From Kribbibacterium absianum (GTDB lineage: Bacteria; Actinomycetota; Coriobacteriia; Coriobacteriales; Atopobiaceae), in NCBI RefSeq assembly GCF_030067705.1, contig NZ_JASJEX010000003.1:310001-374000 (forward strand): a DNA stretch of 64,000 nucleotides, read 5' to 3'. This document shows, one piece after another, positions 1 through 64,000 of the stretch; the first letter of the stretch is position 1, and every line of letters begins with the position of its first letter. Below the pieces are notes generated by a model that saw nothing but the letters and a program-made list of their open reading frames with translations, was not told the origin of the DNA and searched no databases. Position numbers and translations under genes: made by a program.

Positions 1-81
1 CTGATCTTGGCGTATGCCACTGTAGGGAATCGGAGCCAGAACAGGTTGCGCCGTTTATTTGCCGAGCAGGCGCGACGCTGA
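1..81 (+). CDS. Possible C-terminal end of a gene cut by the window edge
   Basis: The first 26 codons are open in frame 1 and end at TGA 79-81, giving a basic tail (LRRLFAEQARR at the end). Composition is plausible for the end of a real protein, but too little is present to recognise a family. The start lies outside the window. Confidence 0.35.
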   Translation: MILAYATVGNRSQNRLRRLFAEQARR

Positions 82-206
82 GTGCGAGGGGCACGACCGG
101 AACGGTCTGGACAAGAAGGGCCGCTCCTGGAAAAAACGCGCGGGATAAAGAGCTGCGTTCGTGCGAGGGGCCGATAGCATCCACCGCATTGATGAGGTGA
201 GGGACC

Positions 207-525
207 ATGACCGTCCAGGACGGGTGCCTACCCCGGCCTCAGAGGTCTCCGCCGCACCGCCGTCGAGTGCAAGCAGCCGGGCTGCGCCATAGGTGTTCTG
301 AGCGGCTCCATGGGCCCGTCGACGTGGGATTGCGAGATGTCGCAGTCCGCCTCCGATGTCGTGTGCGAGAGCGGCATCGACACCGACAGCGTCCGCGACC
401 CCTGGTGTGTCATCAGCGGCGAGGCACTTCCTGCGGGCGGCTTTGCGCCGATATGGTTTAGAATCGTTTCAGAATCTGCCGCAAACGTGACGTGCCGCTC
501 TGACCGCACCGTCCCTCCGAGGTAA
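207..525 (+). other. Cysteine-containing open frame, possible frameshifted small gene
   Basis: A strong ribosome binding site (GAGGTGAGGG, 193-202) precedes ATG 207, but that frame soon becomes arginine-rich and unlike protein. The +1 frame, open from 211 to the TAA at 523-525, reads like protein: acidic, with spaced cysteines (VECKQPGCAIG, STWDCEMSQSASDVVCESG, RDPWCVISGEALPAGGF). It has no start before ATG 310. This could be a small gene broken by one indel near 225-235, or chance. The response-regulator promoter region overlaps its end. No family recognised; the rest of 82-527 holds no other gene. Confidence 0.25.
455..476. promoter_or_regulatory. Candidate response-regulator binding box upstream of the two-component operon
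   Basis: Reading the minus strand, the box is GATTCTGAAACGATTCTAAA followed by CC: two GATTC half-sites in direct repeat about 11 bp apart, as OmpR-type regulators typically bind. A near copy on the plus strand lies at 2414-2434, before the downstream membrane-protein genes. Sharing between the two promoters suggests autoregulation; binding is inferred. Confidence 0.45.
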
Positions 526-527
526 TC

Positions 528-1196
528 ATGGCCCGTGTGTACTTCGCCGACGATGAGCCCCAGGTGCGCCTGGTGCTCGAGGCTTTCCTGACCCGGGAGG
601 GCCACGAGGCCGTCGGCTTTGGCACCTGTGAGGAACTGCTGGCCGCGTTCCGCGAGAGGCCCTGCGACTTGGTGCTGCTGGACGTGATGATGCCCGGCAT
701 CGACGGCGTGGAGGCCCTCCGGCGTCTCCGCGCGACCTCCCAGGTGCCGGTGGTGCTCCTCACCGCCCGGGACGGCGACGGGGACTTCTGTCGGGGTCTG
801 CGCCTCGGCGCCGACGACTACGTGACCAAGCCCTTCAAGCCTGAGCTTCTCATGGCGAAGGTATCCGCGCTCCTGAGGAGGGCCTCCCTCCAGGCCGCGC
901 CGGCCCTCGGCAACCTCGCGCTGGACCCGGTGCGCCGCGAGGCCAGCGTCGATGGCCGGGCTCTCGCGCTCACGCCCACCGAGTACGGCCTGCTCTCCTA
1001 CCTCTTCGCGAGGCCGGGCGCCGCCGTCTCCAAGGCGGAGCTCATGGCCGAGGTCTGGGGCGTGCGGGAGCCCGGCGACACCCGCGCCGCCGAGGAGGCG
1101 AGCCGCCGGCTCCGCCACAAGCTCATGGACGCAGGCTCGGACTGGGTGAACGAGACCGTGTGGGGCTTCGGCTGGCGCCTCGCGGACAGGTCGTGA
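528..1196 (+). CDS. OmpR/PhoB-family response regulator
   Basis: A 222-residue two-component response regulator. The receiver domain (about 1-118) has the acidic pair D8/D9, phospho-acceptor D52 in LLDVMMPGIDG and the conserved lysine in the TKPFKP segment. The C-terminal winged-helix domain (about 128-220) has the usual LTPTEYGLLSYL and DTRAAEEASRRLRHKL blocks. It starts at ATG 528, just after a possible box at 455-476. Its stop overlaps the GTG start of the histidine kinase (GTGA), so the two are translationally coupled. It probably controls itself and the membrane proteins at 2513-3471, which carry a similar box. The signal is unknown. Confidence 0.95.
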   Translation: MARVYFADDEPQVRLVLEAFLTREGHEAVGFGTCEELLAAFRERPCDLVLLDVMMPGIDGVEALRRLRATSQVPVVLLTARDGDGDFCRGLRLGADDYVTKPFKPELLMAKVSALLRRASLQAAPALGNLALDPVRREASVDGRALALTPTEYGLLSYLFARPGAAVSKAELMAEVWGVREPGDTRAAEEASRRLRHKLMDAGSDWVNETVWGFGWRLADRS

Positions 1197-2365
1197 GGGT
1201 CGTGGCGCCGGCCAAGGGAGGGGCCTCCCTGCGCCCCGTCGCGCTCGTGGTGGCTGCAGCCGCGCTCGGCTGCGTGGCGTTCGTGTGCCTCTTCGCCGCG
1301 ACCCAGGAGGAGGTCCTCTGGCGCCGGGCGGAGGAGGTCGTGGCGCAGTATGCGGCCGGCGAGTGGGACCCCGAGGAGACAGGCGTGCCCGTGGAGGTGC
1401 AGGCCGTCCCCGCCGACCCGGGGAACCCGTTCTGGCAAGCGACGGAGGGGTCGAGCTTCCCGTCGGCCGCGGTCTCCGTGGCGCTGCGCCACTGCGCGGC
1501 TCAGGGGCTGCCGGCCGAGTCGCAGGTGGCCAGGGCTCGGCTCGGCGACGGCGCGGTGGTGCTCCTGTGCCGGGACGCGGGTGACGGCACGGCGGAGCTC
1601 CTAGTGGCGGACGTGGGCGCGGCCCTCAGAGCGCTGCGGGACACCGCCGGGCAGCTCCTGGCGGTGTCCGCCGTCTTCGTGGCCACGCTGGGCGCCCTCG
1701 CCTGGTGGGCCCTCCGCAAGGTCGCTGAGGCCCAGGCGCGAGCGGCCGATCTCTTCGCCAACGCCGCCCACGAGCTGCGCACGCCGCTCTCCATCGCGGG
1801 CGGCCATGTGGCGGCTCTCCGGGAGGGCCTCTGCGGCCAGGAGGAGGCGCTCGCCGTGGTGGACGGCGAGCTGGGGCGTATCAGAGCGCTGGTGGACGAC
1901 ATCCTCGCCCTCTCCAAGGCCGACGCCGGCGCGGTGCTCCCGGAGCCGAGGCCGCTCGACGTGCGGGAGGAGCTCTACGACGCGCTGGGGCTTTTGGCCC
2001 CGGAGGCGGCCGCGTTGGGCGTCGCGCTTGTGCCGTCGATGCCCGAGCGGCTGCCCTTGGACGCCGACCCGAGGCTCCTGTTCTCCGTGCTCACGAATGT
2101 CCTGCGGAACGCCGTGCGCCACGCCCGCACGGCCGTGGAGGTCTCCGCCCGGGTCGAGGGGGCCCGCGTGGTCGTGTCGGTGCGCGACGACGGCGAGGAG
2201 CCGGCCGAGGAGGACCTGCGGCGGGCGTTCGACCGCTTCCACGCGGGGTCGGACGGCTCCACGGGCATCGGCATGGCCGTGGTCAAGGAGTACACAGAGC
2301 TGCTCGGCGGTGACGTGCGCATCCGGCGGGACGGAGACAGGACCGAGTGCCGCATCGTGCTCTGA
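1193..2365 (+). CDS. Sensor histidine kinase, partner of the adjacent response regulator
   Basis: A 390-residue membrane kinase starting at GTG 1193, overlapping the regulator stop. Two transmembrane segments (about 13-37 and 155-180) flank a small extracytoplasmic domain of about 115 residues. The H-box FANAAHELRTPLS has its phospho-accepting histidine at about 193. The ATPase domain shows an N-box (NVLRNAVRHA), a G1-like VRDDGEE and a G2-like GSTGIGMAVVKEY. The sensing domain matches no family I can name. Confidence 0.93.
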   Translation: MRVVAPAKGGASLRPVALVVAAAALGCVAFVCLFAATQEEVLWRRAEEVVAQYAAGEWDPEETGVPVEVQAVPADPGNPFWQATEGSSFPSAAVSVALRHCAAQGLPAESQVARARLGDGAVVLLCRDAGDGTAELLVADVGAALRALRDTAGQLLAVSAVFVATLGALAWWALRKVAEAQARAADLFANAAHELRTPLSIAGGHVAALREGLCGQEEALAVVDGELGRIRALVDDILALSKADAGAVLPEPRPLDVREELYDALGLLAPEAAALGVALVPSMPERLPLDADPRLLFSVLTNVLRNAVRHARTAVEVSARVEGARVVVSVRDDGEEPAEEDLRRAFDRFHAGSDGSTGIGMAVVKEYTELLGGDVRIRRDGDRTECRIVL

Positions 2366-2413
2366 GGGGACCCGGCTCGCGCGGACTGCGGGTACATCGC
2401 GGGGTCTTTGAGG

Positions 2414-2434
2414 GATTTCTGAGCGATTTAAACC
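2414..2434. promoter_or_regulatory. Second candidate response-regulator box
   Basis: GATTTCTGAGCGATTTAAAC plus C closely matches the minus strand of 455-476. A related AATCTGAAATCGC stretch follows at 2449-2461. It lies 79 bp before the ATG at 2513, a sensible distance for regulating the two downstream membrane-protein genes. Function is inferred from the match only. Confidence 0.45.
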
Positions 2435-2512
2435 GTGATATGAAGCTAATCTGAAATCGCGCAGATCCACGCTTTGCGGTCCGAGTCCAAGCATCCGAAG
2501 CTGGAGGTACGA

Positions 2513-2911
2513 ATGAAGGCTAAACGCGCCGTGTTCCTGGCGGTCTCTGCTGGCATTGCGACTGGGCTTCTACTGGCTCTGATGGTTGGTTCACAGTTGC
2601 TCTCGAGCGCGGAGTCAAAGGGATGGAACAGCTCCCTTAGTGTGCCCGTTCGGGTTATGGCTCTCTACCCTTGGGGGCTCGTTGGCCGCGATCTCTCGGA
2701 GCAGCCCCTGACCGGTGACCCCGCTCTGAGGGTGCGCTACGAGCCCGGTTGTCAAGTCATGAAGGGGAGCATGAAGGTCGACGCATCGAACTTGGTGTCC
2801 GGCGACATTGTGGAGGTCTGGGTGACTGCGAGGGACTCGAGCCCCGGGGCGCTGAAGAGAACGCTAGGGGGTGATGTGTGCTCGTCGCTGATTGTCATGG
2901 AGTCAAAGTGA
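2513..2911 (+). CDS. Membrane-anchored or secreted protein of unknown function
   Basis: A 132-residue protein with one N-terminal hydrophobic segment (VFLAVSAGIATGLLLALMVG) after a short basic start (MKAKRA), so it is either anchored with its body outside or secreted. I chose ATG 2513 over the upstream in-frame ATG because GGAGGT (2503-2508) sits in front. The mature part is polar, with two cysteines (EPGCQVMK and GDVCSSL). No family recognised. It overlaps the next gene by four bases and follows the two-component system, with a matching operator box, so it may be a target of that system. Confidence 0.7.
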   Translation: MKAKRAVFLAVSAGIATGLLLALMVGSQLLSSAESKGWNSSLSVPVRVMALYPWGLVGRDLSEQPLTGDPALRVRYEPGCQVMKGSMKVDASNLVSGDIVEVWVTARDSSPGALKRTLGGDVCSSLIVMESK

Positions 2912-3471
2912 AGTGCAAGCGACCCCTTGTTGTTCTAGCGTGCGGCTGTGTGCTCGCCGCGTCAGTTGCGATTCTGGCTAGCCAGCCCAAGACGACACGC
3001 GATCCGGGCGACGCCGGGGCACCGTCGGTGATTGCCTCCAGCGACTCTCGCGCTGCCTCCGAAGGTCACAGCGACCTTGCGGCTGAGCTCGCCGCAAGGG
3101 TACGGGCGGGGGATGACGTTTTGGCTGAACTCGCCGCTAGGCTCCAAGAGGGAGACGAGTGCGCCGTGGCCGTTTGCTCTGATGGTTCGGGATCCGAAAA
3201 GCTACTGTCTCCGTCCCAGTCGTCGGCCGTCCTGCGCGCGGTCTGCAATATCGTACTTTCCCGGGACCTCTATTGCTCTCCAGAGGCGACGACGGACTTC
3301 TCGGGCGTGGACGCGAAGATGATCGTGCTGGCGTTCCCGGACGGGAGGTCGTTCGATTTTGGGATGGCCGGAAGTGACGTGTGGATTGATGGCTTCCGGT
3401 ATCTTGGAGCCTCTTTCGATGACGGTGAGGTGATTGAAAACGCTTGGATGGACAGCCTGCAGAGCAAGTGA
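2908..3471 (+). CDS. Membrane-anchored or secreted protein of unknown function
   Basis: A 187-residue protein read from GTG 2908, which overlaps the previous stop (GTGA) and is preceded by GGAG. The N-terminus is a signal or anchor (KCKRPLVVLACGCVLAASVA). An alanine- and aspartate-rich region (about 45-75) contains a near-duplicate, ELAARVRAGDDVLAELAARL, suggesting a short helical repeat. The C-terminal part (LAFPDGRSFDFGMAGSDVWI) looks like a small beta domain. Bodies of this type bind an unknown ligand in many Actinobacteria, but I cannot assign this one. It probably forms a unit with the gene at 2513. Confidence 0.68.
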   Translation: MKCKRPLVVLACGCVLAASVAILASQPKTTRDPGDAGAPSVIASSDSRAASEGHSDLAAELAARVRAGDDVLAELAARLQEGDECAVAVCSDGSGSEKLLSPSQSSAVLRAVCNIVLSRDLYCSPEATTDFSGVDAKMIVLAFPDGRSFDFGMAGSDVWIDGFRYLGASFDDGEVIENAWMDSLQSK

Positions 3472-3649
3472 GAGATCTCTGGAGGATGAAGCCTGTCTAG
3501 CTCTGGATTCGTTCCGGTCGAAGTGCGGGGTTCTTCTCTACAGGAGGGTGACGCACGCTAAGCACCTGGGCGCTCCGGTGCGCCAATTGGTAGTAGGCAC
3601 CTGTCGAGGTGGCGTGACTTTGACTGGCTGGTGAGTCAAGGCATCTGAT

Positions 3650-3681
3650 GAGACCCCGGGTCATGAGACTCGGGGTCTTTT
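3650..3681 (+). terminator. Rho-independent terminator
   Basis: The stem AGACCCCG / CGGGGTCT is closed over a 12-base loop and followed by TTTT. It lies 180 bp past the stop at 3471. The interval 3472-3799 otherwise holds only this hairpin, a small TTGACT/AGTCAA inverted repeat (3619-3639) and the terminator at 3743; no gene is visible. Confidence 0.7.
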
Positions 3682-3742
3682 GCGTTGGCAGCCATCTGAG
3701 CGGTGAGACAACGGCCAGGGCCGAGTGCCCTTCCGAGAAGAA

Positions 3743-3777
3743 GGCGCGGCGGTCGAGGAGACCCCGACCGCCGCGCC
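3743..3777 (-). terminator. Terminator of the minus-strand lipoprotein gene
   Basis: A perfect 13-bp stem, GGCGCGGCGGTCG with CGACCGCCGCGCC, encloses a 9-base loop. On the minus strand it is followed by TTCTTCTC. It lies 22 bp past the stop of the lipoprotein gene at 3800. Confidence 0.75.
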
Positions 3778-3799
3778 CCTCAACGTGCCTGTCCCTCGT

Positions 3800-4633
3800 T
3801 TACGCGACTTCGTACCAGTCGACCTCGGTCTTGACCTCGGCGGCGTCAATGTCGCTGGCCGCTTCGAAGCGCACCTTCTCGCCTGGCTGCCAGGCGGTTG
3901 AGCTACCGACCCACGTCTCTCCCATGCGGACGCCCTCCGCGTCATAGAGCGCAAGGGTAAGGTTGAAGCTGCTGAAGGTCAGGTCGGACGTGTTCTCGAG
4001 CACACACGTGTAGGTGTAGTACCCGTAACCGTCATCGGTCTTGTCCCAGGTGAGGCCGTTGACGATGGCATCGACCTTCTTCTGCTCGTCGGCCTTCTCG
4101 TTGACGGCGTTGGCGTTGCGCACGATCTCCTGCAGCCCGGATTGCGCGCTCTCGCCTTCGACGGTCAGGCCGTACTCGTCCACGAACTTCTTCAGGAGTG
4201 AGGAGCGCTCGTCGTAGACGGACGTCCACTTGTCCGCGTACTCCATGGAGTCGATGGAGTAGGTGTCGATGACGTCAAGCTGCTGCTGGAGGAGGTTGAT
4301 GTATGAGAGCACGTCGGCTTGCAGCACGGTGTCCTCAAACTGGCGGTTCTTGAGCTGGCTGGTGATGTCGAGCTCGCTGTTCACGACGGCGAGCATCTGT
4401 TCGTTGTCGAACAGGTTCGTGCCGAGCTGAGCGGTCATGTCGTCAATCTTCTTGGAGCGAGCCTCGAGGCCCGACGCGATGATGCTCATGGCCTCGTCGT
4501 CCGCGTAGTCCACCTTGTTCTCTTCGGCTTCAGCTTGGGCTGCGTCCATAGCCGCGTTCGAGCCACACGCGGTGATGAATGGCACGGACGTGAGCAGGGA
4601 AAGCCCCACCACGCCAACGAGAAGCTTGCGCAT
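3800..4633 (-). CDS. Lipoprotein with C-terminal FxLYD-like domain
   Basis: A 277-residue secreted lipoprotein. The signal peptide ends in a lipobox, FITAC, with C23 the lipidated residue. The middle (about 30-190) is helical and acidic, probably coiled-coil (SGLEARSKKIDDMTAQLG, INLLQQQLDVID). The C-terminal 80 residues resemble FxLYD-type domains (CVLENTSDLTFSSFNLTLAL then MGETWVG), beta-sandwich folds common in secreted proteins of Gram-positives. The start has an AAAGGA-type site just upstream. It has its own terminator (3743-3777). The role is unknown; FxLYD identification is by pattern only. Confidence 0.8.
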   Translation of the reverse strand: MRKLLVGVVGLSLLTSVPFITACGSNAAMDAAQAEAEENKVDYADDEAMSIIASGLEARSKKIDDMTAQLGTNLFDNEQMLAVVNSELDITSQLKNRQFEDTVLQADVLSYINLLQQQLDVIDTYSIDSMEYADKWTSVYDERSSLLKKFVDEYGLTVEGESAQSGLQEIVRNANAVNEKADEQKKVDAIVNGLTWDKTDDGYGYYTYTCVLENTSDLTFSSFNLTLALYDAEGVRMGETWVGSSTAWQPGEKVRFEAASDIDAAEVKTEVDWYEVA

Positions 4634-4761
4634 CTGAGTCCTTTCGACAGTGGTTTCAATGGGAATAATGATAACGAAAGAAAGGCTGAAACCTGTCCGG
4701 ACGGACAGCCGAGCGCTGTCGCGATTGCCTGGCCTTCTCTGTCACGGCGATCTGACGGGAG

Positions 4762-4801
4762 GGTGATAGAGAGTTATAAACGGTGATAGAAGGTTATAAA
4801 G
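4762..4801. repeat. Two tandem 20-bp repeats in a promoter region
   Basis: GGTGATAGAGAGTTATAAAC is followed directly by GGTGATAGAAGGTTATAAAG, an exact 20-bp tandem with two mismatched positions in the middle and one at the end. Each copy ends in an AT-rich TTATAA in otherwise GC-rich DNA. It sits between the divergent lipoprotein (start 4633) and the fragment at 4819. Two helical turns per unit would suit a tandem operator. Confidence 0.6.
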
Positions 4802-4818
4802 CGCGATGATTTCTCTCG

Positions 4819-5271
4819 ATGCCGATGGACGGTAAGGACGCCATGTTCGCCAGCAAGGAGCTTGTGCGTTCCATGGCAGAGGCCACCCAGGGACATCCGT
4901 TCATGGTGCAGCTGGTGGGCTACTACACCTGGCAGGCTGCGCGACGGCGGCTCGGTGGGGTCGGGGCCGTCGAGGAGCAGGATGCGCAAGCTGGTATCGC
5001 GGAGGCCGAGAAAGGCTTTGAGAGCGCGGTGCTTGTCCCGATGCTGCACGGTGTGCCTCCGTACCAGCTTGAGCTTCTCAAAGCCGTGGCTCGTGAGGGT
5101 GGTGTCGGCCCGGTGAGCTTTTCGGAGGCGTCCGCGTCGTTGGGTAGGCCGTCGTCGTCGCTGACCAAGGCTCGGGCGAAGCTTATCGAGAAGGGGCTGC
5201 TTGTGGCGACGACCCGTGGTGATGTGGCTGTCGCGTCTCCGCAGCTGGCGAGGTATCTTGCGTCCCGCTAG
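4819..5271 (+). pseudogene. C-terminal remnant of an AAA-type ATPase
   Basis: This 150-residue frame matches only the C-terminal part of the orphan AAA-ATPase family common in Actinobacteria and Firmicutes. GHPFMVQLVGYYTWQAARR is typical of the helical lid after the sensor region, and the rest is a winged-helix tail (SFSEASASLGRPSSSLTKAR, LIEKGLLVATTRGD). Walker A and B motifs are absent and nothing upstream encodes them. ATG 4819 has no convincing ribosome binding site. It is most likely a degraded gene; a short independent protein cannot be excluded. Confidence 0.6.
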
Positions 5272-5823
5272 CTGTTCAGTGCCAAGACGTTGTTGACGCC
5301 CGCCCATGTGGCGATGCAAGCCTACTACCGTCTCCTGTCCACCGGGCAAACGCCGCTCAGCAAGCTTCGACTAGCAGTGTCCGGCGCGCTCGCTCGTGCA
5401 AGCACGTGTTGCAGCCCGTGGAAGCCACGCAGAACACAGTGTCAGAGCGCCCCGAACGATTGCGATCTTGGCAGGCGGGCAGGTGGTGCAAGTGATGGTG
5501 CATAAGGGGTTCGAGGCTCAGTGACGAGGGTCTTTGAACCAGGTCACTGCCAAGCCCTAGACCGCCAGATGATCCTGAGTTCACGAAGAGCCTCCAAGAT
5601 GAGCTGAACCGTTCGATTTTTTCACGGAGTTCACAGGCCCGAGATGAACATGTCTCAAAGTAAAAAGCTTGCTGTATGTGTCTCTAGGTAGGATGGTTAT
5701 TGCAAGATTCATCAAAGATTGCAGTTGATTTCGAAACCTTCGAGGTGACGAAGGCTTGCGTATGTGATCAACATACAGGTCAAGTTGAGGCTGCACGAAT
5801 GCGGAGTGGCTTAGGTGGTAGCC
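5272..5823. other. Gene-free interval with an AT-rich regulatory part
   Basis: No convincing coding frame is visible. 5272-5580 has ordinary composition and may be decayed sequence continuing the ATPase remnant. 5590-5800 is clearly AT-richer than its surroundings and likely holds the promoter of the ABC exporter, including the palindrome at 5760-5776. GGGGTTCGAGG at 5508-5518 resembles a tRNA T-loop but no cloverleaf forms around it. Confidence 0.5.
5760..5776. promoter_or_regulatory. Palindromic operator candidate before the ABC exporter
   Basis: GTATGTGATCAACATAC is a perfect inverted repeat of GTATGT and ACATAC around GATCA. It lies about 48 bp before the ATG at 5824, in an AT-rich leader. 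A partial copy (TGTATGTGTCT) occurs near 5673. No regulator is encoded next to it. Confidence 0.45.
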
Positions 5824-7452
5824 ATGAAGGAACTGTTCTCGTACTGCTGGCGAAGCATCGTGGATCGGGGCATGTTCGTGCGCTACGTCGTGGCCTGTTT
5901 CCTGCAGGCGCTTCTCGGGCTCGCGACCCCGTTCCTGGTGGGCAGCGCGATTAACTCGCTGCTCGCTGGAGGAGCCGGCGCCGGGGCTGCGGGCGTCCTT
6001 TGCGCGCTGGTGGCCGCCCTCGGCACCTCCTCGGCGCTCGCCGGCTACCGCGGCACCCTGCTTTACACCTACCTGCAGGCGGACTCGTCGTTCCAGCTGG
6101 ACGTCACCGCCACCATGCACATCCAGAGACTCCGCCCCGCCTTTTTCGAGGGCTTCGACCCGTCCTTCTGGCGCAAGCGGCTGGATACGGACACCAACGA
6201 CCTCACGGTTTTCTTCCTGCAGTCGGTGACGGGGCTCATCCAAAACGGTGGCTCCCTGGCCGTGACGGTCGCGATCCTGGCGGCCATCGACTGGCGCCTC
6301 TCCTTAGTCTGTGCCGCTCTGGCCGTGGCCACGGGCCTCCTCTACGGCGCCTTCGGCGAGCGCATTCACGCCGCGAACTCCGACTTCATGGAGGACCTCT
6401 CCGGGTATTCCGCTTGCATGCTCTCCCAGCTCAGGGACGCTCCGTTCGTCAGGCGCCACTCCCTCTTCGGCTGGTCGGAGTCCCGGATGCGGGAGGCCTA
6501 CACGCCTCTGCGGTCCTCCATGTACGAGGCCAACATGGTGGGCGGCAGGTTCTCTTTGGCGTCAGGCCTCGCCGGCGCCGTCGCGCTCGGGCTTCTGCTC
6601 TGGGTGTCCGTCGTCGAGGTCTCCTCCGGGCGCATGGCCGCCGGCTTCGTCGCCACCGCCTACGGCTACTTCTCCACGATGACCTCGTCTGTGGAGTCGC
6701 TTGCCGGCTTCGGCCACGACTACCAGTCCGCCCGCGTGAACTACGAGCACCTGCGCGACCTCGCCGCGGAGCCAGAGGAGCCCCGGGGCGAGGCGGTGCC
6801 GGAGCACGTGGGGGAGATCGCCGTGGAGGGCCTCACCGCCACGCACCCCGGGAGCGAGCGCGTCCTGCTCGGCGGGCTCACCCACACCTTCGAGCGCGGG
6901 AGGGTCTACGGCGTGGCCGGCCCCAACGGCTGCGGCAAGTCGACCCTCATGGACGTGTTGACCGGTCTCCTCGAGGGTTGCCGCAGCGGCCGCGTGTCCT
7001 ACGACGGCGTCCCGCTCGAGTCCGTCGATCAATACGCCTTGCGGGAACGCACCGTCGCCTTCGTGGAGCAGGCTCCCGAGATGGTGAAGGGCACGCTCCG
7101 GGACAACGTCTCGCTCCTCGCGCCCGGCGCCGATAGGGTCGAGGCGGAGCGTCTGCTCCGCCGGCTGGGGGCCGAGAGGCTCGTGCGGGAGGACGGCCTC
7201 GACCGCCCCGTCACCGGCGGGGACGGGGGCCTGTCGGGCGGCGAGCGCCAGAAGGTCGCCATCGCCCGCGCGCTCCTCAAGCGCCCAGACGTGGTGGTGC
7301 TCGACGAGCCCACTGCGGCCCTCGACGAGGACGGCCGCCGGGACGTCGAGGAGCTGCTGCGCACCCTCAGGTCGGACCACGTCACCTTCCTGGTCACCCA
7401 TGACGACGGGCTGCTCGCCCAGTGCGACGAGGTGGTGCGGCTGGTGGAGTAG
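5824..7452 (+). CDS. ABC exporter with fused membrane and ATPase domains
   Basis: A 542-residue half-transporter that would act as a dimer to export an unknown substrate. The N-terminal domain has about six membrane segments (e.g. FVRYVVACFLQALLGLATPF, VTVAILAAIDWRLSLVCAAL). The ATPase domain (about 330-542) has Walker A GPNGCGKST (about 366-374), Q-loop VEQAPEM, signature LSGGERQ, Walker B VVVLDEPTAALDE and switch histidine LVTHDD. I prefer ATG 5824 to GTG 5815 because AGGTGG lies just before it. The linker between domains is unusual for peptide or lipid exporters I know, so substrate is open. It stands alone, with a palindrome in its leader and terminator-like hairpins after it. Confidence 0.92.
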   Translation: MKELFSYCWRSIVDRGMFVRYVVACFLQALLGLATPFLVGSAINSLLAGGAGAGAAGVLCALVAALGTSSALAGYRGTLLYTYLQADSSFQLDVTATMHIQRLRPAFFEGFDPSFWRKRLDTDTNDLTVFFLQSVTGLIQNGGSLAVTVAILAAIDWRLSLVCAALAVATGLLYGAFGERIHAANSDFMEDLSGYSACMLSQLRDAPFVRRHSLFGWSESRMREAYTPLRSSMYEANMVGGRFSLASGLAGAVALGLLLWVSVVEVSSGRMAAGFVATAYGYFSTMTSSVESLAGFGHDYQSARVNYEHLRDLAAEPEEPRGEAVPEHVGEIAVEGLTATHPGSERVLLGGLTHTFERGRVYGVAGPNGCGKSTLMDVLTGLLEGCRSGRVSYDGVPLESVDQYALRERTVAFVEQAPEMVKGTLRDNVSLLAPGADRVEAERLLRRLGAERLVREDGLDRPVTGGDGGLSGGERQKVAIARALLKRPDVVVLDEPTAALDEDGRRDVEELLRTLRSDHVTFLVTHDDGLLAQCDEVVRLVE

Positions 7453-7499
7453 CGACGGTTCGTCGCTTGGACGGGGACGGCACCCGCCTCAAACGTGAC

Positions 7500-7537
7500 G
7501 CCGGCTGCCGCAGCCCTGCAAAGCTGCGGCCGCCGGC
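7500..7537. terminator. Bidirectional terminator between converging exporter and hcp genes
   Basis: Nested stems GCCGGC/GCCGGC (outer) and CCGCAGC/GCTGCGG (inner) lie between converging genes that stop at 7452 and 7554. A smaller perfect hairpin, GCGACG gtt CGTCGC (7452-7466), abuts the exporter stop. T-tracts are poor, as usual in GC-rich genomes. Confidence 0.6.
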
Positions 7538-7553
7538 TCAACAGGACCTTCCG

Positions 7554-9203
7554 TTACCCCAGCATCGCCGCCAGGTCCTCGTCCACGGCGCTGATGGTGG
7601 TCAGGCCAAAGTTGTCCTGCAGCGCCTTGAGCACGTCCGGGCTCGTGAACGCCGGCAGGCTCGGCCCCAGGTGGATGTCGCGGATACCGAGCGATAGCAG
7701 CGTCAACAGCACGGCCACGGCCTTCTGCTCGTACCAGCTGATCACGAAGCTCAGCGGCAGGTCGTTCACGCCGCAGCCAAACGCGTCCGCGAGCGCCACG
7801 GCCACCTGGACGGCGCCGTAGGCGTCGTTGCACTGGCCCATGTCGAGCAGGCGCGGCAGTCCGGCAACGGTGCCCAGGTCGAGGTCGTTGAAGCGGTACT
7901 TGCCGCAGGCCAGCGTCAGCACCACGGAGTCCTGGGGGGTCTTCTCGACGAACTCGGTGAAATAGTTGCGTCCCGGCTTCGCGCCGTCGCAGCCGCCCAC
8001 CAGGAAGAAGTGCTTGATTTGACCGTCCTTCACGGCCTGCACGATGGCCGGCGCCTGCTCGAGCACGGTCTCGCGCCCAAAGCCGCAGGTCACCTGCGTG
8101 CCGCCGTTGATGCCCGTGAACGCGTGGGCCTCCGGATAGCCGCCCAGCTCCTTGGCCTTCTCGATTACCGCCGAGAAGTCCTTGTGGCCGTTCTCGTCGG
8201 CGTCAATGTGCACGAGGCCGGGGTACGCCACGCACTCGGTGGTGAACACGCGGTCCTCGTAGCTCGCCCGGGGCGGCATCAGGCAGTTGGTGGTGAAGAG
8301 CACGGGCGCCGGGATGTCCTGGAACTCCTTCTGCTGGTTCTGCCAAGCGGTGCCGAAGTTGCCCTTGAGCTGCGGGTGGCGGCGCAGCTCGGGGTAGGCG
8401 AGGGCCGGGAGCATCTCGCCGTGCGTGTACACGTTCACGCCGGTGCCGTCGGTCTGGTCCAGCAGCATCGAGAGGTCGTGCAGGTCGTGGCCGGACACGA
8501 CGATAAAGGGACCCGGCTCCACGACGAGCTCCACCTGGCGCGGCTCCGGGTCGCCGTAGGTCTGCGTGTTGGCCTGGTCGAGCAGCGCCATGCAGGCCAG
8601 GTTGGTCTGGCCGGTCTCCAGCGCGAGCGCGAGTAGCTTGTCGGGGTCGTCCGTCGCCGAGGTCTCGTAGAGCGCCTTGAAGAAGAAGTCGTCCACCGAC
8701 TGGTCATCGTAGCCCAGCGCTCGCGCGTGATAGGCGTAGGCCGCCATGCCGCGGAGGCCGAAGAGGACAAGGCTCTTGAGCGAGCGCACGTCCTCGGGCG
8801 CGCCCCACAGGGAGGCCATCGAGAAGTCCTGGTAGTCGGCCGGATCCAGCCAGTGACTCTCGGCCACGTGCTCCACCCGCTCATGGATGCGCGCGATTAT
8901 CTCCCGCACGGCCTCCGGGTCGAAGCACACGTTGGTGACGCAGGTGAAGAGCCCCTCGATCATCGGCAGCGACGCGTGGGCGCACGGGCGCTCCACGCCG
9001 GCGTCGTGCACCACGCGGGCGAACGCGATGAGCGCCCCGGTGAGCTGGTCCTCCAGGTCTGCGGTCTCGGCGGTCTTGCCGCACACGCCGCGCACGGTGC
9101 AGCCGGTGCCCTTGGCGGTCTGCTCGCACTGGAAGCAGAACATGTCGGTGCCGAGCAGTTCCCTCACCTCCGCGACGATGTCGTCGCGCTCTTGGTCGGT
9201 CAT
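7554..9203 (-). CDS. hcp: Hybrid cluster protein (hydroxylamine/NO reductase)
   Basis: A 549-residue iron-sulfur-oxygen hybrid cluster protein. Cysteines 23, 26, 35 and 41 form C-x2-C-x8-C-x5-C, the class I pattern of anaerobes that binds [4Fe-4S]. Hybrid-cluster ligands are visible in the C-terminal half (GGCDGAKPGRNYF, LACGKYRFND, GQCND, and a conserved YEQKAV block). The family reduces NO to N2O and hydroxylamine to ammonia, protecting anaerobes from nitrosative stress. The start is ATG 9203, after GAGAGGGG, rather than the longer in-frame extension. It is divergent from a Crp/Fnr regulator with a perfect palindrome between, a typical HcpR-like arrangement. No hcr reductase is present nearby. 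Confidence 0.96.
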   Translation of the reverse strand: MTDQERDDIVAEVRELLGTDMFCFQCEQTAKGTGCTVRGVCGKTAETADLEDQLTGALIAFARVVHDAGVERPCAHASLPMIEGLFTCVTNVCFDPEAVREIIARIHERVEHVAESHWLDPADYQDFSMASLWGAPEDVRSLKSLVLFGLRGMAAYAYHARALGYDDQSVDDFFFKALYETSATDDPDKLLALALETGQTNLACMALLDQANTQTYGDPEPRQVELVVEPGPFIVVSGHDLHDLSMLLDQTDGTGVNVYTHGEMLPALAYPELRRHPQLKGNFGTAWQNQQKEFQDIPAPVLFTTNCLMPPRASYEDRVFTTECVAYPGLVHIDADENGHKDFSAVIEKAKELGGYPEAHAFTGINGGTQVTCGFGRETVLEQAPAIVQAVKDGQIKHFFLVGGCDGAKPGRNYFTEFVEKTPQDSVVLTLACGKYRFNDLDLGTVAGLPRLLDMGQCNDAYGAVQVAVALADAFGCGVNDLPLSFVISWYEQKAVAVLLTLLSLGIRDIHLGPSLPAFTSPDVLKALQDNFGLTTISAVDEDLAAMLG

Positions 9204-9264
9204 GGCGACCCCTCTCGTTGTGGCGGGCGTTTGGCCGAACGTACTTGCAAGGACTCGGGTAGGG

Positions 9265-9280
9265 TGTTGGGATCCCAACA
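9265..9280. promoter_or_regulatory. Palindromic Crp/Fnr-type operator between hcp and its regulator
   Basis: TGTTGGGATCCCAACA is a perfect 16-bp palindrome with TTGG-N4-CCAA halves, a variant of the Fnr/HcpR TTGAN6TCAA layout. It is 14 bp before the regulator ATG and 62 bp before the hcp ATG, able to control both genes. Confidence 0.75.
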
Positions 9281-9293
9281 GACAGGGGGCTGT

Positions 9294-9947
9294 ATGGAAT
9301 CACTGCGCATTGCTGACGTCCAGCTGTTCGAGGGCGTCGCCAACGAGGACGCAGACGTGCTGGCTCGGGAATTGCAGGTGCGCACCCGCGCTTACGACAA
9401 GGGCGAGCGACTGTTGCGCGCGGGACAACGGGTTTCGCGCGTGGGCATCGTGCTTGCCGGTCGCGTGCTGATGGAGGGACCTGGCGACGCGGGCGATGTC
9501 ACGGTGATGGGCTGGGCCTCACCGGGCGACTCTTTTGGCGAGGCCTACGCGATGCTCGGCGACCGGCCGTTGATGGTGGACGCGACGGCCGTGGAGCCGA
9601 GCGTCGTGGCGTGGCTGTCCGTCGACCACCTGTGGCGGCAGGCGCTGGAGCAGGGGGATTCGGCGGCGGCGCAGGTGCTCCGCAACCTGATGCGCCTGAC
9701 GGCCGAACGCAACGTGCGCCTGTCGCAGCGCGCCCTCCACACGGCGCCGCGCACGGTTCGCGGGCGGCTCCGTTCGCTTTTTGCGACCCTGCCAACAGAC
9801 TCGGAGGGTTGGGTCACGTTGCCGGTGACGCAGGGCGACCTGGCGAACTACCTGAGCGTCAACCGCAGCGTGCTGTCGAGCGAGCTGGCGGCCATGGTGC
9901 GCGACGGCGAGGTCGAGCGAGACGGCAAGCGGTACCGGATCGGGTGA
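9294..9947 (+). CDS. Crp/Fnr-family transcriptional regulator
   Basis: A 217-residue regulator read from ATG 9294 (CAGGGGG upstream). The cyclic-nucleotide-type beta-roll occupies about 20-120 (GERLLRAGQRVSRVGIVLAG, PGDSFGEAYAML). The winged helix-turn-helix is at about 165-210 (VTQGDLANYLSVNRSVLSSE, DGEVERDGKRYRIG). No Fnr-type N-terminal cysteine cluster is present. Being divergent from hcp with a palindrome between, it probably activates hcp in response to NO or redox stress, as HcpR does in other anaerobes; this is inferred from context. Confidence 0.93.
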   Translation: MESLRIADVQLFEGVANEDADVLARELQVRTRAYDKGERLLRAGQRVSRVGIVLAGRVLMEGPGDAGDVTVMGWASPGDSFGEAYAMLGDRPLMVDATAVEPSVVAWLSVDHLWRQALEQGDSAAAQVLRNLMRLTAERNVRLSQRALHTAPRTVRGRLRSLFATLPTDSEGWVTLPVTQGDLANYLSVNRSVLSSELAAMVRDGEVERDGKRYRIG

Positions 9948-9972
9948 GGCGGCGTGGCGTTCGCGCGGACTC

Positions 9973-10462
9973 GTGCGCCGCAGAGGTCGAGCCGATCGGA
10001 GAATCCGAATGGTGCCCCGCACAGGTTGCTCTATCCGAGGCGCGCGAGCTGTGAGTCGCACAGGTCGTCCGTCTCGCGCCGTGCGCCGCACAGGTCGCGT
10101 TTCCCGATCCGGGGAACTCGTGCAGCGCACAGGTTGTCGGTGCTGACCTATGCCGCGCACAGGTAGTCGGCGTCGAATCGCGTCCGATTGTGTGCCGCAC
10201 AGGTTGGCTCCCTCTGATCGTGCGCCGCACAGGTCGGGGCTCCCGATCCGGGGAACTCGTGTAGCGCACAGGTCGCCCGCCTCGGACTCGTGCCACGCAC
10301 AGGTCGCGATTCTCGTTCTAAGTAACCAGTGCCACGCACGGGTCGAGCCGATCGGATAGCCCGAGAGACGCGCCGCACAGGTTGCCCTATCCGGGGCGCG
10401 CGAGCCGTGCGCCGCACGGGTCGCGTTTCCCGATCCGGCGAACCCATGCCGCGCACGGGTTG
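9973..10462 (+). repeat. Array A: 14 copies of a GTGC-N3-GCACAGGT core at 30/39-bp spacing
   Basis: The core GCACAGGT (or GCACGGGT) begins near 9980, 10019, 10058, 10088, 10127, 10157, 10197, 10227, 10266, 10297, 10336, 10375, 10414 and 10453. Steps are 39 or 30 bp, with two one-base deviations (40, 31). Each core is a small palindrome, GTGC-N3-GCAC. Spacer segments also recur (CGCGTTTCCCGATCCGGGG about three times; CGAGCCGATCGGA twice). In one plus frame the units read CxAQV with a 10- or 13-residue period, interrupted by three stops and two frame slips. It fills the gap between the Crp/Fnr gene and the acetyltransferase; no ordinary gene lies here. Confidence 0.85.
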
Positions 10463-10585
10463 CGGCCGCAATCGTTACCCGGGAACACAATGCGACGGTT
10501 CGTCGATGACAGGCGCTGGGACAACACGGCCGCGTTGCGCTACAAGTGGTCGGGTAAGCTTGCCACCCAGACACGCGGAGGACCC

Positions 10586-11035
10586 ATGGACATCATCGAG
10601 CTTCACGAATCGCCGGATCGAGCCCATTGGCTCGCCGAGCTGCAACGGTGCGACTGGTCGGCCGGCCAGCACCTGGCCGAGATGGTCGCGGAGGGCGCGC
10701 TCGGGGCGGTTCTCGGCGAGGGCACCCGCATTTTGATGCTGGTGGACGGCGAGCGGCTCGTCTCGTTCTGCACGCTGGCCCCGCAGGACGACATCCGTCC
10801 GACGGATCTGGGTCCCTGGGTCGGCTACGTGTACACGTCGCCGGACTATCGCGGGCGCGGCTGCATGGGTCGCCTGCTGGGCGAGGCCGAGCGGCGCGCG
10901 AAGATGGCCGGGGCCGCTCGGACGCACATCTCCACAGGGCACGTGGGCCTCTACGAGAAGCATGGGTACCGGCTGTTGACGACGATGCCCAACGTCAAAG
11001 GCGAGGAGTCGCGGGTGTACGTGAAGGACCTGTAG
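10586..11035 (+). CDS. GNAT-family N-acetyltransferase
   Basis: A 149-residue acetyl-CoA-dependent acetyltransferase. Motif A is YTSPDYRGRGCMGRLLGEAE (RGRGCMG binds the CoA pyrophosphate), followed by ISTGHVGLYEKHGYRLL, the typical C-terminal strand and helix. ATG 10586 is preceded by GGAGGA. The substrate is unknown. It lies directly downstream of repeat array A; another GNAT gene adjoins array B. Confidence 0.88.
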   Translation: MDIIELHESPDRAHWLAELQRCDWSAGQHLAEMVAEGALGAVLGEGTRILMLVDGERLVSFCTLAPQDDIRPTDLGPWVGYVYTSPDYRGRGCMGRLLGEAERRAKMAGAARTHISTGHVGLYEKHGYRLLTTMPNVKGEESRVYVKDL

Positions 11036-11077
11036 CGCCCCGGCCCGCTCCTGTGTCCAGCCCGTATCCTCCAGGGA

Positions 11078-11099
11078 CCGGGCAGGAGTTCTTGCCCGG
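11078..11099 (+). terminator. Weak hairpin after the acetyltransferase gene
   Basis: CCGGGCA and TGCCCGG pair over an 8-base loop 43 bp past the stop. There is no real T-tract, so termination is only suggested. Confidence 0.35.
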
Positions 11100-11147
11100 A
11101 CTCGCTATGCTTTATCATTTGAATCGACGTTGATTGAGGGGAGTCCT

Positions 11148-11933
11148 GTGCTCGGACCGGACGGAACCGCATCCAACAAGGCCGTGGACCAGGTGATGGC
11201 CTGGCTCGACGCCCACGGGCTCTCGCCGCGCGAGGACCGCGTCGCCCGCGGGCTCGACGCCGCAGCCGACGAGCTGCACCGCGACGAGCTGCTCGCCCTC
11301 GTGCGCATCGCCGAGGGGCGCGAGCCGGCCGTGGAGGCGCTCACCGAGGAGGCGCAGGGGGAGTTCGTGTCGGCCTTCCGCTGGAACGAGAAGCGCGGCA
11401 CGGTGACCGGCGTGTCCCTTGTGCTGGGAGCGGGCGCAACGGTCCCGCTGCTGGCCGGGTACGAGGGGCTGCTCGGGCTGGCGCTGCCGCTCGGCATCGG
11501 CGTCGGGTGCGGAGCGGCGGCCTATGGGCTCATGACGGCGATGGTGGCGCGGTCGTTCCGGTCCGCGTGCACCGCGCTCTACTGCGCGGCGTGGATCTGC
11601 GACCCCGAGCACTGCCCGAGCCCCGTGGCCGAGAAGCCCCGGGTCCGGGCAGTGGAGGGCGACGAGCAGGAGCTGCGCGAGCAGGCTCGCAGGTGCGAGC
11701 GGCGCCGCAAGTTTTGGGAGGGCATGCGGCTCGTGTTCTGGTGCTGCTTTGCGCTTTCCCTGGGCGCCGCCCTCCTCAACGACGAGTGGCAGTGGGCTTC
11801 TCTCATCGTGAACGGCGTGATGGCGGTGACGTCCACCGTGGTGGTCGAGCACGAGTGGCGCCGTGCGGGCGACATCGCCACTGCGATCGACGACCTGATC
11901 CGCGGCCTTCTCCCCGCCGGCCGCGGCGAGTGA
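11148..11933 (+). CDS. Membrane protein of unknown function, about four membrane segments
   Basis: A 261-residue protein. I prefer GTG 11148 (GAGGGGAG just upstream) to TTG 11130. A soluble helical N-terminal domain (about 1-75, HGLSPREDRVARGLDAAADE) resembles the small cytoplasmic prefix domains of some Gram-positive permeases. Two adjacent membrane segments follow (LVLGAGATVPLLAGYEGLLG and LPLGIGVGCGAAAYGLM). A charged loop with four cysteines (about 120-190) leads to two more segments (LVFWCCFALSLGAALL, LIVNGVMAVTSTVVV). No enzymatic motif is visible. It converges on the binding-protein gene with only 7 bp between the stops. Confidence 0.7.
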   Translation: MLGPDGTASNKAVDQVMAWLDAHGLSPREDRVARGLDAAADELHRDELLALVRIAEGREPAVEALTEEAQGEFVSAFRWNEKRGTVTGVSLVLGAGATVPLLAGYEGLLGLALPLGIGVGCGAAAYGLMTAMVARSFRSACTALYCAAWICDPEHCPSPVAEKPRVRAVEGDEQELREQARRCERRRKFWEGMRLVFWCCFALSLGAALLNDEWQWASLIVNGVMAVTSTVVVEHEWRRAGDIATAIDDLIRGLLPAGRGE

Positions 11934-11940
11934 TTGCGTC

Positions 11941-13587
11941 CTAGGCCTCTGTCTGCCAAGCCGCGTCGCTCTGTGCGCGGTTGGGGGCCACGTAGGCCTC
12001 CTTGATCTTGCTCGAGCCCAGCTTGCGGAGCGTCGAGAAGGTCAGCGGCGCGTACGGGCACGCCTCGGCCACAATGGCGTTGGCCTGCTGGTAGAGGGCG
12101 GTGCGCTCGGTGGCGTCGGACGTGCCGCGCGCCTGGCTCAGCAGCGCGTTGACCTCGTCGTTCTCATAGTGGGCGGAGTTGTCCGCGCCCGTGGACGAGC
12201 AGAGCGTGCGCAGGATGTCGTCGATGGAGGGGTACTGCGCGAGCGACGCCGTGCGCACGATCTGGAAGTCGCCGTCGTTGATGCGCTCCTGGAGCGCCGC
12301 GTTCTCCAGGCTCTCCAGCTTCACGTTGATGCCGGCGGCCTGGAGGTCCGCCGCGATGGCCTGGACCGTGTCCGCGTGGCCGCCGTCGGCGTTGTACAGG
12401 AACGCCAGCTCAGGGGTGCCGTTCGGGTAGTACTGGGCCACGAGCTCCTTGGCCTTGTCCACGTCGTAGGCGCAGTAGGCCCACTGGCCCTCCTTGTAGC
12501 CCTGGCACGCCGGCGGGACCAGGTTGTCGGCCGCAGCCGCAGAGCCCTGCAGCACAGTGTTCACGAGGTTGTCGCGGTTGACGGCAAGGCTCATGGCCTG
12601 GCGCAGGTGCTCGTCCTTGAGCGCCTCGTCGTCCAGGTTGAACACCAGGTAGCTCACGGCGGGCATCGTCCCCATCAGCAGCTGGTGGCCCGGCGTGATG
12701 GTGTAGCCGTCCTCGGACTCGCCGTACTCCTTCTTGATGCTCGCGATCTGCGCGGTGGGCACGTCGCAGTAGTCCACGTTGCCCGCCTGGAACTCGCGGT
12801 AGCCGGTGTCCACGTCCTTTTGGATCATGATGTGCAGGTTCTCGACGGAGGGCTTGGGGTCGCCGGTGTAGCCCGCGTAGGCCTTGAGGTTCACATACTG
12901 GCCGTCGACCCACTCGCCGTCGATCTGGTAGGCACCGTTGCCGATGGGGGAGTGGAAGAACGTCGTGGGGTCGTCGAGCGCCGCCTGCGGCACGGGGGCC
13001 GTCTGCATCAGCGTGCACATCATCGGGAACTCGAAGAACGGCTCGGACAGGGTCACCTCAAAGGTGTGCTCGTCCGGGCAGGCGAGGCCCTCCATCTCGT
13101 CGGCCTTGCCGTCGAGCACGTCCTGGTAGCCCTTCACGGCGGAGAGCGCGCTCGCCACGGCGCTCGGGCTGTCCATGGTCTTCGGGTTCACGAGCCGGTT
13201 CCATCCGCGCTGGAACGCGGCGGCGTCCACCTTGTCGCCGTTCTGGAAGGTCGCGCCCTCGCGGATCTTGAAGGTGAAGACGGTGCCGTCGTCGTTGGCG
13301 GACCAGGACTCGGCGGCGCAGGGGACCACCTCGTCCTTTTGGAAGTCATAGGTCACGAGCGGGTCGAACACTTGGCGGCACACGGAGATGTCGGTGTCGT
13401 CCTGCACGTTGTAGGGGTCGATGCAGGAGAGGCCCACCACGGAGAGCCCCAACGTGCTGCCGGAGGTCGTGGCGTCGGCCGCCTCCTCCTTGGCCTGCTG
13501 GTTGCTGCATGCGGCGAGCCCGAGAAGGGCGGCCGCTGCCGTGCCACAGACAAACGTGCGGCGGGTGACGGTGTGGTGCTTGTTCAT
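11941..13587 (-). CDS. Family 5 (peptide/nickel-type) ABC substrate-binding lipoprotein
   Basis: A 548-residue solute-binding protein of the OppA/DppA type. The N-terminus has twin arginines and a lipobox (TRRTFVCG ... LGLAAC, C27), so it may be exported through Tat as a lipoprotein. The domain shows family marks: CRQVFDPLVTYDFQKDEVVP near the start, AAESWSANDDGTVFTFKIRE, and QAMSLAVNRDNLVN later. ATG 13587 follows AAGGAG. No permease or ATPase genes are adjacent, so it must use components encoded elsewhere or act in sensing. Oligopeptide is the likeliest ligand class, not proven. Confidence 0.92.
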   Translation of the reverse strand: MNKHHTVTRRTFVCGTAAAALLGLAACSNQQAKEEAADATTSGSTLGLSVVGLSCIDPYNVQDDTDISVCRQVFDPLVTYDFQKDEVVPCAAESWSANDDGTVFTFKIREGATFQNGDKVDAAAFQRGWNRLVNPKTMDSPSAVASALSAVKGYQDVLDGKADEMEGLACPDEHTFEVTLSEPFFEFPMMCTLMQTAPVPQAALDDPTTFFHSPIGNGAYQIDGEWVDGQYVNLKAYAGYTGDPKPSVENLHIMIQKDVDTGYREFQAGNVDYCDVPTAQIASIKKEYGESEDGYTITPGHQLLMGTMPAVSYLVFNLDDEALKDEHLRQAMSLAVNRDNLVNTVLQGSAAAADNLVPPACQGYKEGQWAYCAYDVDKAKELVAQYYPNGTPELAFLYNADGGHADTVQAIAADLQAAGINVKLESLENAALQERINDGDFQIVRTASLAQYPSIDDILRTLCSSTGADNSAHYENDEVNALLSQARGTSDATERTALYQQANAIVAEACPYAPLTFSTLRKLGSSKIKEAYVAPNRAQSDAAWQTEA

Positions 13588-13782
13588 GTTCGTCTCCTTG
13601 TGCGGATCGACAGTGATGCGTCCATGGTCTGTGGTACCCACGATGCGGGGGTCGCTAGTTTTCTCAAGAAATAACGGACAACCGTTCGCGGAACTGGTTG
13701 CCGTTCTCATTGCATTCCTGGCCTTGGATATGGCATCCTGACGAAACGCTGAACGACCAAACGATTCGTCTGGGAGGACCCC

Positions 13783-13923
13783 GTGGACCCATCGCTAGCC
13801 GTTGCCATCGTCTCTGTCTGTGTCATCGTCGCTGTGCTCGCGCTCTTTTGCGCCGTCGCCGTGAAATGGGGGTACGCCGCCGAGGCCGCGTTCCTGCGCG
13901 ACCGCTACAGCAGGGAGATGTGA
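13783..13923 (+). CDS. Small single-pass membrane protein (46 residues)
   Basis: A short gene with a good ribosome binding site (GGGAGG, 13772-13777) and GTG start. It begins MDPSLAVAIVSVCVIVAVLA, continues into a valine/alanine-rich membrane helix, then a cytoplasmic-type tail with FLRDRYSREM. One helix with a charged C-terminus is typical of small regulatory membrane proteins. It is divergent from the binding-protein gene at 13587 and 94 bp before the FAD protein, in the same direction. No family recognised. Confidence 0.6.
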   Translation: MDPSLAVAIVSVCVIVAVLALFCAVAVKWGYAAEAAFLRDRYSREM

Positions 13924-14017
13924 ACGCAGGGCCGTCTCGGCCCCGGCCCCGGCGTGGCGTTCTAGCTCCCGCTAAGATAAAGACAAAGAGTTTGAAAGCA
14001 ACCAAGGGAGTTTTGCT

Positions 14018-15391
14018 TTGGAGCGTTACGACGTGATCATCGTCGGCGGCGGCGCCGGCGGTCTTTTCGCGGCCTACGAGTTCGTGAAGATGGGGACGGA
14101 CAAGCGGGTCCTTCTCCTCGAGAAGGGCAACCCGCTCTCCCGTCGCCGGTGCCCCATCGACGGCGACAAGATCAAGAGCTGCATCCACTGCCCGCACTGC
14201 TCGATCATGGAGGGCATCGGCGGGGCCGGCGCCTTCTCGGACGGCAAGTACAACATCACCAACAACTTCGGCGGCGACCTGGCGGCCTACGTGGGGCCGG
14301 ACAAGGCCATCGACCTCATGAACTATGTGGACACCGTCAACATGGCCATGGGCGGCGAGGGCTCCAAGCGGTACTCCACGGCCGACTCGTCGCTCAAGCG
14401 CGAGGCCCTGAAGTACGACCTGCACCTGCTCGACGCCGAGGTGCGCCACCTCGGCACCGACAAGAACTACGTGATCCTGTCCAACATCGTGGACTACATC
14501 AAGGATCGCATCGATATCCGCACGAACGCCGAGGTGGAGCACATCTTCCAGCGCGAGGACGGCCTGTGGGAGGTCGAGGCCGCGGGCGGCGCGTACCTGG
14601 CCAAGGACGTCATCCTCGCCACTGGCCGCAGCGGTTCCGGTTGGACGAGCCGCGTCTGCGAGGAGCTGGGCATCGCCACCGAGAACAACCGCGTGGACAT
14701 CGGCGTGCGCTTCGAGTGCCCGGCCGCCATCTGGGAGCCGGTGACCGACCAGGTCTACGAGAGCAAGATCATGTACCGCTCGCCCAAGACCGGCGGCACC
14801 TGCCGCACCTTCTGCATGAACCCCAAGGGCGCGGTGGTGACCGAGAACACCAACGGCATCATGACGGTGAACGGTCACAGCTACGAGGACCCGGCCAAGC
14901 ACACCGAGAACACCAACTTCGCGCTGCTCGTGACGCACCACTTCACCGAGCCCTTCAAGGACGGCAACGCCTACGGCGAGTCCATCGCGCGGCTCACCAA
15001 CATGCTCGCCGGCGGCGTGATGGTGCAGCGCTTCGGCGACCTCGTGGCCAACCGCCGCACGAACCACAAGCGGCTCGACAAGGGCTTCGTGCGCCCCACG
15101 CTCACGGCCGAGCCGGGCAACTTGGGCCTCGCGATCCCTAAGCTCACCTTGGACACGATCATCGAGATGATCTACGCGCTCGACAAGCTCGTGCCGGGCA
15201 CCGCGAACTTCGACAACCTGCTCTACGGCACGGAGGTCAAGTTCTACAACTCGCATGTGGAGCTGGACGAGAACTTCCAGACCACGTACCCGGGCCTCTA
15301 CATCATCGGCGACGCCTCGGGAACCACGCACTCGCTGTCGCAGGCGTCGAGCGAGGGCGTGCACGTCGCCCGCCTGATCGAGGGCAGGTAA
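14018..15391 (+). CDS. FAD-dependent oxidoreductase (COG2509-type)
   Basis: A 457-residue flavoprotein with an N-terminal dinucleotide fold, VIIVGGGAGGLFAAYEF, a second FAD contact at VILATGRSG (about 207), and the C-terminal GLYIIGDASGTTHSLSQASS block that closes the FAD site. A cysteine cluster (SCIHCPHCSIMEG, about 65-77) is characteristic of this uncharacterised dehydrogenase group. It reads from TTG 14018 with AAGGGAG upstream. Substrate is unknown; family members are often linked to anaerobic metabolism. A strong hairpin follows. Confidence 0.9.
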   Translation: MERYDVIIVGGGAGGLFAAYEFVKMGTDKRVLLLEKGNPLSRRRCPIDGDKIKSCIHCPHCSIMEGIGGAGAFSDGKYNITNNFGGDLAAYVGPDKAIDLMNYVDTVNMAMGGEGSKRYSTADSSLKREALKYDLHLLDAEVRHLGTDKNYVILSNIVDYIKDRIDIRTNAEVEHIFQREDGLWEVEAAGGAYLAKDVILATGRSGSGWTSRVCEELGIATENNRVDIGVRFECPAAIWEPVTDQVYESKIMYRSPKTGGTCRTFCMNPKGAVVTENTNGIMTVNGHSYEDPAKHTENTNFALLVTHHFTEPFKDGNAYGESIARLTNMLAGGVMVQRFGDLVANRRTNHKRLDKGFVRPTLTAEPGNLGLAIPKLTLDTIIEMIYALDKLVPGTANFDNLLYGTEVKFYNSHVELDENFQTTYPGLYIIGDASGTTHSLSQASSEGVHVARLIEGR

Positions 15392-15435
15392 CCGCGGAGC
15401 ACAGATCGACCATCGGCGCGTCGCCTTTCACGAGC

Positions 15436-15470
15436 GTGGCCCCTGGGCACATCGGATGCCTAGGGGCCAC
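15436..15470. terminator. Bidirectional terminator hairpin
   Basis: GTGGCCCCTGGGCA pairs with TGCCTAGGGGCCAC around a 7-base loop, one mismatch. It separates the converging FAD protein (ends 15391) and PepSY lipoprotein (ends 15494). T-tracts are weak. Confidence 0.7.
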
Positions 15471-15493
15471 GGTGCTTCTCTGCCGTTTGTCGC

Positions 15494-16159
15494 TCAGTCG
15501 CGGTCCTGCTCGTGGCTGATCACGGCGCCGGTGGTGGCGTTGATCGTGCACTCGTGCTCCACGCCGTTGACTCGGAAGGTCACGTCGTACTCCTGCACGC
15601 CGTCGTCAGTGTCGAGCTTGACCTCGGTGAACGTGACCTTGTCCACCGAGAACCCCGCATTCTCGGCCGCGATGGCCTTGGCGGCGTCCTGGCTGATGAC
15701 GCCGGTGCTCGGAGCAACGCTCGTGCTGGCGGCGTTTTGCGAGGTGGTCGCGCCCGTGCTCGTGGCGGTGTAGGTCTCGTTGTCCTTCTGGAGGATCTGG
15801 CCGCTGGTGGCGTCTATCTCGTAGTCGTGCTCGGAGTTGGAGGTCGTGAAGTCGACCTCGTACACGTCCACGCCGTCGTCGGTGGTGAGCACGCACTTGG
15901 TCACCGTGACTTGGTCGGCCGTGAGGCCGGCATCGGAGAGCGCGACGTCGAGCGCCGCGTCCTCGCCGATGAGCGTGTTCTGGGTGTTGGAGTTGGTGCC
16001 GTTGGCGTTGGAACTGGCGCCGTTGTTGAGCTGCGCTTGCTCGGTGGAGGAGACGGCCTGGCGGTTGGGCCACGAGCAGCCCCCGAGCATCACGGGCGAT
16101 GCGACGAGCAGGGCAGAGAGGGCCCAGGCAGAGACGGTGCGGGCGGTGGACTGGCGCAT
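15494..16159 (-). CDS. Lipoprotein with two PepSY domains
   Basis: A 221-residue lipoprotein: signal peptide with lipobox LGGC (C28), a serine/asparagine-rich linker (about 38-60), then two PepSY repeats. The first runs from IGEDAALDVALSDAGL to YEIDATSGQILQKD, the second from ISQDAAKAIAAENAGF to CTINATTGAVISHE. PepSY domains are thought to inhibit peptidases or modulate envelope enzymes. ATG 16159 follows AAAGG. It stands alone; a partner protease is not obvious, though the secreted C69 dipeptidase lies about 1 kb upstream on the same strand. Confidence 0.92.
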   Translation of the reverse strand: MRQSTARTVSAWALSALLVASPVMLGGCSWPNRQAVSSTEQAQLNNGASSNANGTNSNTQNTLIGEDAALDVALSDAGLTADQVTVTKCVLTTDDGVDVYEVDFTTSNSEHDYEIDATSGQILQKDNETYTATSTGATTSQNAASTSVAPSTGVISQDAAKAIAAENAGFSVDKVTFTEVKLDTDDGVQEYDVTFRVNGVEHECTINATTGAVISHEQDRD

Positions 16160-16288
16160 GGGTGCGACCTTTCGACGTGCATGGATGTGTTGCGGTATAT
16201 GCCCACCGCCCACGTCGAAATGGGACATGACCCGTCGGTTTTCTCCCACCACACAAAGGGTCCCAGCGCTACTGAAAGCGTACTGGAG

Positions 16289-16498
16289 CTACGGTCGCGC
16301 CAGTCTCTCCGCCACGATGGCGTCGATGTCCTCGTAGGCGTTTTCGAGCCGCTCCACGTGGTAGATCTCGTACATATCAAAGATGAGGCCGTCCACACCC
16401 AAGCTCTGCCACTGCCGCAGGACGTCCGGGGCGGTGCGGCCCCGATCCTCTGCATAGTGCTCTAACAGATAGGCGAAGAACGCCCCCTCTTTGCTCAT
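16289..16498 (-). CDS. DUF3791-like small protein
   Basis: A 69-residue protein (MSKEGAFFAYLLEHYAED at the start, MYEIYHVERLENAYEDIDAI in the middle). The pattern matches DUF3791 small proteins, usually encoded in runs beside DUF3990 proteins in Firmicutes and Actinobacteria. It is third in a tight minus-strand cassette, one base after the previous stop. Its role is likely accessory or antitoxin-like; the family is uncharacterised. Confidence 0.8.
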   Translation of the reverse strand: MSKEGAFFAYLLEHYAEDRGRTAPDVLRQWQSLGVDGLIFDMYEIYHVERLENAYEDIDAIVAERLARP

Positions 16499-16499
16499 G

Positions 16500-16745
16500 T
16501 CACAGCTCCCGGATATAGGCGGAGCGACGAGGATCGCCGGTGACCTGCTCGGCCTCCCAAAGGTCCAACAACACCAGCGGGCTCTCGCGGTAAAGGAGCG
16601 TTTCCTTGTCCAAGAGCATTTGGTAGGTCTTGGAGTTGAGGAAACGCGCGAGCGCCTCGCGCTCGGTGAAGCCATATTTGTCGACGAGAAGGTCGGTCAC
16701 CTGCTCGTCCAAAAAGCTCAGGAACTTGGCTGTCGGGCGGGTCAT
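16500..16745 (-). CDS. Small protein of the DUF3990 cassette
   Basis: An 81-residue protein (MTRPTAKFLSFLDEQVTDLL at the start, FLNSKTYQMLLDKETLLYRE later). It is the type of short helical protein regularly found between DUF3990 and DUF3791 genes. ATG 16745 overlaps the stop of the DUF3990 gene (ATGA), so translation is coupled. Antitoxin is a reasonable guess from position and size; no motif proves it. Confidence 0.75.
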   Translation of the reverse strand: MTRPTAKFLSFLDEQVTDLLVDKYGFTEREALARFLNSKTYQMLLDKETLLYRESPLVLLDLWEAEQVTGDPRRSAYIREL

Positions 16746-17218
16746 AGGGAATTCGCCCCCGAGAAGGTCAGACATGCCAGGGAGCGCTCCGAGCAGAACG
16801 CGTACTGGTCCGTCAGTTTTTGTGGGAGCAGGAGCTGGATTGCAATCTCGCGAGGAAACGTGCCGGCCATGTAGTCGTTGATGACCGTGAGGGTGGTGTC
16901 GTTGGCAACAGGGCCCGCCACGATGTCGTAGCCATGGGCACCCAGCGTTTCTTTGCGGTTCCCCACCACGAAGTCGAGCCACGCGCCGTCTGGTTCCTCA
17001 AAGCGCAGGACGTCCAGCTCGTCCCAGCTTTCATCGCTCAGCTGATAGGTGCACACCGTCGGCGACCCGCCGCGCCGGCGAGCCACGGATCGCGCCCATC
17101 GCTCTGCTTGGCGCAGGTCAGAGGTCACATAGAAGCCGCGTCCAAAGTCAAGGGCGCGTTGATGGGGGAGCAGACGCGGCCGCTCCACAGCAAGGTTGCT
17201 TCCGTGATAGAGGTCCAT
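16742..17218 (-). CDS. DUF3990 protein (ADP-ribosyltransferase-like fold), possible toxin
   Basis: A 158-residue protein beginning LYHGSNLAVERPRLLP with RALDFGRGFYVTSDLRQAER shortly after. Strand-H/GS, then a G-R/K-GFY-T block, is the signature of DUF3990, a branch of the ADP-ribosyltransferase-like fold that includes toxins. The third conserved element, an acidic residue in the C-terminal part, may be the glutamate in FPREIAIQLLL. Start ATG 17218 follows GGGAG. It leads a three-gene cassette with two small downstream genes. Toxin activity is inferred from fold and gene order. Confidence 0.8.
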   Translation of the reverse strand: MDLYHGSNLAVERPRLLPHQRALDFGRGFYVTSDLRQAERWARSVARRRGGSPTVCTYQLSDESWDELDVLRFEEPDGAWLDFVVGNRKETLGAHGYDIVAGPVANDTTLTVINDYMAGTFPREIAIQLLLPQKLTDQYAFCSERSLACLTFSGANSL

Positions 17219-17325
17219 CGCGCTCCCTTCTTGGGTTCAGTGTAGCGCGAGGGCCGGTGCGCCAAGGCCTTGCTGCGCATTGTCGACTCTGGCCGGTGAG
17301 GCGCTCGATCGCGTCATCACACAAA

Positions 17326-17351
17326 GGGCCCGCCGGCGAACCGGCGGGCCC
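17326..17351 (-). terminator. Terminator of the C69 dipeptidase gene
   Basis: GGGCCCGCCGG and CCGGCGGGCCC form a perfect 11-bp stem on a CGAA tetraloop (TTCG on the minus strand). TTTGTGTG follows on the minus strand, 36 bp past the stop at 17388. Confidence 0.85.
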
Positions 17352-17387
17352 TGAAGGGTCGTGCGATGGGGCCCACCTCGAGCGGGA

Positions 17388-19793
17388 CTACTCCTTCTTG
17401 GATGCGAAGCGCAGCCCGCAGCCCACGGCCAGCGCCAGCGCGCCGGCGCCGACGATGGCGATGATCGTGGTGTTGTTCGTGAGCGGGTCACCGGTTTCGG
17501 GCGTGCGGCTCGAGGACTTGCGGTTCGTCGAGGTCGTGGCGGGCGCCTTCTGCGCCGTGTCCTTCTTCGTCGTGTCCTTGTGGGCCACGGCGTAGGTGGA
17601 GAACCGGCTCGCCGAGAAGGTCACGGTGTGCTCGGCGCTCTTGTAGGTGGCTTCGTGGTCCTGAGCTTCCAGGTCGTGGACCGAGAGCACCGAGAAGGCG
17701 CGCGTGGTGTTGCTCGGCGCCTTGAGGCCCTCGTGCAGGGCCAGGGTGATCGTGAGCGGGTCGGTCAGCTCGCTGATGGCGCGGCTGTTGCACTCGTTGC
17801 CGTCCGCGTCGGTCTCTCGTAGCGTCAAGGCCAGGTCGAGGTAGTCGATGCCGGTGGGGTTCTTGGCCAGCTTCGTGAGGGCGCTGACCTCGCCGCTCGC
17901 CACCGTGGCCTCGTCCAGCTCGTTCACGGTGAGGATGAGCGAGAAGTCGTGGCCCTCCTCCAGGCGCGCCCGCTCCTCGTCGGTCAGCAGTGCGCTCACG
18001 TCGTCGAGGGACGCGGTCGCTCCGGTCACGACGTCGCCGTACGTGCCGGCAACGGCGATGGCAGAGGACGCGGTGCCGGGCTCGACGGGGGGCTCAGGAT
18101 CGGGCTTCTCCTCGGGGATCACAGAGGCGGCGTAGCCCAGCTCGCTCACCAGGCCGCCGGTCTCGGCGTCATAGTCGCTCGCCACGAAGGGCTCGCTCTG
18201 GTCTCCGGCCAGGTACTCGCGCACCTCCTGCAGCACGCCCTCGCACTTGACCCAGGTGCACTCGGCGGCGGCATTGGCGGCGTCGGTGGCGAACTTCTCC
18301 CACTGGTCCTCGGGGAGGCTCGTGAGGTGGGCGCCCACCTGGGCGTGCTCCTCCACCAGCGCCTGCTGCACGGCGTCCAGATAGGCGCGCAGCCCCGTGG
18401 CCACGTTCGCGCGGTTGTTGTAGGCGAGGTCGTTGAGGTCGATCATCACAAAGGGCAGGTAGTTGTCCCACTCGCCCGCCTGCATGGCGGTCTTGACGTC
18501 GGCGTTGTCGCGGTCGTAGAAGTTCTCGCCGATGTGCGTGGGGTCCATGTCCAGTTTGCCGTAGCGCCAGTTGACGTCCGTGAGCAACGCGGAGTAGGTG
18601 GGGATGGCCACGGAGAACTCGTCGCGGCTGAGCGCGGTCCACTGCACGGTCGCCACGCGGGGGTCCTGGCCGCGATGGATCTCGAAGATGTGGGTCTCGG
18701 CGGAATCGTCACGGCCAACGCCCGTCAGCGCGGAGTACTCGTTGGCATCCAGGTCGCCACTGCCGCGGGCCGCCAGGGCGCGGATCGCGTCAAAGGTGGT
18801 GTAGTCGGAGCGCCCGGGCACAAAGAACATCAGGGCGTTGCGGAGGCTCGTCACCTTGTGGGTGGTCTCGTCGAGGGTGTAGTCCACGCCGTCCAGGGCG
18901 CCAAAGTACTGGCGGCCGATCAGGAAGCGGCTCGCGGAGCCGAGGCTGTCCGGGTCAAAGTAGGTGAGCATGACGTCCGGGGTGCCGTCCTCCTTGTGCT
19001 GGAGGATGCAGGTGCCGTCGGCGTCCGTGAGGGTGGCCTCGTCCACGATGTTCTTGGAATGGAGGACGTTCGGGTCGCTCAGGTCCACGTCAAAGTAGAG
19101 GCCCATGTTGGGGTTGATGGAGGCCATGTCCTCGGGCAGTTGCACCGCGAACCACTGGTGGCCGGAGCACACGCAGAGCAGCCAGGACTCGGTGCTGTCG
19201 TTGATGAGGATCTGATCAGAGGAATAGGCGCCGTGCTCCTCCACCAGGCTGCCGATGAGCTGGACGCCCTCGCGGGCTGTCGGACTCTCTCCCAGGATGA
19301 TCGACGCGTAGTTGTACTCGCCGATGCCGGAGTCCTCGTTGAAGGGGTCGACGTCGGAGACCGTGTCGCGCGGGTACATCGACAGGGTCGCGGAGCAGCT
19401 CACGCCCTTCTCGTTGATGCCGGCCGCAGAGTAGGCCTCGAACTGCGGGACGCCGCCGTTGTCCTCGTCCAGCCACTGCCCAGAGTGGTCGCGCGCGTAG
19501 GTGTAGCGGTAGGTGGGGCCCTCAGAGGTCCAGGTGAAGCCGTTGGAGTCCCAGTTCTCGTAGCTGGTGTAGGTCCAACCGTTCTCGTGGGCGGGCTCGA
19601 CGCCAAAGATCTTAAGGTAGCGGCAGGCCCAGTCCTCGACGCGGCCGGCGTACCAGGTGTTGGCGTCCGCCGTGTACGCGTCCGGAATCCAGAGCTGCGT
19701 GCAGGCCTTGGCCGGGCCGGGCGAGCCGGTCAGCACCAGGGCCGATGCCGCCAAGGCGACAACACCGCGTTTGAGCCAGTGAGCGAAACGCAT
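17388..19793 (-). CDS. Secreted C69-family dipeptidase with sortase anchor
   Basis: An 801-residue Ntn-hydrolase of the PepD/C69 family. The signal peptide probably ends at A30, exposing C31 (ACTQLW) as the N-terminal catalytic nucleophile. The peptidase region spans about 31-540 (YAGRVEDWACRYLKIFGVEP, GINEKGVSCSATLSMYPRD, INDSTESWLLCVCSGHQWF). A proline/glutamate linker and a beta domain follow (about 560-740). The C-terminus has a TPETGD sorting motif, a hydrophobic segment and a KKE tail, so a sortase should attach it to the wall. Such enzymes release dipeptides for uptake. Start ATG 19793 follows GAGAAGG. Confidence 0.93.
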   Translation of the reverse strand: MRFAHWLKRGVVALAASALVLTGSPGPAKACTQLWIPDAYTADANTWYAGRVEDWACRYLKIFGVEPAHENGWTYTSYENWDSNGFTWTSEGPTYRYTYARDHSGQWLDEDNGGVPQFEAYSAAGINEKGVSCSATLSMYPRDTVSDVDPFNEDSGIGEYNYASIILGESPTAREGVQLIGSLVEEHGAYSSDQILINDSTESWLLCVCSGHQWFAVQLPEDMASINPNMGLYFDVDLSDPNVLHSKNIVDEATLTDADGTCILQHKEDGTPDVMLTYFDPDSLGSASRFLIGRQYFGALDGVDYTLDETTHKVTSLRNALMFFVPGRSDYTTFDAIRALAARGSGDLDANEYSALTGVGRDDSAETHIFEIHRGQDPRVATVQWTALSRDEFSVAIPTYSALLTDVNWRYGKLDMDPTHIGENFYDRDNADVKTAMQAGEWDNYLPFVMIDLNDLAYNNRANVATGLRAYLDAVQQALVEEHAQVGAHLTSLPEDQWEKFATDAANAAAECTWVKCEGVLQEVREYLAGDQSEPFVASDYDAETGGLVSELGYAASVIPEEKPDPEPPVEPGTASSAIAVAGTYGDVVTGATASLDDVSALLTDEERARLEEGHDFSLILTVNELDEATVASGEVSALTKLAKNPTGIDYLDLALTLRETDADGNECNSRAISELTDPLTITLALHEGLKAPSNTTRAFSVLSVHDLEAQDHEATYKSAEHTVTFSASRFSTYAVAHKDTTKKDTAQKAPATTSTNRKSSSRTPETGDPLTNNTTIIAIVGAGALALAVGCGLRFASKKE

Positions 19794-20035
19794 CCTTCTC
19801 CCATCTCCCGTGGTTTCAGACGTGTTTCATACTAGCTTTCCTAGGCAGAAATCCAGGGAGCTGTCGGCGAGCAGACGCATCTTTGTCACTGAGCGCCGTC
19901 GCCTTGGGAGCCCCGGGGAAGGAAGCCCGTGCCCTCCGCCGTGCGCCGCAGGGTGGACGACGCCCGCTGCCGCATCATCGCGCTTGACCTTGACGTCGCG
20001 ACCGGCAAGGAGTGCGTGGAGCTCCTCTGTCAGCT

Positions 20036-20233
20036 TCAGACCATCCGGAACCTGGGCTTGGGCTCCGCGACCCGGCATCCCTCCGGCGCCTCCACCGTGT
20101 GCAGGTAGCCGCACGCGGGGCAGCGGTCGTACGCGACGTTGGGATCCAGCGTGGGCCGGACCTGGAGGTGCGCCTCGTGGGACTCAGGGCACAGGCGCTT
20201 CTCCCGGCTGCGGCGCTCGAAATACGGGGTCAT
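20036..20233 (-). CDS. Small zinc-ribbon-like protein
   Basis: A 65-residue protein with a CPACGYLH knuckle (about 38-45) and further cysteines at 15 (EKRLCPESHEAH) and 53 (PEGCRVAEP), enough to bind a zinc ion. The AAAGGAG site lies 10 bases before ATG 20233, supporting the start. It lies downstream of array B on the same strand. The 200 bp after its stop (19836-20035) contain frames open on both strands, one on the minus strand with KLTEELHALLAGRDVKVKRD, but none with a good start. Function unknown. Confidence 0.6.
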   Translation of the reverse strand: MTPYFERRSREKRLCPESHEAHLQVRPTLDPNVAYDRCPACGYLHTVEAPEGCRVAEPKPRFRMV

Positions 20234-20350
20234 GGAGTGGGGCTCCTTTCGCCGGCTGTAAGAACCCTGATTGTGGACGAAACCGCCGGCTCCGTCGCCA
20301 TTTGTTGCAGCCCGTTAACCCAAGGTTCAGGTCGGCATAAAACACGCAAC

Positions 20351-20383
20351 GTGAGACAGTCTTGAGAGACAGGACTGTCTCAC
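20351..20383. repeat. 33-bp palindromic element R1, locus 1
   Basis: GTGAGACAGTC and GACTGTCTCAC are perfect 11-base arms around TTGAGAGACAG. Length and ends match the R1 elements at 22195, 23620 and 49347, although the centre differs (TTGAGAGAC instead of TAAAGAGACGA). It lies between array B and the zinc-ribbon gene. Confidence 0.8.
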
Positions 20384-20430
20384 TGGCTCTCGATCCTTGG
20401 GGTCCGGGTTCGGGGCGAATCGAGGCCCCG

Positions 20431-20655
20431 ACGTGTGCGCTGCACAAGTGTGCGAGATCGGAAAACGCGACTTGTGCCACGCACGGAACAAGAGGGGAGA
20501 CCTGTGCGTGACACAAGTCCCCCAGCCCGGAAAAGACAATCTGTGCGCGGCACCTGTTGAACTCTCCGATCAGGACAACCTGTGGGCGGCACAAATCCGG
20601 CGTCCTGACATGTGCGGCGCACAAGTCTGTCGCCGCAACCTGTGCGTGGCACGAG
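20431..20655 (-). repeat. Array B: seven copies of a TGTGC-N3-GCACA palindrome at 30/39-bp spacing
   Basis: TGTG cores start at 20434, 20473, 20503, 20542, 20581, 20611 and 20641, steps of 39, 30, 39, 39, 30 and 30 bp. The fuller palindrome is ACNTGTGC-N3-GCACANGT. Read on the minus strand it matches array A in core and spacer: CGCGTTTTCCGATC here, CGCGTTTCCCGATC there. One minus frame stays open through all seven units and reads CHAQV, CAAHV, CRPQV, CRAQI, CHAQV, CVAQV and CSAHV with a 10- or 13-residue period. No ribosome binding site precedes it. 20234-20430 holds only the R1 hairpin. Confidence 0.85.
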
Positions 20656-20736
20656 CCCATGACTGGGCCGGATCCCGACCTGGTGGGCGACCAGGGCACC
20701 CGGCTCGACGCCGGCCGCAAGGGCAACATCGCTCGA

Positions 20737-21165
20737 TCACTCGGCCTCAACGGAGGGCGAGCGCTCGCCCAGCTTCTTCATAAAGTAATGGTGCGTGTGG
20801 CCCTCGGGCGCCGGCAGCACGGCCGCCTCGGTGTATCCCAGCTTGTGGTACAGCTCGGGCCCCTGGAAGCTGTAGGCGTCGAGCATGATGCGCGACATCC
20901 CGGCCTCGATGGCCTGCTCCTCCAGGTGCTCCATCAGCGCCGTGCCGAGCCCCTGACCCCGGTGCCCCTCGTGCACGTAGAGGTAGCGGACCTCGAGCAG
21001 GTTGTCCGAGGACTCGGCCACCACGCCGCCCACCAGCCGGTCGTCCTCTTTGGCGGCGTAGCTGAAGTCTCGGAGGTCGCGCATCGCGGCGGCGCCATGC
21101 TGCCCCCGGAGGGCTCGTTCGCGCCCCTCGCCGCTGGTGGAGACGATCTGCACGGTGTCGCTCAT
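20737..21165 (-). CDS. GNAT-family N-acetyltransferase
   Basis: A 142-residue acetyltransferase. Motif A is YLYVHEGHRGQGLGTALMEH (RGQGLG loop for CoA), followed by ISRIMLDAYS-type strand 5 and a YHKLGYTEAA motif B. ATG 21165 follows GAGAGGGG. The preceding segment (FSYAAKEDDRLVGGVVAE) is the usual strand pair. Substrate unknown. Array B follows directly downstream on the same strand, paralleling the GNAT gene after array A. Confidence 0.88.
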   Translation of the reverse strand: MSDTVQIVSTSGEGRERALRGQHGAAAMRDLRDFSYAAKEDDRLVGGVVAESSDNLLEVRYLYVHEGHRGQGLGTALMEHLEEQAIEAGMSRIMLDAYSFQGPELYHKLGYTEAAVLPAPEGHTHHYFMKKLGERSPSVEAE

Positions 21166-21264
21166 GGCTGCCCCTCTCGTGGGCTCGGCTCTTTCTGAAA
21201 CGATAGCCCAACGAGGGGAGTCGTCCAGGAGCCGCCGCAGGCCGAGCGACGGCCGTTGTGTGAA

Positions 21265-21281
21265 AGTGAATGAGATTCACT
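21265..21281. promoter_or_regulatory. Palindromic operator candidate before degV
   Basis: AGTGAATGAGATTCACT is a perfect 7-3-7 palindrome between the divergent acetyltransferase and degV genes, 84 bp before the preferred degV start. A half-site (TTCACT) recurs at 21306-21311. The regulator is unknown. Confidence 0.5.
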
Positions 21282-21350
21282 GAAGATCTGCTAGGGTGCC
21301 AAAGGTTCACTATGAGAACCATCGACGCTGCTCCCGATGAAAGGACATCC

Positions 21351-22208
21351 TTGGCTACCCGCATCATCACCGATTCCGCGTCCGACCTCGTCTGCGACCG
21401 CCCGGAGGTCTCGGTGGTTCCGATGACCATCACCTTTGGAACCACCACGTATCGTGACGGCGTGGACATCGACACGCGGCGCTTCTACGAGCTGCTGATC
21501 GAGGGAGACGACCTGCCCACCACGTCGATGATCGCGCCGGGGGAGTGGGACGCCGCGTTCGCTGCGGCCGTCGACGCCGGCGACGACGTCGTGTGCGTCA
21601 CGATCTCCTCCGAGCTGTCGGGCACGCACCATTCGGCGACCATGGCCGCCGCTGCCTATCCTGGCCGCGTCTTTGTGGTGGACTCCCAGAACGTGACCGT
21701 GGGCGAGACGGTGCTGGTGCACCGCGCGCTGCAGCTGCTGGACGAGGGGCGCTCGGCGGAGCAGATCGCGGCGCAGCTCGAGGCCGAGAAGGGCTCCGTG
21801 CGCCTGGTGGCGCTCGTCGACACGCTCGAGTACCTCAAGCGCGGCGGGCGTGTCTCGGCTGCGTCGGCGGCCGTGGGCGGCCTTCTCTCGATCAAGCCGG
21901 TGCTCGCCGTGCGCGACGGGCGCGTCGAAGTGATCGGCAAGGCGCGCGGCTCCAAGAACGGCCACAACCTGCTGGTCAAGGAGATCCAGGACGCCAACGG
22001 GGTGGACGTGTCGCGGCCGCTCGCGCTGGGCTACGCGGGCTTGGACGACACGATGCTGCGCAAGTACGTGCAGGACGCGGGCTGGCTCTGGGAGGGGCTG
22101 GTGCAGGAGCTGCCGGTGCATCAGGTGGGCGCGACGGTGGGCACGCACGCCGGCCCAGGGGCGATCGCGGTGGCGTTCTTCGCCGCCGAGCCCGATGAGA
22201 CACTCTAA
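21351..22208 (+). CDS. DegV-family fatty-acid-binding protein (FakB-like)
   Basis: A 285-residue DegV protein. It starts ATRIITDSASDLV, the family N-terminus, with later marks PTTSMIAPGEW, VTISSELSGTHHSA, VVDSQNVTVGE, LVDTLEYLKRGGRVSAA, SIKPVLAVRDG and the C-terminal HAGPGAIAVAFF. Family members bind fatty acids and hand them to the FakA kinase. I prefer TTG 21351 (GAAAGGA upstream) to ATG 21312. Its last codons and stop lie within an R1 element (22195-22227). A palindrome at 21265 may control it. Confidence 0.92.
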   Translation: MATRIITDSASDLVCDRPEVSVVPMTITFGTTTYRDGVDIDTRRFYELLIEGDDLPTTSMIAPGEWDAAFAAAVDAGDDVVCVTISSELSGTHHSATMAAAAYPGRVFVVDSQNVTVGETVLVHRALQLLDEGRSAEQIAAQLEAEKGSVRLVALVDTLEYLKRGGRVSAASAAVGGLLSIKPVLAVRDGRVEVIGKARGSKNGHNLLVKEIQDANGVDVSRPLALGYAGLDDTMLRKYVQDAGWLWEGLVQELPVHQVGATVGTHAGPGAIAVAFFAAEPDETL

Positions 22209-22269
22209 AGAGACGAGATCGTCCCACCCCGGGTCAGTGAGACAGTCTAAAGAGACGAGATCGTCTCAC
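22195..22269. repeat. R1 elements, locus 2 (two copies)
   Basis: Copies at 22195-22227 and 22237-22269 are 33 bp each, 42 bp apart. Both have TGAGAC at one end, GTCYCAC at the other and CTAAAGAGACGA in the centre. The TAA stop of degV (22206-22208) is the TAA of the first copy's centre, so the element overlaps the 3' end of the gene. Confidence 0.85.
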
Positions 22270-22361
22270 TCCTGCGCGCCATGCGCCCCGCTCGCGGGTC
22301 TCTGCTCGCGCTCCCCTTTGCTCCCGGTATCATGAAGTCGTGAACCAACGAAGGAGCGGCC

Positions 22362-23633
22362 ATGAACATCACCCGTCGCGCAGCGCTGGCGCTGGCCCTG
22401 ACTGCCCCGCTCGTCGGCTGCGCGCCTGCCGACGACGCGCCGGAGGCCCTGGCCTCCACCGTCCTTGCCGAAGCCAAGGAGCCGCAACAGGCGGCGGCCG
22501 CCCCCTCGGACGAGGCCGTCGCCGCCTTCTGCGGTTTCGCCCGCGACCTGCTCCTCCAGCTTATGGCCGAGAGCCCCGGCACAAACGTGGTGTGCTCGCC
22601 CGTGTCGGCGTTGTTCGCGCTCGGCCTGACGATGCAGGGCGCGAGCGGCGAGACCCTGGCGCAACTTGAGACGGCGCTTGGCCTCACGCAGGCCGAGGTG
22701 CTCGACCTGTGCGCCGCCCTTCTTGCGACGGCCCCCGAGCACGAGGGTGTGAGGGCGGCCAACGCCGCGTGGGTCTCGGAGCAGGCCGGCGCAGGGATTT
22801 CGCCGGACTTCCTCGAGCTGGCGGCCCGGGACTTCTCGGCCAGCGTCTACTCCGCCCCCTTCGACGCCACCACGGTGGCCGACATCAACGCGTGGGTCCG
22901 CAACGCCACCGACGACAAGATCGAGCGGATCATCGAGCAGCTCCCCAGCGACAGCCAGCTTGCGCTGGTCAACGCCCTGCTCTTCAAGCAGGCCTGGGCG
23001 GAGCCCGTGGACGCGGCCAAGCTCGCGGACGGTGAGACCTTCACGGCTGCCGACGGCTCCACCAGCGAGGTCACGATGATGGGTCTCGGGCGCCAGGGCT
23101 GGCGCGACGCCCCCGGGCTCTATGGCTTCGCAAAGTACTACGAAGACGGAGGCTTCCAATTCACGGGGCTGCTCACGGAGGACGAGGGCCAACCGCTTGA
23201 GGACGCGCTCGCCCCGCTGGGCGACGCCCAGCTCGCCGCTTGCTTCCAGGGCCGATCGATCACCGATGACTGGTACGAGGCCGACGCGTACCTGCCCCGG
23301 TTCTCAGCTTCCCTCTGGACATCCCTGGTGGACGCGCTCCAGGCGCTCGGCGTCACGGACGCGTTCGATGGTGGCCGGGCACAGTTCCCCGGCATTGCCG
23401 AGGGACTGTTCATTGGCCAGGTTCAGCACGCGGCGACCATCGACGTGGACGAGGAGGGCACCGAGGCCGCGGCCGCGACGGCAATCGCGATGAACTCTTC
23501 CGCCTCGGCCACTCCTGACCAGCCCATCGTTCGAGAGGTGCGCCTCGACCGGCCATTCTTCTACGCGGTCGTGCACGCGGACAGCGGCGTGCCATGGTTC
23601 CTCGGCGCGAACGTGACGGGTGAGACATTCTAA
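22362..23633 (+). CDS. Serpin lipoprotein (serine/cysteine protease inhibitor)
   Basis: A 423-residue serpin with a lipoprotein signal (LVGCAP, C20). Serpin marks include NVVCSPVSALFALGLTMQGA near the start, ALVNALLFKQAWAEP in the middle, and the reactive loop hinge EEGTEAAAATA, followed by the exposed loop (MNSSASATPDQ) and RPFFYAVVHADSGVPWFLG at the end. The alanine-rich hinge predicts an inhibitory serpin; the scissile bond is probably within MNSSASATP. Anchored outside, it would guard the cell against host or competitor proteases. Its TAA lies in an R1 element. Start ATG 22362 follows AAGGAG. Confidence 0.95.
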   Translation: MNITRRAALALALTAPLVGCAPADDAPEALASTVLAEAKEPQQAAAAPSDEAVAAFCGFARDLLLQLMAESPGTNVVCSPVSALFALGLTMQGASGETLAQLETALGLTQAEVLDLCAALLATAPEHEGVRAANAAWVSEQAGAGISPDFLELAARDFSASVYSAPFDATTVADINAWVRNATDDKIERIIEQLPSDSQLALVNALLFKQAWAEPVDAAKLADGETFTAADGSTSEVTMMGLGRQGWRDAPGLYGFAKYYEDGGFQFTGLLTEDEGQPLEDALAPLGDAQLAACFQGRSITDDWYEADAYLPRFSASLWTSLVDALQALGVTDAFDGGRAQFPGIAEGLFIGQVQHAATIDVDEEGTEAAAATAIAMNSSASATPDQPIVREVRLDRPFFYAVVHADSGVPWFLGANVTGETF

Positions 23634-23737
23634 AGAGACGAGATTGTCTCATCCCCGGGACAGTGAGACAGTCTAAAGAGACGAGATCGTCCCATCCCCG
23701 GCGAGTGAGACACTCTAAAGAGACGAGATCGTCCCAC
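23620..23737. repeat. R1 elements, locus 3 (three tandem copies)
   Basis: Copies at 23620-23652, 23663-23695 and 23705-23737, with periods 43 and 42 bp (about four helical turns). Ends are GTGAGAC and GTCTCAT or GTCCCAT/C, the centre CTAAAGAGACGA throughout. The serpin TAA (23631-23633) lies inside the first copy, exactly as in degV. Confidence 0.88.
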
Positions 23738-23762
23738 CCCCCCGGCGCGCGGTCGCTCGCGG

Positions 23763-26700
23763 CTACTTCAGCGCCTCGCGGCGGTTCTCGCGCGCCTGCT
23801 CCAGCACGTCGCCCAGGCACTCCACTTGCACCGGCTTCGCCATGTGCGCGTCCATGCCCGCCTCGCGGGTGGCGCGCACGTCGTCGGCGAACGCGTTGGC
23901 CGTCAGCGCGATGATCGGTATCGTCTGGGCCTCCGGGTGCGAGCAGGCGCGCATCGCCCGCGCGGCCTCGAGGCCGTTCATCACCGGCATCTGCACATCG
24001 AGCAGGACCGCGTCGTACTGGCCTGGCTCGCTCGCCGCGAACGCCTCGCTCACGAGCTTGCCGTTCTCGTAGACGTCCACCGTGGCGCCCTCCATGTCGA
24101 GCAGCTCCTCGAGGATGCTCGCCGAGAGCGCGTTGTCCTCCGCCGCGAGGAACCGCAGGCCGTCGATGGGCCGCGACCCCTCCGGCTCCGCGTTGCCCTC
24201 CTCGATCTCCACGAGCGTCTGGCGCAGGTTCGCCATGAAGAACGGCTTGGACATGAAGCCGTCCGCCCCGTGCTCGCGGGTCTTCACGACGTTCGCGTCG
24301 TAGGCCGAGAGGATGATGATCGGCACGTCCGGCTCGAGGATCGAGCGCAGGCGCTGCGCACAGTCGGACCCCGTCATGCCCGGCATCTTCCAGTCGAGGA
24401 TCACGAGGTCCCAGGGCTTCTCGCCCGGTGCCCGTTGCGCCGCTTCCACGGCCTCCTCGCCGGAGGCGCAGCCCTCCACCGCGACGCCGAACACCCGGAG
24501 GGCGTCCGTCACCTCCGCGCGCGCCACCGCGTTGTCGTCCACCACGAGCGCGCGCCGGATGCCGCGCGCGGCGAAGAACGCGGCCGTGTCCTCCTTGTGG
24601 GGCTCGCGCAGGTCGAGGTCCACCGTGAACGTGGAGCCCACCCCGGGCTTGCTCTCTACCTTCACGAGACCGCCCATGAGGTCCACGAGGTTCTTCGTGA
24701 TGGCCATGCCGAGACCGGTGCCCGGCACGCGGTTGGTGGTGGAGTTGACCTCGCGACTGAACGGCTCGAAGACGTGGTCCACGAACTCCGGCGCCATGCC
24801 GATGCCGTTGTCCGTCACCACGAAGCGCAGATGCACGGCGCCGGGGGTGGTGCTCGGCAGCTGCTGGATCTCGAAGCAGACGCGGCCGCCCTCGGGCGTG
24901 TACTTGACCGCGTTGCCGAGCAGGTTGAGCAGCACCTGGTTCAGCCGCAGGCGGTCCGCCACCACGGTCTCGGTGCGCAGGCCGCGCGTGCGCATCACGA
25001 AGGTCTGGTTCTTGGCCTGGGCCTGTGGGGCGAGGATCGTCGAGAGGTCCTCGGCGAGCGACGCCACGTCCACCTCGGAGAGGTTGAGCGAGGCTGCCCC
25101 GCTCTCGATCTTCGACATGTCGAGCACGTCGTTGATGAGCGACAGCAGGTGCTGGCTCGATGCGCTGATCTGGCGCGTGTGGTCGAGCACCGCGTCCTTG
25201 TCGCCGCCGTCGCGCTCCAGAAGGCGCGTGAGGCCCATCACGGCGTTCATCGGCGTGCGGATGTCGTGGCTCATGTTGGAGAGGAACGTGCTCTTCGAGG
25301 CGTTGGCCGCCTCTGCGGCGTCGAGGGCGCTCTTGAGCACGGCCTCGTTGCGGTGCTCCAAGGTGCGGTCCGAGAGGACCACGATGGCGCGCTCCTCGCC
25401 GCCCACCTCCGTGCGGTAGTACAGGTCGCTGAACCAACGGCGCTCGCCGGTCATGTCGTTGCTGCGCTGGCCCGAGAAGCTCAACGAGCCTCCGGGTGGA
25501 ATGTCGCGCAGGCTCTTGAGCTGGCGCTCGTCTCCCACCGGCGGCAGTGCCCAGACGCTCTTGCGCACGGCGTCCTCGGGGATCCCGATCAGGCGCTCGA
25601 CGTTGGGGCTCACGTACTCCACGCGGCGGTCGTCGAGGGAGAGCATGAGGAACACGTCGTCGGTGGTGGTGGCGAGCGTGTTGAAGAGCTTCTCCCGGTA
25701 GGCTGTCTCCTTCTGCTCGGCCTTGACGCGCCGCCGGTACAGCGTGACGACGGCGGTGTACACGAGCGCGAGGCCGATGGCAACGGCCACAAAGAGCAGC
25801 AGGTACGTGGACGTGTCGAGCAGGGTGTCCGCCTGGCTCGTAATCGCGTCGTCCGGGATGATCGACACCATGTCCCAGTTCTTGGTGCCGGCGATGGGCA
25901 CGTAGGCGAAGACGTACTCCTTGCCGCTGAGCGTGAGCCTGATGGCCCCCTCGCGGTTGCCCGCCAGGCTCGCGCGGAACTCGTCCAAAAGGCCCGCGTC
26001 GTTGCCCTCCATCGCGAGCACCTCGAAGATGTTCCGGAAGGTGTGGTTGGAGTTGCGGTGGCGCGAGCGCACGAGGATGTCGCCGTCGTCGTTCACCACG
26101 TACGAGAAGCCCTCCTCGTCGAAGAAGCTCATCGTGAACTCCTTCGCGACGGTGGAGGTGGGCACGCCCTCGTAGACGAGGCCCGGGGTGCCGTCGGCGA
26201 ACGTGAACGCATGGTAGTAGAGGATGACCCGGAGGCCGGTGTGGTCGCCGATGCGCGGCTCGAGCACGCCGCTGCCAGAGAGGGAGCGGTACTCCTCGAG
26301 CGACTCCTCGGAGAGCGGGATCGTGGCGTCCTCCGAGGCGACGATCAGCTCGCCGGTCCTCAAGTTCACGGCCCCGAGCAGGTCGCCGTCGAGGTCGAAG
26401 GTGCCGAGGGCCGACCGGATGCCCTCGAGGTCCGTGGAGGCGCACTTCTCGAGCGACGCGCCGAGCACCTCGATGGTCTCGACGTCCTTGGTGAGGTAGA
26501 CCTGGAACGCGCGGGCGTTCTGGGAGGTGATCTCGAGCGTGTCCTCCACGGTCTGGCGCCAGAGGGCCGAGCGCATCGTGGAGAGGTACGTCATGCCGGC
26601 AACGATGAGCGTGGCGGCGGCGAGGACGCCGAGGAGCCAGGGCGCCATCGGCGAGAGGCGCGAGCGCTTGCGGCTCGGCCTACGTTCCTGGGCAATGCGG

Positions 26701-26771
26701 CGCCCGTTGTCGGCCTCGGCAGGGGGCGCGCCGATGGTGCGGTCGGAGATGGCGTCGTCGCAGGTCCCCAT
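23763..26771 (-). CDS. Hybrid sensor histidine kinase with two receiver domains
   Basis: A 1002-residue membrane kinase. A first membrane segment (about 42-64) and a second (about 325-345) bracket a dCACHE-like extracellular sensor (LVYEGVPTSTVAKEFTMSFF, AGTKNWDMVSII). Then come a PAS-like region (about 375-500), HisKA with SNMSHDIRTPMNAVMGLTRL, an ATPase domain (LGNAVKYTPEG, DNGIGMAPEF, GTGLGMAITKNLV), and two receivers (LILDWKMPGMTG; LLDVQMPVMNG). No DNA-binding or HPt domain is seen. It starts three bases after the stop of the binding protein at 26775-28083, so the two likely sense one ligand together. Confidence 0.94.
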   Translation of the reverse strand: MGTCDDAISDRTIGAPPAEADNGRRIAQERRPSRKRSRLSPMAPWLLGVLAAATLIVAGMTYLSTMRSALWRQTVEDTLEITSQNARAFQVYLTKDVETIEVLGASLEKCASTDLEGIRSALGTFDLDGDLLGAVNLRTGELIVASEDATIPLSEESLEEYRSLSGSGVLEPRIGDHTGLRVILYYHAFTFADGTPGLVYEGVPTSTVAKEFTMSFFDEEGFSYVVNDDGDILVRSRHRNSNHTFRNIFEVLAMEGNDAGLLDEFRASLAGNREGAIRLTLSGKEYVFAYVPIAGTKNWDMVSIIPDDAITSQADTLLDTSTYLLLFVAVAIGLALVYTAVVTLYRRRVKAEQKETAYREKLFNTLATTTDDVFLMLSLDDRRVEYVSPNVERLIGIPEDAVRKSVWALPPVGDERQLKSLRDIPPGGSLSFSGQRSNDMTGERRWFSDLYYRTEVGGEERAIVVLSDRTLEHRNEAVLKSALDAAEAANASKSTFLSNMSHDIRTPMNAVMGLTRLLERDGGDKDAVLDHTRQISASSQHLLSLINDVLDMSKIESGAASLNLSEVDVASLAEDLSTILAPQAQAKNQTFVMRTRGLRTETVVADRLRLNQVLLNLLGNAVKYTPEGGRVCFEIQQLPSTTPGAVHLRFVVTDNGIGMAPEFVDHVFEPFSREVNSTTNRVPGTGLGMAITKNLVDLMGGLVKVESKPGVGSTFTVDLDLREPHKEDTAAFFAARGIRRALVVDDNAVARAEVTDALRVFGVAVEGCASGEEAVEAAQRAPGEKPWDLVILDWKMPGMTGSDCAQRLRSILEPDVPIIILSAYDANVVKTREHGADGFMSKPFFMANLRQTLVEIEEGNAEPEGSRPIDGLRFLAAEDNALSASILEELLDMEGATVDVYENGKLVSEAFAASEPGQYDAVLLDVQMPVMNGLEAARAMRACSHPEAQTIPIIALTANAFADDVRATREAGMDAHMAKPVQVECLGDVLEQARENRREALK

Positions 26772-26774
26772 GGC

Positions 26775-28083
26775 TCACCGTCCCTCGAGGGTCGCCTGCA
26801 GGACGGCCTCGGCCTCGTTCACCGTGGCGCCCGAGCACAGGCTTGCGCACGCCTTGCGGAGGGCGGTGTCCACAGGCACCGTGAGGCGGTAGTCCGACGC
26901 GATCACCACGCGCCCCGCCGCGAGCGTCTCCATGCAGGGCGCCAGCGTCTCGTCCGCGAGCGTGCGCGTCTCGCCCTCGATCGGGGAGAAGCTCGTCTGG
27001 GTCTCGCAGAAGTCCCAGACCACGTCGGGGTTGCAGAGGTGCTCCATGAACGAGAGGGCGTCGGAGGTGTACTCGGACGCGGCGTTGACGGCGATGCAGT
27101 TGTTGACGTCGGTCACAAGCACCGGACCGTCGTCGGCCATCGGGTGCGCGACGATGGTGAACGTCATCTCGGGGGCGTCGCCGGACGCGCGTGGGCTCAT
27201 CCACGAGGCGGCCGCCATGAAGGGGCGCTCGCCGGAGCAGAAGAGCTCGAGGTCGTCGGCGGTCTGCTCGGTGACGAGCACCTCGGCGCCGTCCACGTAG
27301 CCGCGGTCGAGCAGCTCGCGCACGCGCGCGAGGCCCGGACGGAAGAGGGCGCAGAGCCCGGGGACATCGTCGTTGTAGGCGCGGATGACGTCGGCGGCGT
27401 CCGGGCGCTGGTACACGGGCAGGAGCGTCGCGGCGAGGACGAGGCTCCGGAGCGACGCGCTGTTGTTGCACACGATGGGCCGGCCCTCCGCGCAGCCGAG
27501 GGTCTCGCAGGCGGCCAACAGCTCCTGCCAGGTGGTGGGGGGGCTTGACGTCCTTCTCGGCCAGGAGCGTGCTGTTGCAGTACAGGCCGTAGGCCGAGAT
27601 GCAGGTGGGCACGAGCCACACCGACCCGTCCGGGTTCGTGAACTGGGTGCGCGCGTCCTCGGTGAAGTTGGCGAGCCCCTTCACACCAGAGAGGTCGAGC
27701 AGGTCGCCCTCGGGGCCCATCTCGATCACGCGGTCGTGGTCGATCATGAAGAGGTCGTCCAAGTGTCCGGTGGCGCGGCGCCGGTCGAGGGCCGTCCAAT
27801 AGGGGTCGCCCTTGATGCCCTCGTACGTGATCACGACGTCCCGATGCGCGTCCAGGTACTCGTGCAGGGTGTTCTCCATGGCCAGCAGGTTGAAGGTGCC
27901 CGCTTTGTTGCCCACGAACGTGAGGCGCCGGGGCTCGGTCTCTTCGTCGGTGTCGAAGTTGAGCACGCGGCCCTCGGCCTCGGGCGCACAGCCTGAGAGC
28001 GCCACGGTGAGCTCCGCGCTCGCTGCGACGGAGGCCAGGCCGAGCACCCCGGTGAGGAGGGCTCTCCGGGTGATCTGCTCCAT
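26775..28083 (-). pseudogene. Extracellular solute-binding lipoprotein with a single-base frameshift
   Basis: Two minus-strand frames together form one binding protein. The N-terminal frame starts MEQITRRALLTGVLGLASVA with a lipobox-like ALSGCAP and reads on to LLAEKDVKPP. The C-terminal frame continues with WQELLAACETLGCAEGRPIV to the stop at 26775. They meet at seven G residues (27537-27543); six would restore KPPTTWQELLAACE. Content resembles family 1 sugar-type binding proteins. The paired kinase follows, with no permease genes. The break may be an assembly error, a real lesion or slippage-based switching. Confidence 0.82.
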
Positions 28084-28305
28084 GGGGCGGTCCCTCCCGA
28101 GACGGACGCCGCATCGACGCCCCATCGTGGTTTCAGGTTATTTACAAGGGAGATTGTCCCAAAGGGGGGTCGGACCCGTCAACTTGCGGCTGCCGGCCCC
28201 GTAGGTTGCAGTCCCGTCATGAGAGCCGGCGGCTGGTCCGGGCACAGGACGGGGAATGATAGGTTGGAGCACAAGGGGCTGAGGACGACAGGGAGGGCCC
28301 GTCTC

Positions 28306-29340
28306 GTGGAACTGGGAACCGTGCACGGCGTGAATCTGTGTGGCTGGTTGGTGCTGGAGTCCTGGGTGACGCCCTCGCTCTTCGCCTCGACGGGCGCCTT
28401 CGACGAGGAGGGGCTGCGCCAGGCGGTGGGCGATGAGCGCTACGCCCAGCTGGTCGACCAGCATCGCGAGCGCTTCATCACCGAACAGGACTTCCGGGGC
28501 ATCGCGGCCCGCGGGTACAACGCCGTGCGCCTGCCGGTGCCGTGGACGGCCTTCACGGAGAAGGCGGACGGCACGCCCTCCACGCTGGACTACGTGGACC
28601 AGGCCTTCGATTGGGCGGAGCTCGCCGGCATCAAGGTGCTGCTCGACGTGGTCGTGGACCCGGACGGTGCCGCCAAACCGGGCGAGCAGGTGGAGTACAT
28701 CGCCACCACGAGCCGCTTCCGCCCGCGGGTGATCGGCGCCTCGACGTCGCTGGCCGAGCGGTACGCCGGGCGCTCGGCGTTCCTGGGGATCGAGCCCCTG
28801 AACGAGCCTGTGGTGCAGAAGCGCACCGGCCTCACGATGTCGGCCGGCGTGCCGGTGCACGTGCTGCGGAACTTCTACCGCGACTGTTACGACGCGATCC
28901 GCGCGGCGGCGGGGTCGAGCCCCGTGGTGGTGCTCTCGTGCGCCGGGCGGCCGGACCTGTGGAACGGGTTCATGGCGTCGTCCCACTATCGGAACGTGTG
29001 GCTCGACCTGCACCTGTACCATTACGGCCAGTCCGTCGACGGTGCGGGCCCCGCCGGGGCGCGGAAACTTGTGGAGCGCTCCCGGCGCGACATCGCGCGG
29101 GCCCGGCGCAGCGGGCTCCCCGTCATCGTGGGCGAGTGGTCGAGCGCGCTGCCGGTGAGCGCCGCGACGTTGACGCCCGAGGGGCTCTCGGCGCTCGAGC
29201 GCGTGTACGCGGCCGCGCAGATCGAGGCGTTCCGCTCCACCACCGGCTGGTTCTTCCAGACCTGGAAGACGGAGGCCAAGCTGAGCGCCTGGGACGCGCG
29301 CGTCGCGCTCTCCAGCTTCGAGCGCGGGATGTTCGATTGA
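28306..29340 (+). CDS. GH5-family glycoside hydrolase, exo-1,3-beta-glucanase-like
   Basis: A 344-residue (beta/alpha)8 hydrolase without signal peptide, so cytoplasmic. The start VHGVNLCGWLVLESWVTPSL matches the RGVNLGGWLV-x-P-x-TPSLF block of exo-beta-1,3-glucanases. Catalytic glutamates are the acid in GIEPLNEPVV (about 166) and the nucleophile in IVGEWSSALP (about 275); a conserved histidine-tyrosine pair occurs in DLHLYHYGQ. GTG 28306 has GGGAGGG eight bases upstream. It overlaps rsmI by four bases. It likely trims imported beta-glucans. Confidence 0.87.
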   Translation: MELGTVHGVNLCGWLVLESWVTPSLFASTGAFDEEGLRQAVGDERYAQLVDQHRERFITEQDFRGIAARGYNAVRLPVPWTAFTEKADGTPSTLDYVDQAFDWAELAGIKVLLDVVVDPDGAAKPGEQVEYIATTSRFRPRVIGASTSLAERYAGRSAFLGIEPLNEPVVQKRTGLTMSAGVPVHVLRNFYRDCYDAIRAAAGSSPVVVLSCAGRPDLWNGFMASSHYRNVWLDLHLYHYGQSVDGAGPAGARKLVERSRRDIARARRSGLPVIVGEWSSALPVSAATLTPEGLSALERVYAAAQIEAFRSTTGWFFQTWKTEAKLSAWDARVALSSFERGMFD

Positions 29341-30206
29341 GCGCCAGCGTGCGGGTCGGCGCCCCGGTCGGGCGGCTGCTCGTGGTGGGGACCCCCATCG
29401 GGAACCTCTCCGACCTGTCGCCGCGCGTGGGCGACGCGCTTGCGGCCGCCGACGCCGTGCTCTGCGAGGACACGCGCGTGACGGGGAAGCTGTTGAACCA
29501 TCTAGGGCTGCGGAAGCCGCTCGAGCGTTGCGACGAGAACGTGATTGGGCGCCGCTCGGAGGGGCTCGTGGAGCGCATGTTGGCGGGGGACACCCTGGCC
29601 TTTGCGAGCGACGCGGGCATGCCGGGGGTGAGCGACCCCGGGCAGGTGCTCGTGGACGCGGCCCTCGACGCCGGCGTGCCGGTGGAGGTGGTGCCGGGGC
29701 CGAGCGCCGTGGTGTGCGCCGTCGCGGCATCGGGGCTTCCGTGCGCGAGTTTCTTCTTCGGAGGCTTCCTGCCGAGAAAGGCCGGCGAGAAGGCCTGCCG
29801 CTTGGAGGCGCTCGCAGCGGTGCCGGGCGCGCTCGTGTTCTACGAGTCGCCGCACCGCGTGGCGGACACGCTCGCCGCCGTTGCGGAGCGGTTCCCGCTG
29901 CGCCGCGTGGCGCTCGTGCGCGAGCTGACCAAGGTGCACGAGGAGTGCCGCCGCGGCCTGGCGCCGGAGCTGGCCGCTGCGGTGGCTGCGGACGAGGCCG
30001 AAGGACGCGCGGTGCGCGGCGAGTGCGCGATCGTGGTGGAGGGGCCCGTGGCGGGGGAGTCCGCGCCGGCAGAGGAGGACCCGGGCGCGGTGGCGGCCGA
30101 GCTGCTGGGGGAGGGGCTCTCGGCGTCGCGGGCCGCGAAGGAGCTGGCGAAGCGGTGCGGCATGGCCCGCAGCGACGCCTACGACCTGCTTCTCTCGCTC
30201 AAGTGA
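29337..30206 (+). CDS. rsmI: 16S rRNA 2'-O-methyltransferase RsmI
   Basis: A 289-residue SAM-dependent enzyme that methylates the ribose of C1402 in 16S rRNA. It has the tetrapyrrole-methylase fold: LLVVGTPIGNLSDLSPR at the start, CEDTRVTGKLLNHLG, FASDAGMPGVSDPG, VVPGPSAVVCAVAASGL, and FYESPHRV. The C-terminal helical region is also typical. TTG 29337 overlaps the GH5 stop (TTGA), though GTG 29349 is possible. It heads a run of housekeeping genes (metG, rsmA) interrupted by the BMP-domain and phosphoesterase genes. Confidence 0.94.
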   Translation: MSASVRVGAPVGRLLVVGTPIGNLSDLSPRVGDALAAADAVLCEDTRVTGKLLNHLGLRKPLERCDENVIGRRSEGLVERMLAGDTLAFASDAGMPGVSDPGQVLVDAALDAGVPVEVVPGPSAVVCAVAASGLPCASFFFGGFLPRKAGEKACRLEALAAVPGALVFYESPHRVADTLAAVAERFPLRRVALVRELTKVHEECRRGLAPELAAAVAADEAEGRAVRGECAIVVEGPVAGESAPAEEDPGAVAAELLGEGLSASRAAKELAKRCGMARSDAYDLLLSLK

Positions 30207-30327
30207 CCCATCGCGCCCAGAGCGGCCCCGTCTCGTGTTCTGCGTGGGCCAGGTGCCCGCCCGCAGGTGGCGCGCCCGTCCGCCGGGTATCTTCTTGTCC
30301 GGCATGCCACCTTGGGAAGGGATTCCT

Positions 30328-32307
30328 GTGAGCGAAAGCTACAACCGCGCCCGCAAGCTCGGCCTCAAGCAGTTCCATCGCGACGAGGTGGCCGGCGCCT
30401 TCCCGTACCCGCCCGCCCTCGACGACCTGCTCGAAGGCCAGGGGCGGCTCCCCCGGGTCCACGTCGGCACCGTGGAGCTGGACCCCGCGCTCGTCGTCGG
30501 CACCAAGACCCGCGCGCGTCAGAACATCTTCGCGAGCAACTTCCTGCCCATCGCGCCCGAGGGCTCCGAGTTCGCCACCAAGTGGTCGGCCCTCTGCGAG
30601 TCGCAGCTGGAGGAGGGCACCCGCGAGCCCATCGAGGTCTTCGAGTATCTGCAGCGCTTCTACGTGCAGGAGGGCAACAAGCGGGTCTCGGTGGCCCGCT
30701 ACCTCGGCTCGCCCACGCTGCCTGCCAAGGTGGTCCGCGTGATGCCGGCCGAGACGGACAGCCCCCAGGCAAAGGCCTATCTGGAGTTCACGCGGTTCTA
30801 TTCCGTGGCGCGCATCTATGGCATCGTCCTCACCCACGAGGGCGGTTACGCGCGGCTCGCCGAGCTGTTCGGCGAGGACCTCGAGCACCGTTGGCCCGAC
30901 GAGAAGCGCGACGCGCTGCGGCGCCTCTTCTCGCGCTTCTCCAAGGCCTACGGCGAGCATGCGGACGACGTGGGCCTCACGGCCGGCGACGCGCTGCTCG
31001 TGGCGCTCAGCGTGTGCGGCCTCGATGAGCTCTCGCGCCAGCGGCCGGCCCAGCTGGCCGAGACGGTCGAGCGCCTCCGCGGCGAGTTCGCGGCCCTCTC
31101 CGGCCAGGCGAGCGTGGCCTACCTCGAGGACCCGGACGCCACGCCCGACGAGCCCGGCGTCATGGAGAAGCTCGTCTCGTCGCTGCGGTCGTTCTACTCG
31201 GTGTACCAGTCCGCCGTGGAGGGGCCCACCAAGGTGGCCTTCGTCTACGACCAGAGCCCGATGACGTCCCGCTGGGTCGCCGCCCACGAGGAGGGGCGCC
31301 ACGACCTCGAGCGCCGGCTCGGCGATCAGGTGGAGACGTTCGCCTATCCGAGCGCCTACGAGGACGACGACTTCGACGCCGTGGTGGCCGACGCCGTGGA
31401 GCGGGGCGCGTCGCTCGTCGTGACCGTGAGCCCGACCCAGATGGCGCAGACCCTCCGCGCCGCCGTGAAGTACCCGGACGTCGAGTTCATCAACTGCTCG
31501 GTGAGCCTCTCCCACGACGCGGTGCGCATCTTCTCGGGGCGTCTCTACGAGGCGAAGTTCCTGCTCGGCGCCCTGGCCGCGGCGATTTCCAAGGACCACC
31601 GCATCGGGTATGTGGCGGAGTCGCCGGTGTACAACTCCGTGGCCGAGGTCAACGCGTTCGCGCGCGGGGCCGAGATGGTGGACGCGCACGCGCTCGTGTA
31701 CCTGGAGTGGGTGGAGGAGGCCGGCAACGACCCGCGCGAGGCCTTCGCGAAGCAGGGCATCAAGGTGGTCTCCGGCCACGACTTCCCCGACCCGCTGCAC
31801 CCCGAGGAGCCCTGGGGCCTCTGGTACGACGCGGGCGACGGCCTCGACATCCAGCTGGGGGCGCCGGTGTGGAACTGGGGCCTCTATTACGAGAGGCTCG
31901 TGCAGTCGCTGCGCAACGACACCTGGCGCGCGGAAGGGGAGCGGCTGCCGGCCCAGACCCTCAACTATTGGTGGGGGCTCTCGTCCGGCGTCGTGGACGT
32001 GCACGTGGACGAGGACGTGCCGGAGCCCCAGCGGCGCCTCGTGGAGCTGCTCCGCCAGGGCGTGGTCTCCGGCACGGTGGACCCCTTCTCCGGCGAGCTG
32101 CTGAGCCAGGAGCGGCCGATCCAGCCGGAGGGCTCGCCCCGGCTCCCGAGCGAGGCCATCGCCCGCATGGACTGGCTCGCCCACAACGTGGCGGGCCACG
32201 TGCCGCCCACGGAGCTGCTCACCGAGGGTGCCCGCCGCGCGGTCGAGGTCAACGGCGTCGCGGAGTCCGTGCTCGGCGAGACGGACGAGGGGGGCGATCC
32301 GGCATGA
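30328..32307 (+). CDS. Cytosolic BMP/PnrA-domain protein with ParB-like N-terminal region
   Basis: A 659-residue protein with no signal peptide, read from GTG 30328 (GGGAAGGGA upstream). The N-terminal part (about 90-150) contains VFEYLQRFYVQEGNKRVSVA, resembling the nucleotide-binding core of ParB-like domains. The middle (about 310-560) is a BMP-type periplasmic-binding fold (KVAFVYDQSPMTSRWVAAHE, LVVTVSPTQMAQTLRAAVKY, IGYVAESPVYNSVAEVNAFA), normally a nucleoside-binding lipoprotein. Here it is cytosolic and fused. It overlaps the phosphoesterase gene by four bases, implying a joint role, perhaps nucleoside sensing. Function inferred only. Confidence 0.8.
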   Translation: MSESYNRARKLGLKQFHRDEVAGAFPYPPALDDLLEGQGRLPRVHVGTVELDPALVVGTKTRARQNIFASNFLPIAPEGSEFATKWSALCESQLEEGTREPIEVFEYLQRFYVQEGNKRVSVARYLGSPTLPAKVVRVMPAETDSPQAKAYLEFTRFYSVARIYGIVLTHEGGYARLAELFGEDLEHRWPDEKRDALRRLFSRFSKAYGEHADDVGLTAGDALLVALSVCGLDELSRQRPAQLAETVERLRGEFAALSGQASVAYLEDPDATPDEPGVMEKLVSSLRSFYSVYQSAVEGPTKVAFVYDQSPMTSRWVAAHEEGRHDLERRLGDQVETFAYPSAYEDDDFDAVVADAVERGASLVVTVSPTQMAQTLRAAVKYPDVEFINCSVSLSHDAVRIFSGRLYEAKFLLGALAAAISKDHRIGYVAESPVYNSVAEVNAFARGAEMVDAHALVYLEWVEEAGNDPREAFAKQGIKVVSGHDFPDPLHPEEPWGLWYDAGDGLDIQLGAPVWNWGLYYERLVQSLRNDTWRAEGERLPAQTLNYWWGLSSGVVDVHVDEDVPEPQRRLVELLRQGVVSGTVDPFSGELLSQERPIQPEGSPRLPSEAIARMDWLAHNVAGHVPPTELLTEGARRAVEVNGVAESVLGETDEGGDPA

Positions 32308-32942
32308 GGGTGCTCGCGCTCTCGGACACCGAGGTGCCCTGGCTGTCGCAGTGGTACGACCGCAGGCGGCTCGACCGCTACGACTTGATCGTCTCGTGCG
32401 GGGACCTGTCGCCGCGCTACCTGTCGCGCATCGCGACGCTCTCCCGGGCGCCGCTCCTGTACGTGCGGGGCAACCACGACGCGCGCTACGACACGGAGCC
32501 GCCGGAGGGGTGCTGGCCCATCGAGGACGAGGTGGTGACCTACCGCGGCCTGCAGGTGGCGGGGCTCGGCGGGTCGCTGCCGTACAACGACAGCGTGTGG
32601 GGCTTCTCGGAGCGACAGATGGCGCGGAAGGCCGGGAGGCTGGCCCGGCGCGCCGAATGGGCCGGCGGGCTCGATCTGCTCGTGACCCACGCTCCGGTGC
32701 GGGGCTATGGCGACCTCGACGACCTGCCGCACCAGGGGTTCGAGGCACTCGGCGCGTTTTTGGACCGGGCGCGCCCGCAGGTGATGGTGCACGGCCATGT
32801 GCACATCGAGTACGGGCGCGTGGCGCGCGAGCTGGCGCATCCGAGCGGCGCGCGCCTGCTCAATGCCTGCGGCTTCCAAGAGTTCGAGCTGGAGCCGAAC
32901 GAGCGGCAGAAGGTCTGGCGCAAGCCCGCCCGCATCGGCTGA
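32304..32942 (+). CDS. Calcineurin-like metallophosphoesterase with altered first metal motif
   Basis: A 212-residue phosphoesterase. Conserved blocks are present: SCGDLSPRYL (GD), YVRGNHDARYD (GNHD), LLVTHAPVRGYGD (metal histidine) and VHGHVHIEYGR (GHxH). The first block, usually DxH, reads LALSDTEVPW, so the histidine is replaced by glutamate. This may change metal binding or preference. ATG 32304 overlaps the previous stop, so it is coupled to the BMP-domain protein. Substrate unknown. Confidence 0.85.
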   Translation: MRVLALSDTEVPWLSQWYDRRRLDRYDLIVSCGDLSPRYLSRIATLSRAPLLYVRGNHDARYDTEPPEGCWPIEDEVVTYRGLQVAGLGGSLPYNDSVWGFSERQMARKAGRLARRAEWAGGLDLLVTHAPVRGYGDLDDLPHQGFEALGAFLDRARPQVMVHGHVHIEYGRVARELAHPSGARLLNACGFQEFELEPNERQKVWRKPARIG

Positions 32943-32945
32943 CCC

Positions 32946-33056
32946 TGGACGCTTCGGAGAGAGCCCTTTGTCCACGCCTGGACGCTTCGGAGAGAGCCAT
33001 TTGTCCACGCTCTGCTCGGGTGCAGCGTGGACAATAAGCTTTGACGCAAGCGTCCA
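32946..33056. repeat. R2 palindromic elements, locus 1 (three copies)
   Basis: Two plus copies (32946-32974, 32979-33007) have TGGACGCTTCGGAGAGAGCC at one end and TTTGTCCA at the other. A reversed, more divergent copy is at 33028-33056. The array starts four bases after the phosphoesterase stop and ends 65 bp before metG. The same element recurs at 61187-61331. Confidence 0.85.
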
Positions 33057-33121
33057 CGCCCGTCTCGGCCGCCGGGCTACAATGGCTCCCGGACAACGAC
33101 CCACCTCGCAAAGGACCGCCC

Positions 33122-34765
33122 ATGGACCACGACCACGTGCAACCGAGCTACTACATCACCACGCCCATCTACTACGTCAACGCCGCGCCCCACCTGGGCA
33201 CCTCCTACACCAGCGTGATGGCCGACGTCCAGGCGCGCCTCCGCCGCGCCCTCGGCTACAACGTGCTCTTCCTGACCGGCACCGACGAGCACGGCGAGAA
33301 GGTGGCCGACGCCGCCGCCGAGCACGGCATGTCCCCGCAGGAGTGGTGCGACTCGCTCGTCCCGGCCTTCAAGGACCTCCTGACGATGCTCGACATCACC
33401 AACGACGACTTCATCCGCACCACGGAGGAGCGCCACACGAAGGCGGTCCAGCACCTCTGGAACGTGATGCTCGAGAACGGCTACGTCTACAAGGGCAGCT
33501 ACGACGGCTGGTACTGCGTGCCCGAGGAGACCTACTTCACCGACACCCAGGTCCGCCACGCCGACGAGGAGCGCGGCACCGAGGGCCAGCACCTCTGCCC
33601 CGATTGCGGCCGCCCGCTTGAGAAGCGCTCCGAGGAGAGCTGGTTCTTCAAGCTCAGCGCCTTCCAGGAGCCGCTGCTGGAGCTCTATCGCACGAACCCG
33701 CACTTCGTGGAGCCGGAGATCCGCCGCAACGAGGTGGTCTCGTTCGTCGAGGGCGGGCTCAACGACCTCTCGATCAGCCGCACCACGTTCGACTGGGGCA
33801 TCCCGCTGCCCTTCGACGGCAAGCATGTGACCTACGTGTGGTTCGACGCCCTCATCAACTACATCACGGCCGTCGGCTACGGCGTGGACGCCGAGGAGTT
33901 CGCCTACCGCTGGCCCGCGAACGCGCACCTCGTGGGCAAGGACATCATCCGCTTCCACTGCGTGATCTGGCCGGCGATGCTCATGGCGGCCGGCCTCGAG
34001 GTGCCCGACGAGGTCTTCGCCCACGGCTTCCTCACGGTCAAGAACGACGAGACCGGCGAGGTCAAGAAGATGTCCAAGTCCCTCGGCAACGTGATCAGCC
34101 CGGAGACCGTGGTGGATCTGCTCGGCGTGGACGGCTACCGCTACTACTTCATGACCGACGTGAAGCCCGGCACCGACGGCGCGATCAGCTGGGGCCGCAT
34201 GGAGCAGGTGTACAACACGGACCTCGCCAACAGCTGGGGCAACCTCGTCTCCCGCACGCTCAACATGAGCGCGAAGTACTTCGACGGCCGGACTCCCGTG
34301 CTGCCGGAGGGTTGGGACACCGAGGAGAACCCGCTGTCCGCGATCGCGGACGGCCTCGTCGACCGCTACGTGGAGAAGATGGGGCGCTTCGCCTACGACG
34401 AGGGCGCCGCAGAGGTCATGGACCTGGTTCACGCGGCCAACGGCTACATCGAGGACATGCAGCCCTGGGCGCTCGCCAAGGACCCGGTCAACGCCGGCCA
34501 GCTTGCCCGCGTGATCGGCAACCTGCTCGAGGCCATCCGCATCTCCGCGCACCTGCTCGCCCCGATCATGCCGCGCACGAGCCCCGAGGTGCTCCGTCGC
34601 ATGGGCGCCGAGGCCGAGGTCGGCCGCGACCTTCGCGAGGCCTGCTCGTGGGGCCAGCTGCCGCAGGGGGTGGAGGTCACCAAGGGCGACGCGCTCTTCC
34701 CGCGCCTGGTCTCCGACGACAAGGCGCAGAAGGGCGACAAGAAGAAGGCCGCGAAGCAGAAGTAG
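33122..34765 (+). CDS. metG: Methionyl-tRNA synthetase
   Basis: A 547-residue class I synthetase charging initiator and elongator tRNA-Met. The HIGH-type motif is in YYVNAAPHLGTSYTSVMADV, the KMSKS motif in EVKKMSKSLGNVISPE. Only a single CP-domain cysteine pair (HLCPDCGRPLEKR) is obvious, so this may be a one-zinc form. It ends in a lysine-rich tail without the C-terminal tRNA-binding dimerisation domain. ATG 33122 follows AAAGGA. rsmA follows after 7 bp. Confidence 0.97.
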   Translation: MDHDHVQPSYYITTPIYYVNAAPHLGTSYTSVMADVQARLRRALGYNVLFLTGTDEHGEKVADAAAEHGMSPQEWCDSLVPAFKDLLTMLDITNDDFIRTTEERHTKAVQHLWNVMLENGYVYKGSYDGWYCVPEETYFTDTQVRHADEERGTEGQHLCPDCGRPLEKRSEESWFFKLSAFQEPLLELYRTNPHFVEPEIRRNEVVSFVEGGLNDLSISRTTFDWGIPLPFDGKHVTYVWFDALINYITAVGYGVDAEEFAYRWPANAHLVGKDIIRFHCVIWPAMLMAAGLEVPDEVFAHGFLTVKNDETGEVKKMSKSLGNVISPETVVDLLGVDGYRYYFMTDVKPGTDGAISWGRMEQVYNTDLANSWGNLVSRTLNMSAKYFDGRTPVLPEGWDTEENPLSAIADGLVDRYVEKMGRFAYDEGAAEVMDLVHAANGYIEDMQPWALAKDPVNAGQLARVIGNLLEAIRISAHLLAPIMPRTSPEVLRRMGAEAEVGRDLREACSWGQLPQGVEVTKGDALFPRLVSDDKAQKGDKKKAAKQK

Positions 34766-34772
34766 GGGCGCC

Positions 34773-35627
34773 ATGCACTCACCGCTCGCAACGCCGACAG
34801 CCACGAAGGCCGTGCTCCAGAGGCACGGCCTTTTCACCAAGCATCGGCTCGGACAGAACTTCCTCGTGAACGACGCCGTCATCGGCAGGATCCTCGGGCT
34901 CGCCGAGCTCACGCCCCAGGACGTGGTGCTCGAGGTGGGCCCCGGCATCGGGACGCTCACCTGCGCCCTTCTGCCGCAATGCGCGGCGGTGGTGGCGGTC
35001 GAGATGGACCCGGACCTGCCGGCGGTCCTCGCCGAGACCTGCGCGCGGGACTCCGAGAAGCTCACCGTGGTCCCCGGCGACGCGGTGCGGCTCGTGCCGC
35101 GGGCCTTTTTGGACTTTTTGGACGGTGCCGCGCCCGTGCCCGACAAGCTCGTGTCCAACCTGCCCTACCAAGTGGCCGCGACGATCGTCCTGAAGACGTT
35201 CCAGGAGCTGCCGAGCGTGGATCGCGCCGTGGTGATGGTGCAGCGCGAGGTGGCCGACCGCATCGCTGCCGGGCCCGGCACCAAGGCCTACGGCGCGTAC
35301 ACGGCAAAGCTGCGGCTGTTCGCGCGGGTCACCGGGCGGTTCGAGGTGGGGCCGGGCAACTTCTTCCCGCCGCCGCGCGTGGACTCGGCCGTGGTGCGGC
35401 TCGACCGCGCGATGCTCGTGCCCGAGGACGAGGCGCCGTCGGTGTGCGCCGTGATCGACGCCGCGTTCGCCCAGCGCCGCAAGACGATCCGCAACTCGAT
35501 GGGCGCGACGGGCTTCGAGAAGGCCCGGCTCGACGCGGCGTTCGAGGCCTGCGGCATCAGTCCCGCCTGCCGCGCGGAGACGCTCGCCCCGGAGCAGTTC
35601 GTGGCCCTGGCCCGCGCCCTTGCCTGA
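34773..35627 (+). CDS. rsmA: 16S rRNA dimethyladenosine transferase RsmA/KsgA
   Basis: A 284-residue SAM-dependent methyltransferase that dimethylates A1518 and A1519 late in small-subunit assembly. Motifs: KHRLGQNFLVNDAVIGRI, motif I VVLEVGPGIGTLT, catalytic VSNLPYQVAA (NLPY), and the C-terminal VDSAVVRLDR and RRKTIRNSM helices. ATG 34773 has AGGGG upstream. It follows metG closely, a common arrangement. No clear terminator separates it from the converging gene at 35688. Confidence 0.97.
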   Translation: MHSPLATPTATKAVLQRHGLFTKHRLGQNFLVNDAVIGRILGLAELTPQDVVLEVGPGIGTLTCALLPQCAAVVAVEMDPDLPAVLAETCARDSEKLTVVPGDAVRLVPRAFLDFLDGAAPVPDKLVSNLPYQVAATIVLKTFQELPSVDRAVVMVQREVADRIAAGPGTKAYGAYTAKLRLFARVTGRFEVGPGNFFPPPRVDSAVVRLDRAMLVPEDEAPSVCAVIDAAFAQRRKTIRNSMGATGFEKARLDAAFEACGISPACRAETLAPEQFVALARALA

Positions 35628-35687
35628 CCGCAGTCGCGGGTCGGCGCCAGCGGCCACGGTCGGCCCTTTCCACCAGGCTCGGGAGGG

Positions 35688-35945
35688 CTAGCCTGCCACT
35701 TTCGCCTCCACGAACCATCGGGGGTTCTCGTAGAAGAGGTAGGTGTCGTGCCCGCGCACCCGCACGGTGTAGCGCAGGCCGCCGCCCCCACAGCGGAAGG
35801 AATGGGCCTGTCGGCGGTCCAGCACCCGTTCCACGTCGAAGCGCTGGCCGTCCCACCACTGCACCCACAGGGGCGTGACCTGCCCCTGCGGATCCGTGTA
35901 CGACCCCACTTCCACATAGCGCTTGGCTCGCGCGCCGTCGTCCAT
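35688..35945 (-). CDS. Conserved small protein of unknown function
   Basis: An 85-residue protein starting at ATG 35945 (GGAGG upstream). The pattern YVEVGSYTDPQGQVTPLWVQ, then FDVERVLDRRQA, GLRYTVRVRG and TYLFYENPRWFVEAK, matches a compact beta-rich family seen in many Firmicutes and Actinobacteria, still uncharacterised. The invariant W, DxRxA, G(L/I)RYT and R(W)FVE positions are all present, suggesting a working gene. It stands alone. Confidence 0.8.
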   Translation of the reverse strand: MDDGARAKRYVEVGSYTDPQGQVTPLWVQWWDGQRFDVERVLDRRQAHSFRCGGGGLRYTVRVRGHDTYLFYENPRWFVEAKVAG

Positions 35946-36037
35946 AGAAGCCTCCGCCGGTAAGGAACGTGCGTTTGTCCCTATCCTAGCGCAGAGAGGA
36001 ACGAATGTTTTCATTCTAGGGAATTCCACCTCGAAAA

Positions 36038-36066
36038 TGCTATACTGAGCATCGTGGCGTATAGCA
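36038..36066. promoter_or_regulatory. Operator and -10 region of the RHH/PIN toxin-antitoxin operon
   Basis: TGCTATAC (36038-36045) and GTATAGCA (36059-36066) form a perfect 8-bp inverted repeat with 13 bp between, overlapping a consensus -10 TATACT (36041-36046). A second small hairpin-like repeat, GAATG-TTTT-CATTC, lies at 36003-36016. RHH antitoxins bind such repeats to repress their operon. Confidence 0.7.
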
Positions 36067-36079
36067 CAGGAGGGTGTCC

Positions 36080-36451
36080 ATGGCTGCGGTGCAGATGAAC
36101 GTACGGTTGGATCCCGGGCTGAAGCGGGCCGGCGATCATGGTCTGGAGCTCATGGGATACACGCCCACGCAAGCGGTGCGCCGCCTATGGGAGCTGGCCG
36201 CCTCCGCCGAGCAGGACACGACAGTCGCAGGGGAGCTCCAACGGCTGCTCGGGCCGACCGAGCAGTCGGTGGCCGAGACGCGCGCACGGGAGTGGCTGGC
36301 GCGCGACCGATGCCTGCGAGCGGCGGTCAACGAGCTCCGTTCGGCAAGCCGTGGCTCCTACGATTACGAGGCTCTCAGGGAGCACGCAGCCCTCGACCGC
36401 TTGGAGCAGCTGGGCTATGGCGCAGCAACGGGGGAGGGGGCGCAGCTGTGA
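36080..36451 (+). CDS. RHH-type antitoxin of a type II toxin-antitoxin pair
   Basis: A 123-residue protein whose first 45 residues form a ribbon-helix-helix domain like RelB/DinJ (VQMNVRLDPGLKRAGDHGLE, YTPTQAVRRLWELA). The remainder is acidic and helical, suited to wrapping the toxin. I use ATG 36080, five bases after AGGAGGG. Its stop overlaps the PIN toxin start. An inverted repeat over its -10 region fits autorepression. Confidence 0.85.
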   Translation: MAAVQMNVRLDPGLKRAGDHGLELMGYTPTQAVRRLWELAASAEQDTTVAGELQRLLGPTEQSVAETRAREWLARDRCLRAAVNELRSASRGSYDYEALREHAALDRLEQLGYGAATGEGAQL

Positions 36452-36927
36452 CGCCCCCTCGTCTTCTCGTCGACACGAACGTGTGGCTTGACCATTATCT
36501 GGCGCGCCTTCCTCGCCAGCGAGCGTGCACGGCGTTTCTCACGGCGGCCGCCGAGGGCCAGGCCGTGCTTCTGGTGACCGCGTCTGTGCTCAAGGATTTG
36601 TACTACCTGCTGAGCGTCCAGCTCAAACGCGACATTCGGTCCGAGAAAGGCCAGGTGAGCGAGGAGGACGCCCTCGCAGTTGACGAGCTGGCCTGGGCTT
36701 GCACGAGGAACGCCCTGGAGCTTGCCTCCGTGACGCCGGTGGGTGCGATGGACGTATGGGACGCGTTCACGCTGAGGGCGGCGCACCCCGACTTCGAGGA
36801 CGACCTGCTCTTGGCCGCGGCGCGGTCCGCAGGCGCCGATGCGATTGTCACCGGGGATCGCAAGTTGGCGCAGCATGCTCCGGTTCCGTGCCTCACGCCG
36901 GAGGAGTGGCTCGAGAGCCGTCGCTGA
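36448..36927 (+). CDS. PIN-domain ribonuclease toxin
   Basis: A 159-residue PIN nuclease. Acidic metal ligands are visible: first aspartate in RLLVDTNVWLDHYL, a second acidic region near the middle, and DFEDDLLLAAARSAGADAIV followed by TGDRKLA, the conserved C-terminal ligands. Start GTG 36448 overlaps the antitoxin stop. PIN toxins of such pairs cleave RNA, often tRNA or rRNA, when free of antitoxin. The two genes form a compact unit converging on recQ. Confidence 0.88.
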   Translation: MTPPRLLVDTNVWLDHYLARLPRQRACTAFLTAAAEGQAVLLVTASVLKDLYYLLSVQLKRDIRSEKGQVSEEDALAVDELAWACTRNALELASVTPVGAMDVWDAFTLRAAHPDFEDDLLLAAARSAGADAIVTGDRKLAQHAPVPCLTPEEWLESRR

Positions 36928-36935
36928 GCCCAGGC

Positions 36936-38828
36936 TCACCCGGCCCAGGAACACACGGCCTCGAGCAGCTCCTCGCCATAGGCGTCGGCCTTCGCCTGTC
37001 CGATCCCGCGCACGTCGAGCAGCTCCTCCATCGTTGTCGGGCGGCGCCGTGCCAGGTCCTCGAGCGTCGCGTTGCTCGCCACGATGTACGCGGGCTTGTC
37101 GCCGGCCAGCTCGCGCCGCACCTCGCGCAGGTGCTCGAACAGCGCCTGGTCGTCGGCGCCGAGGCCGGAGCCCAACACCCGGGCCGTGGCGTGCGACGAT
37201 GGCGCGCCGGTTCCGCGCCGAGGTGCCGGCGCCGCGAGGAACGGCGCGCGCTCGCGCATGGCCTGCACGCCGGCGTCCGTCAGGTACAGCACCGGCAGCG
37301 CCGCGGCCGTCTGGGCCAGCAGTCCCCGCTCGCAGAGCAGGTCCAGGAGCCGCTCCACCTCGGCCTTTGGCAGGTGGCTCAACAGGCCGTAGGTGGGCAG
37401 CCGGTCCAGCCCGCGCTCCAGTACGTCGGCCGAGCGCGAGCCGAGCAACACCGCGGCCACGCGCCCGCGCCCCTGCGCGCGCCGCTGGTTCTGCAGACGC
37501 GCCACACAGGAGAGGGCCTTGAGCGCGTCCTCGGTGCGGTCCTCGTCGGCCACGTGCTGCTCGGCGCGAGCGGCCGCGGCGACGCAGGGCCCACAGGCCT
37601 CCACGTGGGCGTCGCAGCGTTCCGGCGCCTTCTCGCCAAAGTAACCTAGCAGCGCGTGCCGCTTGCACCCCTCGCCCACGGCGTACAGGCGCATGGCCTC
37701 GAGCCGCGCGTACCCGCTGGCCAGCCGCGCCTGTTCCGCCGCCGGGTCGTCGCAGCCCTCGCTGCCGTGCTCGATCAGGAACCGCTGCGTTCCGAGGTCC
37801 GCCTCGCGGAAGAGCAGCACGCACTCCGCCGGCGTGCCGTCGCGTCCCGCGCGGCCGGCCTCCTGGTAGTACGCCTCGACGGACTGCGGCATCGCCGCGT
37901 GCAGCACGTAGGACACGTCGGACTTGTCGATGCCCATGCCGAACGCGTTCGTCGCCACGACGCAGCAGGCGCGGTCGTGCACGAAGTCCTCCTGCGCCCC
38001 CGTGCGCTCCTCGGCCGACATGCCGCCGTGGTACCGTGCCGCACGGACGCCCGACGCCCGCAGCGCCTCCCACAGCGCGTCCACCTGTTTGCGCGTGGCG
38101 GCGTACACGATGCCCGAGCGGTCCTGGCGCTCCTTCACAAAGCCCACCACCCGGGCGTCGCGTTCCTTGCCGGTGCGCGGCCGCTCCACCGAGAAGGCCA
38201 GGTTGGGCCGGTCGAAGCTCGCCACCACGCGCAGGGGGTCCTTGAGGCCGAGCGTCCGCACGATGTCCTCGCGCACGCGTTCGGTGGCCGTCGCCGTGAG
38301 CGCGGCGATGGGTGGCCGCTCACCGGCCCCGTCGGTGGCCAGACGGTCCGCAAAGCCGCGAATCCGCAGGTAATCGGGTCGGAAGTCCATGCCCCACTGC
38401 GAGATGCAGTGCGCCTCGTCCACGGCCACGAGGGGGACCGGCCCGGAGCGCAGCGCCCGCACCAAGCGCTCGTCGCCGAGCCGCTCCGGCGCCACGTACA
38501 AAAGCCTCAGCCCGTGGCCGACGCGTGCGAGCACCTCGTCCTGCTCGGCCGTGCCGAGCGTGGAGTTCAGGTACGCCGCCGCGACGCCAGCCTCCTGGAG
38601 CGCGGCGACCTGGTCCGCCATGAGCGAGATGAGCGGGCTCACGACCACGCTCGTGCCCGTCTCGGCCATCAGTGCCGGGATCTGGTAGCACAGCGACTTG
38701 CCCGCGCTCGTGGGCATCACCGCGAGTGCGTCGCGGCCGCTGGCCAGCGCGCCCACCACGTCCTCTTGATGCGGCCGGAAGGCGTCGAAGCCAAAGACCT
38801 GTTTGAGCACCACCGCTGGGTCGGTCAC
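36936..38828 (-). CDS. recQ: ATP-dependent DNA helicase RecQ
   Basis: A 630-residue 3'-5' helicase of DNA repair. Q motif region GFDAFRPHQEDVV, Walker A MPTSAGKSLCYQIPAL, DEAH VAVDEAHCISQWGMDFRPDY, TATATERV, VI motif YYQEAGRAGRDG. Zinc-binding residues: GEGCKRH, then PERCDAHVEACGPC (spacing slightly different from E. coli RecQ). Winged helix follows, and a C-terminal HRDC domain (IVASNATLEDLARRRPTTME). ATG 38828 starts; the terminator at 38850 lies directly upstream and belongs to the next minus-strand gene. Confidence 0.96.
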   Translation of the reverse strand: MTDPAVVLKQVFGFDAFRPHQEDVVGALASGRDALAVMPTSAGKSLCYQIPALMAETGTSVVVSPLISLMADQVAALQEAGVAAAYLNSTLGTAEQDEVLARVGHGLRLLYVAPERLGDERLVRALRSGPVPLVAVDEAHCISQWGMDFRPDYLRIRGFADRLATDGAGERPPIAALTATATERVREDIVRTLGLKDPLRVVASFDRPNLAFSVERPRTGKERDARVVGFVKERQDRSGIVYAATRKQVDALWEALRASGVRAARYHGGMSAEERTGAQEDFVHDRACCVVATNAFGMGIDKSDVSYVLHAAMPQSVEAYYQEAGRAGRDGTPAECVLLFREADLGTQRFLIEHGSEGCDDPAAEQARLASGYARLEAMRLYAVGEGCKRHALLGYFGEKAPERCDAHVEACGPCVAAAARAEQHVADEDRTEDALKALSCVARLQNQRRAQGRGRVAAVLLGSRSADVLERGLDRLPTYGLLSHLPKAEVERLLDLLCERGLLAQTAAALPVLYLTDAGVQAMRERAPFLAAPAPRRGTGAPSSHATARVLGSGLGADDQALFEHLREVRRELAGDKPAYIVASNATLEDLARRRPTTMEELLDVRGIGQAKADAYGEELLEAVCSWAG

Positions 38829-38849
38829 GGCACCTCCGATACGGACGAC

Positions 38850-38877
38850 AAAGGCCGCGCCTCGCGACGCGGCCTTT
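38850..38877 (-). terminator. Terminator downstream of the small gene at 38917
   Basis: AAAGGCCGCG pairs with CGCGGCCTTT around an 8-base loop. On the minus strand it is followed by GTCG and lies between the small gene (ends 38917) and recQ (starts 38828), insulating recQ from upstream transcription. Confidence 0.75.
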
Positions 38878-38916
38878 GAGTCTATCCCAGCGGTTGTGAA
38901 CGGGTGCCTCGGGCCC

Positions 38917-39156
38917 TCACGCGAAGGTCCATCGACCGTCGGGCCCTGTCCACGCGGTGCCCACCCAGCTGTTGGCGCAGTAGGAGCCCTTGTTGCTCAG
39001 GCGGTAGTCGGTGAACCAGTGGCTCCGACCGGTGGGCGCGGCGTCGTCGTGACGTCCGGGCCGGGGGAGGAACGTGCGAGGCTGCGCGCCGCGAGGGTGC
39101 GCGGCGACCGGTGCGTCCGTCTGAGGTCCGGACGCGCAGAAGACCGACTCAGTCAT
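38917..39156 (-). CDS. Small protein of unknown function (79 residues)
   Basis: Starts at ATG 39156 with GAGGGGG upstream. The N-terminal half is low-complexity and proline/arginine-rich (about 12-45); the C-terminal half looks structured (SHWFTDYRLSNKGSYCANSW, TAWTGPDGRWTFA), with two cysteines in the protein. A terminator directly downstream (38850-38877) supports real transcription. No family recognised. Confidence 0.5.
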   Translation of the reverse strand: MTESVFCASGPQTDAPVAAHPRGAQPRTFLPRPGRHDDAAPTGRSHWFTDYRLSNKGSYCANSWVGTAWTGPDGRWTFA

Positions 39157-39313
39157 GGTGCCCCCTCAGGTGAGTGTCGATATCCCATGGCATCAGAATA
39201 AGCTCAGATACCAGTAGGCAAACTGATTTCACAAAAAGGAAGAGACAACCTCGAGGGCTCCGGTGGCTGCGTTAGGATGGAAGGCCCTGAACGTCGAGCC
39301 AAAAGGAGGGTCG

Positions 39314-40033
39314 GTGACGGAGGAGCCACAGCGCAGGGGCGTTGCCAGCGCCGTCAAGCGGGCGTTCCCCGTGGCGCTGCCGGTGATGCTCGGCTACCTG
39401 GTCATCGGCGTGCCTGCGGGCATCCTCGAGGGAACCGTCGGCATCGCGCCGGCCGAGGCGTTCCTGATGAGCGTGACGCTCTACACCGGCGCCGGCCAGT
39501 TCATGATTCCCAACCTTGTCATGGCCGGGCAGTCCGTCGCCGCCATCGTCACGTCCGTGTCCTTGGTCAACACACGGCAGATGCTGTACTCGGCGGCGTT
39601 CGCGCCGTGGTTCAACGGCGCGCCGAAAGCCCTGACGGCGCTCTTCTCGGCGACGGTCACCGACGAGTCCTTCGGCGTCAACGTGGGCCGGTTCGACAGC
39701 GGGGACTGGGACTGCGCGAGCGCCACGGCGGTGAACATCCTCTCGATGCTCGCGTGGGCCTGCGCCAACGCGGTGGGCGCCCTGGTGGGCGACGTCATCT
39801 CGCTTCCCACGGACGTGGCGTCGTTTGCGATGACGTCCATCTTCCTCTGCCTTATGCTGTGCCAGGACCTGACCCGCGCGAACGTGGTCGCGGCGGCGGC
39901 CGCGATCGTGGCGACGGTGCTCTGCAAGTGCCTCGGCCTCGGGTCCATGGCGATCATCACGGGCGCCGTGCTGGGCGTGGCGCTCGGGCTCGTCTGTGGC
40001 GGCGACGCCGAGAAGGGCGGTGAGGCAGCATGA
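39314..40033 (+). CDS. azlC: AzlC-family branched-chain amino acid exporter subunit
   Basis: A 239-residue inner-membrane protein, large subunit of the AzlCD exporter for branched-chain amino acids and analogues. Family features: FPVALPVMLGYLVIGVPAGI at the start, SVTLYTGAGQFMI, LVNTRQMLYSAAFAPWF, ATVTDESFGVN, then several hydrophobic helices. GTG 39314 follows AAAAGGAGGG. Its stop overlaps azlD by four bases. The 39157-39313 interval is the divergent promoter region with no other gene. Confidence 0.93.
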   Translation: MTEEPQRRGVASAVKRAFPVALPVMLGYLVIGVPAGILEGTVGIAPAEAFLMSVTLYTGAGQFMIPNLVMAGQSVAAIVTSVSLVNTRQMLYSAAFAPWFNGAPKALTALFSATVTDESFGVNVGRFDSGDWDCASATAVNILSMLAWACANAVGALVGDVISLPTDVASFAMTSIFLCLMLCQDLTRANVVAAAAAIVATVLCKCLGLGSMAIITGAVLGVALGLVCGGDAEKGGEAA

Positions 40034-40359
40034 CCCAGCAGGAGTTCTGGATCGTCTACCTGTGCTGTCTTGCCACGATGCTCGTGTGCCGCTGCGTTCC
40101 GATCTTCGTGCTCAAGGGCCGCGAACTTCCGCCTCGGGTGTCCCAGGCGCTGTCGCTGATCCCGCCGGCCGCCTTTGCGGCGCTCGTGGCCAACGACCTG
40201 TTCCAACCAGGGCTGTGGGCCGAGAGCCCCACGCGGGCGTTGGTGCCGCTCGCGGCCTCGTGCCTGGTGTGCGGCGTGGCGGTGAAGACCAAGTCCCTGG
40301 CCCTTTGCGCCGTGGCGGGCGTCGTGGCGTACGCGCTGCTCGGTCTGCTGCCGTTCTAA
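40030..40359 (+). CDS. azlD: AzlD-family small exporter subunit
   Basis: A 109-residue protein with about four membrane helices, the small AzlD partner. TMLVCRCVPIFVLKGRELPP is the usual AzlD signature, followed by FAALVANDLF and VAVKTKSLALCAV. ATG 40030 overlaps the azlC stop (ATGA). It would form the exporter with AzlC. Confidence 0.93.
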   Translation: MTQQEFWIVYLCCLATMLVCRCVPIFVLKGRELPPRVSQALSLIPPAAFAALVANDLFQPGLWAESPTRALVPLAASCLVCGVAVKTKSLALCAVAGVVAYALLGLLPF

Positions 40360-40363
40360 CGGA

Positions 40364-41149
40364 CTAGTCCAGCGAGCCCTCGTTCGCCCGGGCGCCGCCC
40401 GCCAGCCAGTCCAGGCCCTCTTCCAAGTGTCCCTGCACGAAGTTCCAGCTATGGATTCCCCGGCGCTCCTCGAACTGCACGGACGCGCCCTGCTCGGCCA
40501 GGCACTGCGCCATCGCGGCGTTGCATCGGGCAAGGGAGTCGTCGGCCCCTACCAGCATCTTGAAGGCGGGGAACAGGTCGCGGCCGGCCTCGCGCCCCAG
40601 GCGCTCCGCCAGCCAACGGGGGTTGAGGTCCGTTGCGCGCTTCTCCTCTCGCGGCTCAAAGAGGCGCAGCTCCCCGGCCATGTCTCCGGGCTCGTCCTCT
40701 TCAAAGAAGTGGCACGCCGCCGAGAACACGAGCGCCTTGGAGTACAGCTCCGGCCAGAGCAGCGCTGCGCGCAGCGCCCCGTAGCCGCCCATCGAGAACC
40801 CGCCGACAAACGTGTGCTCGCGGTCGTTGGCCACGGGAAACAGGTCGCGCATCAGCTGCGTGACCTCAACGATGTACGCGCCATAGTCGCCCTGGGGGCC
40901 TCCGGCCACACCGGGCTCGATCCAGAAGCCGTTGTCACCCTGGGGCATCGCGACCGCCAGGTTCCGATCGCAGGCCCATCGCTCGATGCGCGTGTTGTAC
41001 AGCCAGGTGTTGCAGTTCCCCTGGAGCCCGTGCAGCAGCACCACGAGCGGGTACGGCGGCACACCCTCCCGGTCGAACGGGAGCACCACCTTGAGGGGCA
41101 TGTCGCGGCGCATCGTCGGGGACTTGTGCTCGATGGTGAGGACGGCCAT
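40364..41149 (-). CDS. Alpha/beta-hydrolase esterase (tributyrin esterase type)
   Basis: A 261-residue esterase. YPLVVLLHGLQGNCNTWLYN contains the oxyanion HG motif; FVGGFSMGGYGALRAAL holds the nucleophile Ser (GFSMG); aspartate is in LVGADDSLARC and the histidine in RRGIHSWNFVQGH. The pattern matches EstA/tributyrin esterases and esterase D relatives acting on short acyl esters. No signal peptide. It converges with azlD, separated by 4 bp. Confidence 0.88.
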   Translation of the reverse strand: MAVLTIEHKSPTMRRDMPLKVVLPFDREGVPPYPLVVLLHGLQGNCNTWLYNTRIERWACDRNLAVAMPQGDNGFWIEPGVAGGPQGDYGAYIVEVTQLMRDLFPVANDREHTFVGGFSMGGYGALRAALLWPELYSKALVFSAACHFFEEDEPGDMAGELRLFEPREEKRATDLNPRWLAERLGREAGRDLFPAFKMLVGADDSLARCNAAMAQCLAEQGASVQFEERRGIHSWNFVQGHLEEGLDWLAGGARANEGSLD

Positions 41150-41187
41150 GGGGCTCCAATCCGATCGGGGTTCTCAAGAACCATAAC

Positions 41188-41221
41188 GGTGCGCGCCGGT
41201 AACCACGAACCGGCGCGCACC
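41188..41221 (-). terminator. Terminator after the PTS-esterase operon
   Basis: GGTGCGCGCCGGT and ACCGGCGCGCACC form a perfect 13-bp stem on an 8-base loop, 48 bp past the stop at 41269 on the minus strand. Confidence 0.8.
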
Positions 41222-41268
41222 GACCGCGAGCAGGCGCTCGTTCCCAAGCCGGGCGCCCGCAGGGGGTC

Positions 41269-42369
41269 CTACAACTGGGCTACCTGGTCGGCGATGTCCA
41301 GGCACAGCTCCTCGGCCTGGGGCTCCGCGCCGAAGAGGTCCAGGAACCCGTGGTCGACGCCCTTGTAGAGGACGTACCGGGTCGGCACGCCCGCTGCTTG
41401 GAGGCGCTTCGCCAAGTGCTCGGCGCCGGGGCGCAGGTAGTCGTACTCGGACACCGCCACCGTGGTGGGCGGCCACGCCCCCAGGGCGTCCTCGCTGGCG
41501 TACACGGCCGAGACGAGCGGGTCCTTGAGCGACGTTCTGCCCTGCACGTAGAGGCTGTCCTCCGCCGTGCCATGGCAGCTCTGCTCGATGCGCCGAATGC
41601 GCGAGTAGGCCAGCTCGCGGTCCTCGTCCGCCACGGGGTAGAGGGCGTAGGACCACTCGTAGTCCGTGAGCTCGTCCACGTTGGACATGTCGGCGCCCGG
41701 GAAGACCAGGTACACCCCGTGCACCAGGTCTGGCGCGCTCAACGCCACGGCGCTCGACAGCGAGCCGCCTGCGGAATCGCCGGCCACGAGGATCCTCCCG
41801 GCATCGGCGCCCAACTCACCGGCGTTGGCGCGCACCCAGCGGATGGCCGCGAGGGCGTCCTCGATCGCGGCCGGGAACGGGCACTCCGGGGCCAGCCGGT
41901 ACTCCGGGAACACCACGAGGGCCCCCGAGACTTCCGCCAGGTACCGCATCTGGTTGCGGTAGATGCGCTCGGAGCCTGCCGTGAAGCCGCCGCCGTGCAG
42001 GAACACGACCACCGGGGCCGGTGCGGGCGCACCGTCGCGGCGGTAGGTGTAGATCGCGATCCGGTGCGTGCCGTCGATGTCCACGATGCGCTCGCGGCGT
42101 TCCACGGGGTGCTCGCAGAGGTCGGCCGGCTGCTTGTCGGGGCGCCAGCGCTCCTCGGCGAGCCCGCTGCCGCCGGGCTGGGCCGCCCGGGCCTCGAACA
42201 TGGCCTTCTTGCGGGCGGCCACCTCCCGCACGCGGGGGTCGAGCACGTGGTTGCGGTCGTCGTCGGGGATGGGCTTCACTATCACATCGACTTCCGGGCC
42301 GGCTTCGACGTGCTGCTTGTCTCGGATTCCCTGCACGAGGGCGCGGTCGTAGCTTCGCTGGTCGGTCAT
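41269..42369 (-). CDS. HSL-type alpha/beta-hydrolase (acetyl-ester hydrolase-like)
   Basis: A 366-residue hydrolase. The HGGG oxyanion motif is in VVVFLHGGGFTAGS, the nucleophile in ILVAGDSAGGSLSSAVALS (GDSAG), the histidine in YKGVDHGFLDLFG, and the aspartate probably in VAVSEYDYLRPGAEH. It begins 9 bp after the stop of the beta-glucoside-type PTS, on the same strand and probably the same mRNA. A deacylase removing acetyl or other ester groups from the imported glycoside is an attractive but unproven role. ATG 42369 follows AAGGGG. Confidence 0.9.
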   Translation of the reverse strand: MTDQRSYDRALVQGIRDKQHVEAGPEVDVIVKPIPDDDRNHVLDPRVREVAARKKAMFEARAAQPGGSGLAEERWRPDKQPADLCEHPVERRERIVDIDGTHRIAIYTYRRDGAPAPAPVVVFLHGGGFTAGSERIYRNQMRYLAEVSGALVVFPEYRLAPECPFPAAIEDALAAIRWVRANAGELGADAGRILVAGDSAGGSLSSAVALSAPDLVHGVYLVFPGADMSNVDELTDYEWSYALYPVADEDRELAYSRIRRIEQSCHGTAEDSLYVQGRTSLKDPLVSAVYASEDALGAWPPTTVAVSEYDYLRPGAEHLAKRLQAAGVPTRYVLYKGVDHGFLDLFGAEPQAEELCLDIADQVAQL

Positions 42370-42378
42370 GGGCGCCCC

Positions 42379-44268
42379 TTAACCGAATACCGGGGTCATC
42401 GGAATGCCGCTGTCGTCTTGGTCGCCGGCGCCGGCCGGAGCAGGCTCGGTGAGCACCACGACCACGGTGTCGTCGATGGACGCCTTGGAGAATGCGATGG
42501 GGTCGAACTTCACGAGCGGGTCGCCCACGGACACATGCTGGCCCACCGAGACGAGCGCGTTCATGCCCTTGCCGCCGAGCCTCACGGAGTCGATGCCCAC
42601 GTGCACGATGACGGCGGAGCCTGCGTCCGTGCGGATGGCCACGGCGTGCTTAGTGTCGGCGACCATCTCGACGGTGCCGGCGACGGGCGCCTTGACGGTG
42701 TCCTTGGCGGGTTTCATGCCAAAGCACGGCCCGAGGATGCCCTCTGCGAAGGTGGGGTCGGAGATGGAGCTCTGGGCGACGTAGGAGCCGGTGCCCGGAA
42801 GCTGCACGTCGACGCCGGCGCCGGGGAGCAGCGCGGACTCGGGAGCGGCCTGGGCCTCCTGCTCGTCCTCGTAGATGGAGTCGTCAAAGCCGAAGAGCTT
42901 GACGGTCACGAAGGAGCAGACGCCCATGAAGACGGTGATCCCGACGGCGAGGTAGAAGTTGGACCAGTCCATCTCGGGCCCGAGGAACATGAGCAGGCCG
43001 GGCAGGCAGTGACATCCATAGCCGTAGGACTTGAGGCCGGTGATGCCGCAGATGAGGGCGGCCAGCACGGACGTGACGGTGAGCGCGTAGTAGGGCTTGA
43101 CCATCCGGTACGCGAGGCCGTACACGGTGGGCTCGGAGATGCCGCCGATCAGGCCGGAGAGAGCCGCGGGCCAGGAGATCTGCTTGCACTTGTTGGACTT
43201 GCTGAAGACGGAGATGGCCAGGGCCACGAAGCCCGCGGACACCGTGAACGAGAAGAACCAGAGCGTGATGGACATGTCGTAGCCGACAGTCTGGATGGAC
43301 TCGGTGGCGATGGGCACGAGGGCCAGGTGGAAGCCGGCGCAGAGCTGGCCGATGGTGCAGGAGAAGAGCACGAGCGCGGGCACCACGAGCCAGGGGATGT
43401 TGGCGGTGAGCCAGGCAATGCCGGCGGAGACGGCGCCGGTCATGTAGCCGCCGATGGGGCCGGTCACGGTGAGGACCACCACGGACATGGCCACAATCAG
43501 GGTGAGCGGCTTCAAGAAGTAGCGCGCGGACTCAGGGATGGCGCGGCTGAGCCAGTGGTCGAGCTTGCTCATGACCCAGACGGACAGCACGATCTGGATC
43601 ACGCCGCCGTTGTAGGTCATCGCGTAGATGGGCAGGCCGAAGTAGCTGCCAAAGGTCTCGCCGGCGGCCGCCACCTCGCCGATATAGGCCACGAAGTCCG
43701 GGTACAGGAGGCCGGCGGCCAGGAGCATCGCGATGATGGGCTCGGTGTCGAACTTCTTGGCGGAGGTGTAGGCCACCATGATCGGCAGGAAGTAGAAGGC
43801 CGCCTGGGCGAAGCTGTTGAGGATCAGGTACGTGGAGCTGTCCGCGGTGACCCAGCCGAGCAGGTTGAGCAGCGTCAGGATCACGGAGATGAAGCCCGCC
43901 ACGGTGAGCGCGGGGATCACCGGCACCATGATCGAGGCCATCATCAGAAGGAAGTCGCTGGCCAGCTGGCCGATGGACTTCTTGCCGGCCGGGGCGGCGC
44001 TCGTTTGCTTGCTGTCGCCCGCCAGCTTGACGAACTCGGCGTAGAGCTGCTCGACGGACTGGCCGATGATCACCTGGACCTGATTGCCGTTGTCGACGAC
44101 GCCGAGGACGCCGGGGATCCTCTCGATGGCCTTGAGGTCCATCTTGGCCTTGTCCTTGGGGTGCAGGCGCAAGCGTGTGGCGCAGTGCGTGTGCTCGGCG
44201 ATGTTCTCCTTTCCGCCCGAGCACTCAAGGATGGCGGACGCCATCGATGCGTAGTCCTTACCGGCCAT
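42379..44268 (-). CDS. PTS beta-glucoside-type EIIBCA
   Basis: A 629-residue three-domain PTS permease. EIIB (about 1-90) has phospho-cysteine C29 in HTHCATRLRLHP. EIIC (about 105-460) spans some ten membrane segments, including GGISEPTVYGLAYRMVKPYY. EIIA (about 475-620) has the IVHVGIDSVRLGGKG block with the phospho-histidine. The domain order BCA matches beta-glucoside and some sucrose/trehalose permeases. It lies downstream of a divergent region with RpiR-type half-sites, next to an RpiR regulator. Substrate not identified; a beta-glucoside is most likely given the esterase partner. Confidence 0.92.
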   Translation of the reverse strand: MAGKDYASMASAILECSGGKENIAEHTHCATRLRLHPKDKAKMDLKAIERIPGVLGVVDNGNQVQVIIGQSVEQLYAEFVKLAGDSKQTSAAPAGKKSIGQLASDFLLMMASIMVPVIPALTVAGFISVILTLLNLLGWVTADSSTYLILNSFAQAAFYFLPIMVAYTSAKKFDTEPIIAMLLAAGLLYPDFVAYIGEVAAAGETFGSYFGLPIYAMTYNGGVIQIVLSVWVMSKLDHWLSRAIPESARYFLKPLTLIVAMSVVVLTVTGPIGGYMTGAVSAGIAWLTANIPWLVVPALVLFSCTIGQLCAGFHLALVPIATESIQTVGYDMSITLWFFSFTVSAGFVALAISVFSKSNKCKQISWPAALSGLIGGISEPTVYGLAYRMVKPYYALTVTSVLAALICGITGLKSYGYGCHCLPGLLMFLGPEMDWSNFYLAVGITVFMGVCSFVTVKLFGFDDSIYEDEQEAQAAPESALLPGAGVDVQLPGTGSYVAQSSISDPTFAEGILGPCFGMKPAKDTVKAPVAGTVEMVADTKHAVAIRTDAGSAVIVHVGIDSVRLGGKGMNALVSVGQHVSVGDPLVKFDPIAFSKASIDDTVVVVLTEPAPAGAGDQDDSGIPMTPVFG

Positions 44269-44417
44269 AGGGTTCCTCCCTTTCCCGTGGGGCTGTCCGG
44301 TCTCACCGCCGCTTTCGGTGCGGTGGGCCGGTTCGCCGGCAAAGTAATGAAGGGAGGCGATTCAATACACCGCGCTCTGGGCGAGTGGAGTGGTTCCGTC
44401 TGCTGAACGGTAGCCAA

Positions 44418-44466
44418 TTTCACGGTATTTCGGAGAGTAATGAAAGTCAGTTGCGCTGATGAAAGT
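44418..44466. promoter_or_regulatory. Candidate RpiR-regulator half-sites between PTS and regulator
   Basis: TTTCAC (44418-44423) and two direct copies of ATGAAAGT (44440-44447, 44459-44466), 19 bp apart. TTTCA and TGAAA halves recur in known RpiR/MurR operators. The region also contains GCAAGT-G-ACTTGC (44484-44496) just inside the regulator's 3' end. The interval 44269-44509 holds the PTS promoter only. Confidence 0.4.
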
Positions 44467-44509
44467 AGGTTCAAGGAATCGATGCAAGTGACTTGCGTTC
44501 GTGCAAGTG

Positions 44510-45409
44510 TCAGGGGAGGTCGACCTCCGAGAAGATGTGTCGCTCGTTGTCCGCCTTGCGCGCGGCCGCGTCCGGGCGCGTCGCCGCCACGAGGGTGAAG
44601 AGCACCTCCATGATGGCCAGCTCGCCGATGCGCGTGTTGCCGGTGAGCTCCGAGGAGCTCACGTCGCCGCTGGCGACGGTCAGCACGTGGTTCGCCTTCT
44701 GGGCGATAGGGCTCGCCAGGTTGCCGGTGACCGCGACCACAGTGGCCTCGCGAGACTGCGCCGCGCTCGCCACCTGCTGGAGGGTGCCGGACCAGCCCGA
44801 GCGGGAGAACACCACAAGCACGTCCGTGGAGCTGAGGGCAAGGGCCTCGGAGATGAGCTTCTCGTAATAGGAGGCGGTGACGGCCAAGATGCCGATCCGC
44901 TCGAACTTGTAGGCGGCATCCATGGCGGTGGGGATCGAGCGTCCGACAGCGGCGAACTCCACCACCCGCGCGGTCGCGATGGCGCGGGCCGACGCCTCCA
45001 GGGCGGTGGGGTCGAGCCCCTCGAGCGTCAAACGCAGGTCGGCGACGCGTCGGTTGAGCACCTCGCGCACGGCGCCGGGGACGTCGTCGATGGAGATGTC
45101 GTCGGTGGGCATCTCGATGCCCAATGGGCCTCCATGCAGGGTGTTCTGCATGCGCAGAAAGGACATTTGGAAGCCCCGATAGTCTTTTTCACCCATCTTC
45201 CTGCAGAAGCGCGAGACGGTGGCGGGCGAGACCGAGCAGGCCCGGGCGAGGTCCGCCTGCGGCAGGTTCGACACGTTCGCCTGGTGGGCGAGGAGGAAGT
45301 CCGCGATGCGGCGCTCGCCCTCGGACAGGTGGTCGCGCGAGGCGAGGATCCGGGCCAACAGGTTGTCCGGAACGTGGCTCGTGGCATCCGTGTACATGGT
45401 TCCGCGCAT
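44510..45409 (-). CDS. RpiR-family regulator (HTH plus SIS domain)
   Basis: A 299-residue regulator. HTH_6 domain (about 15-90): HLSEGERRIADFLLAHQ, then ARACSVSPATVSRFCRKMG. SIS sugar-isomerase domain (about 130-265): VVEFAAVGRSIPTAMDAAYK, LVVFSRSGWSGTLQQVASAA. It likely senses a sugar phosphate. ATG 45409 follows GAGGAGGGG. Upstream of the PTS-esterase pair on the same strand, it probably controls them. Confidence 0.92.
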   Translation of the reverse strand: MRGTMYTDATSHVPDNLLARILASRDHLSEGERRIADFLLAHQANVSNLPQADLARACSVSPATVSRFCRKMGEKDYRGFQMSFLRMQNTLHGGPLGIEMPTDDISIDDVPGAVREVLNRRVADLRLTLEGLDPTALEASARAIATARVVEFAAVGRSIPTAMDAAYKFERIGILAVTASYYEKLISEALALSSTDVLVVFSRSGWSGTLQQVASAAQSREATVVAVTGNLASPIAQKANHVLTVASGDVSSSELTGNTRIGELAIMEVLFTLVAATRPDAAARKADNERHIFSEVDLP

Positions 45410-45464
45410 GGCCCCTCCTCGCGGTCGCTCCCAATTCATCACTGTATCTGAAAGGATGACAAAA

Positions 45465-45496
45465 GGGTCCTCAGCCGAGCGCTCGGCTGAGGACCC
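45465..45496 (-). terminator. Perfect 32-bp palindromic terminator of the PHP gene
   Basis: GGGTCCTCAGCCGAGC is followed directly by its complement GCTCGGCTGAGGACCC, with TTTTG after it on the minus strand. It lies 14 bp past the stop at 45510. Confidence 0.85.
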
Positions 45497-45509
45497 CGAG
45501 AAAGGGACG

Positions 45510-46364
45510 TCAGAAGGCGAGGGGATGGGGCGTCGGCACGTGGTGCTCGTAGGTCACGAACTCCCGGAAGCCCAGCTCGCGCAGGCGCCGTTGGGCCACG
45601 CGCAGGTAGGAGCCCAGGTGCTGGGGCAAGTGCGAGTCGCTGCCCAAGGTGATGAGCCGGCCGCCGAGGTCGCGGTAGAGTTCCAGCAGGGGCGTCGAGG
45701 GTTGCAGGTCCGCGAGCCCGTAGCGCCACGAGCTGGTGTTGAGCTCGACGGCCTTGCCGTTGGCGATGACCTTCTCGAGCACCGGCGCCACGAGGTCCCT
45801 GTCCTCGGCGAAGTCGCGCTCGCCGTAGGGGTCGTAGCGACGGATCAGGTCCAGGTGGGCGAGGGAGTCGTAGCCGTCGAAGGCCTCCATCACCGCGAGC
45901 ATCTCCTCGTAGTAGCGGCGGCGGATCTCGCCCTGCGTCCTGCCCTCTTGGAACTCGCCGGTCCAGAACTCCTGGTCGTCGACCTGATGAATGGACAGCA
46001 GCACAAAGTCCAGCTGGTCGCCCCATCGGTCGAGCACCCGCTCGAACTGTGGCACCGTGTGGCGCTGGATGCCGAACTCAAGGCCACAGGCGATCTGCAG
46101 CTGGCCGTCGAACAGTTGCTGCTCGCGGTGCACCTCGGGGAAGTAGGCCTCGTAGTCCACATTGGTGATGGGCTTGCCGAGGTGCGGGTCCAGTCGCGCG
46201 TGCTCGGCCTCTGGCGAGTGGGCGTCCGGCTTCACCCCGTAGTCCACGTGGTCCGTGAAGCAGATGGCGTCGAGGTTGAGGCGCAGGGCGTCGGCGGCGA
46301 CGTCCTCCATGGGGTAGGGGGAGTCGTCCGAGAAGGACGTGTGCACATGGCAGTCGGCGAGCAT
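45510..46364 (-). CDS. PHP-domain phosphatase, histidinol-phosphatase-like
   Basis: A 284-residue PHP-superfamily enzyme. Metal ligands are all visible: ADCHVHTSFSDDSP, CFTDHVDYG, ACGLEFGIQ, LLSIHQVDD, LAHLDLIRRYD, LNTSSWRYG and LGSDSHLPQHLG. These match HisK-type histidinol-phosphatase. No other histidine biosynthesis gene is nearby, so another phospho-sugar or phosphoester substrate is possible. ATG 46364 starts it. Confidence 0.9.
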   Translation of the reverse strand: MLADCHVHTSFSDDSPYPMEDVAADALRLNLDAICFTDHVDYGVKPDAHSPEAEHARLDPHLGKPITNVDYEAYFPEVHREQQLFDGQLQIACGLEFGIQRHTVPQFERVLDRWGDQLDFVLLSIHQVDDQEFWTGEFQEGRTQGEIRRRYYEEMLAVMEAFDGYDSLAHLDLIRRYDPYGERDFAEDRDLVAPVLEKVIANGKAVELNTSSWRYGLADLQPSTPLLELYRDLGGRLITLGSDSHLPQHLGSYLRVAQRRLRELGFREFVTYEHHVPTPHPLAF

Positions 46365-46511
46365 GGGACTCCTTCGCTCGGGGTTCGCCCACTAGGGTAG
46401 ACGCGGGCGCGCTTCGCTCGCGCGACGGCCTTGCCTCTTTTCAGCCGCGGGAATAACCGCAGCTAACCCCATGGATTTGTCTGGCCGGCGCGGGCTTGTA
46501 CCTTGTGGCGC

Positions 46512-47270
46512 TTAGAAGGAGACGGGCGCGTCGCCGGTGCGCACCTCACAGTCGTAGCGCGTGGTGACGGCCGGCATGTGCACGATGCCGTACTCCCAGG
46601 GGCGCCCGTCGTCGCCGACGGTCTCTCGCTCGAAGCGGAACATCGCCGCGCCCGGCTTGGCGCCGAGCAGCTTGGCGTCCGCCTCCGGCAACAGGCCGGC
46701 TCCCAGCGCGTGGCGCAGCGTGGCCTCCGTGCCCCCGGCCGCGCGCAGCACCGGGAAGATCGGGCTGGCGGCCTGCTCGGCGGTCAGGTCTGGCACCAGC
46801 GCGACCGGGACCGTCAGGTGCTCGATGGCGACGGGCCGTCCGTCCACCAGCTGCAGCCGGTCCAGGTGCCAGACCTGCTCGCCGTCGTTCACTGCCAACC
46901 GGTCGCGTTGGATGCGGTTCGGGCGTCCGGCTGTCAGGGAAACCAGCTGGTAGGACGCCGCGCGCCCCAACCGTTGCGTCTCGCCCAGAAAGTCCGACGC
47001 CTGCCCCAGCGACCTTCTCATGCGGCGCGGTCGCACGAACGTGCCCACGCCGGGCACGCGGTCCACGCAGTTCTCCTCTGCGAGCATCCGGTAGGCGCGG
47101 TTCACGGTGGCGCGGCTGACGTCCAGCTCGCGGGTCAGGGACTCCTCGGTGGGCAGGAGGTCGCCGGCATGGAGCGAGCTGTGGTCGCAGCGGTCGATCA
47201 GCACGTCAAAGAGCTGCTGGTACAGCGGCACCGGGCTCGCGAAGTCCAGGTCCTCGGCGGTGATGATCAT
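46512..47270 (-). CDS. GntR/HutC-family transcriptional regulator
   Basis: A 252-residue regulator. The winged HTH is at about 10-75 (ASPVPLYQQLFDVLIDRC, LLPTEESLTRELDVSRATVN). The C-terminal UTRA effector domain (about 95-250) includes RLQLVDGRPVAIEHLTVP and PWEYGIVHMPA. ATG 47270 is used (AGGAG eight bases upstream), not the upstream in-frame extension, which crosses a repeat element. Target genes are not apparent. Confidence 0.92.
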   Translation of the reverse strand: MIITAEDLDFASPVPLYQQLFDVLIDRCDHSSLHAGDLLPTEESLTRELDVSRATVNRAYRMLAEENCVDRVPGVGTFVRPRRMRRSLGQASDFLGETQRLGRAASYQLVSLTAGRPNRIQRDRLAVNDGEQVWHLDRLQLVDGRPVAIEHLTVPVALVPDLTAEQAASPIFPVLRAAGGTEATLRHALGAGLLPEADAKLLGAKPGAAMFRFERETVGDDGRPWEYGIVHMPAVTTRYDCEVRTGDAPVSF

Positions 47271-47285
47271 CGGGCTACTCCTACC

Positions 47286-47501
47286 TGCGCCGCACTTCGG
47301 GCTGAGCGGGCATGGATTTGCGCATTCAAGCGGAAGGGCGGCGCACCCCTTCTGGCACGCACCGCCTTTCAGCCTGAACTTACCAGAAGGCATATGACTG
47401 CCGACGGATTCAACCGCAATGGCGGCGCGTGCCACGACCCCTGCGCCGCAAAACGGCGCGAATCCGCAGGATTCTGCAGATTCGCCCCGAAGTGCGGCGC
47501 A
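47286..47501. repeat. Inverted pair of a 93-bp cysteine-coding element
   Basis: One copy is on the minus strand (47286-47378) and one on the plus (47409-47501), both exactly 93 bp and about two thirds identical by eye. The outer ends pair perfectly (TGCGCCGCACTTCGGG and CCCGAAGTGCGGCGCA). Each reads as a 31-residue peptide; 16 positions match, including GGAC, CAA and PKCGA blocks. No start codon or ribosome binding site fits. The rest of 47271-47698 holds no gene. Confidence 0.75.
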
Positions 47502-47698
47502 ACGAGAAGTACCTCGGCCCCGGGTCGTGCTGGCTCACGGTCATGGAGAGCGGGTGCATCGGGGTGCCCGGTGGCTTGGCCGTGGTTCACTGGAGGGCAC
47601 GCTGGTCGGCTTTTAGGGTTTCCTCGCGTGCGGAGCGTCGCCCCAGCCGAGCTGTCACATCCGATGGGCGGTCCCTCACCGCTCCAGAAAGGACGACC

Positions 47699-48448
47699 AT
47701 GGCCAAAAGGCGGCGCGGTCAGCGCAAACGTCTCAGTGTCCTGTGGGTGGTGCTCATCGGCGCCGTGGTGGTGGCGCTGTCGTGGGCAGGTGCGACCGGA
47801 CGGCTGCCGATGCCGACCTGGGCTCCCAGCCTTCTTTCCGGCGCCGCCGACGTCCCGGCAGATGACAGGGTTGCGCCCGCCTACACCGGCGACATCGTGA
47901 CGGACGGCGGCAGCCCGACCTTCTCGGACGACATGTACGCCGGCGCCGTCGAGGGCTTCGAAGTGTATGGCGAGCTGGATCCGCTCGGTCGCGTGACTGG
48001 CTGCTCGGCCACGATCAGCGACGCGACCCTGGAGGCCGGCGACGAGGAGCGCGGCGACATCGGCTTCATCAAGCCCACCGGATGGGTGCAGGGCGACTAC
48101 GACTTCGTGGATGGCGGCAAGCTCTACAACCGCTGCCACCTCATCGCGCACAGCCTCACCGGCCAGGACGCGAACGAGCGGAACCTGCTCACGGGCACGC
48201 GGTCCATGAACCTCGCGATGATCCCCTACGAGAACGCCGTGGCGGACTACGTGGAGGACACCGACGACGAGTGCCTGTACCGAGTGGTTCCCGTGTTCGA
48301 CGGCGACGACCTGGTGTGCCAGGGCGTGTGGATCGAGGCGGCCTCCGTGGCCGACCAGGGCAAGAGCCTCAGCTTCCGCGTGTTCGTGCACAACGTCGAG
48401 CCCGGGGTGTCGATCGACTATGCGACCGGCGAGAACCACGCGGCATGA
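47699..48448 (+). CDS. Membrane-anchored DNA/RNA non-specific endonuclease (EndA-like)
   Basis: A 249-residue nuclease. An N-terminal anchor (RLSVLWVVLIGAVVVALSWA) precedes the secreted domain. The nuclease core YNRCHLIAHSLTGQDANERN, LLTGTRSMNLAMIPYENA is that of EndA-type DNA-entry nucleases (NRCHL with H as general base, metal-binding N downstream). Such enzymes cut extracellular DNA for nutrients, competence or escape from host nets. ATG 47699 follows AAAGGA. Confidence 0.9.
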   Translation: MAKRRRGQRKRLSVLWVVLIGAVVVALSWAGATGRLPMPTWAPSLLSGAADVPADDRVAPAYTGDIVTDGGSPTFSDDMYAGAVEGFEVYGELDPLGRVTGCSATISDATLEAGDEERGDIGFIKPTGWVQGDYDFVDGGKLYNRCHLIAHSLTGQDANERNLLTGTRSMNLAMIPYENAVADYVEDTDDECLYRVVPVFDGDDLVCQGVWIEAASVADQGKSLSFRVFVHNVEPGVSIDYATGENHAA

Positions 48449-48578
48449 GGGTCGGCCCTCGCGTTTGCGATCGCAGCCCAAACCGGTCCCGCCTGCCCTT
48501 TTCTCGCGGACGTCGCGGCCTCCATCGATCAAACGGGTACCTGCCTCTGCAGCACAACCCCTTTGATTGGAGCATCCC

Positions 48579-49253
48579 ATGGCAGACCAGGCGCCCTTCT
48601 ACGGCACGCTGAGCATCGACAACCAGGCGCTTGAGAATCAGGCGCTCGCGGGCTCGTGGCAGGCCGCGCTCAAGACCTTCGACCAGTCCGTGCAGGAGTG
48701 GGGCATCACGGCCGTCACGAGCGTGGACTCCGATGGCGCGCAGACCGTCTACTCGATCACCGGCAAGACCGATGAAGGGTGGGATGAGGCCGTCGACACG
48801 ATCCTGGCCGGCGCCCTTTCCAAGGACCAGGCCAAGATGCTCTACGCCGCGCTTGAGTCGCTCGCCACGCCGGTGGCCTTCGACATCACCGAGTACCTGG
48901 AGCAGGAGGACACCGAGGACGCGCTCAGCCACGAGACGGGCCAGATCGTGGTCAAGGGCGGCGTCGCTCAGGTTCAGGGCGCGCAGTACGAGGACATCCC
49001 GGTGACGAGCGCCAAGCTCGTGGAGCTGGGCTTCGCCGAGGAGTCCGAGATGGACGACGAGGAGCTGGCCGTCATGGTGGCCAGCTCGATGCCCGAGGGT
49101 CCCAAGGCCGACGACATCATCGACGCAATCGCCGACCTCCGCAACGACCCCAAGCACGGAGGCGTCTTCACCGCGGAGGAGACGAGCGATCCGCAGACGT
49201 TCATCGAGGAGCTCGAGGGCACCTACTGGGACGAGATGGACGACGAGTCCTAG
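48579..49253 (+). CDS. Acidic cytosolic protein of unknown function
   Basis: A 224-residue acidic protein (MADQAPFYGTLSIDNQALEN at the start, EEDTEDALSH and MDDEELAVMVASSMPEGPKA later). No signal peptide, membrane helix or catalytic motif is visible. The start is set by GGAG upstream of an ATG near 48579. It is followed by a strong terminator, so it is probably a one-gene unit. Not recognised. Confidence 0.7.
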   Translation: MADQAPFYGTLSIDNQALENQALAGSWQAALKTFDQSVQEWGITAVTSVDSDGAQTVYSITGKTDEGWDEAVDTILAGALSKDQAKMLYAALESLATPVAFDITEYLEQEDTEDALSHETGQIVVKGGVAQVQGAQYEDIPVTSAKLVELGFAEESEMDDEELAVMVASSMPEGPKADDIIDAIADLRNDPKHGGVFTAEETSDPQTFIEELEGTYWDEMDDES

Positions 49254-49284
49254 CGCGAGCTCCAGCCACGTCAGGGCCGTATAA

Positions 49285-49337
49285 GAAGAGCGAGCCGGGA
49301 CAAAGGTGCCGTAGTCGTTTGTCCTGACTCGCTCTTC
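49285..49337 (+). terminator. Long interrupted hairpin terminator
   Basis: GAAGAGCGAG / CTCGCTCTTC (outer) and GGACAAA / TTTGTCC (inner) pair, with small bulges, around a 13-base loop, 32 bp past the stop at 49253. Confidence 0.7.
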
Positions 49338-49346
49338 GCGTGCGCA

Positions 49347-49379
49347 GTGGGACACTTTCGTCTCTTTAAACTGTCCCAT
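49347..49379 (-). repeat. R1 element, locus 4 (single reversed copy)
   Basis: Read on the minus strand it starts ATGGGAC, has TTAAAGAGACGA in the centre and ends GTCCCAC, the 33-bp R1 layout. It lies between a terminator and valS. Confidence 0.8.
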
Positions 49380-49467
49380 CCTGACGGGCGGGTCTCTCGT
49401 AAGCGTCCACTGCGGTGCGCGTACAATGAACGGCGCTTATGCCGCGACAACAGGAAGGCGGAGCCCC

Positions 49468-52221
<2,754 letters not shown>

Positions 52222-52271
52222 CCTGCAAAAGGGGACGGAGCATTTTTGCAGGTCGTTGCAGAGATGATGAA

Positions 52272-52302
52272 GGCCGCGTCCGAGAGGGCGCGGCCGTTCT
52301 TT
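52272..52302 (+). terminator. Terminator of valS
   Basis: GGCCGCG / CGCGGCC stem on a 10-base loop, followed by GTTCTTT, 50 bp past the stop. Just upstream (52223-52251) CCTGCAAAA and TTTTTGCAGG pair around GGGGACGGAGCA, an element-like hairpin. Confidence 0.75.
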
Positions 52303-52449
52303 CCAGGCGCCGTCTTTGGGTCAGGATCGGCTGCGGCTTGGACCAGACCCCGCTCCCCGTACGCGCCGGGAGGGTCCAGTACAGTATCAGGTGACAAGGC
52401 AAGAGACGAAGGGCGGCAAGCTATACGTCCCTGTCGAGGAGGCCGAGCC

Positions 52450-53376
52450 ATGACATCGAAGAATCAGAAGCGCTCGACGGCCGACGCGACCCGTCGCGTC
52501 GAGGCTGACTCCGACTACTACGGGGACCACCCGATTGCGGTCAAACCGGCTCCGGGCCTTCCACGAAGGGCTGCGAGTGAGACGGTCGCGACCCTTCGTG
52601 ACTGCGTCTACGGGCAGGCCGTCGGCGACGCTCTCGGCGTCCCCTACGAGTTCAAACCGCGCGGCTCGTTCCGCTGCTCCGACATGGTCGGGCGCGGCAC
52701 CCACAACCAGCCGGCCGGAACCTGGAGCGACGACACGTCCATGGCGCTCGCCATTTGCGACTCCATCCGCGAGACCGGCCGCATCGACACGGCGGACATG
52801 CTCCGGCGGTTCCGTGAGTGGATGGACTGGGGCGAGTACACCGTGGACGGCCTGTTCGACATCGGCAACACAACCGCCCAGGCGCTGCGCCTGGGGCGTG
52901 GGCTCACTGGCGAGCGGGACAACGGCAACGGGTCGCTCATGCGGACCCTTCCCCTGGCGTTCACGGACGCGACGGACGACGAGGTGCGTGCGGTGTCCGC
53001 GATCACTCACGCGCACCGCACGTCCACCGAGGCCTGCGTCACGGCCGTCGAGGTCGCCCGAAAGCTGGCGGCCGGTGAGGACGTCCGCAGCGCCGCGAGG
53101 GCCGTTAACCCATCGCTCGTCGACATCATCGACGGGGACGCACCGCGATCAGGCGGCTACGTGCTGGACACGCTGCACGCCGCGCTCTGGTGCCTTGCGA
53201 ACACGGACAGCTTCGAGGACTGTGCCCTTGCTGCTGTGAACCTGGGCGATGACACAGACACGACGGGCGCCGTCGCCGGTGGGCTGGCCGGCATCGTCTA
53301 CGGCATCGGTGGCATCCCGGCCGAGTGGCTGGAGAAGCTTCGCGGCAAGGGCGAAATCGAGTCGTGCCTGTTCTGA
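52450..53376 (+). CDS. ADP-ribosylglycohydrolase family protein
   Basis: A 308-residue hydrolase of the ADPRH/DraG fold. Metal and substrate motifs are all seen: GQAVGDALGVPYEF, GTWSDDTSMALAI, NGNGSLMRTLPLA, THAHRTSTEAC, and LGDDTDTTGAVAGGLAGIVY. These enzymes remove ADP-ribose from proteins or small molecules. ATG 52450 follows GAGGAGG. No transferase is adjacent, though a DUF3990 protein with a related donor chemistry lies elsewhere in the window. Confidence 0.93.
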   Translation: MTSKNQKRSTADATRRVEADSDYYGDHPIAVKPAPGLPRRAASETVATLRDCVYGQAVGDALGVPYEFKPRGSFRCSDMVGRGTHNQPAGTWSDDTSMALAICDSIRETGRIDTADMLRRFREWMDWGEYTVDGLFDIGNTTAQALRLGRGLTGERDNGNGSLMRTLPLAFTDATDDEVRAVSAITHAHRTSTEACVTAVEVARKLAAGEDVRSAARAVNPSLVDIIDGDAPRSGGYVLDTLHAALWCLANTDSFEDCALAAVNLGDDTDTTGAVAGGLAGIVYGIGGIPAEWLEKLRGKGEIESCLF

Positions 53377-53587
53377 GGCACGAAAGAGAAACTGCGAGAG
53401 CCCCCGCCGGCGCGCCACCCAACTGGGGCGGCAGGGGCTCCTGCAGGGCGCTTGCCGCCGACGTCCCTTTCGGCAATCCGTCAGACTGGTGCCTGTTCCG
53501 GGCTGTCGGCATGCTCCGCGCGTCTGGCCAAAAACGGCCTGGCGCATCGTGACCTGGACGTCTTCCGGAGCAAGGAGAGGGGCGACC

Positions 53588-54577
53588 ATGACCATTAAAG
53601 AGCTGGCCGAGCGCGTGGGCGTGTCGCCCGCCATGATCAGCCGCTACCTCAACAACGGCTACGTCTCCGAGGAGAACCGCGCGAAGATCGCCGCCGCCAT
53701 TGAGGAGACCGGCTTCACGCCGTCGCGCCAGGCTCGAAACCTGCGAACGGGCAAGACGAGCCTCGTGGGCGTCGTGGTGCCAAAGATCAGCACGGAGACC
53801 ATCGGGCGCGTGACGGCGGGCGTGGAAGAGGTGCTCGGGCGCCAGGGGTACCAGATGATCCTCGGCAACACCGACAACGACGCCTCGGCCGAGCTGGACT
53901 ACCTGCGGCTTTTCGAGCGGTATCCGGTGGACGGCATGATTCTCGTGGCCACGGAGGTCACGCCCGCACACGAGCGGTTCCTGCGCGAGTCCAAGACCCC
54001 GGTGGTGGTGATCGGGCAGCGGGTGCCGGGCGTCAACTGCGTCTATCACGACGACGAGGGTGCGGCTTTTGAGCTGGGCCGCCGTGTGGCCGAGAAGCGC
54101 CCGGGCGCCTCCGCCGCGATGATCTGGGTCACCGAGAAGGACCGCGCGGTGGGCATCGAGCGCCGCGACGGCATGCTTGCCGGACTGGCCACCGGTGGCA
54201 TCGAGGTGCCGGACGCCCGCGTGCGCAAGGCCGCGTTCACGACGGCGTCCGGCTACGAGCAAACGCACCTGTTGCTGGAGGACCCTGCAACGCCGGCGCT
54301 CGACCTGGTCTGTTGCGCCACGGACCTTATCGCCGCTGGCGCCATGAAGGCGGTGCTCGAACGCTACGGCGAGCCCGCGGGCACGGGCAACGCGCCGCTC
54401 GTCACCGGCTTTGGCGACAATGAGCTGGCGCAGGCCGTGAGCGGGGGCTTCCCGACCGTGCATCTCGGCAACCGCACGAGCGGCGTGCGCGGTGCAGAGG
54501 CGCTCATCTCGCTCATGGAGAACCCCCGCACGATGCCGGCCTCCACGATGCTGGGCTTCCGCGTGGTCAATGCCTGA
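53588..54577 (+). CDS. LacI-family transcriptional regulator
   Basis: A 329-residue repressor. HTH at about 1-25 (TIKELAERVGVSPAMISRYL), hinge RQARNLRTGKTSLVGVVVP, then a periplasmic-binding-type sensor. It precedes the fructokinase, and three LacI-type palindromes with an AATCGATT centre lie before the kinase, GH32 and sucrose PTS genes. It is the most likely sucrose or fructose-responsive repressor of this island. A GAGCCCC/GGGGCTC hairpin at about 53397-53440 may terminate the ADP-ribosylglycohydrolase gene; nothing else is seen in 53377-53587. Confidence 0.93.
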   Translation: MTIKELAERVGVSPAMISRYLNNGYVSEENRAKIAAAIEETGFTPSRQARNLRTGKTSLVGVVVPKISTETIGRVTAGVEEVLGRQGYQMILGNTDNDASAELDYLRLFERYPVDGMILVATEVTPAHERFLRESKTPVVVIGQRVPGVNCVYHDDEGAAFELGRRVAEKRPGASAAMIWVTEKDRAVGIERRDGMLAGLATGGIEVPDARVRKAAFTTASGYEQTHLLLEDPATPALDLVCCATDLIAAGAMKAVLERYGEPAGTGNAPLVTGFGDNELAQAVSGGFPTVHLGNRTSGVRGAEALISLMENPRTMPASTMLGFRVVNA

Positions 54578-54822
54578 CCTGTGCGGGGTTGTGTCGAGAA
54601 TCGCAGAACGGCCCGGCTTCGTTCGGCGGGCTTGCGCGAGGATTCGCAGAACAAGGGCCTGGGTCTGTGGATTTGGGCTCGTCGTCAAGGAGAAACGACA
54701 GAACGAGCGGCGGCGTACGCGCGTGGGCGTCTGTAGAAACGGCGCTCTCGTCTCGATCGCTAGGACTCCGTCGTGGTTCCGCTTTTACAGTTCTTTTCAA
54801 GTGAATGCTGGGGTGATAAGGT

Positions 54823-54842
54823 GTGTGCAATCGATTGCACAC
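54823..54842. promoter_or_regulatory. LacI-type operator 1, perfect 20-bp palindrome
   Basis: GTGTGCAATCGATTGCACAC, 22 bp before the kinase ATG and just after a GATAAG -10-like stretch, so binding would block transcription. The core TGNAATCGATTNCA is shared with 59626 and 61517. The remainder of 54578-54822 holds no clear gene. Confidence 0.8.
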
Positions 54843-54864
54843 AGGTACGAAGGGAAGGGGAGCC

Positions 54865-55746
54865 ATGAGCGAGGACACGCGGCGGATCGGAGCGCTGGAG
54901 GCCGGAGGCACCAAGATGGTGATGGCCGTCTGCACACCGTCGGGCGAGGTCATCGAGCGCGAGGAGATCCCAACGGAGGGCCCGGTCGAGACCATGGCCC
55001 GGGTGGGCGAGTGGTTCGCGGCGCGCGACATCGACGCGCTCGGCGTGGGCGCGTTCGGTCCCACCGGCGTGAATCCGGCCGCTCCCACCTTCGGGCACAT
55101 CCTCGAGACCCCCAAGACCGCCTGGAAGCACTTCGACATGCTCGGCGCGCTCAAGGAGCACGTGGACGTGCCCGTCGGCTACGACACCGACGTCAACGTC
55201 GCCTGCCTCGGCGAGCAGGTCTACGGCTGCGCCCAGGGGCGGGACTCCGTGGTCTACATCACCATCGGCACGGGCATCGGCGCCGGCGTGATGATCGGCG
55301 GCAAGCTGGTGCACGGCATGCTGCACCCGGAGGCCGGCCACGTCCTGCTGGCCAAGCGCGACAACGACCCGGGCGAGAGCGCGTGCCCCTACCACGACCG
55401 CTGCTTCGAGGGTCTCGCTGCTGGGCCCGCCATCGAGAAGCGCTGGGGGGCCAAGGGCTACGAGCTGGCCGAAAGGGACGAGGTCTGGGACCTCGAGAGC
55501 GACTACATCGCCGAGGCGCTCGTTGGCTACGTGATGACCTACTCGCCGCAGAAGATTATCCTCGGCGGCGGCGTCATGAAGCAGGCGCAGCTGTTCCCGC
55601 TCGTGCGCGAGAAGTTCGCGAAGATGATCAACGGCTATATCGTGGCCCCGGAGCTGGAGGACCTGGACAGCTACATCAGCGAGGCCGGTTGCGGCGGCGA
55701 CCAGGGCATCTTGGGCTGCGTGGCGCTGGCGCTGCAGGCGCAGTAA
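54865..55746 (+). CDS. scrK: ROK-family fructokinase
   Basis: A 293-residue sugar kinase. ATP-binding ALEAGGTKMVMAVCT at the start, catalytic VPVGYDTDVNVACLGEQ, ITIGTGIGAGVMIGGK, and the zinc motif HPEAGHVLLAKR then CPYHDRCFEGLAAGPAIEKR, which is characteristic of the fructokinase branch. It phosphorylates free fructose released by the GH32 enzymes. ATG 54865 follows GAAGGGGAG. Confidence 0.93.
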   Translation: MSEDTRRIGALEAGGTKMVMAVCTPSGEVIEREEIPTEGPVETMARVGEWFAARDIDALGVGAFGPTGVNPAAPTFGHILETPKTAWKHFDMLGALKEHVDVPVGYDTDVNVACLGEQVYGCAQGRDSVVYITIGTGIGAGVMIGGKLVHGMLHPEAGHVLLAKRDNDPGESACPYHDRCFEGLAAGPAIEKRWGAKGYELAERDEVWDLESDYIAEALVGYVMTYSPQKIILGGGVMKQAQLFPLVREKFAKMINGYIVAPELEDLDSYISEAGCGGDQGILGCVALALQAQ

Positions 55747-55900
55747 CGTCGTCCGAAGCAGTCCGTGGATTTCAGGTAAGGGTGCGTCACAGCGGGTCGC
55801 GCCGGCTTGCGGGGGAGTGGAACAATGAGCCCCGGGCGCGGCGCGGCCCTCGTGCCGCTGCGGCAGCTCCCTATCGCCGGCTTCCACTCCGAGAAGGGGC

Positions 55901-56779
55901 GTGATCATCATTCGCGCCAGCACTATCGACACGATTTTGGGCAGCTACGAGCAGCTCTCGGACGTCGAGCGTCGTATCGGCGACTTCATCGTGAAGAACG
56001 TGGCGGAGATCCCGCACCTGTCCGTGCGCGAGATTGCGGAGGGGAGCGGCACCTCGAGCGCCTCCGTTTCGCGATTCGTGCGCCGCGTGGGCTACCAGAG
56101 CTTCTCGGACCTGCGCCTGGCCGTCACCGAGCAGCTCGCCGTGACCGTCAGGAAAGAGGGGGCGAACGCGGCCCAGGCCGTCAGCATGGACGACCTGGAG
56201 GGCTCCGTGAACCTCGTCCTCGCCACCAAGATCACGGAGCTGGAGGCCACCGTTCGAGGCCTGGACCCGTCGCGCCTGCGCCAGGCCGTCTCGCTGATCC
56301 GGTCGGCCGACAGTGTGGTCTTTGGGGCCGCCGGCAATTCGATCAACGTGTGCGCCAACCTCTCCTTCAAGCTTGGCCAGATCGGCATTCGCACGGTCTG
56401 CCCTCCCAACACCGACTCGATGGTGCTCGCGTCGCTCGCGCTCGGGCCTCGTGACGTGCTCGTCCTGGTGTCTGCGTCCGGCCGCTCCCGGCGGCTGCAG
56501 ACCGCGCTCGACAACGCCGAGGACGCCGGCTGCGCCACGCTGATCATCACGAGCAACCCGGCGTCCCCGCTGGCACGTCGCTGCGACGTGGTGCTCGATG
56601 CGGTCTCCCGTGACCACCTGCTGGGCATGGAGCATTTCTCATCGACGCTGTCGGCCGTCTTTGTGGCGGACCTGCTCTTTGCGCTCGTGCTCTCGCAAGA
56701 CGTGGACCCCGCCGAGAGGGCGACCCTCGAGTTCAAGAGCCTCGGCCACGACAAAAGCGCCACGCCGCCGCTTCTCTAG
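55901..56779 (+). CDS. RpiR-family regulator (HTH plus SIS domain)
   Basis: A 292-residue regulator. HTH SDVERRIGDFIVKNVAEIPH, then IAEGSGTSSASVSRFVRRVG. SIS domain: SVVFGAAGNSINVCANLSFK, VLVLVSASGRSRRLQTALDN. GTG 55901 follows GAAGGGG. It precedes the fructose-type PTS genes and is separated from them by a strong terminator; a TGAAA-N9-TTTCA site before the PTS may be its operator. Its leader (55814-55890) has GGAGTGGAA and TTCCACTCC arms. Confidence 0.92.
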   Translation: MIIIRASTIDTILGSYEQLSDVERRIGDFIVKNVAEIPHLSVREIAEGSGTSSASVSRFVRRVGYQSFSDLRLAVTEQLAVTVRKEGANAAQAVSMDDLEGSVNLVLATKITELEATVRGLDPSRLRQAVSLIRSADSVVFGAAGNSINVCANLSFKLGQIGIRTVCPPNTDSMVLASLALGPRDVLVLVSASGRSRRLQTALDNAEDAGCATLIITSNPASPLARRCDVVLDAVSRDHLLGMEHFSSTLSAVFVADLLFALVLSQDVDPAERATLEFKSLGHDKSATPPLL

Positions 56780-56797
56780 GCCTCTCTGCCTCGTTCG

Positions 56798-56833
56798 AGC
56801 CCGTGCCCCTCAAGGGCACGGGCTCTTTTCTTT
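56798..56833 (+). terminator. Terminator of the RpiR gene
   Basis: AGCCCGTGCCC and GGGCACGGGCT form an 11-bp stem on a 5-base loop followed by CTTTTCTTT, 19 bp past the stop. Confidence 0.9.
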
Positions 56834-56932
56834 GTCAAGGGACGGTGCCCGAGCGCCCGCTCACGGAGGGTTTCGCGCCACTCGCTGGTTTGCGAACGAT
56901 TAAGGGACATGGTTGCATGGATCGCACGACTG

Positions 56933-56951
56933 TGAAACAAGATTCCTTTCA
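56933..56951. promoter_or_regulatory. Candidate RpiR operator before the fructose-type PTS
   Basis: TGAAA-N9-TTTCA, an inverted repeat in the leader of the EIIB gene, with halves like those between the other RpiR gene and its PTS. The interval 56834-57039 contains no gene. Confidence 0.45.
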
Positions 56952-57039
56952 GCACGACGAGCAGCGAATCTACCTGCATAAAGACGGAAGGTAACAGGTC
57001 CAAGGGGAGACCTGTGGAGGCACCAGGAAAGGGGAGGAC

Positions 57040-57354
57040 ATGAAGGTTGTTGGCATTTGCGCCTGCTGCAGCGGCATCGCGCACACCTACATGGCGAGGG
57101 AGGCGTTACTGCAGGCAGGAGCCGCCTTGGGCCACGAGGTGCATTTCGAGACCCAGGGCACCATCGGCGTCGAGGACGAGCTGACCCCCGAGCAGATCGC
57201 CGACGCCGACGCCGTGCTGCTCGCCGTGGACGTGCACGTGGAGGGCACCGACCGCTTTGAAGGCAAGAAGACGATGAAGATCCCCACGGACCTCGCCATC
57301 AAGGCGCCCAAGGCCGTTCTCAAGAAGATGGAAGAAGAGCTGGCCAAGGCCTAG
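57040..57354 (+). CDS. PTS fructose-type EIIB subunit
   Basis: A 104-residue cytosolic phosphocarrier. KVVGICACCSGIAHTYMARE matches the EIIB-Fru active site (ACPTGIAHTxMA), with C9 the likely phospho-cysteine; the usual proline is replaced by cysteine. It would pass phosphate from an EIIA to the sugar bound by the EIIC at 57382. No EIIA is encoded alongside. Gene follows GGGGAGG-like site at ATG 57040. Confidence 0.9.
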   Translation: MKVVGICACCSGIAHTYMAREALLQAGAALGHEVHFETQGTIGVEDELTPEQIADADAVLLAVDVHVEGTDRFEGKKTMKIPTDLAIKAPKAVLKKMEEELAKA

Positions 57355-57381
57355 CCCCTCGGACGTGTGTAAGGAGCCCTC

Positions 57382-58476
57382 ATGGCTAAGAAAATGAAGT
57401 TCGAAGTCAAGCGGCCGACCCTGACGGCCATCAGTTACCTGCTCCCGCTCATCGTGGCCTCCGGCCTGCTGATCGCCATCGGCAACCTGGCCGGCGGCAA
57501 CGTCGCCGAGTCGCTCGACGGCATGAGCTTCCCTGACATGCTCACGACCGTCGGTGTCTTTGGCATGGGCCTCATCCCGTCCTTCATCGGCGGCTATATC
57601 GCCTACGCCATCGCCGACCGTCCCGGCCTGGCACCCGGCTTCCTGATGGGCCAGATTGCCAGTTTCCTCGGCACCGGATTCCTCGGCGGCCTCATCGGCG
57701 GTCTCGTTGCCGGCTACATCGCGCTCGCCCTCGAGAACTATCTGAAGGTTCCCAAGTGGGCGCAGGCGCTCATGCCGATGATGATCATCCCGACGCTCAC
57801 CACCATCGTCGCCGGCACCGTGATGCTGTTCGTGCTCGGCTACCCGGTCGTCGCTGTGACCCAGGCCCTCAACGACTTCATCGTGGGCCTCGACCAGAGC
57901 GCCAAGCTCCTGTACGGCTTCATCATCGGGTTCATCGGCTGCATCGACTACGGCGGCGCCATCTCCAAGGTGCCCAACCTTATCTGCGACGGCCTGCTGG
58001 CCGACGGCATCTACGGCCCCGAGGGCATCAAGGTCCTCTGCGCCATGGTCCCGCCCTTCGGCGTCACCGGCGCGTGGCTGCTCTCCAAGGCGTTCCACAA
58101 GCCCATCTTCAACAAGGAAGAGGTCGAGAACATCAAGGTGGCGTTCCCGATGGGCTGCTGCATGATCTCTGAGGGCGTCATCCCCATCGCGATGAACGAC
58201 CTCGCCCGCACGGTCGCCTCCACCTCCATCGGCTGCGGCGTGTGCGGCGCCATCAGCTTCTTCTTTGACAACGGCTCGGCGGTCCCCTCCGGCGGCGTCT
58301 TCGTGATTCCTGCCATGAGCCAGCCTCTGGTCGCCGTCATCGCGCTGCTCGTGGGCTCCACGATCACGGCCTTCATGCTCGTGGCCATCAAGAAGCGGCT
58401 GCCCGACGAGGACGTCGAGGGCACCTCCGTCAAGGAAGAGGAGGAGGTCGACCTCTCCGGCCTGAGCTTCTCGTAG
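57382..58476 (+). CDS. PTS fructose-type EIIC permease
   Basis: A 364-residue membrane protein of the fructose/mannitol EIIC type. It has several helices (ISYLLPLIVASGLLIAIGNL, LIGGLVAGYIALALENYL) and the conserved GAISKVPN, MISEGVIPIAMND region of sugar binding. It starts 27 bp after the EIIB stop and should transport and phosphorylate a fructose-like sugar with it. Confidence 0.92.
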   Translation: MAKKMKFEVKRPTLTAISYLLPLIVASGLLIAIGNLAGGNVAESLDGMSFPDMLTTVGVFGMGLIPSFIGGYIAYAIADRPGLAPGFLMGQIASFLGTGFLGGLIGGLVAGYIALALENYLKVPKWAQALMPMMIIPTLTTIVAGTVMLFVLGYPVVAVTQALNDFIVGLDQSAKLLYGFIIGFIGCIDYGGAISKVPNLICDGLLADGIYGPEGIKVLCAMVPPFGVTGAWLLSKAFHKPIFNKEEVENIKVAFPMGCCMISEGVIPIAMNDLARTVASTSIGCGVCGAISFFFDNGSAVPSGGVFVIPAMSQPLVAVIALLVGSTITAFMLVAIKKRLPDEDVEGTSVKEEEEVDLSGLSFS

Positions 58477-58492
58477 CTCCCTCTGTGGTTCC

Positions 58493-58522
58493 AGCGGCGC
58501 GGCTCACAGTGGTCGCGCCGCT
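58493..58522 (+). terminator. Hairpin between EIIC and aldolase genes
   Basis: AGCGGCGCG / CGCGCCGCT, a 9-bp stem followed by CTTGT. It may attenuate readthrough into the aldolase gene or be a processing site. Confidence 0.55.
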
Positions 58523-58572
58523 CTTGTACACGGGGCTCCAGCCCCGGATTCGTCGAAAGGACTTGAAAGCCA

Positions 58573-59475
58573 ATGCTCATCAACATGACCCAGATGCTCG
58601 AGGTGGCCAAGAAGAACCACTTTGCGGTGGGCGCCTACAACGTCTCTGAGTCCAACCTGGTGCGGTGCGTGGTGGAGGCCGCCGAGGAGAACGACGCCCC
58701 TGCCATCATCGCCGTGCACCCCACGGAGATGGCCTACTGCAAGGACGACTTCTTCGCGTACGTGCTGGCCCGAATCGAGAACAGCCCGGTGCCCTTCGTG
58801 CTGCACTTGGACCACGGCGACTCCATTGAGAGCGTGATGCGCGCGATTCACGACGGGTTCAGCTCGGTGATGATCGACGGGTCGGCGCTGCCCTTCGAGG
58901 AGAACGTCGAGAAGACGGCCGAGGTGGTTCGCTACGCCCACATGGTGGACGTGTCCGTGGAGGGCGAGCTGGGCACCATTGGCGACACCGGCACCACCAT
59001 CGAGGGTGGTATGACCGAGGTCATCTACACCGACCCTGAGAAGGCCAGGGAGTTCGTCGAGCGCACCGGCATCGACAGCCTGGCCGTGGCCATTGGCACC
59101 TGCCATGGGCTCTATCCCAAGTGCGTGACGCCGAAGCTGCGCATGGACGTGCTCGAAGCCATCACCCACGAGGTCGACGTGCCGTTGGTGCTGCACGGCG
59201 GCTCCGGCAACCCGGACAGCGAGGTGGCCGAGGCCGTGCGTCTGGGCATCTCCAAGGTGAACATCTCGAGCGACTACAAGAGCGCGTTCTTCACCAAGGC
59301 CCGCGAGGTGCTCGGGCGCGAGGGCTCCGGCTGGGACCCCAACAACCTGTACCCGGAGTGCATCGACGCCGCGAAGCAGGTGCTGAAGCAGAAGATGACG
59401 CTGCTCGGCAGCATGGGCAAGGCCGCGCTGTACCGCGAGGCCGACACCCCGCAGTGGCGCCAGAAGCTCGACTAA
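58573..59475 (+). CDS. Class II (ketose) bisphosphate aldolase
   Basis: A 300-residue zinc aldolase splitting fructose- or tagatose-1,6-bisphosphate. FAVGAYNVSESNLVRCVV at the start, zinc ligands in FVLHLDHGDSIESVMRAI, active-site region VEGELGTIGDTG, and HGGSGNPDSEVAEAVRLGIS, then KVNISSDY. It ends the fructose PTS unit. A 1-phosphofructokinase is not encoded here. Confidence 0.93.
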   Translation: MLINMTQMLEVAKKNHFAVGAYNVSESNLVRCVVEAAEENDAPAIIAVHPTEMAYCKDDFFAYVLARIENSPVPFVLHLDHGDSIESVMRAIHDGFSSVMIDGSALPFEENVEKTAEVVRYAHMVDVSVEGELGTIGDTGTTIEGGMTEVIYTDPEKAREFVERTGIDSLAVAIGTCHGLYPKCVTPKLRMDVLEAITHEVDVPLVLHGGSGNPDSEVAEAVRLGISKVNISSDYKSAFFTKAREVLGREGSGWDPNNLYPECIDAAKQVLKQKMTLLGSMGKAALYREADTPQWRQKLD

Positions 59476-59587
59476 CCGTCCCGCGCTCCTCCCTGGGCGC
59501 CTCGGCCGGAGCGGCGGTCGGGGCGCCTCCCTATGAGTCACCACCCGTCGAGCGCTGACTCGTTGGCGTTCCGGATTGGTCTGTGAA

Positions 59588-59614
59588 AGCCCGGCGGAGG
59601 CGCCGGGTTCTTCT
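59588..59614 (+). terminator. Terminator of the aldolase unit
   Basis: CCCGGCG / CGCCGGG on a 4-base loop, followed by TTCTTCT. It lies between the aldolase stop and the LacI operator before GH32. Confidence 0.75.
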
Positions 59615-59625
59615 GCACTGATGAG

Positions 59626-59639
59626 TGAAATCGATTACA
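59626..59639. promoter_or_regulatory. LacI-type operator 2
   Basis: TGAAATCGATTACA, identical to 61517-61530 and sharing the AATCGATT core with the perfect site at 54823. It is 75 bp before the GH32 ATG. Confidence 0.75.
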
Positions 59640-59713
59640 GTACTGTTCCAAGGGGCGTCGGGCCCAAGCCGCCGCCCCTTCCCTGTACCGCAACCCGTTT
59701 CGGAGGGACCCTC

Positions 59714-61183
59714 ATGAACGTCGCCACCCGCGACCTCGCCCGCGCCTGCGACCGGGCCATCGACGAGCAGCGCCACCGCGGCCGCGGCCGCTTCGGCCAG
59801 CGCTTCCACCTCATGCCCTGCGCCGGTTGGCTCAACGACCCCAATGGCCTGTATCAAAAGGACGGCATCTTCCACGCCTACTACCAGTGCTCCCCGTTCA
59901 ACGCCGAGGGCGGCCTCAAGTTCTGGGGCCACGCCACGTCGCGCGACCTCGTGACCTGGGAGGACAGGGGCGTCGTGCTCTATCCGGACACGCGTTTCGA
60001 CTGCCACGGCGTCTACTCCGGCAGCGCGCTTCCCTGCGACGGGGGCGCGGTCTTCGCCTACACCGGCAACGTCAAGGAGGATGAAGCCGGCCGCGACCAC
60101 GATTTCATCGTGAGCGGACGTCAGGGCAACACGCTCGTGGTGGCGAGCCCGGACGGGCAGCGCTTCTCCGAGAAGCGCCTGGTGCTGAGCAACGCCGACT
60201 ACCCGGCGGACGTGAGCTGCCATGTCCGCGACCCCAAGCTGTTCGTGACGGACGAGGGCTGGGGAATGGTCCTCGGCGCGCGCCGGCTCGGCGAGACCCG
60301 CGACGAGGACGCGGGCGAGGTGCTCGTGTACACGAGCCCGGACCTGGACAGCTGGACGCTCGCCAACCGCGTGACCACGCCCGAGCGCTTCGGCTACATG
60401 TGGGAGTGCCCGGACTACTTCGAGCTGGACGGCGTCAAGTTGCTCGCTTGCTCGCCACAGGGGCTCACGGGCCCTCAGTGGGACGGCAAGAACATCTACC
60501 AGAGCGGTTGGTTCAGGCTGGAGGGCGACGTGCTCGGCCAGTGCGAGCTGGGGGAGTTCGCGCTCTGGGACCACGGGTTCGACTTCTACGCGCCGCAGAC
60601 CTTCCAGGCCGAGGACGGCCGCCGCATCCTGATCGGCTGGATGGGCATGGCGGACACGCCCGCCGAGAAGAACCCGACGCTCGACCACGGCTGGCAGCAC
60701 TGCTTCACCGTGCCGCGCGAGGTGACCTGGGACGGGTCCCGCGTGCTGACACGACCCGTGCGCGAGCTTGGGGGTCATCGTCGCGCGCAGGTGCAGGCGC
60801 GGGGGCATCTCACGCTGGCGGACCGCCCCTGCTTCGACCTGCTCGTGGAGGGCGTCCTGAACGACCGCTGCTCCGTGCGGCTGGCTCGCGACCTCGAGCT
60901 TGCGTTCGATGCCGAGACGAGCGAGCTGGTGCTGCGGTTCTCGGGACCGGTCGGGGCCGGGCGCGGCGAGCGGCGAGCGCACGTTGGCGGGTTGCGCAGC
61001 CTGCGCGTGGTGGGGGATTGCTCGAGCGTCGAGGTCTTCGCCAACGACGGCGAGACGGTCTTCTCGACGCGCTATTACCCGGAGCGCTACGAGGTCGCCG
61101 TGGACGCGCCCGACGCGAACGTCACGGCTTGGGAGCTGGCCGTCCCGACGGCGGACCTGACGCTGGTCCCTCGGAGCGCGTGA
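59714..61183 (+). CDS. scrB: GH32 sucrose-6-phosphate hydrolase / beta-fructosidase
   Basis: A 489-residue cytoplasmic hydrolase, no signal peptide. Nucleophile D42 in AGWLNDPNGLY, RDP motif CHVRDPKLFV, acid/base glutamate in YMWECPDYFEL. C-terminal beta-sandwich ends with VEVFANDGE. It cleaves sucrose-6-phosphate or short fructans delivered by the PTS. ATG 59714 follows GGAGGG. A second, related GH32 flanks the PTS on the other side. Confidence 0.94.
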   Translation: MNVATRDLARACDRAIDEQRHRGRGRFGQRFHLMPCAGWLNDPNGLYQKDGIFHAYYQCSPFNAEGGLKFWGHATSRDLVTWEDRGVVLYPDTRFDCHGVYSGSALPCDGGAVFAYTGNVKEDEAGRDHDFIVSGRQGNTLVVASPDGQRFSEKRLVLSNADYPADVSCHVRDPKLFVTDEGWGMVLGARRLGETRDEDAGEVLVYTSPDLDSWTLANRVTTPERFGYMWECPDYFELDGVKLLACSPQGLTGPQWDGKNIYQSGWFRLEGDVLGQCELGEFALWDHGFDFYAPQTFQAEDGRRILIGWMGMADTPAEKNPTLDHGWQHCFTVPREVTWDGSRVLTRPVRELGGHRRAQVQARGHLTLADRPCFDLLVEGVLNDRCSVRLARDLELAFDAETSELVLRFSGPVGAGRGERRAHVGGLRSLRVVGDCSSVEVFANDGETVFSTRYYPERYEVAVDAPDANVTAWELAVPTADLTLVPRSA

Positions 61184-61186
61184 CCG

Positions 61187-61331
61187 CGGACAAATCGCTC
61201 TGACCCAAGCGTCCAGCCGTGGACGCTTCGGAGAGAGCGATTTGTCCACGCTCCACCCGGCGACAGCGTGGACGAACGGCTCTCTCTCAAGCGTCCGATC
61301 CCGGACGGAAGGCTCTCTCCCAAGCGTCCAC
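61187..61331. repeat. R2 palindromic elements, locus 2 (four copies)
   Basis: Copies near 61187-61216 (reverse), 61219-61250 (forward), 61267-61297 (reverse) and 61301-61331 (reverse). Shared parts are GGACGCTT, GAGAGAGC and GTCCACG. It begins four bases past the GH32 stop. The rest of 61184-61591 is AT-richer promoter sequence with no gene. Confidence 0.85.
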
Positions 61332-61516
61332 CGAAGCGTCCGGGCGCGGGAGAAAGTGCAAACGAATACAGCTACGAAATGATATCGATGGACTTGCGGG
61401 TGAAAGGCCGCAGGTCCATTTGTTCATCCATGTAATGCGCCAAACCGCTCACAGATCATTGCCGCCCGCTCACCCGTCTCCTGAAGGAAGTACAAGATTC
61501 TCCGTTGCCAGCAGAC

Positions 61517-61530
61517 TGAAATCGATTACA
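61517..61530. promoter_or_regulatory. LacI-type operator 3
   Basis: TGAAATCGATTACA, identical to the site before GH32, 62 bp before the PTS ATG. Confidence 0.75.
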
Positions 61531-61591
61531 TTACAGACAATCGAGAGCACGGAGCCCTCGGAACGACTCCACGGGTGAGAAGGGAGACCCC

Positions 61592-63520
61592 ATGGACTAT
61601 GCGCAGTCAGCGAAAGAAGTCCTCCGGTACGTCGGCGGCGCCGACAACGTGGCCTCGGCGGCCCATTGCGCGACGCGCCTGCGTCTCGTGATCGCGGACA
61701 ACTCCAAGGTCGACAAGGAGGCCCTCGAGAACGTCGACGGCGCCAAGGGCGTCTTCGAGGCCCAGGGCCAGCTCCAGATCATCTTCGGCACCGGCACCGT
61801 CAACAAGGTGTACGACGAGTTCCTGCAGGCGGGCGGCCTGTCCGGCGCTTCCAAGGCCGAGGCCAAGGAGGCCGCAGCGGCGCAGCAGAACCCGATCATG
61901 CGCGGCATCAAGCTGCTCGGCGACGTCTTCGTGCCCATCATCCCCGCCATCGTCGCGTCCGGCCTGCTGCTCGGCATCCTCTCGGCCCTCAACTTCATGG
62001 TGACCCAGGGCATCATCGCGATGGACACCAACAGCTCCTTCTACCAGGTGGCGAACCTGGTGAGCTCCACTGCGTTCTCGTTCCTGCAGATCCTCATCGG
62101 CTTCTCGGCCGCCAGCGCCTTCGGCGCGAACCCGTTCCTCGGCGCGGTCATGGGCGCGATCATGATCAACCCGGCCATGGAGAGCGCCTACAGCCTGGCC
62201 GAGCTCACGGCCGCCGGCACGATGCCCACGCTGGAGGTCATCCCGGGCATCTGGTCCATCGACTGGGTGGGCTACCAGGGCCACGTGATCCCCATCGTGA
62301 TCGCTGTCGCCATCCTGGCCTTCCTCGAGAAGCGCCTGCACAAGGTGGTGCCGGAGGCCATCGACCTCTTCGTGACGCCGCTCGTCTCCGTCTTCGTCAC
62401 CGCATGGGTCGTGCTCTGCTTCGTCGGGCCGCTCTTCGTGGTCGCTGAGAACGCCGTGCTCGGCTTCGTCCAGTGGCTCATCACGCTGCCCTTCGGCATC
62501 GGCGCGGCCGTGGTCGGCGCCATCTACTCGCCCACGGTCGTCACCGGCCTGCACCAGATGTACACCGCCATCGACCTCGGCCAGCTGGCCAGCTACGGCG
62601 TGACCTACTGGCTGCCGATCGCGAGCGCCTGCAACATCGCCCAGGCCGGCGCCTGCCTCGCGGTCGCCGTCAAGACCAAGGACCCCAAGGTCAAAGGCCT
62701 CGCCACGCCGTCCGCCCTCTCCGCGTTCATGGGCATCACCGAGCCGGCGATCTTCGGCGTCAACCTCCGCTTCATCAAGGTCTTCATCTCCGGCTGCATC
62801 GGCGGCGCCTGCGGTGCCCTGATCTGCTCGCTCACCGGCCTGGCCGCCTCCGGCACCGGCGTCACCGGCATCTTCGGCATCCTCCTTTGCATGGCCCAGC
62901 CGGTCCAGTACTGCATCATGTTCGCCGTGTCCGCGGGCGTCGCCTTCGGCCTGTCCTTCATGCTGTACTCCGAGAAGCCCTCCGAGTCCGAGCGCGAGCT
63001 CGAGGCCTCCGCTGGCGAGGTCCCGGTGTCCGCCGAGAAGCCGCAGGCCCTTCTGGCCGCCGAGAAGCTCTCCGCGCCGGTCGCCGGCACCTATGTGGCG
63101 CCTGCCGACATCGCCGACCCCACCTTCGCCGCCGAGATCCTCGGCCCCACTGCGGCCGTCGAGCCCGGTGCCGGTTCCGCCGACGTCATCGCCCCCTGCG
63201 ATGGCACCGTGACCACCGTCTTCGAGACCGGCCACGCCGTGGGCATCACGAGCGCGTCCGGCGCCGAGGTGCTGATCCACGTGGGCGTGGACACCGTCAA
63301 GATGAACGGCGAGGGCTTCACCAAGCACGTGACCGAGGGCCAGGCCGTGCGCGCCGGCGACCAGCTCCTCACGGTGGACTTCGACGCGGTGCGCGCCGCA
63401 GGTTACCCGGCCACGACGATGATGATCGTCTCGAACGCCTACGACTTCGACGTCGAGAAGCCCGTGACCTCGGGCGCCGTGACCGCCGAGACGCAGCTGA
63501 TCGACCTCACCCGCAAGTAG
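61592..63520 (+). CDS. PTS sucrose-type EIIBCA
   Basis: A 642-residue permease. EIIB has phospho-cysteine C26 in ASAAHCATRLRLVI. EIIC has about ten helices with YSPTVVTGLHQMYTAIDL and MGITEPAIFGVNLRF. EIIA carries VLIHVGVDTVKMNGEGF with the active histidine. The neighbourhood (GH32, fructokinase, LacI) indicates sucrose or a short fructo-oligosaccharide. ATG 61592 is 61 bp after the LacI-type operator. Confidence 0.93.
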   Translation: MDYAQSAKEVLRYVGGADNVASAAHCATRLRLVIADNSKVDKEALENVDGAKGVFEAQGQLQIIFGTGTVNKVYDEFLQAGGLSGASKAEAKEAAAAQQNPIMRGIKLLGDVFVPIIPAIVASGLLLGILSALNFMVTQGIIAMDTNSSFYQVANLVSSTAFSFLQILIGFSAASAFGANPFLGAVMGAIMINPAMESAYSLAELTAAGTMPTLEVIPGIWSIDWVGYQGHVIPIVIAVAILAFLEKRLHKVVPEAIDLFVTPLVSVFVTAWVVLCFVGPLFVVAENAVLGFVQWLITLPFGIGAAVVGAIYSPTVVTGLHQMYTAIDLGQLASYGVTYWLPIASACNIAQAGACLAVAVKTKDPKVKGLATPSALSAFMGITEPAIFGVNLRFIKVFISGCIGGACGALICSLTGLAASGTGVTGIFGILLCMAQPVQYCIMFAVSAGVAFGLSFMLYSEKPSESERELEASAGEVPVSAEKPQALLAAEKLSAPVAGTYVAPADIADPTFAAEILGPTAAVEPGAGSADVIAPCDGTVTTVFETGHAVGITSASGAEVLIHVGVDTVKMNGEGFTKHVTEGQAVRAGDQLLTVDFDAVRAAGYPATTMMIVSNAYDFDVEKPVTSGAVTAETQLIDLTRK

Positions 63521-63533
63521 CCGCGTGACACCG

Positions 63534-63598
63534 CCCGTCGGGTCTTGACTCATCGTCCCGTGTGAACGAGTCAAGACCCGACGGGCTCTGACTCGTTC
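63534..63598 (+). promoter_or_regulatory. Alternative-hairpin leader between PTS and second GH32
   Basis: Hairpin 1 pairs CCCGTCGGGTCTTGACTC (63534-63551) with GAGTCAAGACCCGACGGG (63568-63585), a perfect 18-bp stem. Hairpin 2 pairs GAACGAGTCA (63564-63573) with TGACTCGTTC (63589-63598), ending one base before the GGAGAGGA ribosome binding site. The shared strand can form only one of them at a time, as in an attenuator. Confidence 0.6.
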
Positions 63599-63611
63599 GG
63601 AGAGGACCGCC

Positions 63612-64000
63612 ATGAACCTTCTCGCCCAGACCCTCACCGCGCTCTGCGACGCAGCGGGCGAGCGCATTGCCGAGACCGGCCACGGACGATGGGCTCAGCG
63701 CTTCCACCTGATGCCCGCCGCCGGCTGGCTCAACGACCCCAACGGCCTGCACCAGCGCGATGGCATCTACCACGCCTTTTACCAAGCCTCGCCGCTCGCC
63801 GTGGACGGCGGCCTCAAGTGCTGGGGTCATGCCACCTCGCGCGACCTGCTCCGGTGGCACGACGCCGGCACCGCCCTCGTCCCCGAGACCCACTGGGACT
63901 GTCACGGCGTCTACTCTGGTTCCGCGCTCGTGGACGGCGACGCCACGCACCTCTTCTACACCGGCAACGTCAAACACGTGGACGCCGGCGAGACCTACGA
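63612..64000 (+). CDS. Second GH32 beta-fructosidase, cut by the window edge
   Basis: The first 129 residues of a second GH32 enzyme, no signal peptide, with nucleophile motif AGWLNDPNGLHQRDG and CHGVYSGSALV. It is clearly similar to the first GH32 at 59714 (same HLMP-x-AGWLNDPNGL and GGLK-WGHATSRDL blocks) but not identical. The RDP and EC motifs lie beyond the edge. ATG 63612 follows GGAGAGGA. Confidence 0.92.
   Translation, partial: MNLLAQTLTALCDAAGERIAETGHGRWAQRFHLMPAAGWLNDPNGLHQRDGIYHAFYQASPLAVDGGLKCWGHATSRDLLRWHDAGTALVPETHWDCHGVYSGSALVDGDATHLFYTGNVKHVDAGETY

Follow-up and report, generated by a model that had tools for sequence, protein, structure and literature searches.

The array A locus

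The window, i.e., the whole 64-kb stretch of DNA that was analysed (C3:310001-374000), is part of a genome of 2.18 Mb in 7 contigs. It holds two arrays of short palindromes, here called A and B, which lie among the following features (window positions):

9294..9947, + strand: Crp/Fnr-type regulator (cNMP_binding + HTH_Crp_2), upstream of array A
9969..10460 (C3:319969-320460), + strand: array A, 14 palindromic cores, 19-mers of the form ACCTGTGC-NNN-GCACAGGT with the right half conserved
9988..10007: example of a 20-nt long spacer (39-bp step), CGAGCCGATCGGAGAATCCG, which recurs at 10344-10363
10066..10076: example of an 11-nt short spacer (30-bp step), CGTCCGTCTCG
10586..11035, + strand: GNAT acetyltransferase, downstream of array A
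20431..20656, - strand (mostly opposite orientation to A): array B, 7 cores at steps of 39, 30, 39, 39, 30 and 30 bp
20737..21165, - strand: GNAT acetyltransferase, with array B just beyond its 3' end

Array A begins 22 bp past the stop of the regulator gene, its units all lie in one orientation, and it is a 'solo' array, i.e., it adjoins no partner gene. The cores start at 9969, 10008, 10047, 10077, 10116, 10146, 10186, 10216, 10255, 10286, 10325, 10364, 10403 and 10442, and the recomputed steps (39, 39, 30, 39, 30, 40, 30, 39, 31, 39, 39, 39 and 39 bp) are identical to those given by an earlier, sequence-only reading of this DNA. The 15-mer core stated in that reading is exact in five of the 14 cores, the remaining ones carrying one or two changes, and the higher-order spacer pattern that it described is borne out by two internal repeats, one of 95 bp occurring again at +356 (81%) and one of 85 bp at +139 (82%). 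The 20-nt long spacers have a consensus of about CGCGTTTTCCGATCSGGNNA, readable in either direction. With at most two mismatches, GTGCNNNGCACAGGT has 39 matches in the 64-kb window versus 10.2 (sd 3.4) in dinucleotide shuffles of it, and none of 100 such shuffles reached 39.

Six arrays in one genome

The same palindrome, CGACCYGTGC-N3-GCACAGGTCG, makes up six arrays in the genome, A to F, with 59 cores in total. Besides A and B, these are:

contig C1 near 301920-302150: array C
contig C1 near 303418-303690: array D, with ppaC as a neighbour
contig C1 near 339913-340438: array E
contig C4 near 216863-217317: array F

All six are intergenic, and arrays E and F start past sequences that look by eye like terminators. 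Array B can be aligned to A in inverted orientation (72% over 169 bp), and the orientation in array F alternates (> 39 < 30 > 39 <). The 53 steps over the six arrays comprise 19 of 30 bp, one of 31 bp, 24 of 39 bp, four of 40 bp and five sums of 69-79 bp. Outside the arrays, one-mismatch matches to the core number 12, versus 13 for a reversed control pattern, and a 60-position sequence model run over the whole genome found no seventh array. Thus, the unit exists only in arrays.

The sequence-only reading had pointed to related genomes as the place to look for the core with 30/39 spacing; neither the paired-core pattern nor the sequence model found a match in the 139 other genomes of the bacterial family. 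Among the family genomes searched, the array repeat family is therefore limited to this genome, and no array lies at the ppaC locus in the relatives examined. Paired-core matches in Solihabitans, Micromonospora, Nocardioides and an uncultured Clostridiales contig were only tandem repeats, judged to be chance picks, and viral contigs contained no paired cores.

Anatomy of the unit

The aligned units give a consensus of about CGACCYGTGC-N3-GCACAGGTYG, in which the half GCACAGGT is near-invariant and the other half is loose. Units orient either way. A 39-bp step consists of the core with a 20-nt spacer built around TTTTCCGATCSGG in either direction, and a 30-bp step has an 11-nt, mostly pyrimidine-rich spacer. 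The two fixed step sizes and the palindromic cores noted earlier are both present in the arrays.

Ancestral coding of a CxAQV peptide repeat had been suggested from the step sizes, most of which are multiples of three, and frames do stay open through arrays B, C and D. However, in TGC-NNN-GCA-CAG-GTY the wobble bases are conserved like the rest (over 59 units, A of GCA 94% and G of CAG 86%), which already refutes this reading; the frame is broken by the 40- and 31-bp steps, no start is conserved, and a palindrome gives the same motif on both strands. The CxAQV motif is what the palindrome yields when translated, and the steps are divisible by three because the spacing is fixed at 30/39. The arrays are not decayed copies of a gene, and we consider a decayed protein-coding repeat scarcely credible. 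The earlier suggestion of a DNA or RNA role holds for its DNA part, given the base-level conservation, and is weak for RNA. A transcribed, structured RNA with repeated hairpins would account for folding beyond that of shuffled sequence in A (z -4.6) and F (z -6.5), but low z-scores are expected from palindromes alone, E folds like shuffled sequence (z 0.05), pairing of the outer left arm with the near-invariant right arm is not maintained (no covariation), and an Rfam search matched only a tRNA, all of which renders this reading highly improbable. A CRISPR array was rejected as well, since the spacers recur, the repeats vary, there are two step sizes and no cas gene is among the annotated neighbours.

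Other repeat families

Other palindromic repeats occur in the same genome and in other genomes. Five different RAYT-like genes (L044-L048), each with its own REP palindrome, are present in this one 2.2-Mb genome. Two copies (33-bp step) of the REP GGACGCTTCGGAGAGAGCCATTTGTCCACG, which flanks the RAYT gene at C1:174277, lie at window 32944-33010, and another pair is found upstream of L165, a paralog of the nuclease gene described below. A palindrome family of about GTGAGACA...TGTCTCAC is tandem with a 42-bp period at window 23620-23741 and occurs as single inverted pairs at window 20351-20383 and at L009 6831-6863. In a relative (G018, L111 9640-9980), an intergenic array of TCTTTCGCAC / GTGCGAAAGA with about 29-32-bp steps is inverted mid-array and gene-free inside, and in Nocardioides alpinus (L038 1540-1900) ACCTGTGCCGCGCACACAAGCGACAGGTCGGC units of about 32 bp form an intergenic tandem array beside an array of GACCTGACGCTTRCGCGCACGCAACACCC units.

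A nuclease-like gene between arrays C and D

Of the six arrays, C and D resemble each other most closely (78% over 166 bp, ungapped and direct), and they bracket a gene:

contig C1 301920-303683: array C, nuclease-like gene, array D; the sole array copy with a gene in the genome
L009:4361-5392: the gene between C and D (the C-D gene), 343 aa

The C-D protein has no Pfam, NCBIfam or PADLOC match, and no methylase or immunity partner adjoins its gene. Its family has 10 matches in this genome and is present in 129 of 140 family genomes, with no homolog in the 64-kb window or in viral contigs. In an alignment of 23 homologs, E202, D247 and E259 are invariant and H266 nearly so. The C-terminal half matches PF18741 REase_MTES_1575 in 11 of 23 family members (best 8.6e-5) and DUF559 in five of 23, these matches being weak and most of them under the Pfam curated cut-offs. 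The family profile also matches 3r3p_A, 'Mobile intron protein' (E 8.7e-4 over 58 positions), which we take to be I-Bth0305I. I-Bth0305I is the exemplar of the EDxHD homing endonucleases (PMC3943268). We therefore read the C-D gene family as predicted multi-copy nucleases of the PD-(D/E)XK type.

Matched flanking repeats across the family

The flanks of a gene were scored as matched when its two 500-bp flanks had at least five 11-mers in common. In a first sample, 27 homologs chosen by protein similarity alone were compared with 143 ordinary ORFs, and matched flanking repeats were found for 15 of the homologs versus eight of the control ORFs (p=4e-9). A second sample of 20 fresh homologs and 66 control ORFs on the same contigs gave 12 versus two (p=6e-8). 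Among ppaC control loci, one (L054, 490 common 11-mers) was excluded as an artefact and the other 16 had at most two. The nuclease gene family is thus very probably associated with matched flanking repeats. Counting against our preferred explanation, 20 of the 47 homologs lack matched flanks by this test; the test undercounts, however, as L144 scores zero because its arrays begin more than 500 bp away.

The repeated words that flank relatives of the C-D gene usually differ from the C-D word, and they differ both between paralogs and between orthologs. For example, L144 has GTTGTTCACGTCG units repeating every 31 bp on both flanks, dozens of them, L146 is flanked by 69-bp copies that are 99% identical, L152 by 136-bp direct copies, L155 by units at 64-bp steps, and L164, a paralog from this genome, by units at 63-bp steps. 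Own words are likewise found for L142 and for the paralogs L160, L162 and L164 of this genome.

The paralog L160 (C2:155227-156237) is flanked by the word TTGCGGRGAANNNNTTCYCCRCAA, which has 62 and 59 matches on the two strands of this genome versus 0 for the control. The copies are mostly clustered, with steps of 38/39 and 105/106 bp, and sites of this word family are found at G000:C2:154814-156417 and about 25 other places. As the L160 word is dispersed, this genome contains two paralogs that each possess a separate family of solo clusters, and array A is in keeping with a solo member of the family formed by array C, the gene and array D. Dispersal is not universal, which counts against the preferred explanation: by a strict pattern, the word arrays of G046 occur only around the gene.

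Turnover of words at fixed loci

At one syntenic site, four species of a single genus share the same nuclease gene (L188, L191, L152 and L149), and the flanking DNA there is 73-81% alike. In L152, L188 and L191 the gene is kept at this position and the words are replaced on both flanks; the words of L152 and L188 differ between the species, yet the two flanks of each still match one another. Only L149 and L152, whose proteins are 92% identical, have their word set fully in common, and a simple correlation of protein identity with common words gave little. These comparisons suggest that words turn over faster than the nuclease proteins. As the gene seems to stay put at the syntenic loci, the gene as a mobile unit is unsupported there. 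Both flanks also change together in RAYT/REP pairs (PMC2817692); the joint change seen here is alike and goes further, in that whole words are replaced.

Origin of the arrays

Our preferred explanation sees array A as a copy lacking a gene ('solo') among REP/BIME-like intergenic palindrome arrays whose partner is a predicted nuclease. The nuclease, probably as a dimer, would recognise its own palindrome and nick or cut within the arrays, and repair from sister array copies would then extend them and homogenise their units. Such copying repair could keep the two flanks matched and seed clusters elsewhere, and recombination between direct flanking clusters could leave solo arrays such as A, B, E and F. 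The fixed steps may represent either the copied unit or the spacing needs of a bound multimer. An observation against this explanation comes from the relative G018, where two array copies enclose an MT-A70 methylase and a BglII-like restriction enzyme (L107 1-3200; word CTTGCGGTGTAC, about 170 bp duplicated, the word being arrayed also at L115 near 5700), showing that other genes can sit between matched arrays. We give the mechanism as a whole about an even chance.

Three other origins were weighed against it. The arrays could be ordinary REP/BIME repeats spread by a resident Y1 (RAYT) transposase, the nuclease gene having merely landed between two of them. The genome has five Y1_Tnp genes, all of them flanked by palindromes of their own at about 30-33 bp; in the REP of one of them (L047), the inner GTGC-CAC-GCAC resembles the array core; and BIMEs are made up of REPs that are regularly spaced and alternate in orientation (PMC2817692), as do the units of array F. 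However, the array palindrome does not flank any of the five resident RAYTs, the array unit has none of the isolated copies that a REP family would be expected to show, and the outer left arm of that unit is degenerate. Its consensus also lacks the GTAG/CGTC tag described for REPs (PMC3733652), and the nuclease gene family is tied to matched repeats in many genomes. We thus regard spread by a RAYT as unlikely. It is similarly improbable that a host DNA-binding protein (a nucleoid, segregation or regulatory protein, in the manner of sopC or BIMEs) uses the arrays as binding platforms and sets the spacing by its geometry. The dyad conserved at base level with one strong half-site, the strict 30/39 spacing that persists through diverged spacers and the intergenic positions, past terminator-like sequences in E and F, would all suit such a platform; restriction to one species, however, is expected of selfish repeats rather than of a core chromosomal function, there are no singletons, and the bracketing of a nuclease gene by arrays is a layout that recurs with other words. 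Finally, the repeats could be operators or recognition sites that control a restriction- or toxin-like defence nuclease, with solo arrays titrating it or marking self DNA. The PD-(D/E)XK family and the restriction-modification cassette between duplicated arrays in G018 are in line with this, but the C-D gene has neither a defence-system match in PADLOC nor a methylase or immunity gene beside it, and solo clusters far from the gene are left unexplained; a defence role is accordingly quite improbable.

More broadly, and tentatively, with a chance that we put a little short of even, the preferred explanation may extend to a widespread, undescribed class of PD-(D/E)XK nucleases, numbering about 10 in most genomes of the family, each making and maintaining its own palindromic arrays, with specificity and word turning over together and the 30/39-bp arrays among the products. 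If true, the REP/RAYT arrangement would have been invented a second time, independently of HUH enzymes. Such a further gene family, unrelated to RAYTs but with the same layout, would offer an origin for repeat arrays that have no RAYT. It would also supply natural pairs of nuclease and word in large number, about 10 per genome in more than 100 genomes, from which the specificity code could be deciphered, as well as a model for a nuclease and its genomic sites changing together on both flanks at once, and it would explain an array that resembles a decayed gene.

Comparison with known systems

The EDxHD/Vsr-like homing endonucleases (I-Bth0305I, PDB 3r3p) are like the C-D family in the invariant E and D and near-invariant H and in a gene that lies amid putative recognition sites, and a profile match suggests the same nuclease superfamily. 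In contrast, the C-D family is not inside an intron or intein, its sites are multi-copy intergenic arrays, and its protein has an extra N-terminal region. DUF559 and REase_MTES_1575 are alike in their weak Pfam matches to the C-terminal half (five and 11 of 23 members, respectively), whereas most members of the C-D family fall below the Pfam cut-offs. In the open-access papers searched, nothing relevant turned up that links either DUF559 or MTES_1575 to palindromic repeats or to mobile elements, and the present pairing of gene and repeats is not described there.

In plasmid centromere arrays of the sopC type, an inverted repeat is present in each of about twelve 43-bp units. The arrays described here likewise consist of repeated units with an inverted repeat, whereas they are present in six chromosomal copies and have two step sizes.

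RAYT genes are known partners of bacterial palindromic repeats. Like REP/BIME-RAYT systems, the arrays are short intergenic palindromes, often in regular clusters in which there are two linker lengths and units of either orientation, and the partner gene is flanked by its own palindromes, the words being specific to gene and species. Unlike in those systems, the partner here is a PD-(D/E)XK-type protein rather than a Y1 transposase, the GTAG/CGTC tag is absent, the arrays have 7-14 units with no singletons, and the C-D flanks are direct array copies rather than two inverted REPs. Thus, the arrays and their gene resemble a REP/RAYT pair and depart from it in the partner gene, the tag and the missing singletons.
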